Positions 1 through 64,000 of a stretch of 64,000 nt of DNA are shown here, in pieces. Each line of letters starts with the position of its first letter. Position 1 is the stretch's first letter. The DNA is from Gordonia humi (lineage in GTDB: Bacteria > Actinomycetota > Actinomycetes > Mycobacteriales > Mycobacteriaceae). Location: contig NZ_JACIFP010000001.1 of NCBI RefSeq assembly GCF_014197435.1, forward strand, positions 744,001-808,000. Reading direction: 5' to 3'. A program made the translations under genes and the position numbers. Under the pieces are notes generated by a model. That model searched no databases, was not told the origin of the DNA, and saw only the letters and a program-made list of their open reading frames with translations.

Positions 1-1065
1 ATCCCGACCGGACCGACCGAAGACGAGCCCGGTACCAATACTCGACGGATGGGGTCGGCGGCAGCGGATGTGCTTCTCGGTGGCGGACCGCAGGCGCCCG
101 CGAGGCCGACGGAGACCGACCTGATCACCGACACGACGACATCCGCCGGTGGCCGGCAGCGCCCGAAGTCAGCTGGTACGGCAGCGGCGAGCGAGGATGT
201 CGATGTTTCACGTGAATCATCCGAAGCCATCGGCGCCGTGTACCGCGAGATCCCGCCGTCGCAGATCCAGCCGAATCCGCAGCAGCCGCGCACAGTCTTC
301 GATGAGGACGCGCTGGCCGAGCTCGAACACTCGATCCGAGAGTTTGGGCTCATGCAGCCCATCGTGGTCCGAGAGCTCCCCTCCCCCACGGCCGACGGTG
401 TGCGTTACCAGCTCATCATGGGTGAGCGACGGTGGCGCGCCGGTAGCAATGTGGGTGTCGAGGCTCTGCCGGCCATCGTCCGTGAGACGCCAGACGGCGA
501 CATGCTGCGAGATGCACTGCTCGAGAACATCCATCGCGCACAGCTGAACCCGCTCGAAGAGGCCGCGGCCTACCAGCAACTCCTCGAAGAGTTCGACGTG
601 ACCCACGAAGAGCTCGCGAACCGGCTTGGTCGGTCGCGGCCGGTCATCTCGAATATGATCCGACTGTTGAGGCTTCCCATCCCGGTGCAGAGCCGCGTCG
701 CCGCCGGTGTGCTCTCGGCGGGACATGCTCGCGCCCTTCTCGCGCTGGAGACAGGAGCGCAAGCGCAAGCCGACCTGGCCGCGCGGATCGTCCGAGAGGG
801 CATGTCCGTCCGTGCGACAGAGGAAGCCGTCACCCTGGCCAATCGCGACGGTGGGGACTCGCCCGCGAAGTCTCCGCGCAAGCGGGAACAGGTCGAGATA
901 CCGGGGCTGCAAGCAGTGGCCGATCGACTCTCCGATCGCCTCGACACCAAAGTGACGGTGAGTCAGAGCAAGCGCAAGGGCAAGGTCGTGATCGAGTTCG
1001 GTTCCGCCGACGATCTCGAGCGCATCGTCACGATGATCGCCGTGCATACGGACGATAGTCAGTAG
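1..1065 (+). CDS. parB: ParB chromosome-partitioning protein (5' end cut by window edge)
   Basis: ParB is the CTP-dependent DNA clamp that loads at parS, spreads, and is moved by ParA to segregate replicated origins. The reading frame is open from base 1 and encodes IPTGP followed by an acidic stretch, the conserved N-terminal motif of actinobacterial ParB, so the ATG at 49 is internal and the true start lies upstream of the window. Numbering from the ATG at 49: CTP-binding GERRWRA at 125-131, [14 protein letters not shown] at 159-172, a KorB-type helix-turn-helix at about 184-208, and a basic linker before the C-terminal dimerisation domain. ParA should lie immediately to the left. The neighbours on the right match the mycobacterial parB locus. 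Identification is very secure. Confidence 0.97.
204..219. promoter_or_regulatory. parS-like site inside parB
   Basis: TGTTTCACGTGAATCA matches the bacterial parS consensus TGTTTCACGTGAAACA at 15 of 16 positions, including the full central TTTCACGTGAA core. It lies within the parB coding sequence, as parS sites commonly do. ParB bound here would nucleate the partition complex close to the origin. The single mismatch is in one outer arm. Confidence 0.75.
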
Positions 1066-1147
1066 ACCGAAAAGTCTGTTTGTGCGGCACTGATATACCG
1101 CACCGACACGAAACGTCACAGTGACATGATGACGTCGGAGATCGATC

Positions 1148-1861
1148 ATGGGAGCATCAATGGGCGTCGTGGTGGTACCGATCGAACTCGACATGTTCCG
1201 ATCACTGCCGCCCCATACGCGCCGCTGTGTCTTCTGGGAGATGGACGCGTCCGGCGACGACGATCCGTTCGACACGGCGGCGCCACCGAGTACCGACAGC
1301 GAGTTCGACAAAGAAGCGTGGATCTCCGGACTGCTGCTCGAATGGGGAACCTGCGGACAGGTCGCCGTCGAGAGCACCACCCAGCGCATTGTCGGCACCG
1401 CGTTCTACGCACCGCCCGGACGTGTTCCCCGGACCCATCGCTTCCCCACCGCGCCTGTCTCATCGGACGCGGTCCTCCTCACGACCGTGACCACCGAACC
1501 GGGCTTCGATGAAGCGGCCGTCGCACTGATGGACGCGGTGACCGCCGACATCGTTCACCGTGGAGTACGTGCTATCGAGGCGTTCGGACTCAGCGGCTCG
1601 CGCGAGCCGCTCGAACAGGATCTCGTATCCCTCGTGCTCGGCAACGGGATCAGTACCGGCGCCTGTCACGACTGCCTGATTCCGACCCGTCAGCTCATGG
1701 ACAACGGCTTCGAGATCGTCGCCGACGACCTCTACCTTCCCCGCCTGAGGCTGGAGCTGTCCGAAGGTTTGGCGTGGAAGTCCGCGGTCGAGCGTGCCCT
1801 GAATAAGCTCGTCGTAGAGGCCGCGGTGGATCTCTCGGGAGTCGCTGCGCCCGTCGGCTGA
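1148..1861 (+). CDS. GNAT-like conserved protein of the parB-cwlM locus
   Basis: A 237-residue protein between parB and cwlM, the position of Rv3916c in M. tuberculosis. The central part (VGTAFYAPPG, then a variable loop, VLLTTVTTEPGFDEAAVALMDAVTADIVHRGVRAIEAFG) has the strand-helix pattern of a GNAT acyltransferase acetyl-CoA core. The usual Q/RxxGxG/A loop is not obvious, so catalysis is uncertain. The C-terminal third contains the pattern CxxC-L-IPTRQLMDNGFEIV, which looks like the second half of the fold. The start is preceded by GGAG at about 1137-1140; a second ATG lies four codons in. The role is unknown. The position is conserved, so a link to segregation or wall control is plausible but unproven. 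Confidence 0.8.
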   Translation: MGASMGVVVVPIELDMFRSLPPHTRRCVFWEMDASGDDDPFDTAAPPSTDSEFDKEAWISGLLLEWGTCGQVAVESTTQRIVGTAFYAPPGRVPRTHRFPTAPVSSDAVLLTTVTTEPGFDEAAVALMDAVTADIVHRGVRAIEAFGLSGSREPLEQDLVSLVLGNGISTGACHDCLIPTRQLMDNGFEIVADDLYLPRLRLELSEGLAWKSAVERALNKLVVEAAVDLSGVAAPVG

Positions 1862-1934
1862 TACTGCCGTCCGTTCGTCGTCGATCGATCGGGCCGCGCG
1901 GGGCGTGGACGATGTCACTTGTATGCGGCGCGGC

Positions 1935-1950
1935 TGTTTCCCGTGAAACA
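1935..1950. promoter_or_regulatory. parS-like site, intergenic
   Basis: TGTTTCCCGTGAAACA matches the parS consensus at 15 of 16 positions, with one change in the centre of the palindrome. It lies in the 225-bp gap between the convergent acetyltransferase-like gene and cwlM, 108 bp from the next parS-like site. Confidence 0.7.
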
Positions 1951-2018
1951 CTCGGGTGTCGCTGCGGATCGGTGGTGGCGGCGCCGATCATCGTCCGCTC
2001 CCCTCTCCTAGACGAGAA

Positions 2019-2048
2019 GAGGCCCGACTCGTCGATGAGTCGGGCCTC
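2019..2048. terminator. Bidirectional hairpin terminator between convergent genes
   Basis: A perfect 12-bp inverted repeat (GAGGCCCGACTC and its complement) with a 6-base loop lies between the 3' ends of the acetyltransferase-like gene and cwlM. The flanks are only mildly T-rich, as is usual for actinobacterial terminators. Read on the minus strand it ends the cwlM transcript. Confidence 0.75.
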
Positions 2049-2057
2049 GTTCGGGTC

Positions 2058-2073
2058 TGTTTCACATGAAACA
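2058..2073. promoter_or_regulatory. parS-like site next to cwlM stop
   Basis: TGTTTCACATGAAACA matches parS at 15 of 16 positions, with both outer arms perfect and one change at the centre. It lies 14 bp beyond the cwlM stop codon. With the sites at 204 and 1935 it makes a three-site cluster within 1.9 kb. Confidence 0.72.
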
Positions 2074-2086
2074 ACACGGATGTGAT

Positions 2087-3232
2087 TTACGGGCTCATGC
2101 GCTCCGCCGCGAGGAGATCGGCGAACGTGTAGGTACCTGTCGGACGGTCGTTCTCCCCGAGCAAGTACAGCCGCTTCACGGCGACGAGGATCGCCTCGGC
2201 GATCGTGTCGCGCTGCACCGGGTCGGCGAGGATCGCCGCGTCGTGCGGGTTGGTGATGTACCCCGTCTCGATGAGCACGACCGGCATTCGAGTGAGTCGA
2301 AGAATCGTCCACGTACGCTCGTGCGTCCGGCAGTCCAGAAGGTCGGTACGAGCCACGAGCTCGCGCTGAATGAAGCTGGCGAGGTTGCGACCGATCGTGG
2401 AGAACGACCCGTGCGTGTTACCGAAGTAGAACGAGGCGGCGCCGTTGGCGTGGGCGTTGCGATAGTTCCCGGCGCGCAACGAGATCATCAGATCAACGTC
2501 GGCGAGATTCGCGACCCGGGCGCGCTCGTTGTCGTTCGGCATGGATCGACCGTCGTGCGAGAGGAACGTCTCCATGCCCGCGGCGGACATGCGGCCCTCG
2601 AGACGAGAGGCGAGATCCCACATGATCGCGGCGTCGGCCTCCGTGTCCGAACCCGGGTCGATCAGAATGCGCTTACCCGTCAGCTGCGGACCGGAGCGGC
2701 GAACGTGCTCCTCTTCCCGGATCGCGTGCGGGGATCCACCGGTGATCCGGGTGCCGAGACGGTTCAGTGAGCGAAGGGTCTCGGGGCCGCAGATGCCGTC
2801 GGACGAGAGGCCGTACTCGGTCTGGTAGAGACCGACCGAGTTGTGCGTCACTTCACCGAAGACGCCGTCGACGAGACCGTGATAGAAGCCGAGATTCTGA
2901 AGACGGGACTGGAGGGTCGCGACGTCGTCACCGGCCATCGGCGCGGAGAGTCGATACAGCAGGACCCGGCTGCCCAGCTGATACGACGCCTCCCGGAGGG
3001 CCGTATAGGTGGCGCTGCCGACGAGGCCGTCGACGATGAGACCGCGCTCCTGCTGGAAGGCGCGCACCGCCCGATCGCAGGCTGCGTCGAAGACCGCCTC
3101 CGGCGGCGACCACGGGCTCCGCTCGTCACCGGGTGCGGCAGTCGGCGCCGGAGGAAGCAGTCCTCGAAGGACAAGGATGGCCCGAACCTCGGCCACTGCT
3201 GATCCGTGATCGCCGAGTCGCAATACCGGCAT
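2087..3232 (-). CDS. cwlM: CwlM, amidase-fold regulator of peptidoglycan synthesis
   Basis: In mycobacteria, CwlM is an essential cytoplasmic protein that, once phosphorylated by PknB, stimulates MurA. This 381-residue protein has two peptidoglycan-binding-type repeats (about 1-75 and 85-165, the second with YGLSSDGICGPETLRSL) and an Amidase_3-like domain from about 185. There is no signal peptide, which fits a cytoplasmic regulator. Zinc-ligand positions of true amidases are lost: the first His is Ser in LIDPGSDTEAD, and the ISLRAGN strand has Arg where amidases have His; the loop after the first position is also shortened. I chose the ATG at 3232 because GAGAGTGGGG precedes it. The ATG at 3253 adds seven residues and abuts a hairpin. 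It is last in the trxB-trxA-cwlM direction. Confidence 0.93.
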   Translation of the reverse strand: MPVLRLGDHGSAVAEVRAILVLRGLLPPAPTAAPGDERSPWSPPEAVFDAACDRAVRAFQQERGLIVDGLVGSATYTALREASYQLGSRVLLYRLSAPMAGDDVATLQSRLQNLGFYHGLVDGVFGEVTHNSVGLYQTEYGLSSDGICGPETLRSLNRLGTRITGGSPHAIREEEHVRRSGPQLTGKRILIDPGSDTEADAAIMWDLASRLEGRMSAAGMETFLSHDGRSMPNDNERARVANLADVDLMISLRAGNYRNAHANGAASFYFGNTHGSFSTIGRNLASFIQRELVARTDLLDCRTHERTWTILRLTRMPVVLIETGYITNPHDAAILADPVQRDTIAEAILVAVKRLYLLGENDRPTGTYTFADLLAAERMSP

Positions 3233-3257
3233 GGAGACCCCACTCTCTCGCATAAGG

Positions 3258-3293
3258 GTGACGGCCGCCGACCGGGTGGACGGCGGCCGTCAC
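3258..3293 (-). terminator. Strong hairpin between trxA and cwlM
   Basis: A perfect 13-bp GC-rich inverted repeat (GTGACGGCCGCCG and its complement, 10-base loop) lies 71 bp after the trxA stop and just upstream of cwlM. There is no clear T-tract, so it may be a partial terminator or attenuator that lowers cwlM transcription from the trx promoter. Confidence 0.6.
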
Positions 3294-3364
3294 TGCACCG
3301 CTTTATTCTCTCAGGTCCGCGCCGGTGCCGACAAACGACGCCGAGATCGAGACCGAGTCTTTCC

Positions 3365-3694
3365 TCAGTCGATGACCGAGGCGAGCTCCCGCAGAATCGC
3401 GGCCTTCGGCTTGGCGCCCTGAATGGTCTTGGTCGGCTTGCCGTTCTCGAACAGGATCATGGTGGGAATCGACATGATCTGGAAGTCACGGGCGATGGCC
3501 GGGTTCGCGTCCACGTCGACCTTGGCGACGGTCAGCTTCTCACCGTTGTCGCGGGCGATCTCGTCGAGGACGGGTGCGACCATCTTGCACGGACCGCACC
3601 AGGTGGCCCAGAAGTCGACGAGCACGGGCTTGTCGGACTCGAGCACATCGGACTTGAAAGTGGCGTCGGTGACGTCGACGGTGTTGCCTGCCAT
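3365..3694 (-). CDS. trxA: Thioredoxin
   Basis: A small cytosolic dithiol reductant, recycled by thioredoxin reductase and used to reduce protein disulfides. The protein is 109 residues, standard for the family, with the active site WCGPC (CGPC at 33-36), the buried Asp in VDFWATW and the cis-Pro loop SIPTMILFENG. It starts 36 bp after trxB in the same direction, with a purine-rich AAGGAGTAATTCC leader before the ATG, so the two are cotranscribed. It corresponds to trxC of M. tuberculosis by position. Confidence 0.97.
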   Translation of the reverse strand: MAGNTVDVTDATFKSDVLESDKPVLVDFWATWCGPCKMVAPVLDEIARDNGEKLTVAKVDVDANPAIARDFQIMSIPTMILFENGKPTKTIQGAKPKAAILRELASVID

Positions 3695-3730
3695 GGAATT
3701 ACTCCTTGTTCGAGGTTGAAGGGTGAAGTG

Positions 3731-4672
3731 TCAGCCGGCGTGCTCGGCGAGCCAGCGCTCGGCGTCGATGGCCGCGGAACAGCCGCTGCCGGCCGCGGTG
3801 ATGGCTTGGCGGTAGGTGTGGTCGACGAGATCGCCGCAGGCGAACACACCGGGAACATTGGTGTACGTGGAACGGCCGTCGACCTTCACGTAACCGTCCT
3901 CGTCCAGGTCGACCTGTCCCTTGACGAGACCGCTGCGCGGGTCGTGGCCGATGGCGACGAACATCCCTGTCGCCTCCATCGTTCGGGTCTCGCCGGTCAC
4001 GGTGTCCGTCAGCTCGAGTTCGGTCACGGAGGCGTCGCCCTTCACCGCGGAGACGGTGGTGTTGGTGACGAAGTCGATCTTGTCGTTCGCACGAGCGCGC
4101 TCCAGCATGATCTTCGATGCACGGAACTCGTCGCGACGGTGCAGCAGGGTCACCCGGCGGGCGAACTTGGTGAGGAAGGTGGCCTCCTCCATCGCGGAGT
4201 CGCCGCCGCCGATCACGACGATGTCCTGCTCCTTGAAGAAGAAGCCGTCGCATGTGGCACAGGAGGAGACGCCGCGGCCGAGCAGCTCCTGCTCCCCCGG
4301 CACCCCGAGGTAGCGGGCTGCGGCGCCCATGGCGAGGATGACGGCGCGCGCGCGGTGCACCTCCCCGCCGACCTCGACCTCCTTGATGTCGCCGTCCAGG
4401 CGCATCGCGTCGACTTCTTCGATACGGAGGTCGGCGCCGAAGCGGATCGCCTGCTCGCGCATCTCGTCCATGAGCGCCGGTCCCTGGATGCCCTCGCGGA
4501 AGCCCGGGAAGTTCTCGACCTCGGTCGTGGTCATCAGCGCGCCACCGAAGGAGACGCCCTCGAAGACGACGGGCGACAGTTCGGCTCGTGCCGCATAGAT
4601 CGCGGCCGTGTAGCCGGCGGGTCCGGATCCGACGATGATCAGGTCGTGGATCTGGTTCTCGGTGTCGCTCAT
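3731..4672 (-). CDS. trxB: Thioredoxin-disulfide reductase
   Basis: An NADPH-dependent flavoenzyme that reduces thioredoxin. Its 313 residues contain the FAD-binding GSGPAG at 15-20, the redox-active CATC at 138-141 and the NADPH-binding GGGDSA at 155-160. The C-terminal FAD motif is [30 protein letters not shown]. It is the first gene of the thioredoxin pair, starts behind AGGAGG-type purines, and has a sigma-H/R-like promoter upstream at 4724-4750. This predicts induction by disulfide or oxidative stress, as known for mycobacterial trxB2. Confidence 0.98.
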
Positions 4673-4723
4673 CTATCCTCCGTGTAGCGTGTGCGCCCGC
4701 CGCTTCACGCGGGCTTCTCGTTC

Positions 4724-4750
4724 AACACAAGGATATGGGCTGATGTTCCC
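4724..4750 (-). promoter_or_regulatory. Sigma-H/sigma-R-type promoter for trxB
   Basis: Read on the minus strand, GGGAAC is followed by 18 bases and then GTT, which fits the GGAA(T/C)-N18-GTT consensus of the actinobacterial oxidative-stress sigma factors SigH (mycobacteria) and SigR (Streptomyces). It lies about 50 bp before the trxB start, where such a promoter maps in those organisms. The sigma gene itself is not in the window. Confidence 0.68.
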
Positions 4751-4775
4751 AGCCGTGTTCCGGAGGTGACCGCCG

Positions 4776-5051
4776 TCAGTCGGTACCGGATTCGCCGATG
4801 ACGCGAAGCATGCGCGCCCGTACGTCGGGCGGTATCGGGATCTCCTCCCCGCGGAGGGAGGCGAGGTCTTCTGTGGTCGCATCGAGCGCCGCCAGAATGC
4901 GTTGCGCGTCAGGGTCGTCGGCGACTCCCACACGGACGTGCTCGGCCACATCGGGATCGAGGAGGCCGGAATGGAAGTCGACGAGAAGGTCGGTCGAGAA
5001 CGGCGGCGTCGGATAGCCGTCGCGTGGTCTCTCGAACCCGTTGATGCCCAT
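4776..5051 (-). CDS. Short RsmA/Rv3912-like partner of SigM
   Basis: A 91-residue acidic protein directly downstream of sigM, the place of the anti-sigma gene (Rv3912, RsmA) in mycobacteria. Visible sequence is the N-terminal part only: STDLLVDFHSGLLDPDVAEHVRVGVADDPDAQRILAALDATTEDL, which resembles the zinc-free anti-sigma helical domain, then a short tail. No membrane segment follows before the stop at 4776. RsmA-type proteins usually have a transmembrane helix and an outer domain, so this is either a naturally soluble form or a truncation. I chose the ATG at 5051, behind GGAAGG; an ATG at 5096 would add 15 residues. Confidence 0.72.
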   Translation of the reverse strand: MGINGFERPRDGYPTPPFSTDLLVDFHSGLLDPDVAEHVRVGVADDPDAQRILAALDATTEDLASLRGEEIPIPPDVRARMLRVIGESGTD

Positions 5052-5158
5052 CAGAGTGTGTCGCCTTCCAGTACGTGGTGCTAATGATTCCATCACTGTT
5101 TAGACGCGCGGGAAGCGCTTTCGGTTCCACCGCGGTGATTTCGGGCGTGGCGCGGCCG

Positions 5159-5719
5159 TCATCCCCCGCTCTGAAGATGTCCGAGAACGAGTGCGAGCTT
5201 GTGTCTCGCGCGGTTGGATCGCGACTTCACGGTTCCCTCCGGGATGTCGAGAGCGGCGGCGGTCTCGGCGATGCCGAAGTCGAAGATGTGCATGAGGACG
5301 ATGACGGCTCGCTGGTCGGGAGGAAGGACGTCCAGGGCACGTCCGATGGACAGCGACAGATCGACGTCGCCGGTGTGATCCGACGGGTCGATGAGCGAGT
5401 CGTCCTCGTCCATGAGCGGTGTGGTGAGGTGATACTTGTTGCGGCGCAGACGGTCGAGTGAGGCGTTGAGCACGATGCGGTGCAGCCAACTCGACACGGT
5501 CGCGTCGAATCGGAAACGACCCGCTGTGCGATGAATGGACTCCATCGCGTCCTGGAGGGCATCGGCGGCGTCGTCCTTGTTGCCGGTGGTCCGGAGCGCT
5601 ACGGCCCAGAGCTTGTTCTCGTGCCTTCGAAAGAGAACTTCAAAGGCCGGCAGGTCCCCGTCAGCGTAGTCCCGGAGCAGCTCGTCGTCGCTGCGGGAAT
5701 CTGGTCTCCCCCGTTGCAT
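5159..5719 (-). CDS. sigM: ECF sigma factor SigM
   Basis: An extracytoplasmic-function sigma factor directing RNA polymerase to an envelope-related regulon. Its 186 residues contain region 2 (about 12-85, with DDAADALQDAMESIHRTAGRF) and region 4 (about 120-178, ending with the helix-turn-helix IAETAAALDIPEGTVKSRSNRARHKL). Identity as SigM rests on position: the next genes on its strand are the anti-sigma-like gene and trxB-trxA, exactly as in M. tuberculosis Rv3911-Rv3914. Its promoter region overlaps a cluster of DnaA-box-like 9-mers at 5771-5863. I see no clear autoregulatory ECF promoter. Confidence 0.93.
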   Translation of the reverse strand: MQRGRPDSRSDDELLRDYADGDLPAFEVLFRRHENKLWAVALRTTGNKDDAADALQDAMESIHRTAGRFRFDATVSSWLHRIVLNASLDRLRRNKYHLTTPLMDEDDSLIDPSDHTGDVDLSLSIGRALDVLPPDQRAVIVLMHIFDFGIAETAAALDIPEGTVKSRSNRARHKLALVLGHLQSGG

Positions 5720-5770
5720 GTCGATGAATCTAAGCCTGCGATCCGGTGAAAATGTCGGTTTCTGTGTAGT

Positions 5771-5863
5771 TGTGGATAACTACCGGAAATTGTGGATCAC
5801 GCGGGCCGATTTTGTGGATTACTCGCGGGTAGCTGCACATCGATGTGTGCGGTCTGTGGATGA
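5771..5863 (-). promoter_or_regulatory. Cluster of four DnaA-box-like 9-mers
   Basis: Four copies of the DnaA-box core TGTGGATNA lie in the 200-bp gap between sigM and the next gene: TGTGGATAA at 5771 (exact complement of TTATCCACA), TGTGGATCA at 5791, TGTGGATTA at 5813 and TGTGGATGA at 5855. All point the same way. Starts are 20, 22 and 42 bp apart, about two, two and four helical turns, so bound proteins would line up on one DNA face. The stretch is AT-richer than its surroundings. The main oriC is expected elsewhere (between dnaA and dnaN); this could be an auxiliary DnaA-binding locus or a DnaA-controlled promoter. Confidence 0.7.
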
Positions 5864-5919
5864 ATAGTCGCTTATGGACGGTTCTTCCGATGGCGTCGGC
5901 CTGTCCTATCCTCATATGC

Positions 5920-6234
5920 ATGGACGACGAGCAGCCCTTGGCTAGATGGAAGGCCGCGCGATCGATGGATCGTGTCGCGGTACCGGGCGAGTTGCAGCTG
6001 ACGAAGACCCACGTGGTCTTCGAGCCGAAGGGACGCCGGGCGCTCGGTGCGCGCTTCTCGGTGGCGAAGACCTTCATCGCGGGAGTCGGCACCGCCCCGG
6101 GGACCGGCAAGCTCTTCTCCGGCGGCAAGCAGGATCGTCTGTGCATCACTCTCGGGGACGGATCCGAGTGGCTCTTCGTCGTGCCGGAGCTGTCCGTCGC
6201 GATCGAGCGGATCCGCGGTGCGCTCGTGCACTGA
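5920..6234 (+). CDS. Small GRAM/PH-like protein
   Basis: A 104-residue protein of unknown role. The pattern GELQLTKTHVVFEPKGRR...FSVAKTFIAGVGTAPGTGKLF...RLCITLGDGSEWLFVVPELSVAIERI matches the strand order of GRAM/PH-like domains, which often bind lipids or act as adaptors. It has no signal peptide or membrane helix. I took the ATG at 5920; in-frame ATGs upstream (5845, 5890) would place poorly conserved residues in the DnaA-box region. It is divergent from sigM, with the intergenic space shared. The fold assignment is by eye only. Confidence 0.6.
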   Translation: MDDEQPLARWKAARSMDRVAVPGELQLTKTHVVFEPKGRRALGARFSVAKTFIAGVGTAPGTGKLFSGGKQDRLCITLGDGSEWLFVVPELSVAIERIRGALVH

Positions 6235-6251
6235 CCGTCCTCGAGTCGGCA

Positions 6252-6947
6252 CTACTCGGGCGCGAGTGACCGCTCGTAGGTCGCGATGAACATGTCGGTC
6301 ACGACGCGGTGGATCGCATCGATCTCGAACAGATCGGTGTCGTAGCCGTCCTCTGTGGGCTCGGCCACGGCGGTCTGCCAGTCGACGAGCATCTGCGTCA
6401 GTGCACCGACGAGCCCGATGGATGCCAATCGCTGATCGGAGGTCGGTTCCGTGTCACGCGTGGCGAGCGACAGAATGAGGTCCGCCCACGCATGGATCGC
6501 CTGCAGGCGCAGCTTCTCCAGCTCCGGGCTCACCCCGACGACCTCGATCATGATGATGCGGGCGCGACGGGCGTCGGCGGAGAGGTAGTCGATGAAGCCG
6601 CGCAGGGTGACCGAGGCGAGCTCCGGGACGAGATCTCCCGGAATCGGTCCGTCGCCGATGTCCGCGTCGTCGAGCACACGGGCGGCGGCCGTCAGGGTCG
6701 CGTCCCGCGCATTGTCGACGCAGTAGGTGTACACGGCGCCGAGCAGTGCGGCACGGTCGTCGAACGATTCGTAGAAGTACCGTTGAGTGAGTCCTGCGAA
6801 GTCGCAGATCCGCTTCACCGAGACATTCGGATAGCCGAGGGCTCCGAAGAGTTCGAATCCGGCCTCGACCAGTGATTCGCGCCGCTGGCTGGCCCGGTCC
6901 TGCGCTGTCAATCCCCCGTATGTGCGTCCCCCGGCAGTCTTCGTCAT
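6252..6947 (-). CDS. TetR-family regulator
   Basis: A 231-residue repressor-type protein with an N-terminal helix-turn-helix (about 22-68: LVEAGFELFGALGYPNVSVKRICDFAGLTQRYFYESFDDRAAL) and a large ligand-binding domain, including FIDYLSADARRARIIMIEVVGVSPELE. It is divergent from the fatty acid/sterol hydroxylase gene 169 bp away, with a perfect palindrome at 7095-7112 before that gene. The natural inference is that it represses the hydroxylase in response to a lipid-like ligand. Confidence 0.92.
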   Translation of the reverse strand: MTKTAGGRTYGGLTAQDRASQRRESLVEAGFELFGALGYPNVSVKRICDFAGLTQRYFYESFDDRAALLGAVYTYCVDNARDATLTAAARVLDDADIGDGPIPGDLVPELASVTLRGFIDYLSADARRARIIMIEVVGVSPELEKLRLQAIHAWADLILSLATRDTEPTSDQRLASIGLVGALTQMLVDWQTAVAEPTEDGYDTDLFEIDAIHRVVTDMFIATYERSLAPE

Positions 6948-7094
6948 CGATAATCATGGTAGGCGGCTAACCCGAAAATGTCTGCAAAGCGGTCGAGACA
7001 AATAATCCGCACCACAGCGAAACATCTTGACGCAGCGAGTATTTCGGTCCGGATTGGACGATGTGGTGTGGTCAGGGCCTGGACGGAGCATTTG

Positions 7095-7112
7095 TGACAC
7101 GCTATCGTGTCA
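7095..7112. promoter_or_regulatory. Candidate TetR operator before the hydroxylase
   Basis: TGACACG-CTAT-CGTGTCA is a perfect 7-bp inverted repeat with a 4-base spacer. It ends four bases before the hydroxylase ATG at 7117, where a bound repressor would block a very short or leaderless transcript. No Shine-Dalgarno sequence precedes that ATG. Confidence 0.65.
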
Positions 7113-7116
7113 AATT

Positions 7117-8022
7117 ATGTTGGAGGCCGTTCCGGAACAGTTGCGCGAGCCCACGGTGTTCGCGATCCCGTTCTTCGTGCTGATGCTCGCACTCGAGCTG
7201 TTCGCCGCGGCGAGGCTCGAGAACGAGCACGACGACGGGCGGCCGGTTCCCGGCGCGTACGAGAAGCGTGACGCTCGGGCGTCGATCCTGATGGGTCTCG
7301 TGTCCATAGCGACATCGGCCGTCGGCAAGTTCCTCGCGCTGTTCGTGTACGCGGCGCTGTTCGCCTACGTCGCGCCGTGGCAGCTGCCGATCGGCGCCTG
7401 GTACACGTGGGTGATCGGTTTCGTCGCCGTCGACTTCCTGTTCTACTGGGAGCATCGGATCGCCCATCGCGTGCGTCTGGTCTGGGCGACGCACCAGGCT
7501 CATCACTCGAGCGAGTACTTCAACTTCGCGACGGCGTTGCGGCAGAAGTGGAATCCGAGCATGAGCCTGATCATGTGGCTTCCGCTTCCCGCGCTCGGCG
7601 TTCCGCCGGCCGTGGTCTTCGCGTCGTACTCGTTCAACCTGATCTATCAGTTCTGGGTGCACACCGAGCACATCGGAACCATGTGGCGGCCTGTCGAATT
7701 CGTGATGAACACCCCGTCGCACCACCGCGTGCACCATGGCAGCGACGCGGAGTACCTGGACCGCAACTACGCGGGTACGCTGATCGTCTGGGATCGGATG
7801 TTCGGCAGCTTCCAGCCGGAGGTCCACCGGCCGACGTACGGTCTGACGAAGCCTGTCGAGACCTACAACATCTGGAGACTTCAGACCCACGAGTACGCGG
7901 CGGTGATCCGCGACGTGCGGTCGGCGTCGTCGTTGCGGGCCAGGCTCGGCTACGTCTTCGGTTCGCCCGGGTGGGCGCCGAAGGACCAGCCGGAATCGGA
8001 CGAGCGAGTTCCGCTCGGCTGA
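7117..8022 (+). CDS. Sterol desaturase/fatty acid hydroxylase family membrane protein
   Basis: A 301-residue membrane di-iron oxygenase of the fatty acid hydroxylase superfamily. Its histidine boxes are all present: HRIAH at 113-117, HQAHH at 126-130, VHTEH at 181-185 and HHRVHH at 202-207. Hydrophobic helices lie at about 12-32, 55-85, 93-112 and 150-180. Substrates in the family include sterols, carotenoids, alkylglycerols and fatty acyl chains; the sequence alone does not choose among them. The start at 7117 is preferred because everything upstream lacks conservation and lies across the TetR operator; an ATG-less extension to 7027 is possible. It is controlled presumably by the divergent TetR protein. 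Confidence 0.9.
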   Translation: MLEAVPEQLREPTVFAIPFFVLMLALELFAAARLENEHDDGRPVPGAYEKRDARASILMGLVSIATSAVGKFLALFVYAALFAYVAPWQLPIGAWYTWVIGFVAVDFLFYWEHRIAHRVRLVWATHQAHHSSEYFNFATALRQKWNPSMSLIMWLPLPALGVPPAVVFASYSFNLIYQFWVHTEHIGTMWRPVEFVMNTPSHHRVHHGSDAEYLDRNYAGTLIVWDRMFGSFQPEVHRPTYGLTKPVETYNIWRLQTHEYAAVIRDVRSASSLRARLGYVFGSPGWAPKDQPESDERVPLG

Positions 8023-8033
8023 TCGTCTCGCCG

Positions 8034-8627
8034 TCAGATCCAGACGAATCCGTCCGGATCGGTGAACGCGGCGGTGTCACAGGCGAACCGGACTCGGTGC
8101 GAACCTGTGCCCGCCGACATGCCGGTGACCTTGGACAGGTTGGCCTGCTTGGTCAGAGCCAATGTGACCGGACCCGCGTCGAACTCGACGTACTTCGAGC
8201 CGTAGCTCTTGGCGACGTCGAACCCTCGGGCGGTGTAGAAGGCCTTGCTCGCCTTGACGTCCGACGGCCCGAGTTGGACGACGAAGCGGTCGATCTCGCC
8301 GGCGGACGTACCGGAGTCCTTCTTGCCCGAGGCGAACGTCCAGACGCTTCCGTCGGGTGCCTGCACCGCTCCCCCGTAGCCCCAGAGCGACTTCTTGCCG
8401 GGTTTGAGGACGGTGGCGCCGGCACTTCGAGCTCGGTCGATGAGGGCGTCGACGGCTGCGGGTCGCGGAGCGACGATCGAGAACGTGAATCCGCGGAAGC
8501 CGTCGGTCGGCTCGGCGGACCGCTCCACTCGAACAGGTATGTCGATATCGAATGCTGTTGCAGCGTAAAATTTCTCGGCATCATCGGGGTCGTCGGCCTC
8601 GATGATCAATGCGGTGATCGTGGTCAT
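8034..8627 (-). CDS. VOC/glyoxalase-fold protein, two repeats
   Basis: A 197-residue protein with two vicinal-oxygen-chelate repeats (about 1-100 and 110-197), each with the DDPDDAEKFY or SDVKASKAFY opening helix and a closing DPDG strand (APDGSVW and DPDGFVW). The first repeat lacks a clear His/Glu metal set, and the C terminus stops right after the second DPDGFVWI, slightly short. It may be a small-molecule binding or resistance protein rather than an enzyme. It is convergent with the hydroxylase (11 bp between stops). Confidence 0.85.
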   Translation of the reverse strand: MTTITALIIEADDPDDAEKFYAATAFDIDIPVRVERSAEPTDGFRGFTFSIVAPRPAAVDALIDRARSAGATVLKPGKKSLWGYGGAVQAPDGSVWTFASGKKDSGTSAGEIDRFVVQLGPSDVKASKAFYTARGFDVAKSYGSKYVEFDAGPVTLALTKQANLSKVTGMSAGTGSHRVRFACDTAAFTDPDGFVWI

Positions 8628-8711
8628 GGCGTCAACGTTAGGTGCGGGTGCGTGCTCGGGGCTTCTCGATTCCTGACCCTTGTGTGGAGCATGCGGTCCG
8701 ATCGACGAAGC

Positions 8712-9314
8712 TCAGCTCTCCCACACTCCGGACGCTCCTCGGCAATGCGATCCGAGCACATGGGTGTCGACGATGCCGAGAGCCTCCATGAGCGCGAACA
8801 TCGTCGTCGGGCCGACGAAACGGAAGCCCTTCTTGCGCAGTGCCTTCGAGAGCGCGACGGATTCCGGCGAGGTGGTCGGGACGTCGGCCATGGTCGCCGG
8901 TCGCGGCGTGGCCGCGGGTTTAAACGACCACAGGAACGCCTCGAGGCCGCCCTCGTCGCGTAGAGCGATCGTCGCCCGCGCATTGCCGATCGTGGCCTCG
9001 ATCTTGGCGCGGTTGCGGATGATTCGAGCGTCGCCCATCAGCCGTTCGACGTCGCCGGCTCCGAACTCGGCGACGCGGTCGGCGTCGAAGTCGACGAACA
9101 GCTCGCGGAAGGCATCGCGCTTGCGCAGGATCGTCGCCCAGCTCAAACCGGCCTGGAAACCCTCCAGGCTGAGGCGCTCGAAGTGCGCGGACTCCCCCGA
9201 CACCGGCAGGCCCCACTCGGCGTCGTAGTAGTCGCGCATCATCCCGGGTGCCGCACCCCACGGGGTTCGGCGCAGCCCGTCGTCGCAGAGGACGGCACCG
9301 TCGTCGGCCGTCAT
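8712..9314 (-). CDS. tag: DNA-3-methyladenine glycosylase I
   Basis: A base-excision repair enzyme that removes 3-methyladenine from alkylated DNA. Its 200 residues align along their whole length with E. coli Tag: YDAEWGLP, LEGFQAGLSWATILRKRDAF, DARIIRNRAKIEATIGNARA, FLWSF and ALRKKGFRFVGPTTMFALMEALGIVDTHVLGSHC. In E. coli Tag zinc is held by Cys4, His17, His175 and Cys179. Here Cys and the C-terminal His/Cys pair are visible, but the His17 position (YHD in E. coli) is Tyr in DYYDAEWG. The ATG at 9314 overlaps the murJ stop (TGATG), so tag is translationally coupled as the last gene of the murJ transcript. Confidence 0.93.
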   Translation of the reverse strand: MTADDGAVLCDDGLRRTPWGAAPGMMRDYYDAEWGLPVSGESAHFERLSLEGFQAGLSWATILRKRDAFRELFVDFDADRVAEFGAGDVERLMGDARIIRNRAKIEATIGNARATIALRDEGGLEAFLWSFKPAATPRPATMADVPTTSPESVALSKALRKKGFRFVGPTTMFALMEALGIVDTHVLGSHCRGASGVWES

Positions 9315-12300
9315 CAGCGGAGTGTGACCCGGTTGACGATGGCCTGGAATCCGCCGCTTCCCTCCGGCAACGAGGTGAGCCACACGATGAAGTGCGGCGC
9401 CTTCTTCGGCGAGTCGACCGTCAAGGTACTCGTCTTCTCGTCGACCGAACCGCTGCCGACCTCGGTGGTCGCATCCAGACTCGACGGCTGAGCCTGATCG
9501 GAGGTCCGCAGTTCGACGTTGAATCCCGGAGTAGGCGTCTCGATGCTCACCGAGTGCACCTCGCCGGGCTCCTTGAGCCGGAACACCAGTCCCAGACCGC
9601 TCTTGAGTCCGGCGAAGTCCGGGGAGCCGCGGTAGACATCGGTCTTCCAACCGGGGGCCTCACCCGTCAGAACGTGGCCGATGTTGGCCGTCGAGTCGGC
9701 CGGTTGATCGGAGACGTCGAGCACGCTCACCGACCGCGCGGTGATCGGCGCGGCGTCCTCGCCGTCCGGCGTCTGCTGCGCACTCGTCGATTCGCCCGGC
9801 AGGATCGAATCGATATCGGTCTCCTCGTCCGACGAACCGAACAGATTCGTCGCGGCGACGATGACGGCGATGATGACGAACAGGATGAACAGACCACCGC
9901 CCGCGAGCAGCGCGGTGTTCTTCTTCCCGGCCTCGCCCTCGCCCATCAACCGTTCCTTGCGCGATCGGCTGATCGGGGCGACCGACACCGGAGCGGGTGC
10001 GTCGGCGACGCGCGGCAGCAGATCGGTCTTCAAATCGACGACCGTCGCCTGATCGAGCACATGCTGGACGGTGGCGGCGGTCCGGATGCCGCGGTCGCCT
10101 TCCAGCGCGCGTGCGGCCACCGCCGAGATCTCGAACGGGATCCGCGCGTCCACGTCGCGAGGCACACGTGGCTGAGTCGGCTCGGCCGGATCGGGTTCGG
10201 CGACGGCCATGCCGCCCACCGGATCGGTCGTGATCGCCGTGGTGATCAGATTCTTGCCCGTCGGCTCGTCCAGGGTCCAGCGGCCGAGCAGGAGCGCGTA
10301 CAGGACGGCCCCGAGACCGCGCACGTCGCTGCGGCGGTCGTCGTCGGGCATGATCGCCGGGAACGCCAGGACGGCGTCGCCGGTCGTGCTGACTCGGATG
10401 CGATCGGGGTGGTCGATCGACAGGACGGCGCCGGCTCGATGCGCGGCTTCGGCACCGGCGGCGAGTGCGCGGACGGCGCGGGCGGCGCCGGTCGCCGACG
10501 GCGAGGTGGCCGCCACGTCGGCGAGCCTGGAGCCGGGGATCCACTCGGTGACGATGATGCCGCCGGATGCACTGCGCACCACGTCGAGGACGCGGGCGAC
10601 ACCGGCGGTGTGGAGCTGGCCGAGTCTGCGGGTGCGATACAGCACGGCCTGCGGACCCTCCCGGCCGGGATCTCTCCTGCCGGGCGTCACCGGGGGCGCC
10701 TTCTGATCGGGATCGACGAAGGTCAGTCCCACTTCGCGGTCGAGTCCCGTGTCCTTCGCGCGCCAGAACGCGAGGCCGCGCGCGCCGCCCTGCGGTTCGA
10801 GCAGCCGGTACCGACCGCCGGCGACCGCGGCGCCGGGGATCAGACGGGGACCGCGCGGAGCCTGAGTCATCGCACGCGTCGGTTCCGTGGACGGGCGCGT
10901 GGCCTCGTCGTCGGAACCGGATGCGGTCATGGGCGGCACTCCTCTGGAACCTTGCGGCGGCTGTGGCGGTCCGGGACGGCGTTGGGGACCACGCGGGGGA
11001 CCGGTTCGCACCACCGGTATCACCGCCGTCTCGCCTGCGGCGCCCCCGGAGAACGCGGAGTACTCCTGCCAGGTGGCCGTGCCCCGGTCGAAGCGGCGTC
11101 GGACGTCTACCTGCCCAGCGTACGGGAACGACTCCTCCGACGAGACCCGCGGGAACTGCACCGTCATGGTGCGCGAATCCTGGTCGTCGCCTTCGATGAC
11201 CGGCGGCGCGAGCCTCGGCACGAAACGGCCGACGATGCGCATCACCGCGTTGCTGATCGAGACCATCTCGGGGATCTTCGCGGCCACGAGCAGCAGGTAG
11301 ATCACACCGAGTGAGACCACTCCGGCGATGATCAGATAGACCAGCGAACCGATCTTCCCGGCGTGCGTCGACATGCGGGCGAAACCGGTCAGCTCGGAGA
11401 TGCCCCACACCGCCCCGGCGATGGCGATCGAGATGCCGAGCGTCATGAGGGTGGGCCGGGTCACGTTCCTCATCGCGCGGCCCCCGAGCCGCTTCTTCAG
11501 CAGGAGGTGTCCGACTATCGCGCCCACCAGATAGCCGAGACCGTTCGAGAGCGACAGCCACCGGACGACCATCTCCGGGTCGTCGAACAGGACTGGACCG
11601 AGATAGGACGCCCCGACCTTCACCGCGGTGATTCCGACGACCATCACGGTCGGCGTCCACGCGTCCTCGCGGGCGTAGAACACGCGCAGCTGGACCAGTG
11701 TCATCGCGTAGGGGATGAGGGTGAACGCGCCCCATGCGAGCACCGATCCGACCTGGGATGCGGCGTCGGCGTTGTAGTTGCCGAAGTTGAAGATCGCGAC
11801 GCCGATCGCCGGTCCGAAGAATGTCATGAACGCGACGACCGGCACTAGCGCGACGATCGTCAGACGGGTGGCCAGCGACATGTCGTCGACGACGGCCTCG
11901 GTGTCGTCGGCGGCGGCGTTGCGCGACATGCGCGGCATGATCGCGGTCAGGATCGTCACACCGAGCACACCGTAGGGCAGCTGCAGCAGCTGCCAGTGGG
12001 TGGCGTACGCGGAGATTCCGCCTGCGCTCGCGCCGGCCGCGATCCGGTAGGTGATCATCAGACCGACCTGTAGGACGAGCACATAGGCGATGATCGCGAC
12101 GGCCATGTTGCCGAAGGTCCGCAGCCGCGCGTCGATGCCCCACTTCCAGCGGAGTCGGACTCCGACCTTGCGCAGGAACGGCAGCAGGATCATCACCTGT
12201 GCGATGACGCCGAACGTGGTGCCGATGCCCAGGACCAGCAGTTTCGGATCGGACATGCGGACCGGGTTCAGGGTGATGTCGCCCGGAAGCACGAAGAACA

Positions 12301-12868
12301 GGACCAGGGTCACGATCTGCACGATGTTGTTCAACACGGGCGCCCACGCGCCCGGCTTGAACAGGCCCTTCATGTTGAGGATCGCGATGAACAGGGCGGT
12401 CAGCCCGTAGAACATGACCTCGGGAAGCAGGAGGTACGCCAGGGCGGTCGTGACGTCGCGGTTCACCACGGCGCCGTCGCCCACGTTGAGTCTGGTGAGC
12501 AGCGGTGCGGCGATGATGGCGATCACCGTCGCGAGCCCCAGCACGACGATGGTGAGCGTGAAGATGCGGTTGATGAAGTCGGCGCCGCCGTCGTCGTCCT
12601 CCGATTCGGCGCGGACCAGCACCGGGATGACGATCGCGGTGAGCACTGCGCCGAGGAGCACCTCGGAGATCATGCCCGGCAGCACGTATGCGGCCTGGAA
12701 GGCCGACGAGGTCGCGGTACCGAGCATCGCCAGCACCAGGACGGTGCGGATGAACCCGGTGATACGACTGGTCAGAGTGCCGATGGCGATGGAGCCGCCG
12801 GTCCGCATCACGCTCTCGTCGGACGGCGTCTCGACCTTCGGGTGCTCGGGCTTCTGGTCGGTGGTCAT
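9314..12868 (-). CDS. murJ: Lipid II flippase MurJ fused to a pseudokinase and an outer domain
   Basis: MurJ flips lipid II across the membrane for peptidoglycan assembly. The 1184-residue protein has an N-terminal MviN/MurJ part with about 14 membrane helices (about 20-545), a Pro/Thr-rich cytosolic linker, a kinase-like domain (about 680-955), one further helix (about 985-1008) and an outer beta-rich domain to the C terminus. The kinase part is degenerate: the VAIK lysine is missing (VGLTFVDPD) and no HRD or DFG remains. In mycobacteria the equivalent protein (Rv3910) is phosphorylated near this domain by PknB and binds FhaA; whether that holds here is inference. It overlaps the upstream gene by 4 bp and tag downstream. 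Confidence 0.97.
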   Translation of the reverse strand: MTTDQKPEHPKVETPSDESVMRTGGSIAIGTLTSRITGFIRTVLVLAMLGTATSSAFQAAYVLPGMISEVLLGAVLTAIVIPVLVRAESEDDDGGADFINRIFTLTIVVLGLATVIAIIAAPLLTRLNVGDGAVVNRDVTTALAYLLLPEVMFYGLTALFIAILNMKGLFKPGAWAPVLNNIVQIVTLVLFFVLPGDITLNPVRMSDPKLLVLGIGTTFGVIAQVMILLPFLRKVGVRLRWKWGIDARLRTFGNMAVAIIAYVLVLQVGLMITYRIAAGASAGGISAYATHWQLLQLPYGVLGVTILTAIMPRMSRNAAADDTEAVVDDMSLATRLTIVALVPVVAFMTFFGPAIGVAIFNFGNYNADAASQVGSVLAWGAFTLIPYAMTLVQLRVFYAREDAWTPTVMVVGITAVKVGASYLGPVLFDDPEMVVRWLSLSNGLGYLVGAIVGHLLLKKRLGGRAMRNVTRPTLMTLGISIAIAGAVWGISELTGFARMSTHAGKIGSLVYLIIAGVVSLGVIYLLLVAAKIPEMVSISNAVMRIVGRFVPRLAPPVIEGDDQDSRTMTVQFPRVSSEESFPYAGQVDVRRRFDRGTATWQEYSAFSGGAAGETAVIPVVRTGPPRGPQRRPGPPQPPQGSRGVPPMTASGSDDEATRPSTEPTRAMTQAPRGPRLIPGAAVAGGRYRLLEPQGGARGLAFWRAKDTGLDREVGLTFVDPDQKAPPVTPGRRDPGREGPQAVLYRTRRLGQLHTAGVARVLDVVRSASGGIIVTEWIPGSRLADVAATSPSATGAARAVRALAAGAEAAHRAGAVLSIDHPDRIRVSTTGDAVLAFPAIMPDDDRRSDVRGLGAVLYALLLGRWTLDEPTGKNLITTAITTDPVGGMAVAEPDPAEPTQPRVPRDVDARIPFEISAVAARALEGDRGIRTAATVQHVLDQATVVDLKTDLLPRVADAPAPVSVAPISRSRKERLMGEGEAGKKNTALLAGGGLFILFVIIAVIVAATNLFGSSDEETDIDSILPGESTSAQQTPDGEDAAPITARSVSVLDVSDQPADSTANIGHVLTGEAPGWKTDVYRGSPDFAGLKSGLGLVFRLKEPGEVHSVSIETPTPGFNVELRTSDQAQPSSLDATTEVGSGSVDEKTSTLTVDSPKKAPHFIVWLTSLPEGSGGFQAIVNRVTLR

Positions 12869-15399
12869 TCACGCTCTCCGGGGTCGGGCTGCTCGCGTTC
12901 GTCTGTGTCGGTCACGCGCTCGGCGGCCAGTCGTTGCTGGTAGCCGGTGGAGGCGAGGTGACGTTCGTGTTCATCGGGTTCGGGCCGGTCCTCGTCGGCG
13001 GGGTCGGGTTCGCCGCGGAATCTGTGCCACAGGCGTCGTGCGGTCAGCAGTACCAGGATGACAGCCGCGCCGATCGTGATCCAGAACAGCGGTTTGCCGT
13101 AAGCGTTCGCGTACACCGACAGATCCACCGGGCTGCTCAGCGGTACGTCGTTCGAGGTGACCAGGGCGATCCGCACCGTCGCCGGCTGCGAGTTCGACGC
13201 GTGCGTCGGCAACTGGAGCTGGCGGGTGCCCTGCGCCGGGATCTCCAACACTCCCCCGTCGCCGACGCTCAACTCCTCGGGTGCGGTGATGTCCAGTCGC
13301 ACCATGATCGGCAGCGACAGTTCGTTGCGGACCACCAGCAGCAGCGGGCTGCGTTCGGACGCCAGCGTGTAGCGACCGCTCGGGTCGAGCAGCGACACCG
13401 ACTGCTGCATGTGCGTCAGGGTGAGACCGAGCGCGGTCAACCGCTGCGGCCGTTCCACCAGCGCCACCGCCCGATTGGTCGTCGACGGCGTCGACACCGC
13501 GCGCAGGATGTCCGCGCGCAGCGGATTCAGGTACTCGGCAGGGGTGAACGGAAGCTCGTGGCCCGTCGCGAACGAGTCCTGGAGGCGATCGATCAGCTCC
13601 AGCTGTCGGCGCACCTCGACCAGATCCTTGGACGACAACGGGTAGCCCTCGGCGGTCAACCGGTCGACGTCGCCGGGAACGACGAGATCGGCGGATCGGT
13701 CGGCTCGGTGCAGCCCCGACACCACATCGGTGAGCGGTACGGGGTCGGCGACGCCGGAGGCCACCATCAGTCCCGCGGTGTCCAGGAGGGCGCGCGCATC
13801 GGCGGCGGTCGGCGACCAGTAGGTCGGGGCCATCGTGAACGCGCTGCGCCCGGTCACATTCGTCGGCGCGGAGTCGTCGTCGCCGGTGGGCGACGGCACG
13901 TCGAGCATCGGGAACGCCAGGGAGGCCGCGGCGGTCTGCCGACGGCTCACCTCGGACTCTCCCGTGAGGCCGGTGCGCTGCCACTCGGGTAGGAACGACG
14001 GTGTCACCGGCCGTCCTCCGAGACCGCCGAGAGCGGCGCTGACGCCGGGATCGTACGTCTGGACGGGCAGCCCGCCGGAGGTGTACCGGCCGAGGAGCGC
14101 CGAACCGGTGCGCGGCCCGCCGTCGGACTCGACCGATGTCGTGATGACGGCCGCGGTGTCCGAGCCGTCCCGGCCCACCAGGAGCTTGCGGGCGTCGGCG
14201 GAGACGGCTCCGACGGCGGGCAGCGTGATTCCACGGACGCTGTGCACGCCCAGAATCGCGTCGACGGTGTCGTACGCGCCGCTCAACGCCATATTCGACA
14301 GGGTGTCGTTGCCGATGCGTTCGAGTGAGTCCAGGCCGGCCTGCGCCCCGGGGAGCGCGGTGACGCACATCGACGATGCGACCCGCGTGAGACGTTGCAG
14401 CCATCGGCGTGCGGTCGACTCGCCGTCGCCGTCGACGGTGGCCGCATCCGGGTCGGCCGGATCGTCGGTGATCGTGTACCCGGTGGCCATCGACGAGACG
14501 GTGGTCAGCAGATCGGGGTCGACGGCGATGCAGATCGCGTTCCGCACCTTCTCGTCGGGTCCGTCGGCGCCGGAGTCGTCGATCCCGGCTACGGTCTCCA
14601 ATGCCTCCAGCGACTGACCGAGCCGACCGTCGTCCTCCAACGAATCGGTCAGGTCGTCGCTGATCAGCCGGATGTCGGCGGTCTCGCCGCCGAGGGTTCC
14701 CGCGGCCTGCTGCGGCGGAGCGGCCAGCGGCCAGACGAAGGTGAACGCCGCGGGCCGCGTGTCGTTCGCGGCGACGGAGCCGTCGCGTCCGAGCAACGGC
14801 TGCTCGGATCCTCCGGAGCCGGGTTCGACCCACCGCGTGGCGCGGGCCCGGTCGGCGGGCAGGGACAGGACCGGAAGCATCGTCCGCGAATCGGCGATAC
14901 GCGCCTGACCGCCGTAGTCGGGGGTGCCGTTGACGTTGATCAGCAGCGGATACACACCGGCTTGTCCGATCTGCAGCCCGCCCGCCGACAGCGGCACCTC
15001 GATGCTGAAGTCGGCGGTCTGCTTGGGTGCGAGATCGGATACGACCTTCTCGAAGTCGGTCGCCGTCTCGTACACGGAGGGGTCGGCGCCGAGCACCGTC
15101 CGCAGATCGGTCGAGGTGACCGCGCCGGCGCGTTGCAGGCGAACGATGACATCGTGGATCGGCCGATCGAACGTGTTGGTGACGCGCCCCCGCACCGTCA
15201 CGGTCCTACCCGACGAACTCGTCACCGTCGACGGCGTCACTTCGGTGAGACCGACGGACGCGTAGTGGGTGTCCGGGGCGTCGCCGGGCGCCGCGACCGC
15301 CGGGCCGACACCGGCGAAGGCCAGCACGAGACCGAGGAGGAGTACGACGGCCGCCACCGCGGTGATCCTCGCGCCGGGGCGCGCATGATCAGGTGTCAC
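12865..15399 (-). CDS. Large exported membrane-anchored protein, DUF6049/Rv3909 type
   Basis: An envelope protein of 844 residues with an N-terminal signal sequence (hydrophobic core about 13-30, then [13 protein letters not shown]), a long extracytoplasmic region, one membrane helix at about 768-793 ([16 protein letters not shown]) and a charged cytosolic tail. The fold opens with an Ig-like DUF region ([24 protein letters not shown]). The partner of MurJ by synteny with M. tuberculosis Rv3909-Rv3910; its function is unknown, probably wall assembly. I chose the GTG at 15399, overlapping the Nudix stop by 11 bp, since it gives a normal signal peptide; ATGs at 15498 and 15462 would prepend an odd Arg/Pro-rich leader. 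Confidence 0.88.
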
Positions 15400-16366
15400 C
15401 GTTGGCCGGTCGCCGCGGTCGCCGTCTGCGCCGCCGGGGTTTGACCGGTGGCGGCGGCTCATTGCGGCGTTGGTTGCGGGCGGCTGCGGCTTTCTCATAG
15501 TCGTTCGGCTCGGTACGGATGCAGTTGGCCTCCGACTGAGCCAACCGCTTCGGATCGCTCCGGAGGTCGGTGATCACCGATTCGGCCATCCGTGCGAGAC
15601 GTCGTTCGTCAGAGTACGTGAGCCTACGTGGGAGTTCGCTGAGAGGCACCCATGCGACCTCGCTGACCTCGTAGTCTTCGGCCGACAGCTCGCCACCGGT
15701 GAAACGCAGCAGGTAATGGTGCACCGTCTTGTGGATGCGCCGTCCGTCGCTGACGAACCAGTAGTCGATCTTGCCGAGCGGTGCGACGACGGTCCCGGAG
15801 ATGCCGGTCTCCTCGGCCACCTCGCGCATCGCCGTCTGCTCGGCGGTCTCCCCGGTCTCGATGTGGCCCTTGGGCAGCGACCACATGGTGCGGCCGCGAC
15901 GGTCCACCCGGCCGATCAGCGCGGCGCGCAGGTCCTCGAACGGCGCGTCCAGATCCGAGAGGACCAGTCCGCCGGCCGACGTCTCCCGGACGGTGCGCAG
16001 CTTCGGGGCGTTCTCACCGTCGGCGGGACGACGTCCGCCCCGGCGCTGATTGTTCGGCGTCGACGACGGCGACTTCTGGTGGTTGCCGTTGCCACCGTTG
16101 CTCCCGCCGGTCTTGCGGCGATTGCGATTCGCCAGATCGGACGGCTTCGGGGTGGTGTCGGCGGGTGCGGCGTCCGGCTTGTCGTCGGTCGTGGCGGTCT
16201 CGGCGGGGCGAGACGAGCGGCGCCCGCGCCTGCGACGGCCCCGACGATTGCGCCGATTCCGGTTCGGTTGGTCGGATCCGCCGTTCTTCGCCGGTTTTCC
16301 GGCATCGCCTGCTGCCGGAGCGTCGGATGCGACGTCCGTATGGTGCAGCGATGGTTCGGCGGACAC
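15389..16366 (-). CDS. Nudix hydrolase with Arg-rich tails (MutT4/Rv3908 type)
   Basis: A 325-residue protein whose central part (about 125-265) is a Nudix domain. The box is complete: Gly167, Glu173, Arg181-Glu182, Glu185-Glu186, Gly188 ([22 protein letters not shown]). It is flanked by low-complexity basic tails, about 120 residues rich in Arg/Asn/Gly at the N terminus and an RRRRRRPRR tail at the C terminus, which suggest nucleic acid or ribosome association. It occupies the place of mutT4 in M. tuberculosis. Its substrate (damaged nucleotide, dinucleoside polyphosphate or RNA cap) is not predictable. It is the first gene of the Nudix-DUF6049-murJ-tag chain and divergent from pcnA. Confidence 0.92.
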
Positions 16367-16454
16367 ACTCCGATGCTAGCCGTTCGTTACCGTCCGTTAG
16401 CCATGGCAGGCTGACCGCGCAAGCCGCGACGGCGAGTCGGTACTCTTCTATCCC

Positions 16455-17993
16455 ATGACCGACAGCGCGCAGAGCAGCCGGATGAGCGACGAACAGCGCG
16501 CCGAGCGCCGCAACCGTCTCCTCGCCTCCGCAGCGCAGACGTTGGGCGCGCTCGACGATGTACTCACCCCGCTGGCCGCGCGGTTCGCCGACCGCGGATA
16601 CGCGTTGTACCTGGTGGGAGGCTCAGTTCGGGACGCGGTCCTCGGCCGGCTCAGCAACGATCTGGACTTCACGACCGATGCCCGCCCGACGGTGATCGCG
16701 GAGATCCTCGCCGCGAGCGCATCGGCGGTGTGGGACACCGGCATCGACTTCGGGACGGTCAGCGCACAGATCGCCGACCAGACGGTGGAGATCACCACCT
16801 TCCGATCGGACATGTACGACCAGGTGAGCCGTAATCCGATCGTCAGCTTCGGCGACACTCTCGAGGGCGATCTGATCCGGCGCGACTTCCGCGTCAACGC
16901 CATGGCGGTGCGTCTGCATCCGGACGGCCGACAGGAGTTCTGCGATCCGCTCGACGGTCTGTCGGATCTGCTCGCCGGAGTCATCGACACGCCCTCGGCG
17001 CCGGAGAACTCCTTCAATGATGATCCGCTGCGGATGCTGCGCGGGGTGCGCTTCGTCGCTCAACTCGGCTTCACGCCGGCGCCGCGCGTACTCGAGGCGA
17101 CGCGCGCGATGGTCGACCAGATCGACCGGATCACCGTCGAGCGGATCCGGGTGGAGCTGGACAAGATGATCTGCGGTGAGTATGCGATCGAGGGCGTCGA
17201 CCTGCTCGTCGAGACGGGGCTGGCCGACCGTGTCCTGCCGGAGGTGCCGGGTATGAAGCTGACGATCGACGAGCACCATCAGCACAAGGACGTCTATCAG
17301 CATTCGTTGACGGTGCTGCAGCAGGCCATCGATCTCGAAGCGCTCGACAGCCGCGGCGAGCCGTATCCGGAGACCGGCGACGAGGCGGTCGACGCCGACC
17401 AGTCGCGTTCGCCGGACCTGGTGCTGCGCTGGGCGGCCCTGCTGCACGACATCGGCAAGCCCGCGACGCGGCGGCACGAGGACGGCGGCGGTGTCAGCTT
17501 CCACCATCACGAGGTGGTCGGCGCCAAGATGGTCCGCAAGCGGATGCGCGCGCTCAAATACCCGAAGGCCGTCGTCGATGACGTATCGCAGCTGGTGTTC
17601 CTGCATCTCCGTTTCCACGGTTACGGCGACGGGCGATGGACGGACTCCGCCGTGCGGCGCTACGTCAACGACGCCGGTCCCCTCCTCGGTCGTCTGCACA
17701 AGCTGGTGCGGGCGGACTGCACCACCCGCAACCGGCGTCGCGCTCGCAAGCTGCAGGAGACCTACGACGACCTGGAGCACCGGATCACCGTGCTCAAGGA
17801 GGCCGAGGACCTCGATCGGGTTCGACCCGATCTGGACGGTAACGCGATCATGGAGCTCCTGGGGCTCCCGCCGGGGCCGCTCGTCGGCGAGGCGTGGCGT
17901 TTCCTGAAGGAGCTCCGCCTGGACGCCGGCCCGATGACCCGCGAGGACGCCGAGGCCGCGTTGCAGCAGTGGTGGGCCCGGCGCGAGGGCTGA
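16455..17993 (+). CDS. pcnA: CCA tRNA nucleotidyltransferase
   Basis: Adds or repairs the 3'-CCA end of tRNAs. Its 512 residues begin with the class II nucleotidyltransferase head (LVGGSVRDAVLGR at about 54, then NDLDFTTDARP), the neck region (DDPLRMLRGVRFVAQLGF), an RNA-binding domain and a C-terminal HD domain (LLHDIGKPATR at about 330). The HD domain gives phosphatase or phosphodiesterase activity in some homologues. Length and layout match Rv3907c, and it is divergent from the Nudix gene as in mycobacteria. Confidence 0.96.
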   Translation: MTDSAQSSRMSDEQRAERRNRLLASAAQTLGALDDVLTPLAARFADRGYALYLVGGSVRDAVLGRLSNDLDFTTDARPTVIAEILAASASAVWDTGIDFGTVSAQIADQTVEITTFRSDMYDQVSRNPIVSFGDTLEGDLIRRDFRVNAMAVRLHPDGRQEFCDPLDGLSDLLAGVIDTPSAPENSFNDDPLRMLRGVRFVAQLGFTPAPRVLEATRAMVDQIDRITVERIRVELDKMICGEYAIEGVDLLVETGLADRVLPEVPGMKLTIDEHHQHKDVYQHSLTVLQQAIDLEALDSRGEPYPETGDEAVDADQSRSPDLVLRWAALLHDIGKPATRRHEDGGGVSFHHHEVVGAKMVRKRMRALKYPKAVVDDVSQLVFLHLRFHGYGDGRWTDSAVRRYVNDAGPLLGRLHKLVRADCTTRNRRRARKLQETYDDLEHRITVLKEAEDLDRVRPDLDGNAIMELLGLPPGPLVGEAWRFLKELRLDAGPMTREDAEAALQQWWARREG

Positions 17994-18059
17994 CCCGAGA
18001 CTGCTCCGCAGGTCGAGCGGAGTCGAGCCCCCTCCGGTCGCCCCGGGTAGATTTATCGC

Positions 18060-19151
18060 ATGTACTGCAGTGAACTCGGCGAGCAGTGGCACGCCGCGCG
18101 CGTGGAACCGTCGCTCGCCCACCTGGATGCGGCCGCCGCCGGCCGATCGTCACGAGCCGTCATCGAGACGATCACGAAACACCTTGAGCGCGAGGCGGAA
18201 CGGGGTTCGTACGTCGCCGCCGCCGAGCAGGCGGACACGTTGGCCGCGGGTCGTCGGGCACTCGCGTCGTTGATCGGTCACACGCCGGACGAGCTGTCGT
18301 TCCGCGACAGCGCCCGGACGTCGCTGCGCGCGCTTCTCAACAGCTGGACACTGCCGATGTCGCCGACGGTGTGGGTGGCCAAGAACGAGTTCGGACCGAA
18401 TCTCGCCGAGTTCGAGCACCGCGACTTCGCGGTCCGGGTGCTTCCCGAATCCGACGTGTACGGGCACGTCGACGTCGACGCGTTGGAGAACATGCTGCAG
18501 TTCGAGCAGCCGGACTTCATCCACATCTGCCACATCGGGTCGGCCAGCGGACTGGTGCAACCGGTGGCCGAGATCGTCGCCGTCTCGCACAACGCCGGGG
18601 TTCCCGTGGTGGTCGACATGGCGCAGTCGGTCGGTCACGTTCCGACGGTGACCGGTGCGGACATCGTGTACGGCACGTCGCGCAAGTGGCTGACCGGTCC
18701 GCGTGGAGTCGGCTTCGTGGCCGTTCGTGCCGATTCGCTCGCGGATGTGCGGGTCGAGTCGTCGGACTCGTTCATCGCGGGCCAGCTGGGGCTCGGTGCG
18801 GCGGTCGCCGAGGTCCTCGCGATCGGCCAGCAGAAGGTGTTCCGTGAGCTCGCCGCGATCGGCAGGATTACTCGCGAACGGCTGCGCGGTATCGGCAGCT
18901 GGGAGGTCATGGAGCCGGTCGAGGAGGCTTCGGCCCTGGTCACGCTCGCGACACCGCCCGGTTGGGGATTCTCCGATCTGGAGGCAGCGCGGGACAAGCT
19001 TCTCGAGACCGGGATCCTGGTGACGGCCGCGGACTCGTGGCGGGCACCGTTGGCCGCCGACCAGCCGCATCTGCGTGTGAGCCCGCATCTGGACGTCCGT
19101 CCCGAGCAGCTCGACGCGCTCGCGACCGCCATCCGCACGATGGGCTACTGA
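18060..19151 (+). CDS. Class V aminotransferase-fold PLP enzyme, EgtE-like
   Basis: A 363-residue PLP-dependent enzyme of the aminotransferase class V/cysteine desulfurase group. The PLP lysine is Lys209 in GTSRKWLTGPRGVGFVAVRA; upstream VVVDMAQSVGHVPT supplies the Asp that binds the pyridine nitrogen. The active-site context SRKW.GPRGVGF resembles EgtE, the C-S lyase of ergothioneine synthesis. None of egtA-egtD is nearby, so this may be a standalone egtE or a paralogue with another substrate. There is no clear cysteine-desulfurase active Cys loop. Confidence 0.82.
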   Translation: MYCSELGEQWHAARVEPSLAHLDAAAAGRSSRAVIETITKHLEREAERGSYVAAAEQADTLAAGRRALASLIGHTPDELSFRDSARTSLRALLNSWTLPMSPTVWVAKNEFGPNLAEFEHRDFAVRVLPESDVYGHVDVDALENMLQFEQPDFIHICHIGSASGLVQPVAEIVAVSHNAGVPVVVDMAQSVGHVPTVTGADIVYGTSRKWLTGPRGVGFVAVRADSLADVRVESSDSFIAGQLGLGAAVAEVLAIGQQKVFRELAAIGRITRERLRGIGSWEVMEPVEEASALVTLATPPGWGFSDLEAARDKLLETGILVTAADSWRAPLAADQPHLRVSPHLDVRPEQLDALATAIRTMGY

Positions 19152-19217
19152 AGCGATCAGACGCTGCGTCCCGGCGTGTCGTGGAACCCGACGGCCGCCG
19201 CCCGCGTCTAACCGAGT

Positions 19218-19622
19218 ATGGACGGGGTTATCGAGTACGGCTTCGGGACCGGTGACGGTGACGTCTCGACGTGGCGGTCGTCCGTCGACCTGGATCTGGA
19301 CGGCGACGGTGTGCTCGATGCGGTGTCCCTCGACTTTGACGGAGACGGCCGGGCCGACGACGCGATGTGGGATTCCGACGGTGACGGCGTCGCCGACCGG
19401 TCGGCCCTCGATCTCGACGACGACGGCGTCGCCGAGACGTGCTTCGTCGACGGGGGATCCGGTCTATGGGAACTCCCCGTCGACGCGGACGACCCGGTCC
19501 CGGCGTCGGAGGGTCGCCCGCACGAATCGTTCCTGGACGTCGACGGCGACGGTGTGCCGGACACGGTCCTGCTCGACACCGACGGCGACGGTTACGCCGA
19601 CGAGCATCGACCGATGTCCTGA
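19218..19622 (+). CDS. Acidic protein with six 13-residue calcium-type repeats
   Basis: A 134-residue, very acidic protein of unknown function built from DxDGDGxxD motifs in exact 13-residue steps: four in a row (DLDGDGVLD, DFDGDGRAD, DSDGDGVAD, DLDDDGVAE), a 40-residue spacer, then two more (DVDGDGVPD, DTDGDGYAD). Such loops bind calcium in thrombospondin type 3 repeats and dockerins. It has no signal peptide or membrane helix, so a cytosolic location or non-classical export would be needed. From memory, a similar small acidic protein lies near pcnA in mycobacteria. Its stop is 4 bp from the convergent MFS gene. Confidence 0.78.
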   Translation: MDGVIEYGFGTGDGDVSTWRSSVDLDLDGDGVLDAVSLDFDGDGRADDAMWDSDGDGVADRSALDLDDDGVAETCFVDGGSGLWELPVDADDPVPASEGRPHESFLDVDGDGVPDTVLLDTDGDGYADEHRPMS

Positions 19623-19626
19623 TCCC

Positions 19627-20925
19627 TCACACCTGCGCCTGCTCCCGCTCCACCGTCGCTCGGTCCGGGCCTTCGACGACGGTCGCGTCGACGCGTCTGA
19701 TCAGCAGAGCACCCACTAGATAGATCGCGCTGCCCGCGACGACGATCGGGATCGAGAATCCGTCGGCGGGGATGGAGAAGGCCGCGACGAACATGGCGGC
19801 CACATAGGCGGAGTTGAACAGGGCGTCCTGAACGGCGAACACCTGGCCGCGATACGAGTCGGGCACGTCGCACTGCATCGCGACGTCGCCGCACAGTTTC
19901 ACCGTCTGCCCGACGAGGCCGAGGACGACGGCCGCGATCAGCACCGTGTACGAGGTGAGGGTGCCGACAAGCGCTTCGGCCGCCGCGCCGCCGATGAGCG
20001 CGCCGCCGATCGTGGTCCGTCGCCCGAACCGATGAACCGACCAGGGGGTGGCGACCGCGGCCGCCAGCGCGCCGACGGCCACGGCGCCGCCGATCGCGGC
20101 GATCGCCGGAACACCCGTGCCCAGCGGCGGTCCGAGGTCCATCCGGCGCACCACCATGAACAGCATCAACGTGTTCATGCCGAAGACGAGCCGGTGCACC
20201 CCGATGGCGCCGAGAGCGACGCCGACGCTCGGATGCGCGGCGACGGCCCGCACCCCGTGCGCGAGGCCCCGGCCGAGCGAGTACACCGCCGAATGGCCGG
20301 AACCGTCTGGTCTGTCCGGCCCGAGTCGTCGGGCGGCGAACGTCGCCGCGATCAGACCCGAGCACGCCGCGAACACGGATCCGGCCACGAGCGTCGCGCC
20401 CGACCCGCCGTTATCGGCGCCGAAGAGCACGCGCAGCAGCGCCGACACCCCCGCTCCGACGGCCAGCATCGCCGCGCCGAGGGTCGTGAAGACGGCATTG
20501 ACCTCGATGATCACCGACTGCGACGCCACGTGGGGCAGACCGGCCGACAGTCCGGACGCCACGAAGCGGCTGCACCCGGTCACGAGCAGGGCGGCGAGCA
20601 GGACGACGGTGTCGGGCGCCCCCGAACTCGTGGCGATCGCCACGCCGAGCACCGCCACGGCTCGCAGCACATTGACCCAGACCAGCACCCGTCGTCGATC
20701 CCAGTGGTCGAGGAGTGCGCCGGTGAACGGGCCGAGCACCGAATACGGGAGCAGGAGCACGGCGAATCCGCCCGCCACGGCAAGCGGATCGGTGTGGCGA
20801 TCGGGATTGAACAGAATGGAGAATGCGAGCGCCGCCTGAAATGCGCCGTCGCTGATCTGACTGAGCACCCGGACGCTCAGAAGACGAAGCAGGCCGGGAC
20901 TCTTGACCTGCGTCCAGAAGCTCAC
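19627..20925 (-). CDS. MFS transporter (Rv0037c position)
   Basis: A 432-residue major facilitator protein with about 12 membrane helices. The loop between helices 2 and 3 carries LLDHWDRRRVLVWVNVLRA, the MFS signature region, and the second half repeats it (VHRFGRRTTIGGAL). Substrate unknown; the closest mycobacterial position match is Rv0037c. It is divergent from the YqgE gene, as in that genome. Confidence 0.88.
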   Translation of the reverse strand: MSFWTQVKSPGLLRLLSVRVLSQISDGAFQAALAFSILFNPDRHTDPLAVAGGFAVLLLPYSVLGPFTGALLDHWDRRRVLVWVNVLRAVAVLGVAIATSSGAPDTVVLLAALLVTGCSRFVASGLSAGLPHVASQSVIIEVNAVFTTLGAAMLAVGAGVSALLRVLFGADNGGSGATLVAGSVFAACSGLIAATFAARRLGPDRPDGSGHSAVYSLGRGLAHGVRAVAAHPSVGVALGAIGVHRLVFGMNTLMLFMVVRRMDLGPPLGTGVPAIAAIGGAVAVGALAAAVATPWSVHRFGRRTTIGGALIGGAAAEALVGTLTSYTVLIAAVVLGLVGQTVKLCGDVAMQCDVPDSYRGQVFAVQDALFNSAYVAAMFVAAFSIPADGFSIPIVVAGSAIYLVGALLIRRVDATVVEGPDRATVEREQAQV

Positions 20926-21039
20926 CGATCGAGCCTACCGACCGTTTCTGTGGTACCGGTGAGTACAGATGCACCTCACAGTTCCGCGATGATCGCGACC
21001 CGCGCGGTCGTCTCCGGGCGTCGGTGATGACATGATGAA

Positions 21040-21633
21040 GTGGTGTCCGACGGTGAATTCGCAGACGATGCACCCGAGGTGGCTCCCGGGTCGCTCCTGA
21101 TCGCGTCGACGGCGCTGTCGGCTCCGGCCTTCGCGCGGACCGTCGTCTACATCATCGAACACGACGAGCAGGGCACCCTCGGTGTGGTCCTGAACCGGAT
21201 GAGCGACGCGGCCGTCTACAACATCCTCCCCCGGTGGGCGGATCTCGCGGCGAGCCCCCGCGCGGTGTTCGTCGGCGGGCCGGTGGGCACGTCGTCGGCG
21301 TTGTGCCTGGGGGTCGCGAAGAGCGGCGTGGTGGTGGCCGACCAGCCCAAGCTCCACCAGGTCCTCGGGCCGGTCGCGATGGTCGATCTCGATGCGGACC
21401 CCGACCAGATGGCGGAGGTGCTCGCCGGCGTCCGCATCTTCGCCGGGTACGCGGGATGGGAACCCGGTCAACTCGACGAGGAGCTCGCCGACAACAGCTG
21501 GATCGTCGCACCCGGACTGCCGACGGATCTGCTGTCGGAGCCATCGGTGGACGTGTGGCAACAGGTGCTGTCGCGGCAACCGTGGCCGTTACCGCTGCTG
21601 TCGACGTATCCGCTTCGACCGGACGACAATTGA
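21040..21633 (+). CDS. YqgE/AlgH family protein
   Basis: A 197-residue member of the UPF0301/DUF179 family, found across bacteria with unknown biochemical role. Family landmarks are visible: PGSLLIASTALSAPAFARTVVYIIEHDEQGTLGVVLNR and the VFVGGPV loop, then FAGYAGWEPGQLDEEL. The start is one of two tandem GTG codons at 21040 and 21043. It matches Rv0038 by position and is followed 22 bp later by the DedA gene. Confidence 0.92.
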   Translation: MVSDGEFADDAPEVAPGSLLIASTALSAPAFARTVVYIIEHDEQGTLGVVLNRMSDAAVYNILPRWADLAASPRAVFVGGPVGTSSALCLGVAKSGVVVADQPKLHQVLGPVAMVDLDADPDQMAEVLAGVRIFAGYAGWEPGQLDEELADNSWIVAPGLPTDLLSEPSVDVWQQVLSRQPWPLPLLSTYPLRPDDN

Positions 21634-21655
21634 GCACACGGCGGTTAGTTGACAC

Positions 21656-22291
21656 ATGGATGCTTTGACCGGTCAGCTGACCTCGCTGATCGAAGCGGTT
21701 CCCGCATGGGCGGTCTATCTCATAGCCATCGGCGTGGTGTTCCTCGAGACGGCCGTGATCCTGGTCGGCCTCGTCGCGCCGAGTGAGGCGATACTGATCG
21801 CGGCGGGCGTGTTGGCGGCGGTCGGCACTCCGCACATCTGGATCCTCGTCGTGGGTTGCGGGTTGGCGGCGGTCGCCGGGGATTCCACCGGATACCTGGT
21901 CGGCCGTGGTCTCGGACCGCGTCTCGGAGCGTCCAAGCTGGGACGCAAGCTGGCCCGGCGCGCGATCCGTTCCGGCCATAACGCGCCGAGTGGCGGTGAC
22001 GCGGTGATCGCGGTGGCCGGTGCCCGCTGGGTCGGCTTCGTGCGCAGCGTGAGCCCGCTGGTGGCCGGTGCCCGGAGGATGCCGTACCGACGGTTCGTCC
22101 TGGCCAGTGCGATCGGGGGCGTCTCGTGGACTGCCACGGTTCTGATGGTGTCCTACGTGGTCGGCGAGACGCTCGGAGCGGAGGTGGCGCTCATCGTCGC
22201 GATCGGCGTCGGTGCTCTCGCTCTGGCGCTGTTGATCTTCCGCCGGTGGCGAGCGATCCGTCAGACGCCGTCGTCGACCGGCTCGCCCTGA
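21656..22291 (+). CDS. DedA-family membrane protein
   Basis: A 211-residue DedA/VTT-domain protein with about five membrane helices. DedA proteins act as lipid scramblases or flippases, for example for undecaprenyl phosphate, and support envelope integrity. Landmarks: FLETAVILVGLVAPSEAILIAAG, AAVAGDSTGYLVGRGLG and the FVRSVSPLVAGARRMPYRRFV segment that carries the conserved Arg. Its last 31 bp overlap the convergent symporter gene. Confidence 0.88.
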   Translation: MDALTGQLTSLIEAVPAWAVYLIAIGVVFLETAVILVGLVAPSEAILIAAGVLAAVGTPHIWILVVGCGLAAVAGDSTGYLVGRGLGPRLGASKLGRKLARRAIRSGHNAPSGGDAVIAVAGARWVGFVRSVSPLVAGARRMPYRRFVLASAIGGVSWTATVLMVSYVVGETLGAEVALIVAIGVGALALALLIFRRWRAIRQTPSSTGSP

Positions 22292-23250
22292 CGGTGGTAC
22301 CGGTTCGCCATCCACGCGCAGATGATCAGCTGGAGCTGATGGAAGATCATCAGCGGCAGCACCATGAAGCCGACCACTGATCCGGCGAACATGACGCTGG
22401 CGAGCGGCAGCCCGGTGGTCAGACTCTTCTTCGTGCCGCAGAACTGCACGGCGATCATGTCCTCGCGGCTGAATCCCAGACGTTTGGGCACGTACCAGGT
22501 GACGACCAGCATCACCACGATGAGCAGGGTCGACACGATGATCACCAGTATCACGTCGAGTACGCCGACCTTGCTCCAGAGGCCGGACTTCACACCCTCG
22601 CTGAAGGCGACGTAGACGACCATCACGATCGATCCGCGATCCACGAGCTTGGTGGACTCGGCGTGCTTGCCCAGGAACGGATTGACCAGCGGCCGAGCGA
22701 TCTGCCCGACGATGAAGGGGACGAGGATCTTCAGTACGATCTCGAGGATCGACTCGCCGCTGATATGCACGCCCGCATCGGTACTCATCAGCAAGACCAC
22801 CAGGGCCGGTGTCACGACGACGCCGAGAAGATTCGACGCCGACGCACTGACGATGGCTCCCGGCACGTTGCCGCGGGCGATCGAGGTGAACGCGATCGAC
22901 GACTGCACGGTCGACGGCACGAGTGTCAGGTAGAGGAATCCGTCGGCCAGGGCGGAGCCGATCAGATGCGTCAGGAGGGGGTGGAGCGCCAGCCCGATCA
23001 GGGGGAACAGGACGAATGTGAACGCGAGGATCACGGTGTGCAGACGCCAGTGGGTGAGACCGTCGAGGGCCTCGCGCGGGGACAGCCGCGTCCCGTACAG
23101 GAAGAACAGCAGGGCGATGAGCGCGGTGACCACCCAGTCCATGACGTCGGCGAAGGCTCCCCCGGCGGGGAAGATCGCGGCGACGACGACGGCCAGGAAG
23201 ATCGAGACGATGAATCCGTCGATCGGTGAGTTCGCGAGGAGTCTGCGCAT
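22261..23250 (-). CDS. Bile acid:sodium symporter family transporter
   Basis: A 329-residue SBF-like transporter with about nine or ten membrane helices. The family core is seen in LYGTRLSPREALDGLTHWRLH, FLYLTLVPSTVQSSIAFTSIARGNVPGAIVSASASNLLGV and the later CGTKKSLTTGLPLA motif. It resembles the YfeH/DUF4137 branch, whose substrate is unknown. Expression may interfere with DedA because the 3' ends overlap by 31 bp. The SdpI-type gene ends 3 bp upstream, so the two form an operon. Confidence 0.88.
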   Translation of the reverse strand: MRRLLANSPIDGFIVSIFLAVVVAAIFPAGGAFADVMDWVVTALIALLFFLYGTRLSPREALDGLTHWRLHTVILAFTFVLFPLIGLALHPLLTHLIGSALADGFLYLTLVPSTVQSSIAFTSIARGNVPGAIVSASASNLLGVVVTPALVVLLMSTDAGVHISGESILEIVLKILVPFIVGQIARPLVNPFLGKHAESTKLVDRGSIVMVVYVAFSEGVKSGLWSKVGVLDVILVIIVSTLLIVVMLVVTWYVPKRLGFSREDMIAVQFCGTKKSLTTGLPLASVMFAGSVVGFMVLPLMIFHQLQLIICAWMANRYHRQGEPVDDGV

Positions 23251-23253
23251 ACG

Positions 23254-23799
23254 TCAGCGCGCGGCGTCGACGGCTTCGTCGGCTGCGTGCTCGGTGGTGC
23301 ACATCCCCTGCAGCGCGCAGGAGCCACAGCTGGACGTACCGCAGTCGGCGGCCGGATCCCCCGGCTGGGCGGACGTGCCGCACGAGTCGGCGGACTGATC
23401 GTCGGATCCGCCCGAGCAGCAGTCCGCGCTGCAACCGCCCTGATCCTCGGGCTCGGGGACCGTCGCGGCCACCCGCACGCCGATGCCCGCGACGATCGAC
23501 ACGATCACGAAGCTCACGAGCACGGCGCCGAAGCCGAACAGGAAGCCGAGGTCGCCGCCGAAGGCGAGTACGCCGCCGATCAGGAGAACCAGTGCGGCAG
23601 CGCAGAATCCGGGAGCAGCCACCTTGTTGCCGAGGGCGAAGGCTTCGGCCGAGCGCATGGTCTCGGCCGAGCGGACACCGAACCAGCGGTTGCGCTCCAG
23701 ACGGCCGGTCAGTCCGCCAATGCCCACAGAAGCCCAGAAGACGGCGAGCACGAGTGCGATGACTGCGGAGACCATGGACAGGATATGCACGGCTCTCAC
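23254..23799 (-). CDS. SdpI-like membrane protein with cysteine-rich tail
   Basis: A 181-residue protein related to SdpI/YhfL and placed like Rv0039c. The N-terminal 110 residues hold three membrane helices with the SdpI motif GLTGRLERNRWFGVRSAETMRSAEAF between helices 1 and 2. The rest is an unusual soluble tail with eight cysteines in about 45 residues (CSADCC, then single Cys, then CGTSSCGSC and GMC), plus Asp and Ser. This could hold a metal or form disulfides outside the membrane. The start is uncertain: GTG 23799 is used; ATG 23775 and ATG 23838 are alternatives, and none has a good ribosome site. Confidence 0.78.
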   Translation of the reverse strand: MRAVHILSMVSAVIALVLAVFWASVGIGGLTGRLERNRWFGVRSAETMRSAEAFALGNKVAAPGFCAAALVLLIGGVLAFGGDLGFLFGFGAVLVSFVIVSIVAGIGVRVAATVPEPEDQGGCSADCCSGGSDDQSADSCGTSAQPGDPAADCGTSSCGSCALQGMCTTEHAADEAVDAAR

Positions 23800-23950
23800 T
23801 GTACGACGACGGGTCGGCCGGTGGGGAATCGTCGTCATGCGGCAGTGATGCAGGTCGCGGTGCACGGTCGACGGCGCTCCGCCGGCCGGAGTCGCAACGC
23901 TCGGATCGCTGTGAACCGAAACTGTCGGACCCTCGGTCTATCCTTATGGC

Positions 23951-25504
23951 GTGAGTAACAGAGTATTCGAACCCACGACCGATTCGGCGCTCGAATCCCG
24001 GGTCGACCTGCTCTTCGCGAAGGGCACGTCGGCCGCCGGCGCCGCCCGGGGTCTGGACGCGGTCGGCGACACCGACCATCTCGCGGCGCTCCTCGCCCAC
24101 TACGGCGGCGTCCGTGCCGCGGCCGACTATTCGATCCTGGCCACCGCGTCGCACTTGGCGGAGGCCTGCGAGGAGGAGTACCTCGTCGCCATGGCCGCCC
24201 ACCGCGAGCAGGTCGAGGCCACGGCCGCGGGCTTCACCGAGGCGGCTGCCCGCGCCGCGGCCGGCGAGGATCCGTTCAGTCGGTACGGCCCGACCGGCGA
24301 CGAGCGCGCGATCGCGCAACTGGGCGCGGCGTTCAACTGCACTCCCGGCCTCGCCCGACGCCTCATCGAGTCCGGCCACGCGCTGCGGTACCGGTTCCCG
24401 GAGACCGGCGCGCTGTTGGCCGCGGGGCGGATAGACAAGCCCCGGTTCGACGCGGTGGTCTCACAGGCCTCTCTCGTTGCCGATGAGAAGATCGTCGATT
24501 TCGACGCGACGCTCGCCGAGGCGATCGCCTCCCGTCCGGCCATGGGGTTCCAGCGCTTCGCCGCCATGGTCGATGCCACGATCGCAGCGGTCGACCCCGA
24601 GGCGCTCGAACTCCGCAAGGAGAACGTCGCCCGGGATCGGGGAATCACTGTTCGGCCCGACCGTCGAGTACCGGGCCGGTCCCGGGTCAGCGGTCGACTC
24701 ACCACCGAGGGCGGCGCGACCTTCGACGCCGCGCTCGACGGTCTCGCGGCCGCGGTCCACGCCGACGACCCGCGGACCAAGGCGCAGCTGCGCGCCGATG
24801 CGGTGGTCGCTCTCGCGCAGGGCACGACCCTCGACTGCGGGTGCGACGCGTGTGTCGCGGCCCCCGGGCCGACCACTCCCGCCCCGGCTCCGCTCGCGGC
24901 CGGCTGGTTCCACATCGTCGTCAACATGTCCACGCTCGTCGGCGCCGACGACGCTCCCGCCTATATCGACGGCCACGGCGTCGTCGACGCCGAGACCGCG
25001 CGAGGGCTGCTCGCCGAGGCCAAGCGGTCGTACGTCCACGCGGACGCCGCGACCCCGGACGGGCTCACCTACACGCCCTCTCCCCGAGTGGCCGATCTCG
25101 TCCGCTGCGGCGACCTCTGGTGCTCCTGGCCCGGATGCGACGCCCCCGCGTGGCAGTCCGATCTGGACCACCTCCAGGAGTTCGACCACGCGAACCCCGC
25201 CGCCGGCGGGAGGACCACCCGTGCCGGACTGGCACCCCTGTGCCGTCTTCACCACCGCGTGAAGACGTTCACCGACTGGCGCGACTACCGTGACAACCTC
25301 GGCCGCATCGTTCTGGTCTCCCCCGAAGGCCGACTGACCGTCGGCACCGGATTCACCGGCGCCGACCTCTTCCCCGCGCTCAAGCAGGGCCGAGCCGGGC
25401 CCACCGGCGCGGACTGTCTCCGCGACAAGGCCGGTCGCGAACGCGCCCGACTCCGCCGCCTCCGTGAGCGGCGCGAGGCGGACGAGCCGCCACCGCTCTT
25501 CTGA
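23951..25504 (+). CDS. DUF222 protein with C-terminal HNH nuclease motif (13E12 family)
   Basis: A 517-residue member of the 13E12-repeat family, multicopy in mycolata genomes and often near mobile DNA. The DUF222 part covers about 30-300 (VDLLFAKG through AQLRADAVVALAQG), and an HNH motif sits near 395-430 (CSWPGCDAPAWQSDLDHLQEFDHANP...LAPLCRLHHRVK). The two Cys pairs and DLDH...H..H are intact, so nuclease chemistry is possible. The start is a GTG at 23951. Target and purpose are unknown. It interrupts the order SdpI-leuS seen in mycobacteria. Confidence 0.9.
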   Translation: MSNRVFEPTTDSALESRVDLLFAKGTSAAGAARGLDAVGDTDHLAALLAHYGGVRAAADYSILATASHLAEACEEEYLVAMAAHREQVEATAAGFTEAAARAAAGEDPFSRYGPTGDERAIAQLGAAFNCTPGLARRLIESGHALRYRFPETGALLAAGRIDKPRFDAVVSQASLVADEKIVDFDATLAEAIASRPAMGFQRFAAMVDATIAAVDPEALELRKENVARDRGITVRPDRRVPGRSRVSGRLTTEGGATFDAALDGLAAAVHADDPRTKAQLRADAVVALAQGTTLDCGCDACVAAPGPTTPAPAPLAAGWFHIVVNMSTLVGADDAPAYIDGHGVVDAETARGLLAEAKRSYVHADAATPDGLTYTPSPRVADLVRCGDLWCSWPGCDAPAWQSDLDHLQEFDHANPAAGGRTTRAGLAPLCRLHHRVKTFTDWRDYRDNLGRIVLVSPEGRLTVGTGFTGADLFPALKQGRAGPTGADCLRDKAGRERARLRRLRERREADEPPPLF

Positions 25505-25575
25505 GATTCGGCCGATCAGGTGGCCATCTGTGCCCGATCGAGGCGAAGAACTGTGCCTCCCCCAGGTGGGCGGTT

Positions 25576-25595
25576 CATTCGATCCGTATCGAATG
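25576..25595. promoter_or_regulatory. Candidate operator before the 14-helix MFS exporter
   Basis: CATTCGAT-CCGT-ATCGAATG is a perfect 8-bp inverted repeat with a 4-base spacer, 23 bp before the exporter ATG. The form is typical of TetR-family operators. No regulator gene is adjacent, so control would come from elsewhere in the genome. Confidence 0.65.
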
Positions 25596-25618
25596 TCGGT
25601 AATCGATAGCCTCCACAG

Positions 25619-27223
25619 ATGACCTCCCCCACCCGGACCGATGCGGACGACGAGGCCCCGGCCCAGATCGACCGCAAGGTCGTCTACGTCATCTTCAGTG
25701 CGCTCGTCGCCGCCATGTTCCTGTCCTCGCTGGATCAGAGCATCGTCGGAACCGAACTCCCGACCATCGTCGGCGACCTCGACGCCGTCGACCACGAAGG
25801 CTGGATCGTCACGTCCTACCTCGTGGCGATCGCCATCGTGATGCCGGTGTACGGCAAAGTCGGCGACCTCTACGGGCGACGTTGGCCGTTCCTCATCTCC
25901 ATCGGGATCTTCCTCTGCGGGTCGCTCGGATCGGCGCTGTCGACATCGTTCGCCGAACTGGTGATCTTCCGCAGCCTGCAGGGGCTGGGTGCGGGCGGAC
26001 TGATGATCCTGTCGCAGGCGATCATCGCCGACATCGTCTCGGCTCGCGACCGCGGCAAGTTCATGGGTCCGATCGGTGCGATCTTCGGCATCGCCGCGGT
26101 CCTCGGACCGCTGCTGGGCGGCTGGTTCGCTCAGGGGCCGGGCTGGCGCTGGGCGTTCTGGCTCAACGTGCCGATCGCCGCCATCGCGCTGATCATCGCC
26201 TTCTTCGCGCTCAAGCTTCCGCGTCAGCGCAGTGGCAAACGGTTCGACTTCGTCGGCACACTGTTCCTGGCCCTCGCCACGGCGGGCATCGTCCTGGTGA
26301 CGTCGTGGACGTCGATCGTCTCGAGCGAGAAGTACGACTGGTCAGATCCGTGGCTGCTGGCCCTGCTCATCGGCGCCGTCGTCTGCCTCGGCGTGTTCAT
26401 CGTCGTCGAGCTCAGAGTGGCCGAGCCGCTGATCCCCCTGCATCTGTTCCGCGACCGGGTGTTCTCGGTGTCGACGGCCATCGCGTTCGTCGTCGGCGTC
26501 ACGATGTTCGCCGCTCTGGCCTACCTGCCGACGTTCCTGCAGATGGCGCACGACGTCGACCCGACCGACTCCGGTCTGCTGATGCTGCCGATGACGATAG
26601 GTCTGATGATCACCGCGATCGGTTCCGGTTTCCTGATCGCCAAGACCGGCAGGTACCGGATCTACCCGATCATCGGTCTGGCCATCACCACCGCGGGCAT
26701 CGCCTGGCTGACATTCATCACCGCCGACATCTCGATGGTGATGTTCGGCGCGATGATCTTCGTCCTGGGCTTCGGCATGGGTCTGGTGATGCAGACCATC
26801 GTCATCGCCGTCCAGAACGCCGTCCCGTCGGCCCAGGTCGGAACGGCGACGTCGACGAACAACTTCCTCCGCGAGATCGGTGCGGCGATCGGCACATCCG
26901 TGTTCGGCACCGTGTTCACCACGAGCCTGGCGGGCAAGCTCGACGACCTCAAGAACTCGATGCCGTCGGCGGCGAAGGCCGGGGCGGCCTCCGACCTCAC
27001 GCCGGAGTCGGTCGGTGCGCTCAAGAACACCGACCCGAACCTCTACCACGAGATCATCGACGCGTACGCCGACGCGATGGCGCCGACGTTCTGGTTCCTG
27101 GTCCCGATCGCCGCGGTGGGCTTCGTCCTGTCACTGTTCCTGCGCGACAAGAAGCTGTCGACCACGGCGGGCCTCGTCGACCGCGGGCAGGCGGGAGAGC
27201 TGGCGGGTGCCGGCGCGCGCTGA
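25619..27223 (+). CDS. DHA2-type MFS drug exporter (EmrB/QacA family)
   Basis: A 534-residue exporter with about 14 membrane helices. Motif A is GKVGDLYGRRWPF, and motif C is seen in IGAIFGIAAVLGPLLGGWF; helix 1 carries FLSSLDQSIVGTELPTIVGDL, the DHA2 D1 motif. Such pumps export drugs, dyes or lipids with protons. A palindromic operator lies just upstream. It is 81 bp before leuS in the same direction, but the products are unrelated. Confidence 0.93.
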   Translation: MTSPTRTDADDEAPAQIDRKVVYVIFSALVAAMFLSSLDQSIVGTELPTIVGDLDAVDHEGWIVTSYLVAIAIVMPVYGKVGDLYGRRWPFLISIGIFLCGSLGSALSTSFAELVIFRSLQGLGAGGLMILSQAIIADIVSARDRGKFMGPIGAIFGIAAVLGPLLGGWFAQGPGWRWAFWLNVPIAAIALIIAFFALKLPRQRSGKRFDFVGTLFLALATAGIVLVTSWTSIVSSEKYDWSDPWLLALLIGAVVCLGVFIVVELRVAEPLIPLHLFRDRVFSVSTAIAFVVGVTMFAALAYLPTFLQMAHDVDPTDSGLLMLPMTIGLMITAIGSGFLIAKTGRYRIYPIIGLAITTAGIAWLTFITADISMVMFGAMIFVLGFGMGLVMQTIVIAVQNAVPSAQVGTATSTNNFLREIGAAIGTSVFGTVFTTSLAGKLDDLKNSMPSAAKAGAASDLTPESVGALKNTDPNLYHEIIDAYADAMAPTFWFLVPIAAVGFVLSLFLRDKKLSTTAGLVDRGQAGELAGAGAR

Positions 27224-27304
27224 TCGTCCTCGGGCGCGTGGTCGATGCGGCAGCGGTGAGCCTCCGGTTTCGGCACCGACTCGTGCGCCGTTTACCCTGG
27301 TTGC

Positions 27305-30163
<2,859 letters not shown>

Positions 30164-30169
<6 letters not shown>

Positions 30170-30251
30170 CGAGCGACCCGGAATCTCACACGGTTCAGCC
30201 CATTGGCCAGATCCTTGTTAGATTAGAGATGTCTTAATCTAACAATCCCCA
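30164..30251 (+). repeat. Left 88-bp direct repeat flanking the AlbA_2 gene
   Basis: This begins at CCGTAGCGAGCGAC, which includes the leuS stop codon, and ends with AATCCCCA. It aligns without gaps to 31986-32073, with roughly 80 percent identity by eye. Identical blocks include ATCTCACACGGT, GCCCATTGGCC and TAATCTAACAATCCCCA. It contains a perfect 10-bp palindrome at 30216-30244. See the paired entry. Confidence 0.88.
30216..30244. promoter_or_regulatory. Palindrome upstream of the AlbA_2 gene
   Basis: TGTTAGATTA and TAATCTAACA form perfect 10-bp arms around a 9-base centre, in the left direct repeat and 25 bp before the GTG at 30270. The arms are conserved in the right repeat while the centre differs, which suggests that the arms are what is selected. 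It fits an operator, possibly for the protein's own helix-turn-helix region, or an insertion-site symmetry. Confidence 0.65.
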
Positions 30252-30269
30252 GATGGGGGAGGTGTCGCC

Positions 30270-31991
30270 GTGTACATCACCGGTGTCGACCGTCGACGTG
30301 AACTGGAGCAGACCGTCGCCGGGCTGCTCGCGTCGGCCGTCGACGGTCGCATTCGCTCGACGAAGGAGACTCAGTCGGTCGACTTCAAGGAGGAGGCCGG
30401 ACGGCGCAGTGGGCGGGGAGAGATCGATCCGGGGCTGTCGAAGAATCCCGCCGCTGCGGTTGCGCTCGGCGACGAGGTCGCATGCATGGCCAACTCGCCG
30501 GGCGGCGGTGCTCTGGTCTACGGCGTTGAGGACGGGACTGGGGAGATCATTGGGACCGAGCTCGACGTCGACTGGCTGAGGGACACGATCTTCGCGAAAG
30601 TCGGTGTGGCGCCGGATATCCAGATCGAGACAGTAGAGGGGCACCGCCTGCTGGCGGTGTACGTGGCCGAGGCGCGTGAACCAGTAGAGGACACCGGCGG
30701 TCGTATTCGCTGGCGTGTCGGGGACGCTTGTTCGCCGGTCGATCGATCGGAGTGGTGGGAGCACAGGGAGCGAGCATCGCACGCGGACCCGATGGCTGCA
30801 CCGTCCCATCGAACGATGGACGATGTTCGGGCCGGCGCGATGGAGGTGATTCGAAGTTATCCGGGCACCGGCGACGGGACCGATGAGGAACTTCTTCGCC
30901 GACTCGGTGCACTGCGGTCGGACGGAGCGCTGACCCAGGCGGGAGCATTGCTGGTCGCCCCGATGGACCGAATCATCATCGAGTTCACCGAGTTCGACGT
31001 TCCGGGAGGATCGGTGACGAACCGTGCCGCCCCGCGGGCCGAGACTTCACTTCTCGAGCAGCTGGCCGAGACGGAGAGAGTGGTCGCGGCAGTCAATACG
31101 TCGATTACGATCGAGCGGGGCATCCGGCATGAGGCGTTGCGCCGTATTCCGGAGCTGTCGGTACGTGAGGCGCTGCTCAATGGCGTGGTGCACCGTGATT
31201 GGAATCGATCGGAGCCCACGGAAGTCCGTTGGTTCGAGGCCGACAGTATGCTTGTCGTCTCGAGCCCAGGAGGCTTTCCCGGAGAGGTCACGGCTTCGAA
31301 CATCTTGAGTAATCGTGAGGCGCGGTACCCGGCGCTCGCAGATCTGTTCCGTGCCCTCGGGCTCGTGGACAAACAAGGCGTAGGTGTCGACCGAATGTAT
31401 CGCGAGATGATCACCATCGGGCACCGTCCGCCGGAGATCGTCGAGGCCGCTGGCACGCGTGTGGAGTGCACTCTGGTCGGCGGGCGTCCCGTCTATCCGG
31501 TGATGGAATGTGTCCGGGCCATCACTCCTGCGGAGCGGCAGAAGGACTACCGCATCGCGATCATCCTGTACGAGCTGATGCATGCGTCGTTCGTCACGAC
31601 GGCTCGCGTGCAGCAAGCGCTTCAGTCGTCCGCAGAGGCTGCGCGGGTGGCGATCGAGGCAGCACGGCAGTCGACCGTCGAGTCGGAGGCGCTGATCGTC
31701 AAACACAAGAAGGCATGGCTTCTAGGTGGCTCTGCTCGTCGGCGGCTGGCCTCCGCGTACGACGGAGACAGCGCGTTTCCGATCGTCTCCTATCTGACGA
31801 CGGACATTGGAAACCAGTCCGCGGCGGCCTTGGACTGGGTCGACACCTTCAGCGCTATTACGACCGGTGATCTGCAGGCGCTGACCGGAACAGCGCGGGG
31901 CACCGCCAAACGCACCTTGGATGCGCTCGTCGACGACGATCAGCTGGCCACCGCTGGATCCGGCCGATCGAGCCGTTACGAGCGACCGTAG
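30270..31991 (+). CDS. AlbA_2 / Schlafen-type ATP-binding regulator, single-gene cassette
   Basis: A 573-residue protein. About 25-140 is an AlbA_2 (Schlafen-like) domain: KETQSVDFKEEAGRR, then ACMANSPGGGALVYGVEDGTGEIIGTELD. About 260-410 matches an ATPase of the HATPase_c_4 type: LSVREALLNGVVHRDW, VVSSPGGFP, RYPALADLFRALGLVDKQGVGVDRMYREM. The C-terminal 140 residues look like winged-helix segments. Such proteins are linked to transcription control, RNA cleavage or phage response; which applies here is unknown. The GTG start has GGGGAGG nine bases upstream. It is bracketed by 88-bp direct repeats and appears less GC-rich than leuS, consistent with acquisition as a unit. Confidence 0.88.
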   Translation: MYITGVDRRRELEQTVAGLLASAVDGRIRSTKETQSVDFKEEAGRRSGRGEIDPGLSKNPAAAVALGDEVACMANSPGGGALVYGVEDGTGEIIGTELDVDWLRDTIFAKVGVAPDIQIETVEGHRLLAVYVAEAREPVEDTGGRIRWRVGDACSPVDRSEWWEHRERASHADPMAAPSHRTMDDVRAGAMEVIRSYPGTGDGTDEELLRRLGALRSDGALTQAGALLVAPMDRIIIEFTEFDVPGGSVTNRAAPRAETSLLEQLAETERVVAAVNTSITIERGIRHEALRRIPELSVREALLNGVVHRDWNRSEPTEVRWFEADSMLVVSSPGGFPGEVTASNILSNREARYPALADLFRALGLVDKQGVGVDRMYREMITIGHRPPEIVEAAGTRVECTLVGGRPVYPVMECVRAITPAERQKDYRIAIILYELMHASFVTTARVQQALQSSAEAARVAIEAARQSTVESEALIVKHKKAWLLGGSARRRLASAYDGDSAFPIVSYLTTDIGNQSAAALDWVDTFSAITTGDLQALTGTARGTAKRTLDALVDDDQLATAGSGRSSRYERP

Positions 31992-32073
31992 CGAGCGACG
32001 TGGGATCTCACACGGTCCGGCCCATTGGCCGATTCCTTGTCAGATTAGCGGCTTCGTAATCTAACAATCCCCA
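31986..32073 (+). repeat. Right 88-bp direct repeat flanking the AlbA_2 gene
   Basis: The second copy of the repeat at 30164-30251, same length and orientation. It also begins with CCGTAGCGAGCGAC and so holds the stop codon of the AlbA_2 gene just as the left copy holds that of leuS. Both genes therefore end in Pro-stop. Its end is 8 bp from the convergent DUF2804 stop. Confidence 0.88.
32038..32066. promoter_or_regulatory. Palindrome in the right direct repeat
   Basis: TGTCAGATTA and TAATCTAACA, separated by 9 bases, reproduce the palindrome at 30216-30244 with one arm mismatch and an unrelated centre. Confidence 0.6.
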
Positions 32074-32081
32074 CGTCAGAC

Positions 32082-33143
32082 CTAGATCGTGATGCGCTTC
32101 TGCTCCCCGACGCCGAACATTCCGTCGACCGACAGCGTCGCATCGCGGCCGTGGATGACGCCGGAGAACCAGCCGTACGGCGCGTAGTACTCCGCGAGGG
32201 CCTTCATGGGACCGACGTGCATCGTGGAGCGGACCGTCGGGGTGAACGTCACGTCGACGGCGCCCTGATCGTCGCGGGCGTGCCACGGTCCCCACGGTCC
32301 GTCGGGTCGGGTGAAGGTCACCGGCGGCAGTCGGTGCAGCGTGTCGCCCATCCAGATCGCGTTCTCGTTGTACGTGGCCGGATCCCGGATCTGGTTGTCG
32401 GTGAGGTTGAATCCTTCGACGACGCCCGTGTCGCCGCGTCGTGCCGCGGTGATCCAGTCGTAGCGCATGGGGCGCGGATAGTCGCCGTGGTGGTCGTCCA
32501 GTATGAGGAAGCCGCGGTCGTCGTCGAAGCCGATCCGCTCGTCGTCGATCACCAGTGAGCCGTGCATCGGCATCATCGCCTTGTGCGAGTACAGCGCATC
32601 GGTGTCCGAGAACGGATGCACGATCACCAGGTGCGCCGCCTCGTCGTCATCGCAGACTCCGGTCGCGTGCAGGGCCATGGACGGCGCGTCGCCCCGAGCG
32701 TCGCGCACGGCGTCGACGGTCACCAGACCGTCGTCGATCTCGTTGCCGATGGCGATCCGCAGTCCGGCGAAGTCGCCGTGCGACGAGGTGCCGCTCAGGC
32801 CGCGCGCCACCGACAGCATCGGCGACGGCAGCCTGGTCTCGAAGCGCGCGATGGTCGCCGCGTGCTTGTCGACGACGAGGACCTGCAGCAGCCCGAGCGA
32901 CTTCGCGTTGTAGACGGCGCCGAGGACGAAGTGATCGTCGTCGCCGAGTTGGAACGCCTCCCACTCCTTGAGACCGAAGTCGCGGGCGATGCGACGTGCG
33001 CCCGACAGCAGTCCGGATCCCGCGGCGTCGAGCGGGTTGATCCTCGCAATCGGGCCGTCGTAGGTACCGAAGGCGTAGCGGCCGTCAGTGACCAGGGCTG
33101 CGGGCGGCGCGGTGGCCGCCGGGGGGAACGTCGCGGTGGTCAT
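32082..33143 (-). CDS. DUF2804 family protein
   Basis: A 353-residue soluble protein of the DUF2804 family, whose function is unknown. Family-typical segments include FGLKEWEAFQLGDDDHFVLGAVYNAKSLGLLQVLVVDK, ALYSHKAMMPMHGSLVIDDE, LDDHHGDYPRPMRYDWITAAR and GPWHARDDQGAVDVTFTP, together giving a repeated beta-rich fold reminiscent of lipocalin-like hydroxysteroid or carotenoid-binding proteins. There is no signal peptide. Its stop faces the AlbA_2 cassette, and the next gene is divergent. Confidence 0.82.
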   Translation of the reverse strand: MTTATFPPAATAPPAALVTDGRYAFGTYDGPIARINPLDAAGSGLLSGARRIARDFGLKEWEAFQLGDDDHFVLGAVYNAKSLGLLQVLVVDKHAATIARFETRLPSPMLSVARGLSGTSSHGDFAGLRIAIGNEIDDGLVTVDAVRDARGDAPSMALHATGVCDDDEAAHLVIVHPFSDTDALYSHKAMMPMHGSLVIDDERIGFDDDRGFLILDDHHGDYPRPMRYDWITAARRGDTGVVEGFNLTDNQIRDPATYNENAIWMGDTLHRLPPVTFTRPDGPWGPWHARDDQGAVDVTFTPTVRSTMHVGPMKALAEYYAPYGWFSGVIHGRDATLSVDGMFGVGEQKRITI

Positions 33144-33257
33144 GCCTCATTGTGACCACACGCCCTGATCCGCTGTCACGCGGCCGCGCACTGTGGTGCA
33201 GGGAGCGTGCTCATGTTCGTGCCCTCAAGGGATGGTTACTGTGCCCGACTTGTCCTT

Positions 33258-33271
33258 AAGACGAGCGTCTT
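33258..33271. promoter_or_regulatory. Short palindrome in the malic enzyme leader
   Basis: AAGACG-AG-CGTCTT is a perfect 6-bp inverted repeat in the 225-bp gap between DUF2804 and the malic enzyme gene, about 100 bp before the start. It might be an operator. The rest of this gap shows no small gene or RNA that I can support. Confidence 0.3.
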
Positions 33272-33368
33272 CGGAGAGGTGGCTCGAATCTGTAGTCGAG
33301 GGCCGGGCGGAGTCGCTCGGACCGTCGTATGCGTTCACATTCGTATTCCGTCCATGGAGGAGCAACTC

Positions 33369-35018
33369 ATGCCGCAAAGGCCCCCTGTCAGTACCGATCC
33401 GCTGCGCAACCGTGGTACTGCGTTCACCGTCGAGGAGCGTGCGAATCTCGGCCTGGTCGGGCGACTGCCCTCCGCCGTGGAGACTCTCGACCAGCAGGCC
33501 GAGCGGTGCTACCGACAGATCAGCAGCTACTCCACCGACCTGCAGAAATACACGTATCTCGACCAGCTGCACGACCGCAACGAGGTTCTCTACTACAAGG
33601 TGATCGTCGATCACCTCGCCGAGATGCTGCCCATTGTGTACGACCCCACGATCGGCGACGCGATCAAGCAGTGGAGCAACGACTACCGGGATTCGCGGGC
33701 GGTCTACCTGTCCATCGACCGGCCCGACGATGTGCGTGAGTCGTTCACCGGTCTGGGCCTCGGCCCCGACGACGTCGACCTGATCGTCGTATCCGACGCC
33801 CAGGAGATCCTCGGCATCGGTGACTGGGGCGTCAACGGAACCGATATCTCGATCGGCAAGCTCGCCGTGTACACGGCGGCCGCGGGTATCGACCCGTCTC
33901 GTGTGGTCGCGGTGAACCTCGACGTCGGCACCGACAACGAGATGCTGCTGAACAGCCCCGAGTACCTCGGCAACCGCCACGCCCGCATCACGGGACAGCG
34001 CTACGACGACTTCATCGACCTCTACCTGCGCACCGCGTCGGAGTTGTTCCCGAACGCGCTCCTCCACTTCGAGGACTTCGGACCGAGCAACGCCCGCCGA
34101 ATCCTCGAGGACAACCGGGACTCGTACCGGATCTTCAACGACGACATGCAGGGCACCGGCGCGATCGTCATGTCGGCGGTGTTCTCCGGTCTCAAAGTCA
34201 CCAAGCAGACTTTCGCCGAACAGCGTCTCCTGGTGTTCGGTGCGGGCACCGCGGGCACCGGCATGGCCGACCAGATCAGTGCCGCGATGATCCGAGACGG
34301 GCTGACCGCCGAGGAGGCCAAGGCGCGCGTGTGGCTCGTCGACGTCAACGGTCTGGTGACCGACGACATGGCCGATCTGCCGAATTACCAGGCCGCATAC
34401 GCGCGCCCGGCCGCCGAGGTCGCCGACTGGGCGCGCACCGACGGTGTCATCGACCTGCTCACCGTTGTCACCGAGGTGAAGCCGACCGTCCTCATCGGCA
34501 CGTCGACGATGCACAACGGCTTCCCGCAGGCGGTGGTCGAAGCACTCGCCGCCGGGGTCGAGCGGCCGATCCTGTTGCCGTTGTCGAATCCGACCGAGCG
34601 CATCGAGGTGATGCCGGCCGACGCGGTCCCGTGGACCGACGGCCGCGCACTGATCGCCACCGGCATCCCGGTGGATCCGGTGAACTACAACGGGGTGGAC
34701 TTCCACATCGGTCAGGCGAACAACGCGCTGCTGTACCCCGGACTCGGTCTGGGCACCATCGTCTCCGGCGCCGCCCGCGTCACCGACGGGATGCTTCTCG
34801 CCGCCGCGAAGGCCGTCGCCGACCAGGTCGATCCGACCGGTCTCGGGGCATCACTGCTGCCCGACGTCGACAATCTGCGGGCGTCGTCGGCGACCGTGGC
34901 TCTCGCCGTCGCCAAGCAGGCGATCGAGGAGGGCGTGGCCACCAAGAGCCACGACAACCTCGTGCAGGCCGTGGAGGACGCGATGTGGCAGCCGATCTAC
35001 TCGGGGAACCCCGAATGA
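33369..35018 (+). CDS. NAD-dependent malic enzyme
   Basis: Oxidatively decarboxylates malate to pyruvate. Its 549 residues show the malic enzyme N-terminal domain ([33 protein letters not shown]), the [33 protein letters not shown] segment, the metal site [14 protein letters not shown]...[11 protein letters not shown] and the Rossmann motif [15 protein letters not shown]. The length and GTDNE loop fit the large NAD-linked (SfcA-like) class. The ATG at 33369 is preceded by GGAGGAG, so the upstream in-frame codons are leader. It overlaps fumC by ATGA, so malate feeding and draining enzymes are coexpressed. Confidence 0.95.
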
Positions 35019-36454
35019 GCGACGACACGGCACCGGAGGTACGCGATCTGCCGATCGGTATCGACGCCGCGGGAACGCGCCACGAGACCGACTCGATGGG
35101 CGGCATCGACGTGCCCGCCGACAAGTACTGGGGCGCGCAGACGCAGCGTTCGCTGCAGCACTTCTCGATCGGTAACGACAAGATGCCGGTCGAGGTCTAC
35201 CGCGCCTACGGCTACGTCAAGAAGGCCGCCGCCCGGGTGAACGGTGCGGCGGGCCGCCTGCCCGCATGGAAGGCCGACCTGATCGAGAAGGTCGCCGCCG
35301 AGGTGATCGACGGGGATCTCGACGAGCACTTCCCGCTGTACGTCTGGCAGACCGGGTCGGGCACGCAGTCGAACATGAACGTCAACGAGGTGATCAGCAA
35401 CCGCGCGATCCAACTCGTCGGCGGGACGTTGGGCTCGAAGGATCCGGTTCACCCGAACGATCATGTGAACATGGGTCAGTCGTCGAACGACTCCTTCCCC
35501 ACCGCGATGCACATCGCGGTGGTCAAGGAGTTCAGCGAGCGGCTGCTTCCGGCGATCGAGGCGCTACAGGCCGCTTTCGCTGCGAACTCCGCCAAATGGA
35601 GCGACGTGGTTAAGATCGGCCGCACCCACCTGCAGGACGCCACCCCGCTGACTGTCGGCCAGGAGTGGTCGGGCTACGCGCGACAGATCGAGCAGGGCAT
35701 CGAGCGGCTGAAGAGCTGTATGGAGGGCCTGTACGAGCTCGCGTTGGGTGGCACCGCGGTCGGGACGGGGCTGAACGCACCGGAAGGCTTCGACGTCGAG
35801 GCGGCCGCCGCGATCGCCGAGCTCACCGGCTTCCCGTTCGTCACCGCCGAGAACAAGTTCGCGGCCCAGGGCGGACTGGACGCGATGGTCGGGGCGAGTG
35901 CGGGTCTTCGCGCGCTGGCCGTGCCGCTGATGAAGATCGCCAACGACATCCGCTGGCTGGCGTCCGGACCCAGGTGCGGCTTCGGCGAGCTGACCCTCCC
36001 GGCGAACGAACCGGGCAGCTCGATCATGCCGGGCAAGGTCAATCCGACCCAGTGCGAAGCGATGGTGATGGTCTGCATCCAGGTGCTGAGCGAGGACTCC
36101 TGCGTGGCCTTCGCCGGTTCGCAGGGCAACTTCGAGCTCAACGCCATGCGGCCGATCATCATCAACAACGTCCTGCACTCGGCGCGCATCCTCGGCGATG
36201 CGGCCGTGAAGCTGCGCGAGTACTGCATCGAAGGAACCGAACTGCACGAGGAGCGGATCGCCGAACTGCTCGACCAGTCGCTGATGCTCGTCACCGCGTT
36301 GTCGCCGGTCATCGGATACGACAAGGCGTCGGCGATCGCCCACAAGGCGAACAACGAGGGCTCGACGCTGCGCGAAGCGGCACTGGCGACGGGATACATC
36401 GACGCGGCCACGTTCGACGACGTCGTCGACCCGCACAAGATGATCGGTCGGTAG
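35015..36454 (+). CDS. fumC: Class II fumarate hydratase
   Basis: Interconverts fumarate and malate in the TCA cycle. Its 479 residues include [29 protein letters not shown], the catalytic-loop signature [11 protein letters not shown] and [18 protein letters not shown]. The GTQSNMN and SSND(S/T)FPTA residues favour fumarase over aspartase. The ATG is inside the malic enzyme stop (ATGA), and a strong hairpin follows at 36466-36507. Confidence 0.96.
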
Positions 36455-36465
36455 AAGACGGCGAT

Positions 36466-36507
36466 CGGTCTCGATCACGCGTGGAGTCCACCGCGTGGTC
36501 GAGACCG
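36466..36507 (+). terminator. Hairpin terminator after fumC
   Basis: A 16-bp stem with a single G-T wobble (CGGTCTCGATCACGCG with CGCGTGGTCGAGACCG) and a 10-base loop lies 12 bp beyond the fumC stop. It should end the malic enzyme-fumC transcript. Confidence 0.82.
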
Positions 36508-36580
36508 ACGTCGTCGTGGGGGCAGATCGGACGGTGTCGGGTGCGCCGCGCCGATCCAAGCGGTATGCGAGGTGGTGCGA

Positions 36581-37219
36581 ATGACGACGGTCGCCGACAC
36601 GAAGAGGTCGGACGTCTGGCTGGGATGTTGCCTGCTCGGCCTGGCGGGCATGGTCGACGCAGTGGCGTTCATCGTTCTGAAGGGGACGTTCGTCGCGTTC
36701 ATGTCGGGCAACACGACGATCGCCGCGGCGTCGTTGGCGGGCGGCGACTGGCACTTCGTCTGGCTCACGGTTCTCCTGCTGACGCTCTTCGTCAGCGGTG
36801 TGGTCTGCGGCGCGGCGATCAGTCGGTGGGGCGGGGACGCCGCCCATCGGACGGCCATGGTCCTGATCACCGCGGTGACGGCGGCCGGCGCCGCGGTGGC
36901 CAACACGGTCTCGGAGACGGCGGGTGTCATCGTGATCGCGTTCGCGGCAGGCCTGGTCAACGCGGTGCTGGCGTCGAACACCGACGTGCACGTGGGATTG
37001 ACCTTCGTGACCGGCACCCTGGTCAAAGCCTCCCATCAGCTCGTCGACGGGATCGGGACGGTCCATCCGTGGGCGTGGCTCAAGACGTTCGGGTACTGGG
37101 CGGTGTTCGCGGTCGGTGCGGCGGCGGGTGGTCTGGTCTATGCGTGGTGGCACGCGGTCGCGCTGATCATCGCCGCCGTCGTCGCAGCGGTCGCCTGTGT
37201 GCTTCCCCATCGGCGATAG
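36581..37219 (+). CDS. DUF1275/YoaK family membrane protein
   Basis: A 212-residue protein with about six membrane helices. Family motifs: GMVDAVAFIVLKGTFVAFMSGNTTIAAASLAGG and NTDVHVGLTFVTGTLVKASHQL. Function is unknown across the family. The ATG at 36581 follows GAGG; a GTG at 36572 is an alternative. The last 53 bp overlap the convergent FUSC gene. Confidence 0.88.
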   Translation: MTTVADTKRSDVWLGCCLLGLAGMVDAVAFIVLKGTFVAFMSGNTTIAAASLAGGDWHFVWLTVLLLTLFVSGVVCGAAISRWGGDAAHRTAMVLITAVTAAGAAVANTVSETAGVIVIAFAAGLVNAVLASNTDVHVGLTFVTGTLVKASHQLVDGIGTVHPWAWLKTFGYWAVFAVGAAAGGLVYAWWHAVALIIAAVVAAVACVLPHRR

Positions 37220-39290
37220 GCCACGCACTCTCGCGGATGCGACCGAGCTGCTGCAGGGAGGCGCTCATCTCCGACATCGCCAGCACCGCGCCGAACCGCA
37301 GCGACATGCCGTCGACGTCGATGCCGTTGACGCCGTCGAGTGCCGTCGTGTCGGCCTCGGTGTCCGACGTGTCGGCGGCGACGAGTGTCTCGCACGCCGC
37401 GGCAGTCTGCGTCCGGAGTGCGGCGACACAGGCGTCGATCGTGGCGGCGTCGGCTCCGGTGAACACGTCTCCGGAGCGGTTGAGGCGCACGGCGACCTCC
37501 GCGAGGCGCTCCGCCTGTGTGCCCGCGTTCCGGATCAACGTCGTCGCCTTGCGTCGCAGTCGACGGTTGTCTCGATCGGCGAGCGACATCTCCATCAGTG
37601 CGACGAACGATCTCAGGTCGTCGTGCGCGATGCCGAGGGCGTTCGCCGCGGCCACCACATCGTCGGCCCGACCGGCTCCGGTCATCGCCCGACCGGACCG
37701 GGCGAGCAGCGTGTCGAGCGAATCGAAGTATCCGCGGAGCTTGGACTCCAGAGCGGGGCGCGAACTCGTCGAGAAGATCACGAACGCGGCCACGACGCCG
37801 ATCGCGGCGCCCGCCGCGGTCTCCTCAATGCGCCATTCGAGGACCTGGCGGTTCAGGACGCCGAGGAGGCCGTACATGGACGCGATCAGCACCGTCACGA
37901 AGAACGCCATGAACGCGTAGTTCAGGGGTCCGAGGTAGACGATGAAGAAGACGCAGATCACGCACGAGATCGCGAGCGTGTAGTCCAGTCCGTCGGCGAA
38001 CCAGGCGATGCCGAATCCGACGACCACGCCCAGCGCGGTGCCGAGGACGCGACGGTACGCGCGAGTGAGGATGGCGCCGCGGGTCGTGGTGCCGACGAAG
38101 ACCAGGAACGCGGTCAGGACGGCCCAGTACCAGCGGCTCGCGGAGATCAGTTCGCCGACGAGGGTGGCGAGCGTCGTCGCGATGGCGACCTGCACCGCCA
38201 TCCGGGTGGTGGGCGCCCACGAGTCCCAGAAGTGACGGTGCGGCGTCGGCACGGACGGCGGAGTGGACATCGGCGCGGCGGGCGCCGGGGCGGTGTCCGG
38301 TTCCGGATCAGGGGTCCAGGTCGGGTCGGTGAGCGCACGTTGCAGTGTCGACTGCGAGAGGACCGCCTTGGCGAGCACCGTCCGCACGAACGTCGGGTCG
38401 TCGGCGAGAGCGGACTGGGCGTCGGCGAGGGCGTCGGCGGGTGCGCCGCGACCATCCGAGCGCACCGTCCGGTGCAGGGCGTCGACCAGGTCGCGGTGTC
38501 GTTCCGTCGGGGGGCGGGCGGCGATCTGCAGGCACGCCTGCACGGTGTCGGTGCGCGCGTCGAAGACCAGCCGGGACAGTTCGGCTTCGTCGAGGCCGGT
38601 GCAGTCGCGCGTGTCGTACCCTTCCTGCCAGCCGTGGACCGCGACGGAGACGCCGCTGATGCGGTCGAGCGCCTTCTGCAGCGCGGGCGACGATCCCTTC
38701 TCCGCGGCCGACAGCCCGGTGTCGCAGGCACCGCGGAACTCCCGCATCAGCACACGCAGCTCGTGTCGCGGGAAACCGTGCAGCAGGATCAGCCGGACCA
38801 GGACGTTGCACGCGGTCGTCGCGACGACGATCAGTGCGAGGACGCCCAGGTCGTCGACGCTCGGGCGGATGATCAGCCCGAAGAAGCCCGCGATGAACGC
38901 GACCATGCCGATCGCCGTCGCGCGTGGACCGTAGCGGCGTACCCATGTAGCGGCGGTGCAGACCGCCACGAGGAGGGCGATCTCCACATACCGCCACTGA
39001 TCGAGCAGGGCGGTGGCGGAGAGCATCGCGAGGGCGGGCAGTGCGAGCAGGGCGGCGGTCGCCAGTCGTTTGTGCGCGGTCGCGTCTTTGACGCTGAGAC
39101 CGCCGATCATCGCCAGGAACGATCCGACGGTCACGTACTCGGTGGACGCGTGCATCAGGCGAGTGATCCCGATCGCCGAGCCGGTCGAGAGGAGGACGGC
39201 GGAGGCGATCGCGATCGCATTGGTCAGGCGTACCCGCCCGGGATCCGATCCCGCCAGGGCCCGCACGGGATTCGCCGGTAACGACAGCAT
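37167..39290 (-). CDS. FUSC-family membrane protein
   Basis: A 707-residue inner-membrane protein with two hydrophobic blocks (about 20-170 and 350-490) separated and followed by soluble helical regions. It resembles the fusaric acid resistance/YccS family: WAPTTRMAVQVAIATTLATLVGELISASRWYWAVLTAFLVFVGTTTRGAILTRAYRRVLGTALGVVVG is the characteristic core. Such proteins are thought to export aromatic or weak acids. The start at 39290 is used since the reading frame upstream would run antisense through the acyl-CoA dehydrogenase gene. Confidence 0.87.
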   Translation of the reverse strand: MLSLPANPVRALAGSDPGRVRLTNAIAIASAVLLSTGSAIGITRLMHASTEYVTVGSFLAMIGGLSVKDATAHKRLATAALLALPALAMLSATALLDQWRYVEIALLVAVCTAATWVRRYGPRATAIGMVAFIAGFFGLIIRPSVDDLGVLALIVVATTACNVLVRLILLHGFPRHELRVLMREFRGACDTGLSAAEKGSSPALQKALDRISGVSVAVHGWQEGYDTRDCTGLDEAELSRLVFDARTDTVQACLQIAARPPTERHRDLVDALHRTVRSDGRGAPADALADAQSALADDPTFVRTVLAKAVLSQSTLQRALTDPTWTPDPEPDTAPAPAAPMSTPPSVPTPHRHFWDSWAPTTRMAVQVAIATTLATLVGELISASRWYWAVLTAFLVFVGTTTRGAILTRAYRRVLGTALGVVVGFGIAWFADGLDYTLAISCVICVFFIVYLGPLNYAFMAFFVTVLIASMYGLLGVLNRQVLEWRIEETAAGAAIGVVAAFVIFSTSSRPALESKLRGYFDSLDTLLARSGRAMTGAGRADDVVAAANALGIAHDDLRSFVALMEMSLADRDNRRLRRKATTLIRNAGTQAERLAEVAVRLNRSGDVFTGADAATIDACVAALRTQTAAACETLVAADTSDTEADTTALDGVNGIDVDGMSLRFGAVLAMSEMSASLQQLGRIRESAWPIADGEAHRRPLRRRRR

Positions 39291-39341
39291 AGTTTCGATT
39301 GTGCCGTATCGGACGAGTTCGCAATGACTGTCGACATCGAC

Positions 39342-39357
39342 CTTACTCAGTAGTAAG
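39342..39357. promoter_or_regulatory. Candidate operator between FUSC and acyl-CoA dehydrogenase genes
   Basis: CTTACT-CAGT-AGTAAG is a perfect 6-bp inverted repeat in the 75-bp gap between these divergent genes, 8 bp before the dehydrogenase ATG. TTACT-N4-AGTAA symmetry is typical for TetR-type repressors of fatty acid genes. Regulator identity is unknown. Confidence 0.6.
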
Positions 39358-39365
39358 ATAACGCC

Positions 39366-40553
39366 ATGGCTATCAACCTTGAGCTCCCGGAGAAGCTGAA
39401 CTCCACGGTCGAGCGCGCCCGTCTCGCTGCCGAGCACGTCTTCCGCCCCGTCTCGCGCAAGTACGACAAGGCCGAGCACGAGTACCCGACCGAACTCGAC
39501 GAGCTCGGCAGGATCGCCAAGCAGGCCCGCGGCGGCGACAAGACGGCCGACTCCGATGACGCGGACGCGGAGACCGTCAACGGTGCGAATCTCCGGTCGG
39601 TGCTCAACGCGCGCGAACTCAGTTGGGGCGACGTCGGATTGATGCTGTCGATCCCCTACCAGGGCCTCGGGAACGCGGCGATCGCCGCGGTGGCCAATGA
39701 GGAGCAGCTCGAACGCTTCGCCGACGTGTGGGCCGCGATGGCGATCACCGAACCGGGCTTCGGCTCCGACTCGGCCGCCGTCTCGACCACCGCGGTGCTC
39801 GACGGCGACGACTACGTCATCAACGGCGAGAAGATCTTCGTGACGGCGGGCTCGCGTGCCGATCACGTCGTCGTATGGGCGACGCTGGACAGGTCGGTGG
39901 GCCGTGCGGCGATCAAGAGCTTCGTCGTGCCGATGTCGACCGACGGTGTGACCGTGGCACGACTCGAGCACAAGCTCGGCATCAAATCGTCCGACACCGC
40001 CGTCGTCCGATTCGAAGATGTGCGCGTTCCGGCGGAGAACCTCCTCGGTTCACCGGAGATCAATGTGCAGAAGGGTTTCGGCGGCGTCATGCAGACGTTC
40101 GACAACACCCGCCCCGTCGTCGCGGCGATGGCCGTGGGTCTCGGTCGGGCCGCGCTCGAAGAAGTGCGTCGCATGCTCGAGGAGGCGGGCCACGACATCG
40201 ACTACGACCGCCCCGTCGCGGCACAGCATGCGGCCGTCGCCGAGTACATCCGCCTCGAGTCCGACTGGGAGGCGTCGTGGATGCTGACCCTGCGTGCGGC
40301 GTGGATGGCCGATAACAAGCAGCCGAACTCGACCGAGGCGTCGATGTCGAAGGCCAAGGCCGGGCGCACGGTCACCGATCTGACGAACAAGGCCGTCGAG
40401 ATCGGTGCGACGGCCGGCTTCTCCGAGACGCAGATGCTCGAGAAGTGGGCGCGCGACTCCAAGATCCTGGACATCTTCGAGGGCACTCAGCAGATTCAGC
40501 AGCTGATCATCGCTCGTCGCGTGCTCGGGAAGAGCAGTTCCGACCTGAAGTGA
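39366..40553 (+). CDS. Acyl-CoA dehydrogenase
   Basis: A FAD enzyme that introduces the alpha-beta double bond in acyl-CoA thioesters during beta-oxidation. It has 395 residues with the signature AITEPGFGSDSA (EPGFGSDS at 129-136), the FAD/substrate loop NGEKIFVTAGSRADHVVVWAT and, near the C terminus, DIFEGTQQIQQLIIARRVLG with likely catalytic base Glu372. Preceded by a palindromic operator and short spacing, so the transcript may be almost leaderless. Chain length is not predictable. Confidence 0.95.
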   Translation: MAINLELPEKLNSTVERARLAAEHVFRPVSRKYDKAEHEYPTELDELGRIAKQARGGDKTADSDDADAETVNGANLRSVLNARELSWGDVGLMLSIPYQGLGNAAIAAVANEEQLERFADVWAAMAITEPGFGSDSAAVSTTAVLDGDDYVINGEKIFVTAGSRADHVVVWATLDRSVGRAAIKSFVVPMSTDGVTVARLEHKLGIKSSDTAVVRFEDVRVPAENLLGSPEINVQKGFGGVMQTFDNTRPVVAAMAVGLGRAALEEVRRMLEEAGHDIDYDRPVAAQHAAVAEYIRLESDWEASWMLTLRAAWMADNKQPNSTEASMSKAKAGRTVTDLTNKAVEIGATAGFSETQMLEKWARDSKILDIFEGTQQIQQLIIARRVLGKSSSDLK

Positions 40554-40556
40554 CCA

Positions 40557-40886
40557 TCACGTGCGCGGCACGTACATGATCACCGCTACCCCGGCCAGAC
40601 AGATGAGGGCGCCTATCACGTCCCATCGGTCTGGCCGGTAGCCGTCTGCGACCATGCCCCACAGGAGCGAACCGGCGACGAACACGCCGCCGTACGCGGC
40701 CAGGATCCGTCCGAACTCCGAGTCCGGCTGCAGGGTGGCGACGAATCCGTACGCGCCCAACGCGATGACGCCCGCGCCGATCCACAGCCAGCCGCGGTGC
40801 TCGCGCACACCCTGCCAGACGAGCCAGGCGCCGCCGATCTCGGCGACGGCGGCCAGGGCGAACAGAAGCAGGGATCGGAGCACCAT
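40557..40886 (-). CDS. YnfA family small membrane protein
   Basis: A 109-residue UPF0060/YnfA protein with four membrane helices and family sequence [70 protein letters not shown]. It belongs to the small-multidrug-resistance fold; activity is not established. The stop is 3 bp from that of the convergent dehydrogenase gene. Confidence 0.92.
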
Positions 40887-40942
40887 GGCGTCGATCCTGC
40901 CAGTTCCCTGGCCCGTCGCCGGAACCCCTGCTAGCGTCAAAC

Positions 40943-40956
40943 TAGAACACGTTCCA
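40943..40956. promoter_or_regulatory. KstR-type operator
   Basis: TAGAACACGTTCCA fits the KstR consensus TnnAACnnGTTnnA at every fixed position. KstR is the TetR-family repressor of cholesterol degradation genes in mycolata. The site is 14 bp upstream of the ketosteroid isomerase ATG, with AGGAG between, so it would control that gene. Confidence 0.8.
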
Positions 40957-40970
40957 ATTCAGGAGTTTTC

Positions 40971-41366
40971 ATGACCGCTGAGCAGCACGAAGCAACCCTG
41001 CCGCAGAAGATCGCCGCCGTCGTCGACGCTTATATCGATGCGCTGAACAACGGGTCCGCCGACGACATCGCCGACCTCTACGCTGCCGGCGCGACCGTCG
41101 AAGACCCGATCGGTGCGCCGCTGCGCACCACCCGCGCCGAACTCGTGGAGTTCTACGGGATCATCACCGGTATGCCGCATCGCGATGCGACGCTCGCGTG
41201 GAGCAAGATCGCCGGCGACACCGCGGTCTTCGAATTCACCCTGGTCACCGGCACCGACGACGGCAAGTTCTCCATCACACCCGTCGACGTCATGGTCTTC
41301 GACGACGACGGGAAGATCGCGTCGATGCGGGCTGTCTGGGATCCGGCGGATCTGACGCAGGTCTGA
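40971..41366 (+). CDS. Steroid delta-isomerase-like protein
   Basis: A 131-residue SnoaL/ketosteroid-isomerase fold protein. The catalytic set of Pseudomonas Delta5-3-ketosteroid isomerase (Tyr16, Asp40, Asp103) is matched by Tyr21, Asp45 and Asp106, with the same 24-residue spacing between the first two and nearly the same for the third. This supports true isomerase chemistry (Delta5 to Delta4 ketosteroid). A KstR-type operator directly upstream supports a place in sterol catabolism. There are no other steroid ring genes close by. Confidence 0.87.
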   Translation: MTAEQHEATLPQKIAAVVDAYIDALNNGSADDIADLYAAGATVEDPIGAPLRTTRAELVEFYGIITGMPHRDATLAWSKIAGDTAVFEFTLVTGTDDGKFSITPVDVMVFDDDGKIASMRAVWDPADLTQV

Positions 41367-41487
41367 ACCGTCGCGTGGCGGAGTCCCAGCACTGCCGCGT
41401 GCCGCGATGATCGATCACCCGAATCCGCGAGACCCGTAGCGGTCGAACCGCGGGAACGTGGCATCGACTGTCTGACGGACACCCTCG

Positions 41488-42133
41488 TCATCGGCCCGCG
41501 AATCGGTTCGCGATCGCCGTCGCGAGTTCGGCGGGAGCCTCCTCCGGTGTGTAGTGATTCGAGTCTGGAAGCTCGACTACCGCGAGGTCGGAGAACATCG
41601 CCGACAGCCGACGGATGGACCTCTGCGCGGGGAACACGCGGTCGCGTAGTCCCCATACCGCGAGGGCCGGTCTGTCCCCGAGGACCTCGGGCACGGTGCG
41701 AGTCAGCTCCTCCAGGAGCGGGCGAGCCGCACAGATCTCGGTGGGAATCACCGCGAGCCCGGCGCGTGCGCCCGGCGGCTGGACGCGACGATAGTGGTCG
41801 GCTTCGTCTGGCGTCATCGGTGGTCCGGCCCGGCCGAGCAGGACTCTCTCGACGAGCATGTTGTTCTCGACGATCCTGCGCTGCATCGATCTCGTACTCA
41901 TCGCGCGGCTGAACACTCTGTTCGGCAGCGCATCGATCGGCCACAGCGCGGTGTCGGTGAGAGCGACACCGACGACCCGATCCGCACGGGCGGTCGCAGC
42001 TGGGAGAGCCGTGACAGAAGAGAATCGGCGGCCCGCTCCCCTCGTCGACGTAGTGGACGCGTCCAGCCGACGAGGAGAACCAGCGTGACTGGAAAGGGTA
42101 GAGCGTTCGGTCGATCTCGACGTCGATCATCAT
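41488..42133 (-). pseudogene. Haloalkane dehalogenase-like alpha/beta hydrolase, internally deleted and frameshifted
   Basis: The N-terminal piece (from ATG 42133) encodes YPFQSRWFSSSAGRVHYVDEG and the oxyanion strand ILFCHGSP, typical of haloalkane dehalogenase-like hydrolases. The C-terminal piece encodes RADRVVGVALTDTALWPID, the cap and DSNHYTPEEAPAEL with the final His. They are in different frames and join near 41995-42005. By comparison with full-length relatives, about 80 codons are missing between them, including the catalytic nucleophile Asp. The product would be inactive. A divergent TetR gene remains. Confidence 0.85.
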
Positions 42134-42180
42134 GGGAAGCCCCTCGGAGTCGCCTCATCCGCAGATGTGTCCCGGTAACG

Positions 42181-42201
42181 CTACACCTGTAGTATCGATA
42201 C
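42181..42201. promoter_or_regulatory. Adjoining palindromes in the TetR-hydrolase gap
   Basis: CTACA-CC-TGTAG and the 10-bp palindrome GTATCGATAC lie together directly before the TetR start at 42202. They are suitable as an autoregulatory operator, and the transcript would have almost no leader. Confidence 0.5.
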
Positions 42202-42783
42202 ATGGTGCCAGAAGCGAACTCGAACTCACGAAGAGACCTGATCGCGGAGAGTGCGATCCGCATCATCGCTCGTGACGGCGTCCGAACTCTGACGCATCGT
42301 GCGGTCGATGCGGAGGCAGGCATTCCGTCGGGGTCGACGTCCTATCACGCTCGGACCCGGTCGGCTCTGCTCGGCATCGTCGTCGATGCGCTCGCGGATC
42401 GGACCGTCGACGACGCGCTGCTGATCGCCGTCCCGGACGCGATGTCCATCGACGATGCGGCAGATGCGATCTGCGGTCTCGTGCGGGCGCTGGCCGCTCG
42501 GCGCGACGATATGCGAGCGCGGTATGCGCTCGTGCTCGAACTGGACGACTCCGACCTCCGGCAACGCCTGACGGACCGCGGACCGGTCCATGACGTGAGC
42601 ACGACCGTCGCCCGGCGACTGCTGCGCTCCGCCGGACTGGCCGCGACGGACGCCGACGTCGAAACCGTGATCGAGCTGACCGACGCGCTGGTGCTGCAGT
42701 GGACGATCGCCGATCGGGAATCGCCGTGGATGCGCCGAATCGTCGTCGGCCACCTACGGGGCGCGGGCGTCGGCGACGGGTGA
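42202..42783 (+). CDS. TetR-family regulator
   Basis: A 193-residue regulator with an N-terminal helix-turn-helix (about 10-55: LIAESAIRIIARDGVRTLTHRAVDAEAGIPSGSTSYHARTRSAL) and a C-terminal ligand domain. It is divergent from the hydrolase pseudogene, so its original target may be dead. It may now regulate only itself or act elsewhere. Confidence 0.9.
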   Translation: MVPEANSNSRRDLIAESAIRIIARDGVRTLTHRAVDAEAGIPSGSTSYHARTRSALLGIVVDALADRTVDDALLIAVPDAMSIDDAADAICGLVRALAARRDDMRARYALVLELDDSDLRQRLTDRGPVHDVSTTVARRLLRSAGLAATDADVETVIELTDALVLQWTIADRESPWMRRIVVGHLRGAGVGDG

Positions 42784-42819
42784 CACGGCTTCGGCCAGAG
42801 CGCCGATCGGCGGCGCGCG

Positions 42820-43500
42820 TCAGCGCCTCGTCGGCCGCAGCACCACATCCGTCGGATGAGCATCGGCGGGGGTCGCGATCGCCTGGGCGACGGCGGCCGC
42901 GACGGTCTCCGGGGTGAGGAAGTTCGCCGCGTCGTACTGGTCTCCCTCCCGGGCGACGATGTCCCGCTGCATGTCGGTGTCGATCCGGCCGGGAAAGATC
43001 GAGGTGACACGCAGGGACGGCTCTTCGGCGCGGAGCCCGTCGGCCAGTGCGCGCAGACCGAACTTGCTGGCCGCGTAAGCCGTCCATCGCCCATTGACCC
43101 GCATGCCCGCGCCGGAGTTGATGAAGACGACGTGACCGTCGCCCGATGCGCGCAGCGCGGGAAGCAGCAGACGGGTCAACTCGGCGGCCGCCACCAGGTT
43201 CACGTCGAGGATGTATCGCCACTCGTCGACCGGTGTGTCGGCGACGGCCTCGAGGCTGCTCATCGCACCCGCGTTGTGCACCAGGACGTCGAGGGAGTCG
43301 ATCGATTCGACCGCGGCCTCGACCGCCTCGTGATCGGTCAGATCGACCGGGAGGGTCACCGCGCCCTCGAGTTCGGTCGCGAGGTCATCGAGTTCGCTGC
43401 TCCCCCGACCTCCGAGCAGGAGATCGTGCGTCGGATTCAGCGCGCGGGCGATCTGAACTCCCAGGCCGCGACTGGCACCGGTGATCAAGGCGGTAGGCAT
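42820..43500 (-). CDS. Short-chain dehydrogenase
   Basis: A 226-residue SDR with cofactor motif TGASRGLG at 7-14, NAG at 76-78, catalytic Ser129 (INSG) and Tyr142/Lys146 in YAASK. Arg11 and Arg32 near the cofactor suggest NADPH preference. Short for the family but complete. Substrate unknown. It starts 19 bp after the TPM gene stop in the same direction. Confidence 0.9.
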   Translation of the reverse strand: MPTALITGASRGLGVQIARALNPTHDLLLGGRGSSELDDLATELEGAVTLPVDLTDHEAVEAAVESIDSLDVLVHNAGAMSSLEAVADTPVDEWRYILDVNLVAAAELTRLLLPALRASGDGHVVFINSGAGMRVNGRWTAYAASKFGLRALADGLRAEEPSLRVTSIFPGRIDTDMQRDIVAREGDQYDAANFLTPETVAAAVAQAIATPADAHPTDVVLRPTRR

Positions 43501-43519
43501 GTGTGTGATGGTCCTTTCG

Positions 43520-45205
43520 TCAGCGCCGGTCGCCGACGCCGATTCGGCCGGAGCTCGACGATCCGCCGAACGACGCGGGACTGCGTCCGCCGTGGCTGTA
43601 CCCGCCGTTGTGCATGGCGCCGTTGAGCACGGTGTCGACGAGCACTCCGGACAGGACGGGGGCGAGGTCGCCGTATTCGCCGGACGACATCCCCTGCGTC
43701 ATCAGCCATTCGGCGACGTCCACGCGCGCGGCGTCGACGGCCTGGGCGGCGAGATCGGATGAGCGCGCGGCGGTTCCGTGCGACGCGTCCTCATCCGATT
43801 CGGCGAGGTCGGCGGCCTCGTCGGCCAGTCGGCGCGCCTCGGACAGGCGGGTCAGCGCGATCGAACCGATCACACCGCGACGCGTCGCGATGTAAGCGGA
43901 GGCGGCGCGGACTCGTGCGACGACGTCTGAGAGCTCGGTCGACTCGGTGAGAACGTCGGCGTCGTCCGCGGCGTCGAGGAGCCGACTCGCCTGGTCGAGG
44001 GCGCCTTCGGCCGAACGGATCGCGCCGATCACCGATCCGTGCTGGTCGGCGGCCGCGGCGTCCCTCCCTTGCGCGATGCAGTCGTCGGCGAACCCGACGT
44101 GGTCTCGAGCCAGGACGATGTTGTCGGCGACCGTGACCGGCACGGCCGACAACTCGCCGAGACCGGTCTCGACGTCTGGAACACGGGCGGCGACGGCCGA
44201 ACTCCGTTCCGCGAGAGCGTCGAGCCGGGACGTCGCGTCGTTCGCCAGATCCCGTACCGCGTCGAATGTCGGCACCTGGCGGTCGAGCATCGCGTCGGCG
44301 TCCGAGCAGGTCGTGATGATCTCGACGAGCAGTCGACGATGCTCATCGGCGTCGGTGGCGAGGCCGTCGTCGATGCGTTGACGCAGCGCGAAGGAGGCGG
44401 CGAGCGCGGCCCGGGCGGCCGCGACGGACTCCGCGTAGGGTGCGACGGCACCGGCGCCGAACTCGCCGACGGCCGCGGCGACCTCGTCGGCGCTGGTGCG
44501 GACAGCGCGATCCACGGTGGTCAAGACCTCCCGCGACCACGGTTCGAGTTCGTGGAGGGGCCGTCCGGCGAGCTGGTCGGCCGTGAACGACGCATCCGGC
44601 TGGTTCCGGGTGCTCCGGCTGCGCGCGTACAGGAGAAGACCGAATCCGGCGATCAGGATCACCGCGACGATGACCACGGTGACGATCGTCCCGGTATGGG
44701 ACGTCTCCTCGCCGCCGACGTCCTCGAGATCGTCGCCCACGGTCACCGCGGCGTCGGCGAAGCGCCCGTCCCGCACCGCGGGGGCGAGATCGTCGTCGAT
44801 GATCTTCTGGATCTCCCCGCCGGTGAGTCCCTCCACCTCGAGCGGAGCCTGAAGATCGAACTTGCGCTGGTCGGTGGCGATCGCCAGAATGACGTCGTGC
44901 GCACCGAAATCGCTCTTGGCGACGGTCTGGTCGGTCCAGTCCCGCGGTGACAGCCCGCCGAAGTCGTTCACGAACACCACCCAGTAGGCGATGTCGTGAG
45001 CGGACTCGACGCCGTCGACGGCCCGCTGCACGTCGGCCAATTGCGCGCCGGAGAGCGCACCGGCCGGATCGACCACCTGCGTGGGCAGATGAAACGGCTC
45101 CTTGGCGGCCGCGGGAGCCGCGATGACCGCCGCGCCGACGATCACGGTGAGGAGCGTCGAGACGAACGCCGGGACCCGCCGGATATGAACAGACGACATG
45201 GACAC
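43520..45205 (-). CDS. TPM-domain membrane protein
   Basis: A 561-residue envelope protein. It has an N-terminal signal or anchor (about 13-33), a TPM (DUF477) domain at about 38-150 (QVVDPAGALSGAQLADVQRAVDGVESAHDIAYWVVFVND, then VILAIATDQRKFDLQAP), one membrane helix at about 172-193, and a long helical cytoplasmic part ending in a Gly/Ser-rich SFGGSSSSGRIG tail. TPM proteins take part in membrane protein or photosystem maintenance in other organisms. Actinobacterial function is unknown. Confidence 0.88.
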   Translation of the reverse strand: MSMSSVHIRRVPAFVSTLLTVIVGAAVIAAPAAAKEPFHLPTQVVDPAGALSGAQLADVQRAVDGVESAHDIAYWVVFVNDFGGLSPRDWTDQTVAKSDFGAHDVILAIATDQRKFDLQAPLEVEGLTGGEIQKIIDDDLAPAVRDGRFADAAVTVGDDLEDVGGEETSHTGTIVTVVIVAVILIAGFGLLLYARSRSTRNQPDASFTADQLAGRPLHELEPWSREVLTTVDRAVRTSADEVAAAVGEFGAGAVAPYAESVAAARAALAASFALRQRIDDGLATDADEHRRLLVEIITTCSDADAMLDRQVPTFDAVRDLANDATSRLDALAERSSAVAARVPDVETGLGELSAVPVTVADNIVLARDHVGFADDCIAQGRDAAAADQHGSVIGAIRSAEGALDQASRLLDAADDADVLTESTELSDVVARVRAASAYIATRRGVIGSIALTRLSEARRLADEAADLAESDEDASHGTAARSSDLAAQAVDAARVDVAEWLMTQGMSSGEYGDLAPVLSGVLVDTVLNGAMHNGGYSHGGRSPASFGGSSSSGRIGVGDRR

Positions 45206-45256
45206 AATCTACTGTCTGGGTACGACGGTGCAGCCCGGCTGTTTCAGGAGTGAAGA

Positions 45257-46672
45257 GTGCGTGACGAGTTCGATGCAGTGGTCATCGGTTCCGGCCCCAA
45301 CGGGTTGACGGCCGCCGCAGTCCTGGCGCGGGCCGGTCGACGGGTCCTGGTGATCGAGGCCGCCGACACCATCGGCGGAGGTGCACGCACCGACGAGGCG
45401 TTCGGCGGCGGCATTCGCCGCGACGTCTGCTCCGCGGTCCACCCGACCGGCTACGCGTCCCCGGCGTTCGCCGACCTCGACCTCACCGCTCACGGATTGA
45501 CCTGGGCGGTGCCGGGCGTGTCGGTGGCGCACGTCGGCGGGTTCGGCACGGTCGGCATCCACCGCGACCGACAGGCTACGGCCACCGAACTCGGCGTCGA
45601 CGCCGCGCGCTGGCGGCGGATCGTCGATGCGAGGGACCCGACGGCTCTCGCCGGCCGGATCCTGGAGCTGCCCGCCCTGTCGGCGCGCCGCCCGTTCAGC
45701 GTGGCCGGAGCCGCCGCGGCGGTGCTCCCCGTCGACGTCGTGGCCAGGATGTTCGCGACCGAACGAGCGGCGACGGTGTTCGCCGGGATCGCCGCCCACG
45801 CCGCGCGCCCGACGACGTCGGCGGGGTCGTCGGCCGCGGGCGTGCTGCTGGGCATGTTGACGGCCACCGGATGGCCCGTCGCGGTCGGCGGATCCGAGTC
45901 CATCGCCGACGCGCTGGCAGCGGTGATCCGCGGCCACGGCGGTCGCATCGAGACCGGTTGCGCGATCACCGAACTCGGCCAACTGCCCACCGGGTGCGAT
46001 CTCTTCTTCGACACCTCGCCCGACCTGATCGCCCGGCTCTTCGGCGAGCGGCTCCCCCGCCGATACGCCCGTGCGCTCCGCCGATTCGACTACGGCGTCG
46101 GCACCTGCAAGGTCGACTTCGTCCTACGCGAACCGATCCCGTGGACTCGACGACCGGAGTTGATGGCGCAGACCGCGACCTTCCACCTGGCCGACGACAC
46201 GATGCAGATCCGGCGCACCGAACGCCAGGTGGCCGCGGGACTGCTCCCCGAGCGCCCGTGGGTGCTGGGCGGCGAGCCGACCCGCGTCGACCCGTCGCGG
46301 GCACCGGCGGGTACGCACCTGGCGTGGGCGTACTGTCATGTCCCTGCGGGCTGCGACGTCGACGTGTCCGATCGGATCATTGCGGAGATCGACGCGGCCG
46401 CACCGGGATTCCGCGACCTGATCGTCGACCGGATCGTCACGACGGCCACCGATCTGGCCGCCCACGACGCGAACTACGTGGGCGGTGACATCAACTGCGG
46501 CGCCGCCAGCCTGCGCCAGCTGCTGGCCCGTCCCGTCTTGGCGCGCACCCCGCAGATCACCGGGATCGACGGCGTCTACCTGTGCTCGTCCGCGACGGCG
46601 CCCGGCGGCGGCGTCCATGGAATGTCCGGCTACCGGGCGGCCCGCGCGGCGCTGCGGAGAGTCACCGCTTGA
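45257..46672 (+). CDS. FAD-dependent oxidoreductase, phytoene desaturase-like
   Basis: A 471-residue flavoprotein with an N-terminal dinucleotide-binding motif (VVIGSGPNGLTAAAVLARAG at about 8-27, then VIEAADTIGGGARTDE) and a C-terminal FAD-contact motif GGGVHGMSGYRAA. It belongs to the phytoene dehydrogenase/retinol saturase-like group, but no carotenoid genes are nearby, so the substrate may be another polyene or isoprenoid. The GTG at 45257 follows AGGAG. Its end overlaps the convergent envelope gene by 11 bp. Confidence 0.86.
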   Translation: MRDEFDAVVIGSGPNGLTAAAVLARAGRRVLVIEAADTIGGGARTDEAFGGGIRRDVCSAVHPTGYASPAFADLDLTAHGLTWAVPGVSVAHVGGFGTVGIHRDRQATATELGVDAARWRRIVDARDPTALAGRILELPALSARRPFSVAGAAAAVLPVDVVARMFATERAATVFAGIAAHAARPTTSAGSSAAGVLLGMLTATGWPVAVGGSESIADALAAVIRGHGGRIETGCAITELGQLPTGCDLFFDTSPDLIARLFGERLPRRYARALRRFDYGVGTCKVDFVLREPIPWTRRPELMAQTATFHLADDTMQIRRTERQVAAGLLPERPWVLGGEPTRVDPSRAPAGTHLAWAYCHVPAGCDVDVSDRIIAEIDAAAPGFRDLIVDRIVTTATDLAAHDANYVGGDINCGAASLRQLLARPVLARTPQITGIDGVYLCSSATAPGGGVHGMSGYRAARAALRRVTA

Positions 46673-47219
46673 TCTTCTCCAGGTGCACGAACGCCTGCAC
46701 GTGGACGTCCGCGCCGGCCACGGCCTCCCGGATCTGATCGGTGACGGCGCCGACCCTCTCGGCGACCTCGGGATAGGTGTGGACCGAGTTCGCGGTCACT
46801 TCGAGTCGGATGATGCTTCGGGCGCGATCGTCGAGCGCACGCGCGGACACCGCGGTGAACATCGGATCGCCGGACAGCTCGTCGGCGACGGCGGACGCGA
46901 TCAGCTTGGGTGCGATGTTCATCGTGCCGGTCTCGTCCGATCCGGCGAGGTCCAGATCGTCCACCGCGCCGGGACGGACGGCCGAGACGATGAGCGGCAG
47001 CGCCCACACCAGGGTCAGTACGACGATCCCGACCAGGACCAGGGTCCACCAGCCGCTGTCGGCGAATCGGCCGACGGCGTCGTTGTCGACGCGATCGAGG
47101 GCGTCGACGACCGGTGAGACGCCGATGTTCCACAAGACGGCCACGGCCCCGATGACGACGAGGACCAGGCCGATGAGTCCGGTGGAGAGTCTGTGGAGTA
47201 CTGCGGGCAGTCGGTTCAT
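46662..47219 (-). CDS. AmaP-like membrane anchor of the Asp23 locus
   Basis: A 185-residue protein with two N-terminal membrane helices (about 12-33 and 56-80) and a soluble C-terminal domain (MNIAPKLIASAVADEL...VTANSVHTYPEVAERVGAVTDQIREAVAG). This layout matches AmaP, which anchors Asp23 at the membrane in firmicutes. It is the last gene of the six-gene Asp23 operon and overlaps the previous one by 4 bp. Confidence 0.82.
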   Translation of the reverse strand: MNRLPAVLHRLSTGLIGLVLVVIGAVAVLWNIGVSPVVDALDRVDNDAVGRFADSGWWTLVLVGIVVLTLVWALPLIVSAVRPGAVDDLDLAGSDETGTMNIAPKLIASAVADELSGDPMFTAVSARALDDRARSIIRLEVTANSVHTYPEVAERVGAVTDQIREAVAGADVHVQAFVHLEKIKR

Positions 47220-47797
47220 CGTCGTCCCCCTCCGTGCCGCGACGGGAACCGGACCACCGCGCGCAGCGGCGGCTCCACTTCGCGTGCGACGGCGCCGACG
47301 ACCTCGCGGACTCGCTCGCGGTCGGCCGAATCACGCGCGATGACAGTGCATTTGGCCTTCCGCCTGGTTACGACCGTCGTCGCGTGGTCGACGCCGGAGA
47401 TCGACTCGGCGGCCGCGCTGGCGCGTCGGGCGACGTCGACGCGCCTCGTCCACATCACATCGTGATCGGCCAGGCGCATATGCGTGGGTCGTCGCGGCTT
47501 GACCGCGGCGGCCAGCAGCGCGAGACCGATCACCAGGCAGGCGATCGCCGCCGCCCACATCCACCCCTGCCACGGGGTCTCGACCGCATCGTGAGCCGCT
47601 CGACCCAGCCACGGATCGCCGTCGGTCCAGCCGGCCTTCACGACCAGGTCGCGGATCGCGACCCCGCACAGGACGAGCAACGCCAGTCCCAGAACCGCAC
47701 CCGCGATCGCGGCACCGGGCCGTCCCGATGGAGCGAACACACTGCGATCGGCGATGTCGTCGGTGCTCGAACGCTCGCGGTCAGTGCTCATCGTCAT
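47216..47797 (-). CDS. DUF6286-type membrane protein of the Asp23 locus
   Basis: A 193-residue protein with two membrane helices (about 28-50 and 80-102) and a C-terminal soluble region (MWTRRVDVARRASAAAESISGVDHATTVVTRRKAKCTVIA). It closely follows the pattern of actinobacterial DUF6286 proteins found with Asp23 genes. It overlaps the Asp23 gene upstream by 17 bp. Function unknown, probably membrane attachment. Confidence 0.78.
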   Translation of the reverse strand: MTMSTDRERSSTDDIADRSVFAPSGRPGAAIAGAVLGLALLVLCGVAIRDLVVKAGWTDGDPWLGRAAHDAVETPWQGWMWAAAIACLVIGLALLAAAVKPRRPTHMRLADHDVMWTRRVDVARRASAAAESISGVDHATTVVTRRKAKCTVIARDSADRERVREVVGAVAREVEPPLRAVVRFPSRHGGGRR

Positions 47798-48236
47798 GAT
47801 CGTCCTTTCGCTCTCGCTCGGGTTCTGCCGACTCGGCGACGGCGGGCAGATCGATGTACCCCTGTTTGCGTCGAGCCACCTCGCCGCGCGGGATCAACTG
47901 CCGCACCGTGACGTCCACCCGCACGGGCCGATCGCCGGTGAACTCTTCGAGATCGTCGGCGACGGATCGGCGGACCTGCGCGCACACCGACGTGACCGGA
48001 CTCGGCCAGGCGAGGGCGAGGGTGAGCGAGAGACGGCGCGCGGTGCCCGCCGAGTCGACCTCGGCCTGTGGCAGGTCGCCGCCCAATCCGAGAAGCTCGG
48101 TGGTCGACGAGCCGAGGACCGATCCGACGGCGCCCTGCTGTCGCACGACGCCGTCGACGTTCAAGGCAGCGCGCTCGGCGATCCTCTCGATCACCCGATC
48201 GGCGATGACCAGTGCGCCCGCGGCGGTCTCAGCCAC
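47781..48236 (-). CDS. Asp23/Gls24 family protein
   Basis: A 151-residue Asp23-fold protein: LVIADRVIERIAERAALNVDGVVRQ, then the beta segment ARRLSLTLALAWPSPVTSVCAQVRRSVADDLEEFTGDRPVRVDVTVRQL. The C terminus is highly charged. GTG 48236 is chosen as start because GGAGCAGAGGCC precedes it and upstream codons belong to the DUF2273 gene, which it overlaps by 8 bp. Confidence 0.87.
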   Translation of the reverse strand: MAETAAGALVIADRVIERIAERAALNVDGVVRQQGAVGSVLGSSTTELLGLGGDLPQAEVDSAGTARRLSLTLALAWPSPVTSVCAQVRRSVADDLEEFTGDRPVRVDVTVRQLIPRGEVARRKQGYIDLPAVAESAEPERERKDDHDDEH

Positions 48237-48408
48237 GGCCTCTGCTCCGCACGATCGCGGTGAGGTCGAGCCGGCCGTCCAGCTGCAGTCCGACCACCAC
48301 ACCGATGAGTCCGAAGACCAGTGCGAGGACCAGTCCCCAGAACCCGCCGACGAGTGCGGCGATGGCCAGGAGCAGGCCTGCGAACAATCCGATCACGGTC
48401 TTACTCAT
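48229..48408 (-). CDS. DUF2273-like small membrane protein (59 residues)
   Basis: A short gene between the Asp23 genes, easily missed. It encodes MSKTVIGLFAGLLLAIAAL, a Gly-rich turn, a second helix LVLALVFGLIGVVVGLQ and a basic tail ending RSRGRG. Two tightly packed helices of this form are typical of DUF2273 proteins, standard parts of Asp23 operons. The ATG overlaps the previous stop (ATGA), and the stop overlaps the next gene by 8 bp. Confidence 0.85.
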   Translation of the reverse strand: MSKTVIGLFAGLLLAIAALVGGFWGLVLALVFGLIGVVVGLQLDGRLDLTAIVRSRGRG

Positions 48409-48719
48409 CAGCTCGCCCTCCGAGTCTGGTCGACGTCCTCGACGACCACTGTGAACGGTAGTCCGGTGACCGCCTCCGCGGTGTCCCGAACGGATTCGGC
48501 CACCTCGCGGAGATCGTGTGCCAGATCGACGACGATGTGGACCTCTCCGTCCTCGGCGCGAACCGCGATCCCCGACACGCGTCTGCCCGGCAGGTAGGTC
48601 GCGACCTCACCGAACAGCCCGCTGTGCAGGTCGACGACACCGGGTGTCGCGAGCACCGCGTCCGCGAGCTGCTCGGCGAGCGAGCCCTCGTCCACATCGT
48701 CGGACGGCGCGGTCATCAC
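48408..48719 (-). CDS. Asp23-like small protein
   Basis: A 103-residue protein with the second half of the Asp23 fold: GVVDLHSGLFGEVATYLPGRRVSGIAVRAEDGEVHIVVDLAHDLREVAESVRDTAEAVTGLPFTVVVEDV. It overlaps both neighbours by 4 bases or less (ATGA junctions). Probably a subunit of the same assembly. Confidence 0.82.
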   Translation of the reverse strand: MMTAPSDDVDEGSLAEQLADAVLATPGVVDLHSGLFGEVATYLPGRRVSGIAVRAEDGEVHIVVDLAHDLREVAESVRDTAEAVTGLPFTVVVEDVDQTRRAS

Positions 48720-49228
48720 TCGACCCTCCGCGTTCCGTCCGACTGGTCGGCGTCGTCGCCGAAGTTGACGTCGTGCACGGTCACGTTCACCTCGGTGACC
48801 TCGAGGCCGGTCATCTGCTCGATCGCGGTGATCACGTTGCGGCGGATCGCGGCGGCGAGCTGGTGGATGGCGACGCCGTAGTCGGCGACGATCGAGACGT
48901 CGACGGCTGCCTGTCGCTCGCCGACCTCCACGTCGATGCCCTGGGTGGCGCTGACGGTGGCGCCGGGGATCACTTCCCGGACCTTCCCGACGACCCGTTC
49001 GGTGGTGCCGCCGACGTCGTACACGCCGTCGATCTCGCGGGCCGCGATGCCCGCGATCTTCGCGACGACGATGTCGGCGATGGACGTGCGGCCGCGATCG
49101 CTTCCGGTGTCCCGGCGAGCGATCTCACGCGTGCTCTTCGCGGTGCGTGTGCTCTTTCCGGTGGCGGTCTGAGTCGAGGACTCCTCCGTGGTCGCGGCAG
49201 CCTCTGTGGTGGCGGTGTTGTCTGACAC
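48716..49228 (-). CDS. Asp23/Gls24 family protein, first gene of operon
   Basis: A 170-residue Asp23 family protein with a Thr/Ala-rich N-terminal leader (about 1-55) and a full Asp23 domain: IADIVVAKIAGIAAREIDGVYDVGG, GIDVEVGERQAAVDVSIVADYGVAIHQLAAAIRRNVITAIEQMTGLEVTEVNVTVHDV. Start is the GTG at 49228, with AAGGAG ahead; upstream in-frame ATG codons lie in the promoter region. It heads the operon and is divergent from an ECF sigma gene. Confidence 0.9.
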   Translation of the reverse strand: MSDNTATTEAAATTEESSTQTATGKSTRTAKSTREIARRDTGSDRGRTSIADIVVAKIAGIAAREIDGVYDVGGTTERVVGKVREVIPGATVSATQGIDVEVGERQAAVDVSIVADYGVAIHQLAAAIRRNVITAIEQMTGLEVTEVNVTVHDVNFGDDADQSDGTRRVE

Positions 49229-49345
49229 GTGAACTCCTTCTTCTGGTGGGTCTTTCACACCGATCGCGACCCCTCGTCCGGCCGGAGCCGAAATCGCACG
49301 ATCCGTGTGTAGAGTCAGTCGCATCGAGGCGGGGAAGTTGCACGG

Positions 49346-49984
49346 ATGAATGTATGTGATATGGATCACCCAGGCACGCTCGACCTGGAGGAGCTGAGCG
49401 ACGACGAGCTGGCCGGCGCGGCCGCGGCGGGCGACACCGAGGCGTTCGACGTGCTCGTTCGACGCATGTCACCGGTGCTCCTGCGGTACATGCGCCGCAT
49501 GGTCGGCGAGCCGCAGATCGCCGAAGACCTAGCTCAAGAGACGTTGCTGGACACGTGGAAGGGCTTACCGGACTTCGCCTTCCGGAGTTCCTTCCGAACC
49601 TGGATGTTCGCCGTCGCACACCGCAAGACGGTCGATCACTATCGACGCAGGCGTGATCTCCCGACCGACGGCGAGCGGTTCGCCGAACTCGTCGCACAGG
49701 GGCCGCTGCCCGCCGACAAAGCCGAGCATTCGGCTTTGGTGGACGCGTTGCGGGTCGAGCTGGGACACTTGCCCCGCATGTCCCGGGCGGCGTGGTGGCT
49801 CAAAGAGGTCGAGGGTCTGACGATCATCGAGATCTCCGAAGTCCTGCGGATCAGCACCGGATCGGTGCGCGGGCATCTGCAGAGGAGCCGGAAGTTTCTG
49901 GTGTCCAGGCTCGCACCGTGGCAGCCTGGGGCGAGGGCCGACGACGGCGGACGGTCAGCGGTAGCGAAAGGAGGCCGGTCATGA
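49346..49984 (+). CDS. ECF sigma factor of the Asp23 locus
   Basis: A 212-residue sigma-70-family protein with region 2 (about 35-100: YMRRMVGEPQIAEDLAQETLLDTWKGLPDF, FRTWMFAVAHRKTVDHYRRR) and region 4 (about 140-190: LPRMSRAAWWLKEVEGLTIIEISEVLRISTGSVRGHLQRSRKFL). It is 117 bp from the divergent Asp23 operon and overlaps the next gene by ATGA. It likely switches the Asp23 operon in response to an envelope signal. No classic zinc anti-sigma is next to it. Confidence 0.92.
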   Translation: MNVCDMDHPGTLDLEELSDDELAGAAAAGDTEAFDVLVRRMSPVLLRYMRRMVGEPQIAEDLAQETLLDTWKGLPDFAFRSSFRTWMFAVAHRKTVDHYRRRRDLPTDGERFAELVAQGPLPADKAEHSALVDALRVELGHLPRMSRAAWWLKEVEGLTIIEISEVLRISTGSVRGHLQRSRKFLVSRLAPWQPGARADDGGRSAVAKGGRS

Positions 49985-50448
49985 GCGACGTGCACTGTGA
50001 CGATGCGACCGACGACCTCACCGATGCCTGGCTCGTCGATGTGATCCGTGACGACACCGAGTCGGACAGCGATGTGGAGCGCCTGATCTCGTCGATCTCG
50101 TCGGGTCTGCGCCGAGTCCGTCGACCGGCGCGGACGCTCGCCGCCGACGCCCGCGGTGTGGCCGTGAGCGATCGCGTCGTGAAGCAGCAGATCGCGGTGG
50201 GAATCCGACGCAGTCTGGGGCGTCTCGTCGTCTTCGCGTCGGTCGACGGAACCGACGATCGCGTCGACGGAGTCCGCATCGGACTCATCGCACGGTACGG
50301 CGACGACATCCCGGCGTTGTCGGACCGGGTCCGAGACCTCGTCGAGGACGTCCTGGTCTCCACGATCGGCGTGCGGACCAGTGCCGCGGCGCGTGCCGAC
50401 GTCTCCGTGCGCTGGCAGGATCTCTACACGCGCGAGTGGCTCGACTGA
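49981..50448 (+). CDS. Asp23-like protein coupled to the ECF sigma gene
   Basis: A 155-residue protein in the position usual for an anti-sigma factor. The C-terminal part (about 55-150: VAVSDRVVKQQIAVGIRRSLGRL, GVRIGLIARYGDDIPALSDRVRDLVEDVLVSTIGV, RADVSVRWQDLY) follows the Asp23 pattern, not a known anti-sigma fold; the N terminus (DAWLVDVIRDDTESDSDVERLISSI) is acidic and helical. It has no membrane helix and no HxxxCxxC. It could report Asp23 status to the sigma factor, which is inference. Confidence 0.78.
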   Translation: MSDVHCDDATDDLTDAWLVDVIRDDTESDSDVERLISSISSGLRRVRRPARTLAADARGVAVSDRVVKQQIAVGIRRSLGRLVVFASVDGTDDRVDGVRIGLIARYGDDIPALSDRVRDLVEDVLVSTIGVRTSAAARADVSVRWQDLYTREWLD

Positions 50449-50509
50449 CCCGAGCGACGCGCACCCGGTCGTCGCCCGCCGGGATCGGTCGGTTGCGCTG
50501 TTCTACTCC

Positions 50510-51304
50510 TCAGTCCTGCCGCGCATCACGCCATTTCACGAGTCGCTCGACGGTCGACAAGTCGTAATCGGGGCCGCCGACGGCCAACGTCAGCAGTGTG
50601 ACGCCCTCGGCGGTGATCGCATCGCCGAATCGCAGGAGATCGTCGGTGTCCCCGTCCGCCTGCAGTTCGGCGGACCGTTCGATGGTCGACGGATCACGTC
50701 CGAGCGCCGCGCAGTGCTCGGCGAGAACCGCGGACTTGTGCCGGTAGGTCTCGACGTCGACGAACGAGTGCCAGATGTCGGCGTGAGCGGCCACGTGGCG
50801 CAGCGTCTTGCGTTCGCCGCCGCCGCCGATCAGGATCGGGATCGGGCGTGTCGGCTGCGGGTTCAGTCGTGCCATACGGGATTCGATGCGGGGGAGAGCT
50901 TCGCCGAGGGCGTCCAGACGTGAGCCCGCGGTGCCGAAATCGTAGCCGTACTCGGTGTAGTCGCGCTGGAACCAGCCGCTGCCGATACCCAGGATCACCC
51001 GGCCGCCCGAGACGTGGTCGACGGTGCGCGCCATATCGGCGAGCAGCTCGGGATTTCGGTAGCTGTTGCAGGTGACGAGCGGGCCGAACTCGATGCGCTC
51101 GGTCTGCTCGGCCCATGCGCCCAGCATCGTCCAGCACTCGAAGTGCGCGCCCGCCGGATCGCCCGACAACGGGAAGAAGTGATCCCAGTTGAACGCGATG
51201 TCGACGCCGACGTCCTCGGCACGTCGGACGGCGTCGCGAATGAGCGCGTAGTCGGGGGCATGCTGCGGCTGGAGCTGGACGCCGATGCGGACACGTGAAG
51301 TCAT
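50510..51304 (-). CDS. LLM-class F420-dependent oxidoreductase
   Basis: A 264-residue luciferase-like TIM barrel. Key segments: IAFNWDHFFPLSGDPAGAHFECWTMLGAWAEQTERIEFGPLVTCNSYRNPELLADMARTVDHVSGGRVILGIGSGWFQRDYTEYGYDF and PILIGGGGERKTLRHVAAHADIW. These are typical for F420-dependent members in actinobacteria. The substrate is unknown. Confidence 0.9.
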   Translation of the reverse strand: MTSRVRIGVQLQPQHAPDYALIRDAVRRAEDVGVDIAFNWDHFFPLSGDPAGAHFECWTMLGAWAEQTERIEFGPLVTCNSYRNPELLADMARTVDHVSGGRVILGIGSGWFQRDYTEYGYDFGTAGSRLDALGEALPRIESRMARLNPQPTRPIPILIGGGGERKTLRHVAAHADIWHSFVDVETYRHKSAVLAEHCAALGRDPSTIERSAELQADGDTDDLLRFGDAITAEGVTLLTLAVGGPDYDLSTVERLVKWRDARQD

Positions 51305-51408
51305 GCGACCATTGTGCCCCGCCGAGCGGCTCCCGGTGATCGAGCAGTGTCTCGCCGTCCCTGCTGGGCGAGCGGATGCGCGACGTCATCTTGCCAATTC
51401 CGCAAGGC

Positions 51409-52077
51409 ATGATGACAGATGAGCAACTGGCTGGCACCGTGGACGTCATGACCTCGAAGCATGAGCACGGACCCGCAGACATCGGACGCCACCCGGAGAC
51501 CGCTCAGGAATGGGATGAGAAGTACTCCGAGGCCGACCGCCTGTGGACGACGAACGTCAATCCCGCCCTCGTCGCCGAGGTCGGCGGGCTCGCACCGGGG
51601 ACGGCCCTGGACATCGGCAGCGGGGAGGGGGCGGACGCGCGATGGCTGACGGAGAAGGGCTGGCGGGTCACTGCCGTCGACATCTCGCAGGTCGCCGTCG
51701 ACCGTGCGCGCGCGGCCGACCCCGACGGGACGATCTCCTGGAACCGCGTCGACCTGACGACGGAGTCGGTCCCGAACACTCCGTTCGACCTCGTATCGGC
51801 GTTCTACTTCCCCATCGCGCGCGTGCAGGAGTCGCTGGCCGAGGTCCTCGTCGGCGCCGTCGCACCGGGTGGTCGGCTTCTGGTGGTCGCGCACGCGGCC
51901 GCCGGAATGGCGGCGCACGGCTTCGACGCCTCCGACTACGTCTTCCCGTCCGACATCGCCGAGGGGCTCGGCGACGACTGGGAGGTCGAGGTGCTTCAGA
52001 CCCGCCCGCGCGGCGTGCCCGCGGGCAACGGCGCGCATATCGACGACGAGGTGCTGCGGGCCCGTCGCATCCGCTGA
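51409..52077 (+). CDS. Class I SAM-dependent methyltransferase
   Basis: A protein of about 222 residues with a Rossmann methyltransferase core. Motif I is ALDIGSGEGADARWL, followed by VTAVDISQVAVDRARA and WNRVDLTTESVPNTPFDLVSAF. The opening WDEKYSEADRLWTTNVNPALVAEV resembles small-molecule or thiol/tellurite-type methyltransferases. The start is uncertain: tandem ATGs at 51409, with ATG 51376 and ATG 51448 as alternatives, none with a strong ribosome site. Confidence 0.86.
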   Translation: MMTDEQLAGTVDVMTSKHEHGPADIGRHPETAQEWDEKYSEADRLWTTNVNPALVAEVGGLAPGTALDIGSGEGADARWLTEKGWRVTAVDISQVAVDRARAADPDGTISWNRVDLTTESVPNTPFDLVSAFYFPIARVQESLAEVLVGAVAPGGRLLVVAHAAAGMAAHGFDASDYVFPSDIAEGLGDDWEVEVLQTRPRGVPAGNGAHIDDEVLRARRIR

Positions 52078-52097
52078 GACCGGGGGAGAGGCGACCC

Positions 52098-52718
52098 TCA
52101 GATCCAGCCCAGATCCCGAGCCTTGACCGCGGCCTCGTAGCGGTTCGCGACGCCCAGCTTGGTCATCGCCGACGAGAGGTAGTTCCGCGTCGTCCCCGGT
52201 GAGAGATGTGCGCGGGCGGCGATCTCGTCGACCGACGAGCCGTCGATGGCGAACTCGAGGACGTCGGCCTCGCGCGGGGTCAGCACGGAGTCGCCGGTGC
52301 TGATGGCTTCGGCGGCCAGTTCGGGATCCACATAACGTCCGCCGCCGTACACCGTGCGGATGACGGCCGCGAGTGTCGTCGCCGACGCCGTCTTCGGGAG
52401 GAACCCGCGCACGCCCGTCGACAGCGCGCGTTTGAGATAGCCGGGGCGGCCGTGGCTGGTGACGATGAGGCAGCCGGCTCCGGGGGAGAGTTCGAGCAGT
52501 CGCTGCGCGACGTCGATTCCGTCCATACCGGGCAGTTGGAGATCGAGGACGGCGACGGGTGTGGGGAGTCCCTCGTCGACGCGGGTCCGCCACAGGTCGA
52601 CGAGATCCTCACCGGTGCCGACGTGCGCGATCACCTCGATATCGTCTTCGAGGTCGAGCATGGTGGCCATCGCCGCGCGGATCAGGGTCTCGTCGTCGGC
52701 CATCAGTACCGGAATCAT
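52098..52718 (-). CDS. LuxR/NarL-type response regulator
   Basis: A 206-residue response regulator. The receiver domain (1-120) has acidic pocket Asp8-Asp9, phospho-acceptor Asp59 in VLDLQLPGMDG and Lys in FLPKTAS; the LuxR helix-turn-helix starts near 143 (LTPREADVLEFAIDGSSVDEIAARAHLSPGTTRNYLSSAMTKLG). The ATG at 52718 overlaps the kinase stop, so the pair is made together and probably controls the ABC transporter upstream in the same operon. Confidence 0.93.
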   Translation of the reverse strand: MIPVLMADDETLIRAAMATMLDLEDDIEVIAHVGTGEDLVDLWRTRVDEGLPTPVAVLDLQLPGMDGIDVAQRLLELSPGAGCLIVTSHGRPGYLKRALSTGVRGFLPKTASATTLAAVIRTVYGGGRYVDPELAAEAISTGDSVLTPREADVLEFAIDGSSVDEIAARAHLSPGTTRNYLSSAMTKLGVANRYEAAVKARDLGWI

Positions 52719-53845
52719 GCTTTCTCCCAACGGATCTCAAGAGTGAATCGGCCGTCGTCCGCCGCTGTGGCGAGGTGCGAGCCGACGTGGTCGAGGCGCT
52801 CGGCCAGGCCGCGCAGTCCCGAGTGCTCGCCTTCGACGGCCGTCGCCCCGTCGTTGGTCAGACTCATCCCGGCCGGTCCGAGTGTCAGGGTGGCGGCGGT
52901 GGCCGACGAGTGTCGCACGATGTTCGTGGTGCCCTCGCGCACCACCCACGCCGCCGCCTCGTGGAACTGCCGGGGGACGGAGTCTGCGTCGCCTTCGACG
53001 ACCAGGCGACATCCCGCGGCGGCGAGCAGGGAGCGGGCGCCGGCGATCTCCCCGGTCAGATCGATGCCCCGGTAGCCGCGCACCAGTGAGCGCATCTCCT
53101 CCATGGAGGAGACGGCGACGGCCTTGACCTCGTCCATCTCCGCGGCGGCCCGCTCGGCGGCCCCCGCTCGGGACAGTCGGGAGGCGAGTTCGCTCTTGAC
53201 GGCGATGGTGGAGAAGCCGCGTCCCACCACGTCGTGCAGATCGCGAGCGAAGCGGAGACGTTCCTCGGCGACGTCGAGTTGGGCCTGTGTCTCACGCGCC
53301 TTGTCGAGGTCGTCGACCACGCGCAGCGCCCACACGGACAGGCGGGTGAGGAACAGGCAGAACGCGGCGATGAGCGCGAGGGCGAGCATGTGGCGCAGGT
53401 AGCCGGCGGGGGAGCCGTAGGCGAGCGCGGTCACGACGCAGAGTCCGGCGGCGATGAGCCAGCGACGGGCGGCGAAGGCGATAGACGACAGCGATGCGAA
53501 TCCGACGACGAGCCAGCCGACGGCACGCGCGGTCTCCTCGTCGATGAAGGTCCGTACGAGGAGACCGCAGATCCAGGCGACGAGGAATGCGAGCGCCGAC
53601 CCGACGGCGAGCCGCTGATCGCGGCGCGGGGCGTTCCGCCCGGTCAGCTCGGGCCTGGACTCGAAGGCGAGGACCGCCGCCAGCATGGTCACCGTCGCGG
53701 CGGCGATCACACTCGGGAAGTGCCTGCCGGTGACGATCGTGGTGACGCCGACCACGACGGCGCTGCATTCGAGGGACCATCGCGTGTACGAGCGATATTT
53801 GGCGGATTCGGACAGCCCGCGCCACCGGTCGAGCGGAGCGATCAC
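52715..53845 (-). CDS. DesK-like sensor histidine kinase
   Basis: A 376-residue membrane kinase. About five or six hydrophobic helices span 25-175, then a short coiled segment leads to the HisKA_3 phosphorylation motif FARDLHDVVGRGFSTIAVKSELA with His204, and the catalytic ATPase with N-box FHEAAAWVVREGTTNIVRHS and GLRGLAERL. It starts with GTG 53845 overlapping the permease stop. Membrane helices without a large outer domain suggest it senses the bilayer or the cognate transporter's substrate. Confidence 0.92.
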   Translation of the reverse strand: MIAPLDRWRGLSESAKYRSYTRWSLECSAVVVGVTTIVTGRHFPSVIAAATVTMLAAVLAFESRPELTGRNAPRRDQRLAVGSALAFLVAWICGLLVRTFIDEETARAVGWLVVGFASLSSIAFAARRWLIAAGLCVVTALAYGSPAGYLRHMLALALIAAFCLFLTRLSVWALRVVDDLDKARETQAQLDVAEERLRFARDLHDVVGRGFSTIAVKSELASRLSRAGAAERAAAEMDEVKAVAVSSMEEMRSLVRGYRGIDLTGEIAGARSLLAAAGCRLVVEGDADSVPRQFHEAAAWVVREGTTNIVRHSSATAATLTLGPAGMSLTNDGATAVEGEHSGLRGLAERLDHVGSHLATAADDGRFTLEIRWEKA

Positions 53846-54654
53846 CCGCGGTCGTCCCAGCGGAACGATTTGTAGACGAGGGCGATCGCGACGACGGTCC
53901 ATACGACCAGTGTCGCAAGGGGACGTCCCATATCGGCGAAGGTGCCGGCGAAGTCGGCCGCGGGAGCGTCCTCTCCCGCCGTCGCCGGGATCCCCGCGGT
54001 GCCGAGGTGCATCAGGTCGGAGACGGCGGCGTACGGTGTCCAGCCGAGGATCTCGGCGGCGCGGTCGGGGAGTGTCGCGCGGATGCTGCCCATGCCGATC
54101 ATCGCGAGGGCGATGACAGGTAGTGACGTGATCTGCGCGGCTTCGGCGTTCTTGGTGAAGCCGCTCGTGGCCAGGGCGAGGAGGCCGAACACGACGGCCC
54201 CGCCGGCGAGTGCGACGACCATGGCGATCACGTTGGCCGGGCCCGGCGCGCCTGTCGCGTAGACGACGAGGGCGATGAGCAACGACGATGCGGCCGTGAT
54301 GATCAGTCCGGGGACGTTGGGCGCGGTGAGGATCTGCCAGTCGGCCGCCTCCCCGGTGCGCAGGCGTTTGAGGACGCCCTCGCTGCGGCGTGTCGTGACC
54401 ATCGACAGCACCGTGTAGTACTGCACGAACATGAGCGCGAACAGGGCGAACATGTCGAAGGCGGCGGCGACTCCGGAGCGTTCGACGACGCCGTCGTTCC
54501 CGGCGCGTCCGAGGAAGTACACGGCGAGCGGCATGAGGATCGGGAAGACGACACCGGTCACCACGAGGGTCTTGTTGCGGCGGAACTGGACGAACTCGGC
54601 GCGGGAGAGGGCGGTCAGCGGACTGCGTCGAAAGGCGGGGGTCGTCGCGGTCAT
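53842..54654 (-). CDS. ABC-2 type transporter permease
   Basis: A 270-residue membrane protein with about six helices of the ABC-2 type (FVQFRRNKTLVVTGVVFPILMPLAVYF, LFALMFVQYYTVLSMVTTRRSEGVLKRLRTG, LPVIALAMIGMGSIRATLPDRAAEILGWTPYAAVSDL). It pairs with the ATPase just upstream, overlapping by 4 bp. Related systems export antibiotics, lipids or peptides. Confidence 0.9.
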   Translation of the reverse strand: MTATTPAFRRSPLTALSRAEFVQFRRNKTLVVTGVVFPILMPLAVYFLGRAGNDGVVERSGVAAAFDMFALFALMFVQYYTVLSMVTTRRSEGVLKRLRTGEAADWQILTAPNVPGLIITAASSLLIALVVYATGAPGPANVIAMVVALAGGAVVFGLLALATSGFTKNAEAAQITSLPVIALAMIGMGSIRATLPDRAAEILGWTPYAAVSDLMHLGTAGIPATAGEDAPAADFAGTFADMGRPLATLVVWTVVAIALVYKSFRWDDRG

Positions 54655-55574
54655 CGGGTGGCTCCGATCGTCTGGTCGTGTGCGGGTTCGCCCGCGAGGT
54701 CGAGGAACACCGACTCCAGTGACGCGGCACGCGCACCGAGGCCGGACAGGGGCAGATTCTGGCGGTCGGCCCAGGTCAGGATGTCGAGCAGATCGTGCTG
54801 GAGCCGGTGGGTGGCCAGTGCGACGCGGCTTCCGTCGACGGTGAGTCCGTCGATCGGCGGCAGTGCGACGCCGGGGTGGTCGAACACGATGGTCGACGGA
54901 TGGCCGTCGACGATCTCGCGGAGCGTGCCGGCGCGGGCGACGGCTCCCGCGTGCATGATCGCGATCCGGTCGGCGAGCGCTTCGGCCTCGTCGAGGTAAT
55001 GGGTGGTCAGGACCATGGTGACCCCGCCGGCCTTGAGGTCGGCGAGCAGTCGCCATGTCGCGCGGCGGCTCTCCGGGTCCAGCCCCGTCGTCGGTTCGTC
55101 GAGGAACAGCAGGCGGGGCTGCCCGAGGAGGGCGCATGCGAGATCGACGCGGCGCTTCTCGCCGCCGGAGAGCGATCCGACGCGGACGTCGGCGCGGTCG
55201 GTCAGATTCACCTTGTCCAGAACGTCGTCGACCGTCGTCGGATGGGTGCAGGTGCCGCGCCACATGGTCAACGTCTCGGCAACGGTCAGCTCGCCGGGAA
55301 GTCCTCCGGCCTGCAGCATGATGCCCAGATCGGGGCGGACGCGACGTCGGTGGCGCACTGGATCGAGCCCGAACACCTCGACGGTGCCGCCGTCCGGGGA
55401 GGCCAGTCCTTCGAGGAGGTCGAGGGTCGACGTCTTGCCCGCGCCGTTGGTGCCCAGGAGGGCGAACACCTCGCCCTGCTCGACGTCGAGGTCGACCCCG
55501 CGCACGGCGTGGTAGGCGTCGTCGCCGTGTCCGTACCAGCGCTGCAGGTCACGTGCGGTGATGACCGGGCTCAT
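54651..55574 (-). CDS. ABC transporter ATP-binding protein
   Basis: A 307-residue ATPase of the drug-export (DrrA-like) group. Walker A GTNGAGKT at 41-48, signature LSGGEK at 135-140, Walker B LLFLDEP at 155-161, and H-loop in TTHYLDEAEALADRI. The C-terminal tail of about 90 residues is normal for this group. The ATG overlaps the stop of the small membrane gene (ATGA). Confidence 0.95.
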   Translation of the reverse strand: MSPVITARDLQRWYGHGDDAYHAVRGVDLDVEQGEVFALLGTNGAGKTSTLDLLEGLASPDGGTVEVFGLDPVRHRRRVRPDLGIMLQAGGLPGELTVAETLTMWRGTCTHPTTVDDVLDKVNLTDRADVRVGSLSGGEKRRVDLACALLGQPRLLFLDEPTTGLDPESRRATWRLLADLKAGGVTMVLTTHYLDEAEALADRIAIMHAGAVARAGTLREIVDGHPSTIVFDHPGVALPPIDGLTVDGSRVALATHRLQHDLLDILTWADRQNLPLSGLGARAASLESVFLDLAGEPAHDQTIGATR

Positions 55575-55849
55575 CGGGCGGCCCACACGGTGCGCTCGCC
55601 GTACGCCCAGCGTCCGATCATGTATGCCGCGACGATCGCCCCTGCGGTCGCCGCGAAGAGCAGTCCGGCCTGCACCGCGATGAGGACCGCCGCGAGGAGC
55701 ACCGCGGTCGCCGCGATGACGAACACTTCGCGGCCGCGGGTCGGCGCCGGTCCGAGACGGCAGCAGTCGATGAACAGTTCGTGCATGGAGGCCTCCCGGA
55801 ATCCGGGGGCGCGACGGCGGTCGGCTGGGGGTTGCGATGTCGTTTTCAT
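55571..55849 (-). CDS. Small membrane protein heading the ABC/two-component operon
   Basis: A 92-residue protein, not recognised. The N-terminal half is soluble with Cys-Cys (FIDCCRLGP); the C-terminal half forms one or two helices (VFVIAATAVLLAAVLIAVQAGLLFAATAGAIVAAYMIG). The start follows GGAGGC. Because it is first in the operon and coupled to the ATPase, it may be an accessory subunit or sensor. Confidence 0.7.
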   Translation of the reverse strand: MKTTSQPPADRRRAPGFREASMHELFIDCCRLGPAPTRGREVFVIAATAVLLAAVLIAVQAGLLFAATAGAIVAAYMIGRWAYGERTVWAAR

Positions 55850-55949
55850 GCCTCCAGCCTCGTCGGGCGGGGGCCTCGCCAGTAGTGTGCGCAGTCATCG
55901 GTCCGTGTGGGTTCCGCACGGGTCGGCGATGACGTCTGTCATGGGCGGG

Positions 55950-56684
55950 TCAGCGCAGGAGCGCCCCCAGTCGGTGTGCGGCCGCGACGACGGCGTCGCC
56001 CAGGCGGTCCTGGTGACGGGCGTCGAACACCGAGACGCCGATGCTGACCGGTCCGGACACTCGGGTCATGACGGCGGCGGAGATGCCGGTCACGGACTGT
56101 GTCACTTCGCCGGATGTGACGGCGTAACCGCGCGCGCGGGCCAGGGCGATCTCCTCCCGTTCGCCGTCTTTCGGCGGCATCGTCGCGAGCATCGCGAGTC
56201 CGGCCGACCCCTTGTTGATCGGATCGACCTGGCCGGCGTGGAAGCCGACGTGGGCCCGAGCGTTACGCGGTTCGATCACCAGGAGTGCGCGCACGGCGTT
56301 CTCGCCTTCGCGGACCGCGACGTGAGCGGTCGCCGATGTCGCGTCGGCGAGCTCCTCGAGGAGCGGCTCGACCAGTTCACGCAGATCCTGCTCGACCGCG
56401 CCCGCCAGGGACACCAGCGCACCGCCGAGGACGATTCGCTTGCCCTCGGCTCGCCGGCACATGCGGTGGGCCTCCAGGGTCCTCACCAGCCGGTCGGCGA
56501 CGGTGCGGTGCACGCCGACGCCTTCGGCGATCTCCGTCACGGTCAGTCCGTACTTGTGCGCGGCGAGCAGCTCGAGGATCTCCAGGCCGTTGTGCAGGGT
56601 CTTCGACATTCGCGAGTCGAGTTGTACGGCAGGTGATTCGGCGTCGATGGGGTCCAGGTCTCCATGAGAACCGAGCGATGTCAT
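55950..56684 (-). CDS. IclR-family regulator of the homogentisate cluster
   Basis: A 244-residue regulator. The winged helix covers about 28-85 (TLHNGLEILELLAAHKYGLTVTEIAEGVGVHRTVADRLVRTLEAH) and the effector-binding domain the rest, with VREGENAVRALLVIEPRNARAHVGFHAGQVDPINKGSAGLAML. ATG 56684 is preferred, behind AAGGCGG; upstream codons lie in the operator region. It is divergent from the catabolic operon and likely responds to homogentisate or a precursor. Confidence 0.9.
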   Translation of the reverse strand: MTSLGSHGDLDPIDAESPAVQLDSRMSKTLHNGLEILELLAAHKYGLTVTEIAEGVGVHRTVADRLVRTLEAHRMCRRAEGKRIVLGGALVSLAGAVEQDLRELVEPLLEELADATSATAHVAVREGENAVRALLVIEPRNARAHVGFHAGQVDPINKGSAGLAMLATMPPKDGEREEIALARARGYAVTSGEVTQSVTGISAAVMTRVSGPVSIGVSVFDARHQDRLGDAVVAAAHRLGALLR

Positions 56685-56765
56685 TGGGCCGCCTTCTTGA
56701 CGTATGTGAGTCGAGACACTTAGAGTAATCGTTAATCGCACGACACGTTCGATTATCGCACACAT

Positions 56766-56794
56766 TCAGACGAACCGCAATGTTGTTCGTCTGA
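56766..56794. promoter_or_regulatory. Candidate IclR operator
   Basis: TCAGACGAAC and GTTCGTCTGA are perfect 10-bp arms around a 9-base centre, in the 140-bp gap between the IclR gene and the operon. They are the best symmetry here. Weaker direct copies of ATCGCAC lie to the left, toward IclR. Confidence 0.6.
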
Positions 56795-56824
56795 CCGATC
56801 GACAATGACCGGGAGGTCCCGCCA

Positions 56825-57271
56825 ATGGCTGTGAGCGGCACGCGCACCGACGTCACTCCGGGCGACCTCGCGGAGATCCATCAGCTCTACGGGCGGCAGA
56901 GTCATCTCATCGACGGGGGGCGAGCTCTCGCGTGGGCGCAGACGTTCACCGTCGACGGCGAGTTCGTGTCGCCGAGCTACTCGGCACCGGTCGTCGGGGA
57001 GAAGGCGCTCGTCGAGTTCGCGCAGGCGTTCGCGAAGAACGCCGCGGCCGCGGGAGAGGCGCACAGACATGTGCTCACGAACCTCGCCGTCGATCGGGTC
57101 GCCGACGACGAACTCGTCGTCGGCGGCTACCTGCAGATCGTCGCCACCCGGCACGGGGGAGAATCCCGTCTCCTCCGCATGACGACGATCACCGACCACG
57201 TCGTCCGAGTAGGCGGAGCCTGGCGCATCGCGCGTCGCGTCGTCCGCCGTGACGATCAGCCCGCCTCATGA
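56825..57271 (+). CDS. SnoaL-like protein
   Basis: A 148-residue alpha+beta barrel protein of the NTF2/SnoaL type: LAEIHQLYGRQSHLIDGGRALAWAQTFTVDGEFVSPSYSAPVVGEKALVEFAQAF, ending in GGAWRIARRVVRRD. The Tyr/His/Asp pattern of dioxygenase small subunit-like dehydratases or isomerases is possible, but catalytic residues are unclear. It is the first gene of the operon behind GGGAGG and may act as an isomerase or dehydratase for a ring intermediate. Confidence 0.82.
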   Translation: MAVSGTRTDVTPGDLAEIHQLYGRQSHLIDGGRALAWAQTFTVDGEFVSPSYSAPVVGEKALVEFAQAFAKNAAAAGEAHRHVLTNLAVDRVADDELVVGGYLQIVATRHGGESRLLRMTTITDHVVRVGGAWRIARRVVRRDDQPAS

Positions 57272-57320
57272 CGCGGGTCGATCGCATTCGACGCAGAGAC
57301 AATTCTGGAGGAAGACCACA

Positions 57321-58157
57321 ATGACCGACACCACTGACGCACAGAACCCCGGCCGCACCGATTCGGCACAGATGACCGCGGTGTACCCGGAACTGGCGGG
57401 AAGGGCCGCCGTCGTGACCGGAGCGGCGCGGGGCATGGGCGCCGCGTTCGCCGAGGGACTGGCGACGCGCGGGGTGAACGTCGTCGGCGCCGACATCAAC
57501 GACGAGCAGATGAACGCCACCGCGGCCGAGATCAACACCTCGCTCGCCGCACAGTCGCTCGCCGACACGCCCGGACGAGTGGTCGGTGCACGGGTCGACG
57601 TCACCGACGTCGCCGACCACGAGGCGCTCGCGCAGATCGCACTGAAGGAGTTCGGGCGCATCGACTTCTGGATCAACAACGCGGGCATCTTCCCGTTCGC
57701 ACCGGTCGACGAGATCTCCCCCGAGCAGATCTCGGCCGTGCTCGACGTCAACGTCGAAGGCGTCTTGTTCGGTGCGCAGGCCGCCGCGCGCCATATGGAA
57801 CCGGGTGGCGCGATCGTCAACATGTCGTCGGTGTCCGCGCTGCGCATCCGCCGCGGTCGAGGCGCGTACTGCACGTCGAAGGCCGCGGTCGCCCACCTCA
57901 CCGAGTCCCTGGCCGTGGAGTTGGGCGACAAGGGGATCCGCGTCAACTCGATCGCACCCGGATACATCGACACCGAGATGACCCGCTGGGTCCAGGAGGA
58001 CCCGGCGGCCCTCAAGCACGCGCTCGACGTGGTGCCCCTCCACCGCCTCGGGTCCCCGGAAGAGGTCTTCGGACCGCTGCTGTTCCTCCTCTCCGACAGT
58101 GCGCGGTACGTCACCGGGCACTCCATCGCCGTCGACGGCGGTTCCCGGCATGTCTGA
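57321..58157 (+). CDS. Short-chain dehydrogenase, first of pair
   Basis: A 278-residue classical SDR: TGAARGMG at 33-40, Asp58 (VGADIN) for NAD preference, NNAG at 119-122, Ser170 and YCTSK with Tyr183/Lys187. The end VTGHSIAVDGG is typical of hydroxyacid or cyclic alcohol dehydrogenases. GGAGGAAGACCACA precedes the ATG. It is coupled (8-bp overlap) to a second SDR. Confidence 0.92.
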   Translation: MTDTTDAQNPGRTDSAQMTAVYPELAGRAAVVTGAARGMGAAFAEGLATRGVNVVGADINDEQMNATAAEINTSLAAQSLADTPGRVVGARVDVTDVADHEALAQIALKEFGRIDFWINNAGIFPFAPVDEISPEQISAVLDVNVEGVLFGAQAAARHMEPGGAIVNMSSVSALRIRRGRGAYCTSKAAVAHLTESLAVELGDKGIRVNSIAPGYIDTEMTRWVQEDPAALKHALDVVPLHRLGSPEEVFGPLLFLLSDSARYVTGHSIAVDGGSRHV

Positions 58158-58932
58158 GTCCGTCACGTATCCGCGCGTGGTTCTGGTGACCGGGGCCGCG
58201 GGAGGCATGGGCGCGGCGCACGCCACGGCGCTCGCCGCACGCGGTGTCCACGTGTGCGTCGCCGACGTCGCAGACGCCTCGGCGGTGATCGGCGAGATCG
58301 AGGCGGCCGGCGGGAGTGCTTCGGCGCACGAACTCGACGTCGCCGATCCGGCCGCCTGGACTCGCGTCGTCGACGAGATCGCCGGCGCGCGGGGCGAACT
58401 CGGCGGTCTCGTCAACAACGCGGGCATCAGCCGCCGCCTGGAGTTCCTCGACACCCCGGACGACGTCTGGGAACTGACCATGAGAATCAACCTGTTCGGC
58501 CCGTTCTACGGTATGAAGGCTGTCACGCCGCTGATGCGCGACTCCGGTGGCGGATCGATCGTCAATATCTCGTCGATCTCCGGTCAGATCGGCTACTTCT
58601 CTCCGGCGTACTCGTCGAGCAAGTGGGGGCTCACCGGCTTGTCGAAGTCGGCCGCGGGCAACTTCGCCAAGTGGAACATCCGGGTGAACTCCGTGCACCC
58701 CGGCCTCGTGGGGACGGCGCTGCTCGGCGGTGCCGACGCATTCGTAAAGGCCGCCGTCGACAGCATCCCCATGAACCGCATGGCCACCCCGGCCGAGATC
58801 ACCGACGCAGTGCTTCACCTGCTGTCGGACCGGTCGACCTATATGACCGGCAGTGAGCTGACCGTCGACGGCGGACTGGTCTCGAACGGTCTGTATCACC
58901 GCATCATCGAAGAGACTGGAGACCTGTCGTGA
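58150..58932 (+). CDS. Short-chain dehydrogenase, second of pair
   Basis: A 260-residue SDR with TGAAGGMG at 14-21, NNAG at 89-92, Ser141-Ser142 and YSSSK with Tyr154/Lys158, closing with MTGSELTVDGG. It differs in sequence from the first, so the two probably act at different steps. The stop overlaps the next GTG. Confidence 0.92.
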   Translation: MSESVTYPRVVLVTGAAGGMGAAHATALAARGVHVCVADVADASAVIGEIEAAGGSASAHELDVADPAAWTRVVDEIAGARGELGGLVNNAGISRRLEFLDTPDDVWELTMRINLFGPFYGMKAVTPLMRDSGGGSIVNISSISGQIGYFSPAYSSSKWGLTGLSKSAAGNFAKWNIRVNSVHPGLVGTALLGGADAFVKAAVDSIPMNRMATPAEITDAVLHLLSDRSTYMTGSELTVDGGLVSNGLYHRIIEETGDLS

Positions 58933-60353
58933 GCGACGAGGAGACCGTGGACGTCGTCGTCATCGGGGGTGGCGGCGCGGGGCTCGCGGCGGCGGTGTCG
59001 GCCGCCGAAGCCGGGGCGTCGGTCCTGCTGTTCGAGTCGGAGACCGAGCTCGGCGGCTCGACGCAGCTGTCCGCAGGCCTGTTCACGGCGGCGGGCACGA
59101 GCGTGCAGAAGGGTGTCGGCATCGACGACACCGCCGAGAAGTTCTTTCAGCACTACATGGACCTCAACCAGTGGATGCTCGCACCCGGACTGATCCGCAC
59201 CTTCTGCGAGAACGCCGGACCCACCCTGGAGTGGCTGATCGGGCTCGGCGTGGACATCCCGGCGCGCGAGTCGTCGAACGCCCACATGCCGGGGCTGTCC
59301 CAGGCGGGCGTCGAGGACGTCTGGCGCGGTCACGTGCCCAAGGACCAGGGCTACGGCCTGGTCCAGACCCTCGACCGTGCACGGAAGGCCAACGGTGTCG
59401 ACGTCGTGCTCGCCACTCGGGTGCAGTCGCTGCTCGTCGAGGACGGGCGAGTGGTCGGCGTCGTCGCCGACGACATCGATGTCCGCGCGAAAGCAGTGGT
59501 CGTCGCCTCTGGTGGATTCGCGCAGAACCGTGAACTGCTCGAACGCCACTACCCGACCGCACTGCAGGCCGACGAGTCGCTGTTCGTGGTCGCGGCACCG
59601 GGCAGCCGCGGCGACCACCTCGCGTTCGGCGATCAGGTCGGAGCGTCGGTGACGGGCGACGGCTGGGGGCTCATGCTCCCCACCGCGTACTTCCAGCGTC
59701 ATCACCACTGGCAGGCGGGGTTCCCGCCCAAGTCGAGGATCTACGTCAACCACTCCGGTCGACGATTCATGGACGAGGACGCGTCGTACGCGGTGTCGTC
59801 GGGCATCATCGACGCCCAAGGCGGCCGGGTGTGGGCGGTCTTCGACGAGAAGGCGCGTGTCAACCTTCCCGCTGGATACGCCGACTGGGATGCGAACAGG
59901 ATCGCCGAGGAGGCGGACGCCGGCCGCACGGTCCGGGCCGAGACGCTCGACGACCTGGCCGCACAGATCGCCGTGCCCGCCGGTGCTCTCAGGGCCGCGG
60001 TCGATCGGTGGAACACTCAGTTGCCCAACGGATTCGACGACGACTTCCTTCGCCACCGGACCCTCGCGAACAAGGGGTCGACGGCGAATCCGGAGCCGAT
60101 CGACGCGGGACCCTTCTACGCGGTGCGGATGCTGCCCGCCGAACTCGTGTGCACCCACGCCGGTCTCGAGATCAACGGCGACGCGCAGGTCCTCGACGCA
60201 GACGGCCGAGCCGTCCCCGGGCTCTTCGCCGCGGGCGAGGCCGGGGCCGGTGTGCTCGGCCTCCGCTACGTGGGCGGCGGAAACGCCGTCGCGAACGCTC
60301 TCACCATGGGGCGTATCGCCGGGCGACGGGCCGCGGCGGTCGCCGAGGCCTGA
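58929..60353 (+). CDS. Flavoprotein of the 3-ketosteroid dehydrogenase/fumarate reductase group
   Basis: A 474-residue FAD_binding_2 protein. GGGGAGLAA at 13-21, LGGSTQLSAG at 41-50, IYVNHSGRRFMDEDASY, and the FAD tail GEAGAGVLGLRYVGGGNAVANALTMGRIAG. Relatives desaturate ring ketones (3-ketosteroid 1-dehydrogenase, 4-oxocyclohexanecarboxylate dehydrogenase) or reduce C=C bonds; the length is nearer to the smaller ring-ketone enzymes. Next to two SDRs and hmgA, a role in aromatising an oxidised ring is attractive but not shown. Confidence 0.86.
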   Translation: MSDEETVDVVVIGGGGAGLAAAVSAAEAGASVLLFESETELGGSTQLSAGLFTAAGTSVQKGVGIDDTAEKFFQHYMDLNQWMLAPGLIRTFCENAGPTLEWLIGLGVDIPARESSNAHMPGLSQAGVEDVWRGHVPKDQGYGLVQTLDRARKANGVDVVLATRVQSLLVEDGRVVGVVADDIDVRAKAVVVASGGFAQNRELLERHYPTALQADESLFVVAAPGSRGDHLAFGDQVGASVTGDGWGLMLPTAYFQRHHHWQAGFPPKSRIYVNHSGRRFMDEDASYAVSSGIIDAQGGRVWAVFDEKARVNLPAGYADWDANRIAEEADAGRTVRAETLDDLAAQIAVPAGALRAAVDRWNTQLPNGFDDDFLRHRTLANKGSTANPEPIDAGPFYAVRMLPAELVCTHAGLEINGDAQVLDADGRAVPGLFAAGEAGAGVLGLRYVGGGNAVANALTMGRIAGRRAAAVAEA

Positions 60354-60438
60354 TGAACCTCTCTTCACCCTCCCTCCGGCCCGGCGCGGCGACGACCTCA
60401 CCGCGCCGGGCACCCCTCACCGCCAAGGAGTAGTCGGC

Positions 60439-61791
60439 ATGGACGCCACCACTACCGCCGCCCAGGCCGCAGACGCGGCCGTCGGGCGTTCGACGATTCG
60501 GAAGGTCGCCTTCCGAGTCATGCCGCTGGTCATGTTGCTGTACATCTTCAACTACATGGACCGGACCAATATCAGCTATGCCCAACTCGGCATGGAGGAC
60601 GACCTCGGAATCACGACCGCGACCTTCGGCGCGGTGTCGTCGATCTTCTTCCTCGCGTACGTCGTGTTCGAGATTCCGTCCAACATGGCGCTCAAGAAGT
60701 TCGGCGCCCGACTCTGGCTCGCGCGCATAGCGATCAGCTGGGGCATCGTCACGGTGATCCTCGGATTCGTGAACAGCGTGACCCACCTGTACATCGTCCG
60801 CATCTTGCTCGGCATCGCCGAAGCCGGTCTGTACCCGGGTCTGCTGCTGTATCTGACCTTCTGGTTCCGTCAGCGTGAGCGGGGGCGTGCGATCGCCGCG
60901 ATGGCACTCGCGCAGCCGATCGCGATGATCGTCGGCAGCTTCACCGGTGGTCTGATCCTCGACCACATCCACTGGTTCGACATGAGCAGCTGGCGATGGG
61001 TCTTCATCCTGCAGGGCGCACCGACCATCATCCTCGGCATCGTCATTCTGTTCTACCTGCCCGACACTCCGTCGAAGGCGAGGTTCCTGACCAAGGACGA
61101 GTCCGCCTGGCTCGAGGGCCAGATCGAGTCCGAGTACCCCGACGGCCGCGAAGAGGAGACCGTCAAACAGCAACTCGGCGCGATCAAGAACCCGAAGATC
61201 CTGCATCTGGCGGTCGCGAACCTGTTCGCCGCCTGCGGCCTGTACGGCTTCACGTTCTTCCTGCCGCAGATCATCAAGCAGATGAACCCGGACTACTCGG
61301 CCACCAACATCGGCTTCCTCGGCACCCTGCCGTTCCTCGTCGGCGCCGTCGGCATGGTGTTGATCGCGCGGTTCTCGGATCGCACCGGTGAACGCAAGTA
61401 CCACACGATCGTCTCGCTGCTGGTCGCCGCGGTCGGCCTGTTCGGCACCATCCAGTGCGTCGGCACACCCGCCGTCGCCATGGTGTTCCTCTCGATGGCC
61501 GCGATCGGTGTGCTCGGCTACCTCGCGCCGTACTGGGCGATGGCTTCGCAGGTCCTGTCGAAGAAGGAGACCGTCGTCGGTCTCGCCGCGATCAACACGA
61601 TCGCCGCACTGGGCGGCTTCTTCGGTCCGTATGTGATCGGCAAGAACGCGTCGGCCGACGACGTGACCATCGGCCTGTACTTCCCGATCGGCTGCCTCAT
61701 CCTCTCCGGGATCATGCTCGCCTTCGTCAAGGTTCCGAAGATGGTGCGCGGCGCCGGAGATCGTTCCGTCACGTCGCCCGTCGAGGCCTGA
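60439..61791 (+). CDS. MFS organic-anion importer (ACS family)
   Basis: A 450-residue transporter with about 12 helices. The opening FRVMPLVMLLYIFNYMDRTNISYAQLGMEDDLGI is diagnostic for the anion:cation symporter family that takes up 4-hydroxyphenylacetate, tartrate, phthalate and similar acids. Helix 4 region: RILLGIAEAGLYPGLLLYLTFWF. It probably imports the acid degraded by the operon. AAGGAG precedes the ATG. Confidence 0.92.
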   Translation: MDATTTAAQAADAAVGRSTIRKVAFRVMPLVMLLYIFNYMDRTNISYAQLGMEDDLGITTATFGAVSSIFFLAYVVFEIPSNMALKKFGARLWLARIAISWGIVTVILGFVNSVTHLYIVRILLGIAEAGLYPGLLLYLTFWFRQRERGRAIAAMALAQPIAMIVGSFTGGLILDHIHWFDMSSWRWVFILQGAPTIILGIVILFYLPDTPSKARFLTKDESAWLEGQIESEYPDGREEETVKQQLGAIKNPKILHLAVANLFAACGLYGFTFFLPQIIKQMNPDYSATNIGFLGTLPFLVGAVGMVLIARFSDRTGERKYHTIVSLLVAAVGLFGTIQCVGTPAVAMVFLSMAAIGVLGYLAPYWAMASQVLSKKETVVGLAAINTIAALGGFFGPYVIGKNASADDVTIGLYFPIGCLILSGIMLAFVKVPKMVRGAGDRSVTSPVEA

Positions 61792-61834
61792 ACCGTATCC
61801 GCAGAATCTCGCCTATCACGACAGGAGGTCGGCC

Positions 61835-63034
61835 ATGGCGTACTACCGACAGCTCGGCGTCGTCCCGCCGAAGCGCCACACACAGCATCGAGGTCCCGAG
61901 GGGAACCTCTACTTCGAGGAGTTGATGGGCGAGGAGGGCTTCTCCTCCGACTCGTCGTTGCTCTACCACCGGAACATCCCGTCGGCGATCGTCGACGCCA
62001 CGGTGTGGAAGTTGCGTGATCAGTCGACCACGCCGAATCATCCGCTCAAGCCGCGGCATCTGAAGCTGCACGACCTGTTCCCGGCGTCGTCGTGGACACA
62101 GACGGACGTCGTGACCGGCCGACGTCTGATCCTGGGCAATGCCGACGTGCGGATCTCGTATGTGGTCGCGGCGGCACCGTCGCCGCTGTATCGGAACTCG
62201 CTCGGCGACGAGATGGTGTACATCGAGTCCGGCGAGGCGATCGTGGAGACCGTCTTCGGCGCCTTGCGCGCACGGGAAGGCGACTACGTCCTGCTCCCCA
62301 TGTCCACGACGCACCGTTGGATACCGCAGGGCGCGGATCCGTTGCGCGCGTACACGATCGAGGGCAACAGCCACATCGTGCCGCCCAAACGGTATCTGTC
62401 CCGCTTCGGTCAGCTGCTGGAGAACGCTCCGTTCTGCGAACGCGATCTGCATGGACCGACCGACCCGCTCCTGACCGAGGGCACCGATGTCGAGGTGCTG
62501 GTGAAGCACCGTGCGGGCGGGCGGATCGTCGGTACGCGGATGGTGTACCCGGATCACCCGTTCGACGTCGTCGGGTGGGACGGCTGTCTGTACCCGTACA
62601 CGTTCAACATCGCCGACTACGAACCGATCACCGGACGTGTGCATCAGCCGCCGCCCGCGCATCAGGCGTTCGAGGGCCACAACTTCGTGATCTGCAACTT
62701 CGTGCCCCGTAAAGTCGACTATCACCCCCTGTCGATTCCGGTGCCGTACTACCACTCGAATGTCGACTCCGACGAGATCATGTTCTACTGCGGCGGCGAC
62801 TACGAGGCGCGTAAGGGATCGGGGATCGGTCAGGGCTCGATCTCGATCCACCCGGGAGGGCATGCGCACGGTCCGCAGCCGGGGGCGTACGAGCGCAGCA
62901 TCGGTGTCGAGTTCTTCGACGAACTCGCGGTCATGGTCGACACGTTCCGGCCCCTCGAACTCGGTGAAGGCGCGCTGGCCTGCGAGGACCCGGGATATGC
63001 GTGGACGTGGGCGGGACGGCGGCCGGCGTCGTGA
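61835..63034 (+). CDS. hmgA: Homogentisate 1,2-dioxygenase
   Basis: A non-haem iron enzyme that opens the homogentisate ring to maleylacetoacetate. Its 399 residues include YYHSNVDSDEIMFYCGGDYEARKGSGIGQGSISIHPGGHAHGPQPGA, which holds the expected iron ligands (His of YHSN, Glu of SDEIMF, His of HAHGP), and the NVDSDEI core typical of bacterial HmgA. Length is at the short end of the family. It overlaps the next gene by GTGA. Confidence 0.93.
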   Translation: MAYYRQLGVVPPKRHTQHRGPEGNLYFEELMGEEGFSSDSSLLYHRNIPSAIVDATVWKLRDQSTTPNHPLKPRHLKLHDLFPASSWTQTDVVTGRRLILGNADVRISYVVAAAPSPLYRNSLGDEMVYIESGEAIVETVFGALRAREGDYVLLPMSTTHRWIPQGADPLRAYTIEGNSHIVPPKRYLSRFGQLLENAPFCERDLHGPTDPLLTEGTDVEVLVKHRAGGRIVGTRMVYPDHPFDVVGWDGCLYPYTFNIADYEPITGRVHQPPPAHQAFEGHNFVICNFVPRKVDYHPLSIPVPYYHSNVDSDEIMFYCGGDYEARKGSGIGQGSISIHPGGHAHGPQPGAYERSIGVEFFDELAVMVDTFRPLELGEGALACEDPGYAWTWAGRRPAS

Positions 63035-63909
63035 CCGAGCACGCCATCGCGATCCCCGATCTGTTTGCCGGGCTGTGCGACGACGCGGCCCTGTTCCCGC
63101 CGGGGAACGCATCGATCGCCGACGCGGTGCCGGCGCACCTGGCACATGAGCGCAGTGCACACGCTCGGCTGGTCGGGCCGTTCGTCTTCCCGGCGCCACG
63201 GCTCGCGGAGCTTCCCGGGATCCTCGCGCGGGTCGACGGCGTCCTCGATCTGAGCCTGACCGTCCCGGCCGGTGTCGCGGCGGCGCCCGACGCCGTCGCC
63301 GTCGTTCGCGGTGTGGCCGGGGTGCGGTTCGCGGCGCTGGAGATCGCGGTGCCGGCCGGGCAGACCACCGCCGCCCTGATCGCGGGACTCGATGCGATCG
63401 CCGCAAGCGTTCCCGGTGTCGAGGTCTACGTCGAAGTGCCGCGTGATCGGCGGCGCGCCGAGGTCATGGCCGCGCTGATCGGCACTCCGTACGCGGCTAA
63501 GTTCCGCACCGGCGGCATCGTCGCCGAGGCGTACCCGGACGAGGCCGAACTCGCCGCGGCCGTCGTGTCCGCCGTGGAGGCGGGCGTCCCCTTCAAAGCG
63601 ACCGCGGGGCTGCACCACGCGGTCCGCAACACCGATCCCGACACCGGTTTCGAACAGCATGGATTCCTCAATCTCATGCTCGCCGCTCACCGGGCGGGAC
63701 GCGGCGCCACGGTCGCCGAGATCGCCCGGACTCTCGCCGAACGCGACGGTGCGCGACTCGCGCGCGCGCTGACCGAGCTCGACGGCCACGCGGTCGGAGC
63801 GCTGCGTGCGACCTTCCGGTCGTTCGGAACGTGCAGCATCGCCGACCCGCTGACCGAGCTGACCGACCTCGGCCTCGTGTCCACCACCGACCAAGGAGTC
63901 CCCGCATGA
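63031..63909 (+). CDS. Conserved unknown protein of the homogentisate operon
   Basis: A 292-residue soluble protein that I do not recognise. It reads IPDLFAGLCDDAALFPPGNASIADAVPAHLAHERSAHARLVGPFVFP at the N terminus, then alternating strand-helix segments up to KFRTGGIVAEAYPDEAELAAAVVSAVEAGVPFKATAGLHHAVRNTD, suggesting a TIM-barrel-like fold. The tight coupling to hmgA and fahA implies a role in the pathway, perhaps as maleylacetoacetate isomerase substitute, which the window otherwise lacks. The start is GTG 63031. Confidence 0.8.
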   Translation: MTEHAIAIPDLFAGLCDDAALFPPGNASIADAVPAHLAHERSAHARLVGPFVFPAPRLAELPGILARVDGVLDLSLTVPAGVAAAPDAVAVVRGVAGVRFAALEIAVPAGQTTAALIAGLDAIAASVPGVEVYVEVPRDRRRAEVMAALIGTPYAAKFRTGGIVAEAYPDEAELAAAVVSAVEAGVPFKATAGLHHAVRNTDPDTGFEQHGFLNLMLAAHRAGRGATVAEIARTLAERDGARLARALTELDGHAVGALRATFRSFGTCSIADPLTELTDLGLVSTTDQGVPA

Positions 63910-64000
63910 CCGTCATCCCGATTCCCGCCGACTCGCTGTTCGGCGTCGACAACCTCCCGTACGGCGTGTTCTCCACCGACGGGACGCCGGCGCGCGTCGG
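63906..64000 (+). CDS. fahA: Fumarylacetoacetase, N-terminal fragment (cut by window edge)
   Basis: The 31 visible codons (MTVIPIPADSLFGVDNLPYGVFSTDGTPARVG) match the start of fumarylacetoacetase, whose FGVDNLPYGVFS segment is highly conserved. This enzyme hydrolyses fumarylacetoacetate to fumarate and acetoacetate. The ATG overlaps the previous stop (ATGA). The rest is beyond the window. Confidence 0.93.
   Translation, partial: MTVIPIPADSLFGVDNLPYGVFSTDGTPARV

What the first reader, a model, noticed from the sequence alone, without database searches (positions are those of the whole stretch)
30164..32073. Single-gene AlbA_2/ATPase cassette bracketed by 88-bp direct repeats at the 3' end of leuS
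The two copies (30164-30251 and 31986-32073) are the same length, align without gaps at roughly 80 percent by eye, and each starts with the CCG-TAG end of the gene before it. The leuS stop and the cassette gene stop are therefore both supplied by the repeat. This is the pattern left when an element integrates at the 3' end of a housekeeping gene and restores it, yet no integrase or transposase is present, only an AlbA_2 plus HATPase_c_4 regulator. The gene looks less GC-rich than leuS. It may be a minimal mobile regulatory or defence unit that moves by homologous recombination or with help in trans.
Basis: partly seen in the sequence, partly recalled or inferred. Interest (0 to 1): 0.8.

Follow-up and report, generated by a model that had tools for sequence, protein, structure and literature searches.

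The report
Single-gene cassette between matching repeats
A bacterial gene for a Schlafen-like protein sits between two copies of a short DNA repeat that looks tailored to that protein; relatives of this unit sit at many different places in related bacteria, and at three places a relative has the repeat once and no gene, so it looks like a tiny mobile or removable cassette without a known moving enzyme.

Summary
In detail: 30164-30251 and 31986-32073 are direct repeats ("R", 84% over 88 nt, the only two full copies found in the genome) around one 573-aa gene (SLFN_AlbA_2, HATPase_c_4, DUF5635, DIP2311-like winged helix). It is not a local oddity. Direct repeats bracket the gene in 14 of 23 close-relative loci (window included) and 22 of 30 loci of a sister clade, against 1 of 73 neighbouring control ORFs. 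Each lineage has its own repeat, built of half-sites that match on both sides of one gene. The gene tree does not follow the host genera. At three sites one genome has R-gene-R and another a single R without the gene; one is this leuS-DUF2804 site, which three other congeners have with no R. R reaches from the gene's end to just before its start; it is not a piece of leuS, and leuS has its own stop. Best reading: a horizontally spread single-gene cassette with LTR-like repeats that loses its gene by recombination between repeats, its protein probably binding R. How it enters new sites is unknown. My searches of the held papers found no description. The Schlafen fold hints at function, untested.

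The parts
27305..30169 (+). leuS, host gene upstream of the cassette; its last 6 bases (CCGTAG) coincide with the first 6 of the left repeat
   Evidence: Pfam tRNA-synt_1_2 etc.
30164..30251 (+). left repeat R (R-up); ends 18 bases before the gene start
   Evidence: (D2)
30182..30190 (+). outlying half-site AATCTCACA of R-up
   Evidence: read; same layout in relatives
30215..30245 (.). palindrome TTGTTAGATTA-N9-TAATCTAACAA of R-up, presumed binding site
30270..31991 (+). cassette gene, 573 aa, GTG start; homologue of PDB 3lmm (DIP2311)
30366..30740 (+). SLFN_AlbA_2 domain (residues 33-157)
   Evidence: Schlafen relatives
31248..31451 (+). HATPase_c_4 domain (residues 327-394)
31497..31742 (+). 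DUF5635 domain (residues 410-491)
31800..31979 (+). DIP2311-like C-terminal domain (residues 511-570), taken as winged helix
   Evidence: MarR-like matches of the model
31986..32073 (+). right repeat R (R-dn); starts with the gene's last codon and stop
32004..32012 (+). outlying half-site GATCTCACA of R-dn
   Evidence: read
32037..32067 (.). palindrome TTGTCAGATTA-N9-TAATCTAACAA of R-dn
32082..33143 (-). DUF2804 gene, convergent host neighbour; leuS next to DUF2804 is the empty-site arrangement in L047, L048, L054

Best explanation
This is one copy of a horizontally spread single-gene cassette with the layout R-gene-R. R is the stretch that would lie between the stop of one gene copy and the start of the next in a gene-R circle or tandem, and it holds the array of half-sites that the cassette's own winged-helix protein most likely binds (autoregulation; inferred). 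Because R stands at both ends in the same direction, recombination between the two copies removes gene plus one R and leaves a single R; the same exchange can make the two copies alike. Shown: the bracket in most of the loci of two clades, lineage-specific half-sites, a gene tree at odds with the hosts, many sites, single-R and no-R states at homologous sites. Inferred: that the protein binds R, that R x R exchange (host recombination, perhaps helped by the protein) makes the single-R state, and that a gene-R circle or an R-gene-R unit is what enters new sites.
For: Direct repeats score above 60 in 14 of 23 clade-A and 22 of 30 clade-B loci; inverted in 0 of 23 and 1 of 30; mechanically chosen neighbouring ORFs: 1 of 73 (a 74th, antisense to an element gene, dropped after the count). 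Mismatched up/down pairs in clade B, n 173: median 27, 95% point 61. Single R against R-gene-R at homologous sites: L143/L111, flanks 94.8% and 90.6%; L223/L078, flanks 93% and 92%; L226/window, leuS and DUF2804 on both sides. No-R sites: L047, L048, L054 and L202 against L125. Decay with R kept: L014/L052, last 41 codons; L146, last 13 codons between two Rs. Spread: Corynebacterium held together is rejected, p-AU 5e-54, Actinomyces 1e-4 (groups tested after the tree was seen, quick tree). dN/dS 0.05-0.27 in the 8 pairs computed. R copies of one genome more alike than between genomes at the site of L031, L042 and, weakly, L078.
Against: No excision product or circle was observed and no known recombinase domain is present. 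No bracket of score 35 or more in 6 of 23 clade-A loci (L025, L029, L030, L039, L041, L075; L075 has palindromes on both sides) and 7 of 30 clade-B loci (L106, L108, L118, L122, L124, L126, L127). L008, L009, L010 and other relatives at 44% and less, not counted in clade A, lack it. Homogenisation is absent in L101/L102 and mixed in L113/L114 and L117/L120. L223 and L226 are not clean products: about 40 nt lie between R and the right flank in L223, about 240 nt between R and DUF2804 in L226. Reading frames are interrupted in L031 and L078, so at that site two of the three R-gene-R genomes may hold a dying gene. Loss rather than gain is supported by outgroups only for the L223 site.
Confidence: 0.58

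Rival explanations
1. A resident, self-regulated gene with two operator arrays that the protein bridges into a DNA loop; the second array is kept by selection and made alike by gene conversion. Spread between genera is ordinary gene transfer of the locus and single-R states are ordinary deletions.
For: R-up lies close upstream of the gene (14-150 bases in the bracketed clade-A loci); half-sites fit a bound protein; genes are under purifying selection; L025 keeps only R-up; L030 has eight R units upstream and none found downstream.
Against: Spacer DNA between half-sites is shared by the two copies of a genome although binding alone does not demand it; R-dn ends at or within a base or two of CCTGGGGAAATG at several unrelated sites; patchy distribution over many sites and a gene tree at odds with hosts.
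Confidence: 0.2
2. The encoded protein itself is the moving enzyme: a Schlafen-fold nuclease with ATPase and winged helices that cuts at R and moves or excises the cassette, a new kind of transposase or recombinase.
For: R-dn has the same right end at several unrelated sites, and the matched stretch usually starts at the first half-site; arrays specific to the lineage at both ends; hairpin-forming palindromes in the window copies, z -2.6 and -2.3; two of the three Schlafen active-site acids are kept, E33 in 48 of 50 and D/E38 in 47 of 50.
Against: No target duplication or target consensus was evident by eye in the flanks printed; the third acid falls on a variable position; Schlafen relatives in the PDB list are described as RNA-cutting or nucleic-acid-binding; host recombination suffices for deletion.
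Confidence: 0.12
3. Remnant of tandem duplication: an array gene-R-gene-R formed once by unequal exchange and later lost its first gene, leaving R-gene-R.
For: R-up carries a copy of the gene's 3' end in L037 (about 30 codons) and L032 (about 9), and 13 or 41 codons remain beside R in L146 and G035.
Against: No locus with two adjacent gene copies was noticed among those read (not searched for systematically); it does not explain the shared right end of R-dn at unrelated sites.
Confidence: 0.15
4. Classical integration at the 3' end of leuS by an integrase acting in trans, leuS being restored by the element.
For: R begins at the leuS stop; R also begins at a host stop codon in L125; leuS neighbours related elements elsewhere.
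Against: No R at L047, L048, L054, two of which end leuS in CCGTAG by themselves; relatives sit beside many other genes.
Confidence: 0.05

Closest known systems
LTR elements with solo LTRs (recalled, from no call)
   Same: Direct terminal repeats that lie over the control region; loss of the body leaves a single repeat
   Different: No reverse transcriptase or integrase; the repeats carry presumed binding sites of the element's own protein
Restriction-modification units with long target duplication (papers seen only as a listing with abstract starts)
   Same: Gene unit without transposase between long direct repeats (as recalled)
   Different: There the repeat is host target DNA (recalled); here R-free sites exist and R is specific to the element lineage
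Integron gene cassettes with attC (recalled)
   Same: Single gene plus a hairpin-forming site, direct repeats
   Different: No integrase or attI seen; R carries lineage-specific half-sites; no mixed gene arrays seen in the loci read
DIP2311 / COG2865 'predicted transcriptional regulator' family (PDB 3lmm)
   Same: Same protein architecture, E 1e-197
   Different: No report of flanking repeats or mobility found in my searches
Schlafen N-domain and SAMD9 tRNase domain
   Same: Sequence match of residues 27-110 to SLFN11 and structural matches
   Different: Fused here to HATPase_c_4 and winged helices; third catalytic acid not conserved

Membership tests
DIP2311 family (SLFN_AlbA_2 + HATPase_c_4 + DUF5635 + DIP2311-like_C) | All four Pfam domains above cut-off | tested here: met
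DIP2311 family (SLFN_AlbA_2 + HATPase_c_4 + DUF5635 + DIP2311-like_C) | Full-length match to 3lmm | tested here: met
   residues 8-571, E 1e-197
Schlafen-type nuclease | Schlafen N-domain fold | tested here: met
   (7fex E 1.8e-5, 7zel, 5yd0; 9o0d SAMD9 tRNase E 1.3e-3)
Schlafen-type nuclease | Three catalytic acids (E209, E214, D252 of SLFN11; numbering recalled) | tested here: inconclusive
   E33 in 48 of 50, D/E38 in 47 of 50; third aligns to variable E87 beside D88 (48 of 50)
Schlafen-type nuclease | Cuts RNA or DNA | not testable with these tools
   needs an assay
Insertion sequence / transposon | Encodes a known transposase or integrase | tested here: not met
   no such domain in the only gene between the repeats
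Insertion sequence / transposon | Target site duplication | tested here: inconclusive
   none evident by eye in the flanks printed; boundaries uncertain by some bases
Insertion sequence / transposon | Occurs at unrelated sites and is absent from homologous sites | tested here: met
Known anti-phage defence system | PADLOC profile over most of the protein | tested here: not met
   only partial matches in the middle of the protein

The most novel reading that the evidence does not exclude
A new class of minimal mobile element: a single Schlafen-fold ATPase with winged helices binds arrays of half-sites in direct terminal repeats and itself drives excision or insertion of its cassette, with the repeat-protein pair diversifying in step across Actinomycetota.
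Probability: 0.15. Interest if true: 0.9.

Novelty: new variant of a known kind. Interest (0 to 1): 0.62.

Why it matters
DIP2311-type proteins have a solved structure and no known job that I could find. That two actinobacterial clades of them travel as R-gene-R units with their own matching repeats gives an immediate, testable DNA target for the protein and a reason to look at them as selfish or defensive cassettes. If the Schlafen-fold protein acts on the repeats, that would be a new way of moving DNA; if not, it is still a clean natural case of LTR-like gain and loss of one gene without a transposase.

Tried and rejected
Rejected: a tRNA or known RNA as attachment site (no tRNA in the window; no Rfam match in 26000-36000). 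Rejected: the repeat as a common intergenic repeat (in the own genome; matches in 3 of 41 genomes, one the own genome, the other two of 33 and 20 nt). Rejected so far: phage or plasmid cargo (plasmids: 28 records, best 30% identity over 94% of the gene; phages: 7 records, none covering 80%; viral contigs: none). Distant homologues: of 30 loci rescored only L092 and L097 were above 60, and L088, bracketed, was missed there because the upstream piece was cut too short; one search gives it a 194-nt match, so 3 of 30 (L090 in that list is the same place as L122 of clade B). Plasmid loci L189-L192: L189 45, the others 34 or less. Closest relatives sampled for L125 were only 65-76% alike, so the empty site L202 has no base-exact edges. 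Stops reported in L110, L114, L118, L129 (also L120, L125, L123) lie in leader sequence before the start that I take as real; L108's came from an over-extended gene end. In one search, 11 loci were read: L143, L144 (partial R) and L158 have no gene hit; L133 and L147 only the first 50 or so codons; L146 and L136/L154 as described; L131, L148, L150 show no half-site array and are taken as chance. Dropped rows: L024 (3-kb contig, R twice upstream, no downstream R) and L008 (44%, no bracket) are not in the clade-A count; L031, L078, L108 not in the 50-protein alignment (internal stops), so one of nine planned dN/dS pairs was not computed; gene ends of L033, L040, L108 were corrected. The top score of L123 is a host-gene duplication; its R pair scores 194 (as L091). 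G508 (5% contamination) holds two similar elements and is not used as evidence of transposition. The confidence was lowered from 0.60 to 0.58, and the rival of integration at leuS raised from 0.04 to 0.05, on rechecking, because L223 and L226 are not clean and two genes at the L223 site are interrupted.

Full report
Observation. The two 88-nt direct repeats exist exactly where stated, 84% identical without gaps, and no other full copy was found in the 5.09-Mb genome. Both hold an outlying half-site and a palindrome TTGTTAGATTA-N9-TAATCTAACAA. [quoted passage not shown]

The bracket is a property of the family. A scan of species genomes gave 19 loci, and a sample of 401 genomes of the window's family had any match in 57, with four further close relatives, one of them with a split gene. 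I call the window, L025-L042 and L075-L078 (44-62% identity) clade A. In 14 of these 23 loci a direct repeat joins the regions before and after the gene with an alignment score above 60; 17 of 23 reach 35. A sister clade B (23-31% identity to the window protein) was found in 52 of 201 sampled genomes of genus g24, 58 matches in all, of which 30 loci were handed out; 22 of these 30 score above 60, mostly over 100-175 nt at 75-100% identity. L084 in another genus (g34) and L088 show the same kind of bracket. I take g24 to be Corynebacterium because G403 (L078) and the named C. mastitidis (L042) are 83% alike over 3.1 kb of flank and gene. Controls: of 74 mechanically chosen neighbouring ORFs of 250 aa or more, one is antisense to an element gene; of the other 73, one scores above 60. 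Inverted repeats above 60: 0 of 23 and 1 of 30.

What R is. In clade B the matched stretch mostly starts at the first of several AAACAACT-type half-sites, passes a TGACCTGC-like core, continues through inverted half-sites, and in several loci ends at CCTGGGGAAATG; upstream it runs on into the gene's leader, downstream unrelated host DNA begins there (L105, L107, L110, L111, L116; within a base or two in L104, L112, L119). Another group (L117, L120, L121, L125, L128-L130) ends a little earlier. In clade A, R has a half-site, a spacer of about 22-27 nt and a palindrome. The half-site differs between lineages (for example TGTTAGATTA, TGTGAGATTA, TGTCACTTT, TGTTGATTTA, AAACAACT, GAAAGATAT) yet is the same on both sides of one gene. 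R sometimes includes the end of the coding sequence: 2 codons in the window, about 9 in L032, about 31 in L037, stop counted. R is therefore roughly the stretch that would join the end of one gene copy to the start of the next.

Single-R and no-R states. A pattern for the right end of R in 201 g24 genomes (21 with a match, control 0) led to Rs without a gene. L143 (G447) and L111 (G475) are the same place upstream of leuS: flanks 94.8% and 90.6% identical, one R without gene against R-gene-R. A strict palindrome pattern in 401 genomes of the window's family matched 5 genomes, control 0: the window's two copies, two around the broken gene of G403, the remnant in G026, and two Rs without gene. 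It misses diverged Rs such as that of G035. One of the two, L223 (G366), lies at the site that holds R-gene-R in L031, L042 and L078 (flanks to L078 93% and 92%); about 40 nt of other sequence lie beside the R, and the reading frames of L031 and L078 are interrupted. The other, L226 (G223), lies between leuS and DUF2804, the window's own site, with one R and no gene, and about 240 nt before DUF2804. At the leuS site of the window's genus 37 genomes were searched and 30 loci read: the window has the unit; L052 (G035) keeps the last 41 codons and one R; L047, L048 and L054 have leuS next to DUF2804 with no half-site in the whole locus; 28 of 30 show no gene trace by tblastn. The repeat itself was not scanned locus by locus in the other 25. 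L202 is an R-free empty site for L125, whose two Rs are identical over 108 nt; its flanks are 68% and 73% alike.

Spread. A clade-A tree of 21 rows plus three outgroups scatters Corynebacterium and puts Actinomyces urinae with C. propinquum (96% SH-aLRT). Holding Corynebacterium or Actinomyces together is rejected (p-AU 5e-54 and 1e-4; quick tree, groups tested after the tree was seen; paralogues could also split them). Flanks of the 30 clade-B loci form eight groups alike on at least one side and eleven single sites. Proteins are under purifying selection, dN/dS 0.05-0.27 in the 8 pairs computed of 9 planned.

Homogenisation. At the shared site of L031, L042 and L078 the two Rs of one genome are 97%, 97% and 86% alike, against 83-92% between genomes, which suggests exchange between the copies. 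L101/L102 show the opposite (98% between the orthologous left copies and 89% between the right, 77-78% within a genome) and two other pairs are mixed. So exchange seems to happen but not constantly.

Protein. The AlphaFold model (pLDDT 87.8) matches 3lmm, then Schlafen N-domains, the SAMD9 tRNase domain and, weakly, MarR-like winged helices. E33 and D/E38 align with the first two active-site acids of SLFN11 (numbering recalled), while the third falls on a variable residue next to an almost invariant aspartate. E300, N304, H308, D310, G334, G372 and D374, which I take as ATPase motif residues from recall, are kept in 50 of 50.

How it most likely works. Shown: the bracket in two clades, matching lineage-specific arrays, a gene tree at odds with the hosts, single-R and no-R states. 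Inferred: the winged helices bind R and control the gene; recombination between Rs removes the gene; a gene-R circle or R-gene-R unit enters new sites by an unknown route. Rivals are listed with their tests.

Novelty. Searches of the held papers for DIP2311; AlbA_2 with direct repeats and mobile; COG2865; Schlafen with prokaryotic, AlbA and tRNA; flanked by direct repeats with single gene, no transposase and Corynebacterium; AlbA_2 with Corynebacterium; Schlafen with bacterial and direct repeats; and DUF5635 returned 8 papers in all, none of which, by title, abstract start or the passages read (PMC8780604, PMC7641849, PMC12153781), describes such a unit; the other five were not opened. The library lacks most subscription papers and preprints, so this is only absence from what was searched.

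Noticed in passing
window 27305-32073; L014/L052; L111, L115, L116, L143, L160; L105: leuS neighbours elements of both clades in three arrangements: directly 3' (window genus), 5' (g24), and about 0.9 kb from its 3' end (L105). tRNA-Leu(CAG) lies within 1.6 kb of the L025/L031/L042/L078 elements and in L202 near the empty site of L125; tRNA-Ser lies near L038. SLFN11 is reported to cut type II tRNAs (a reference title), which I recall to mean Leu and Ser; this may be meaningful or chance.
   Followed up: partly
L030 3515-3929: Eight tandem 55-bp palindrome units upstream of the clade-A gene of Corynebacterium phocae, none found downstream.
   Followed up: no
L123 942-1092 and 3197-3349: About 150 bp of the 3' end of a host gene is duplicated on both sides of a clade-B element, outside its Rs.
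   Followed up: partly
L146 (G581): R - last 13 codons - R: the gene body is missing between two repeats.
   Followed up: partly
L136/L154 (G582): Two R copies about 250 bp apart upstream of one gene.
   Followed up: no
L092, L097: Distant homologues in genus g43 have 85-bp and about 125-bp direct repeats that contain a terminator-like hairpin.
   Followed up: no
L024 and L023: A 3-kb contig labelled Thermomicrobiales MAG is 90% identical over 383 bp to a decayed element in G026 of the window's genus, so the label may be wrong or the transfer recent.
   Followed up: partly
L143 1183-1330 and 1522-1595: Small dispersed repeats of G447 lie on both sides of the single R.
   Followed up: no
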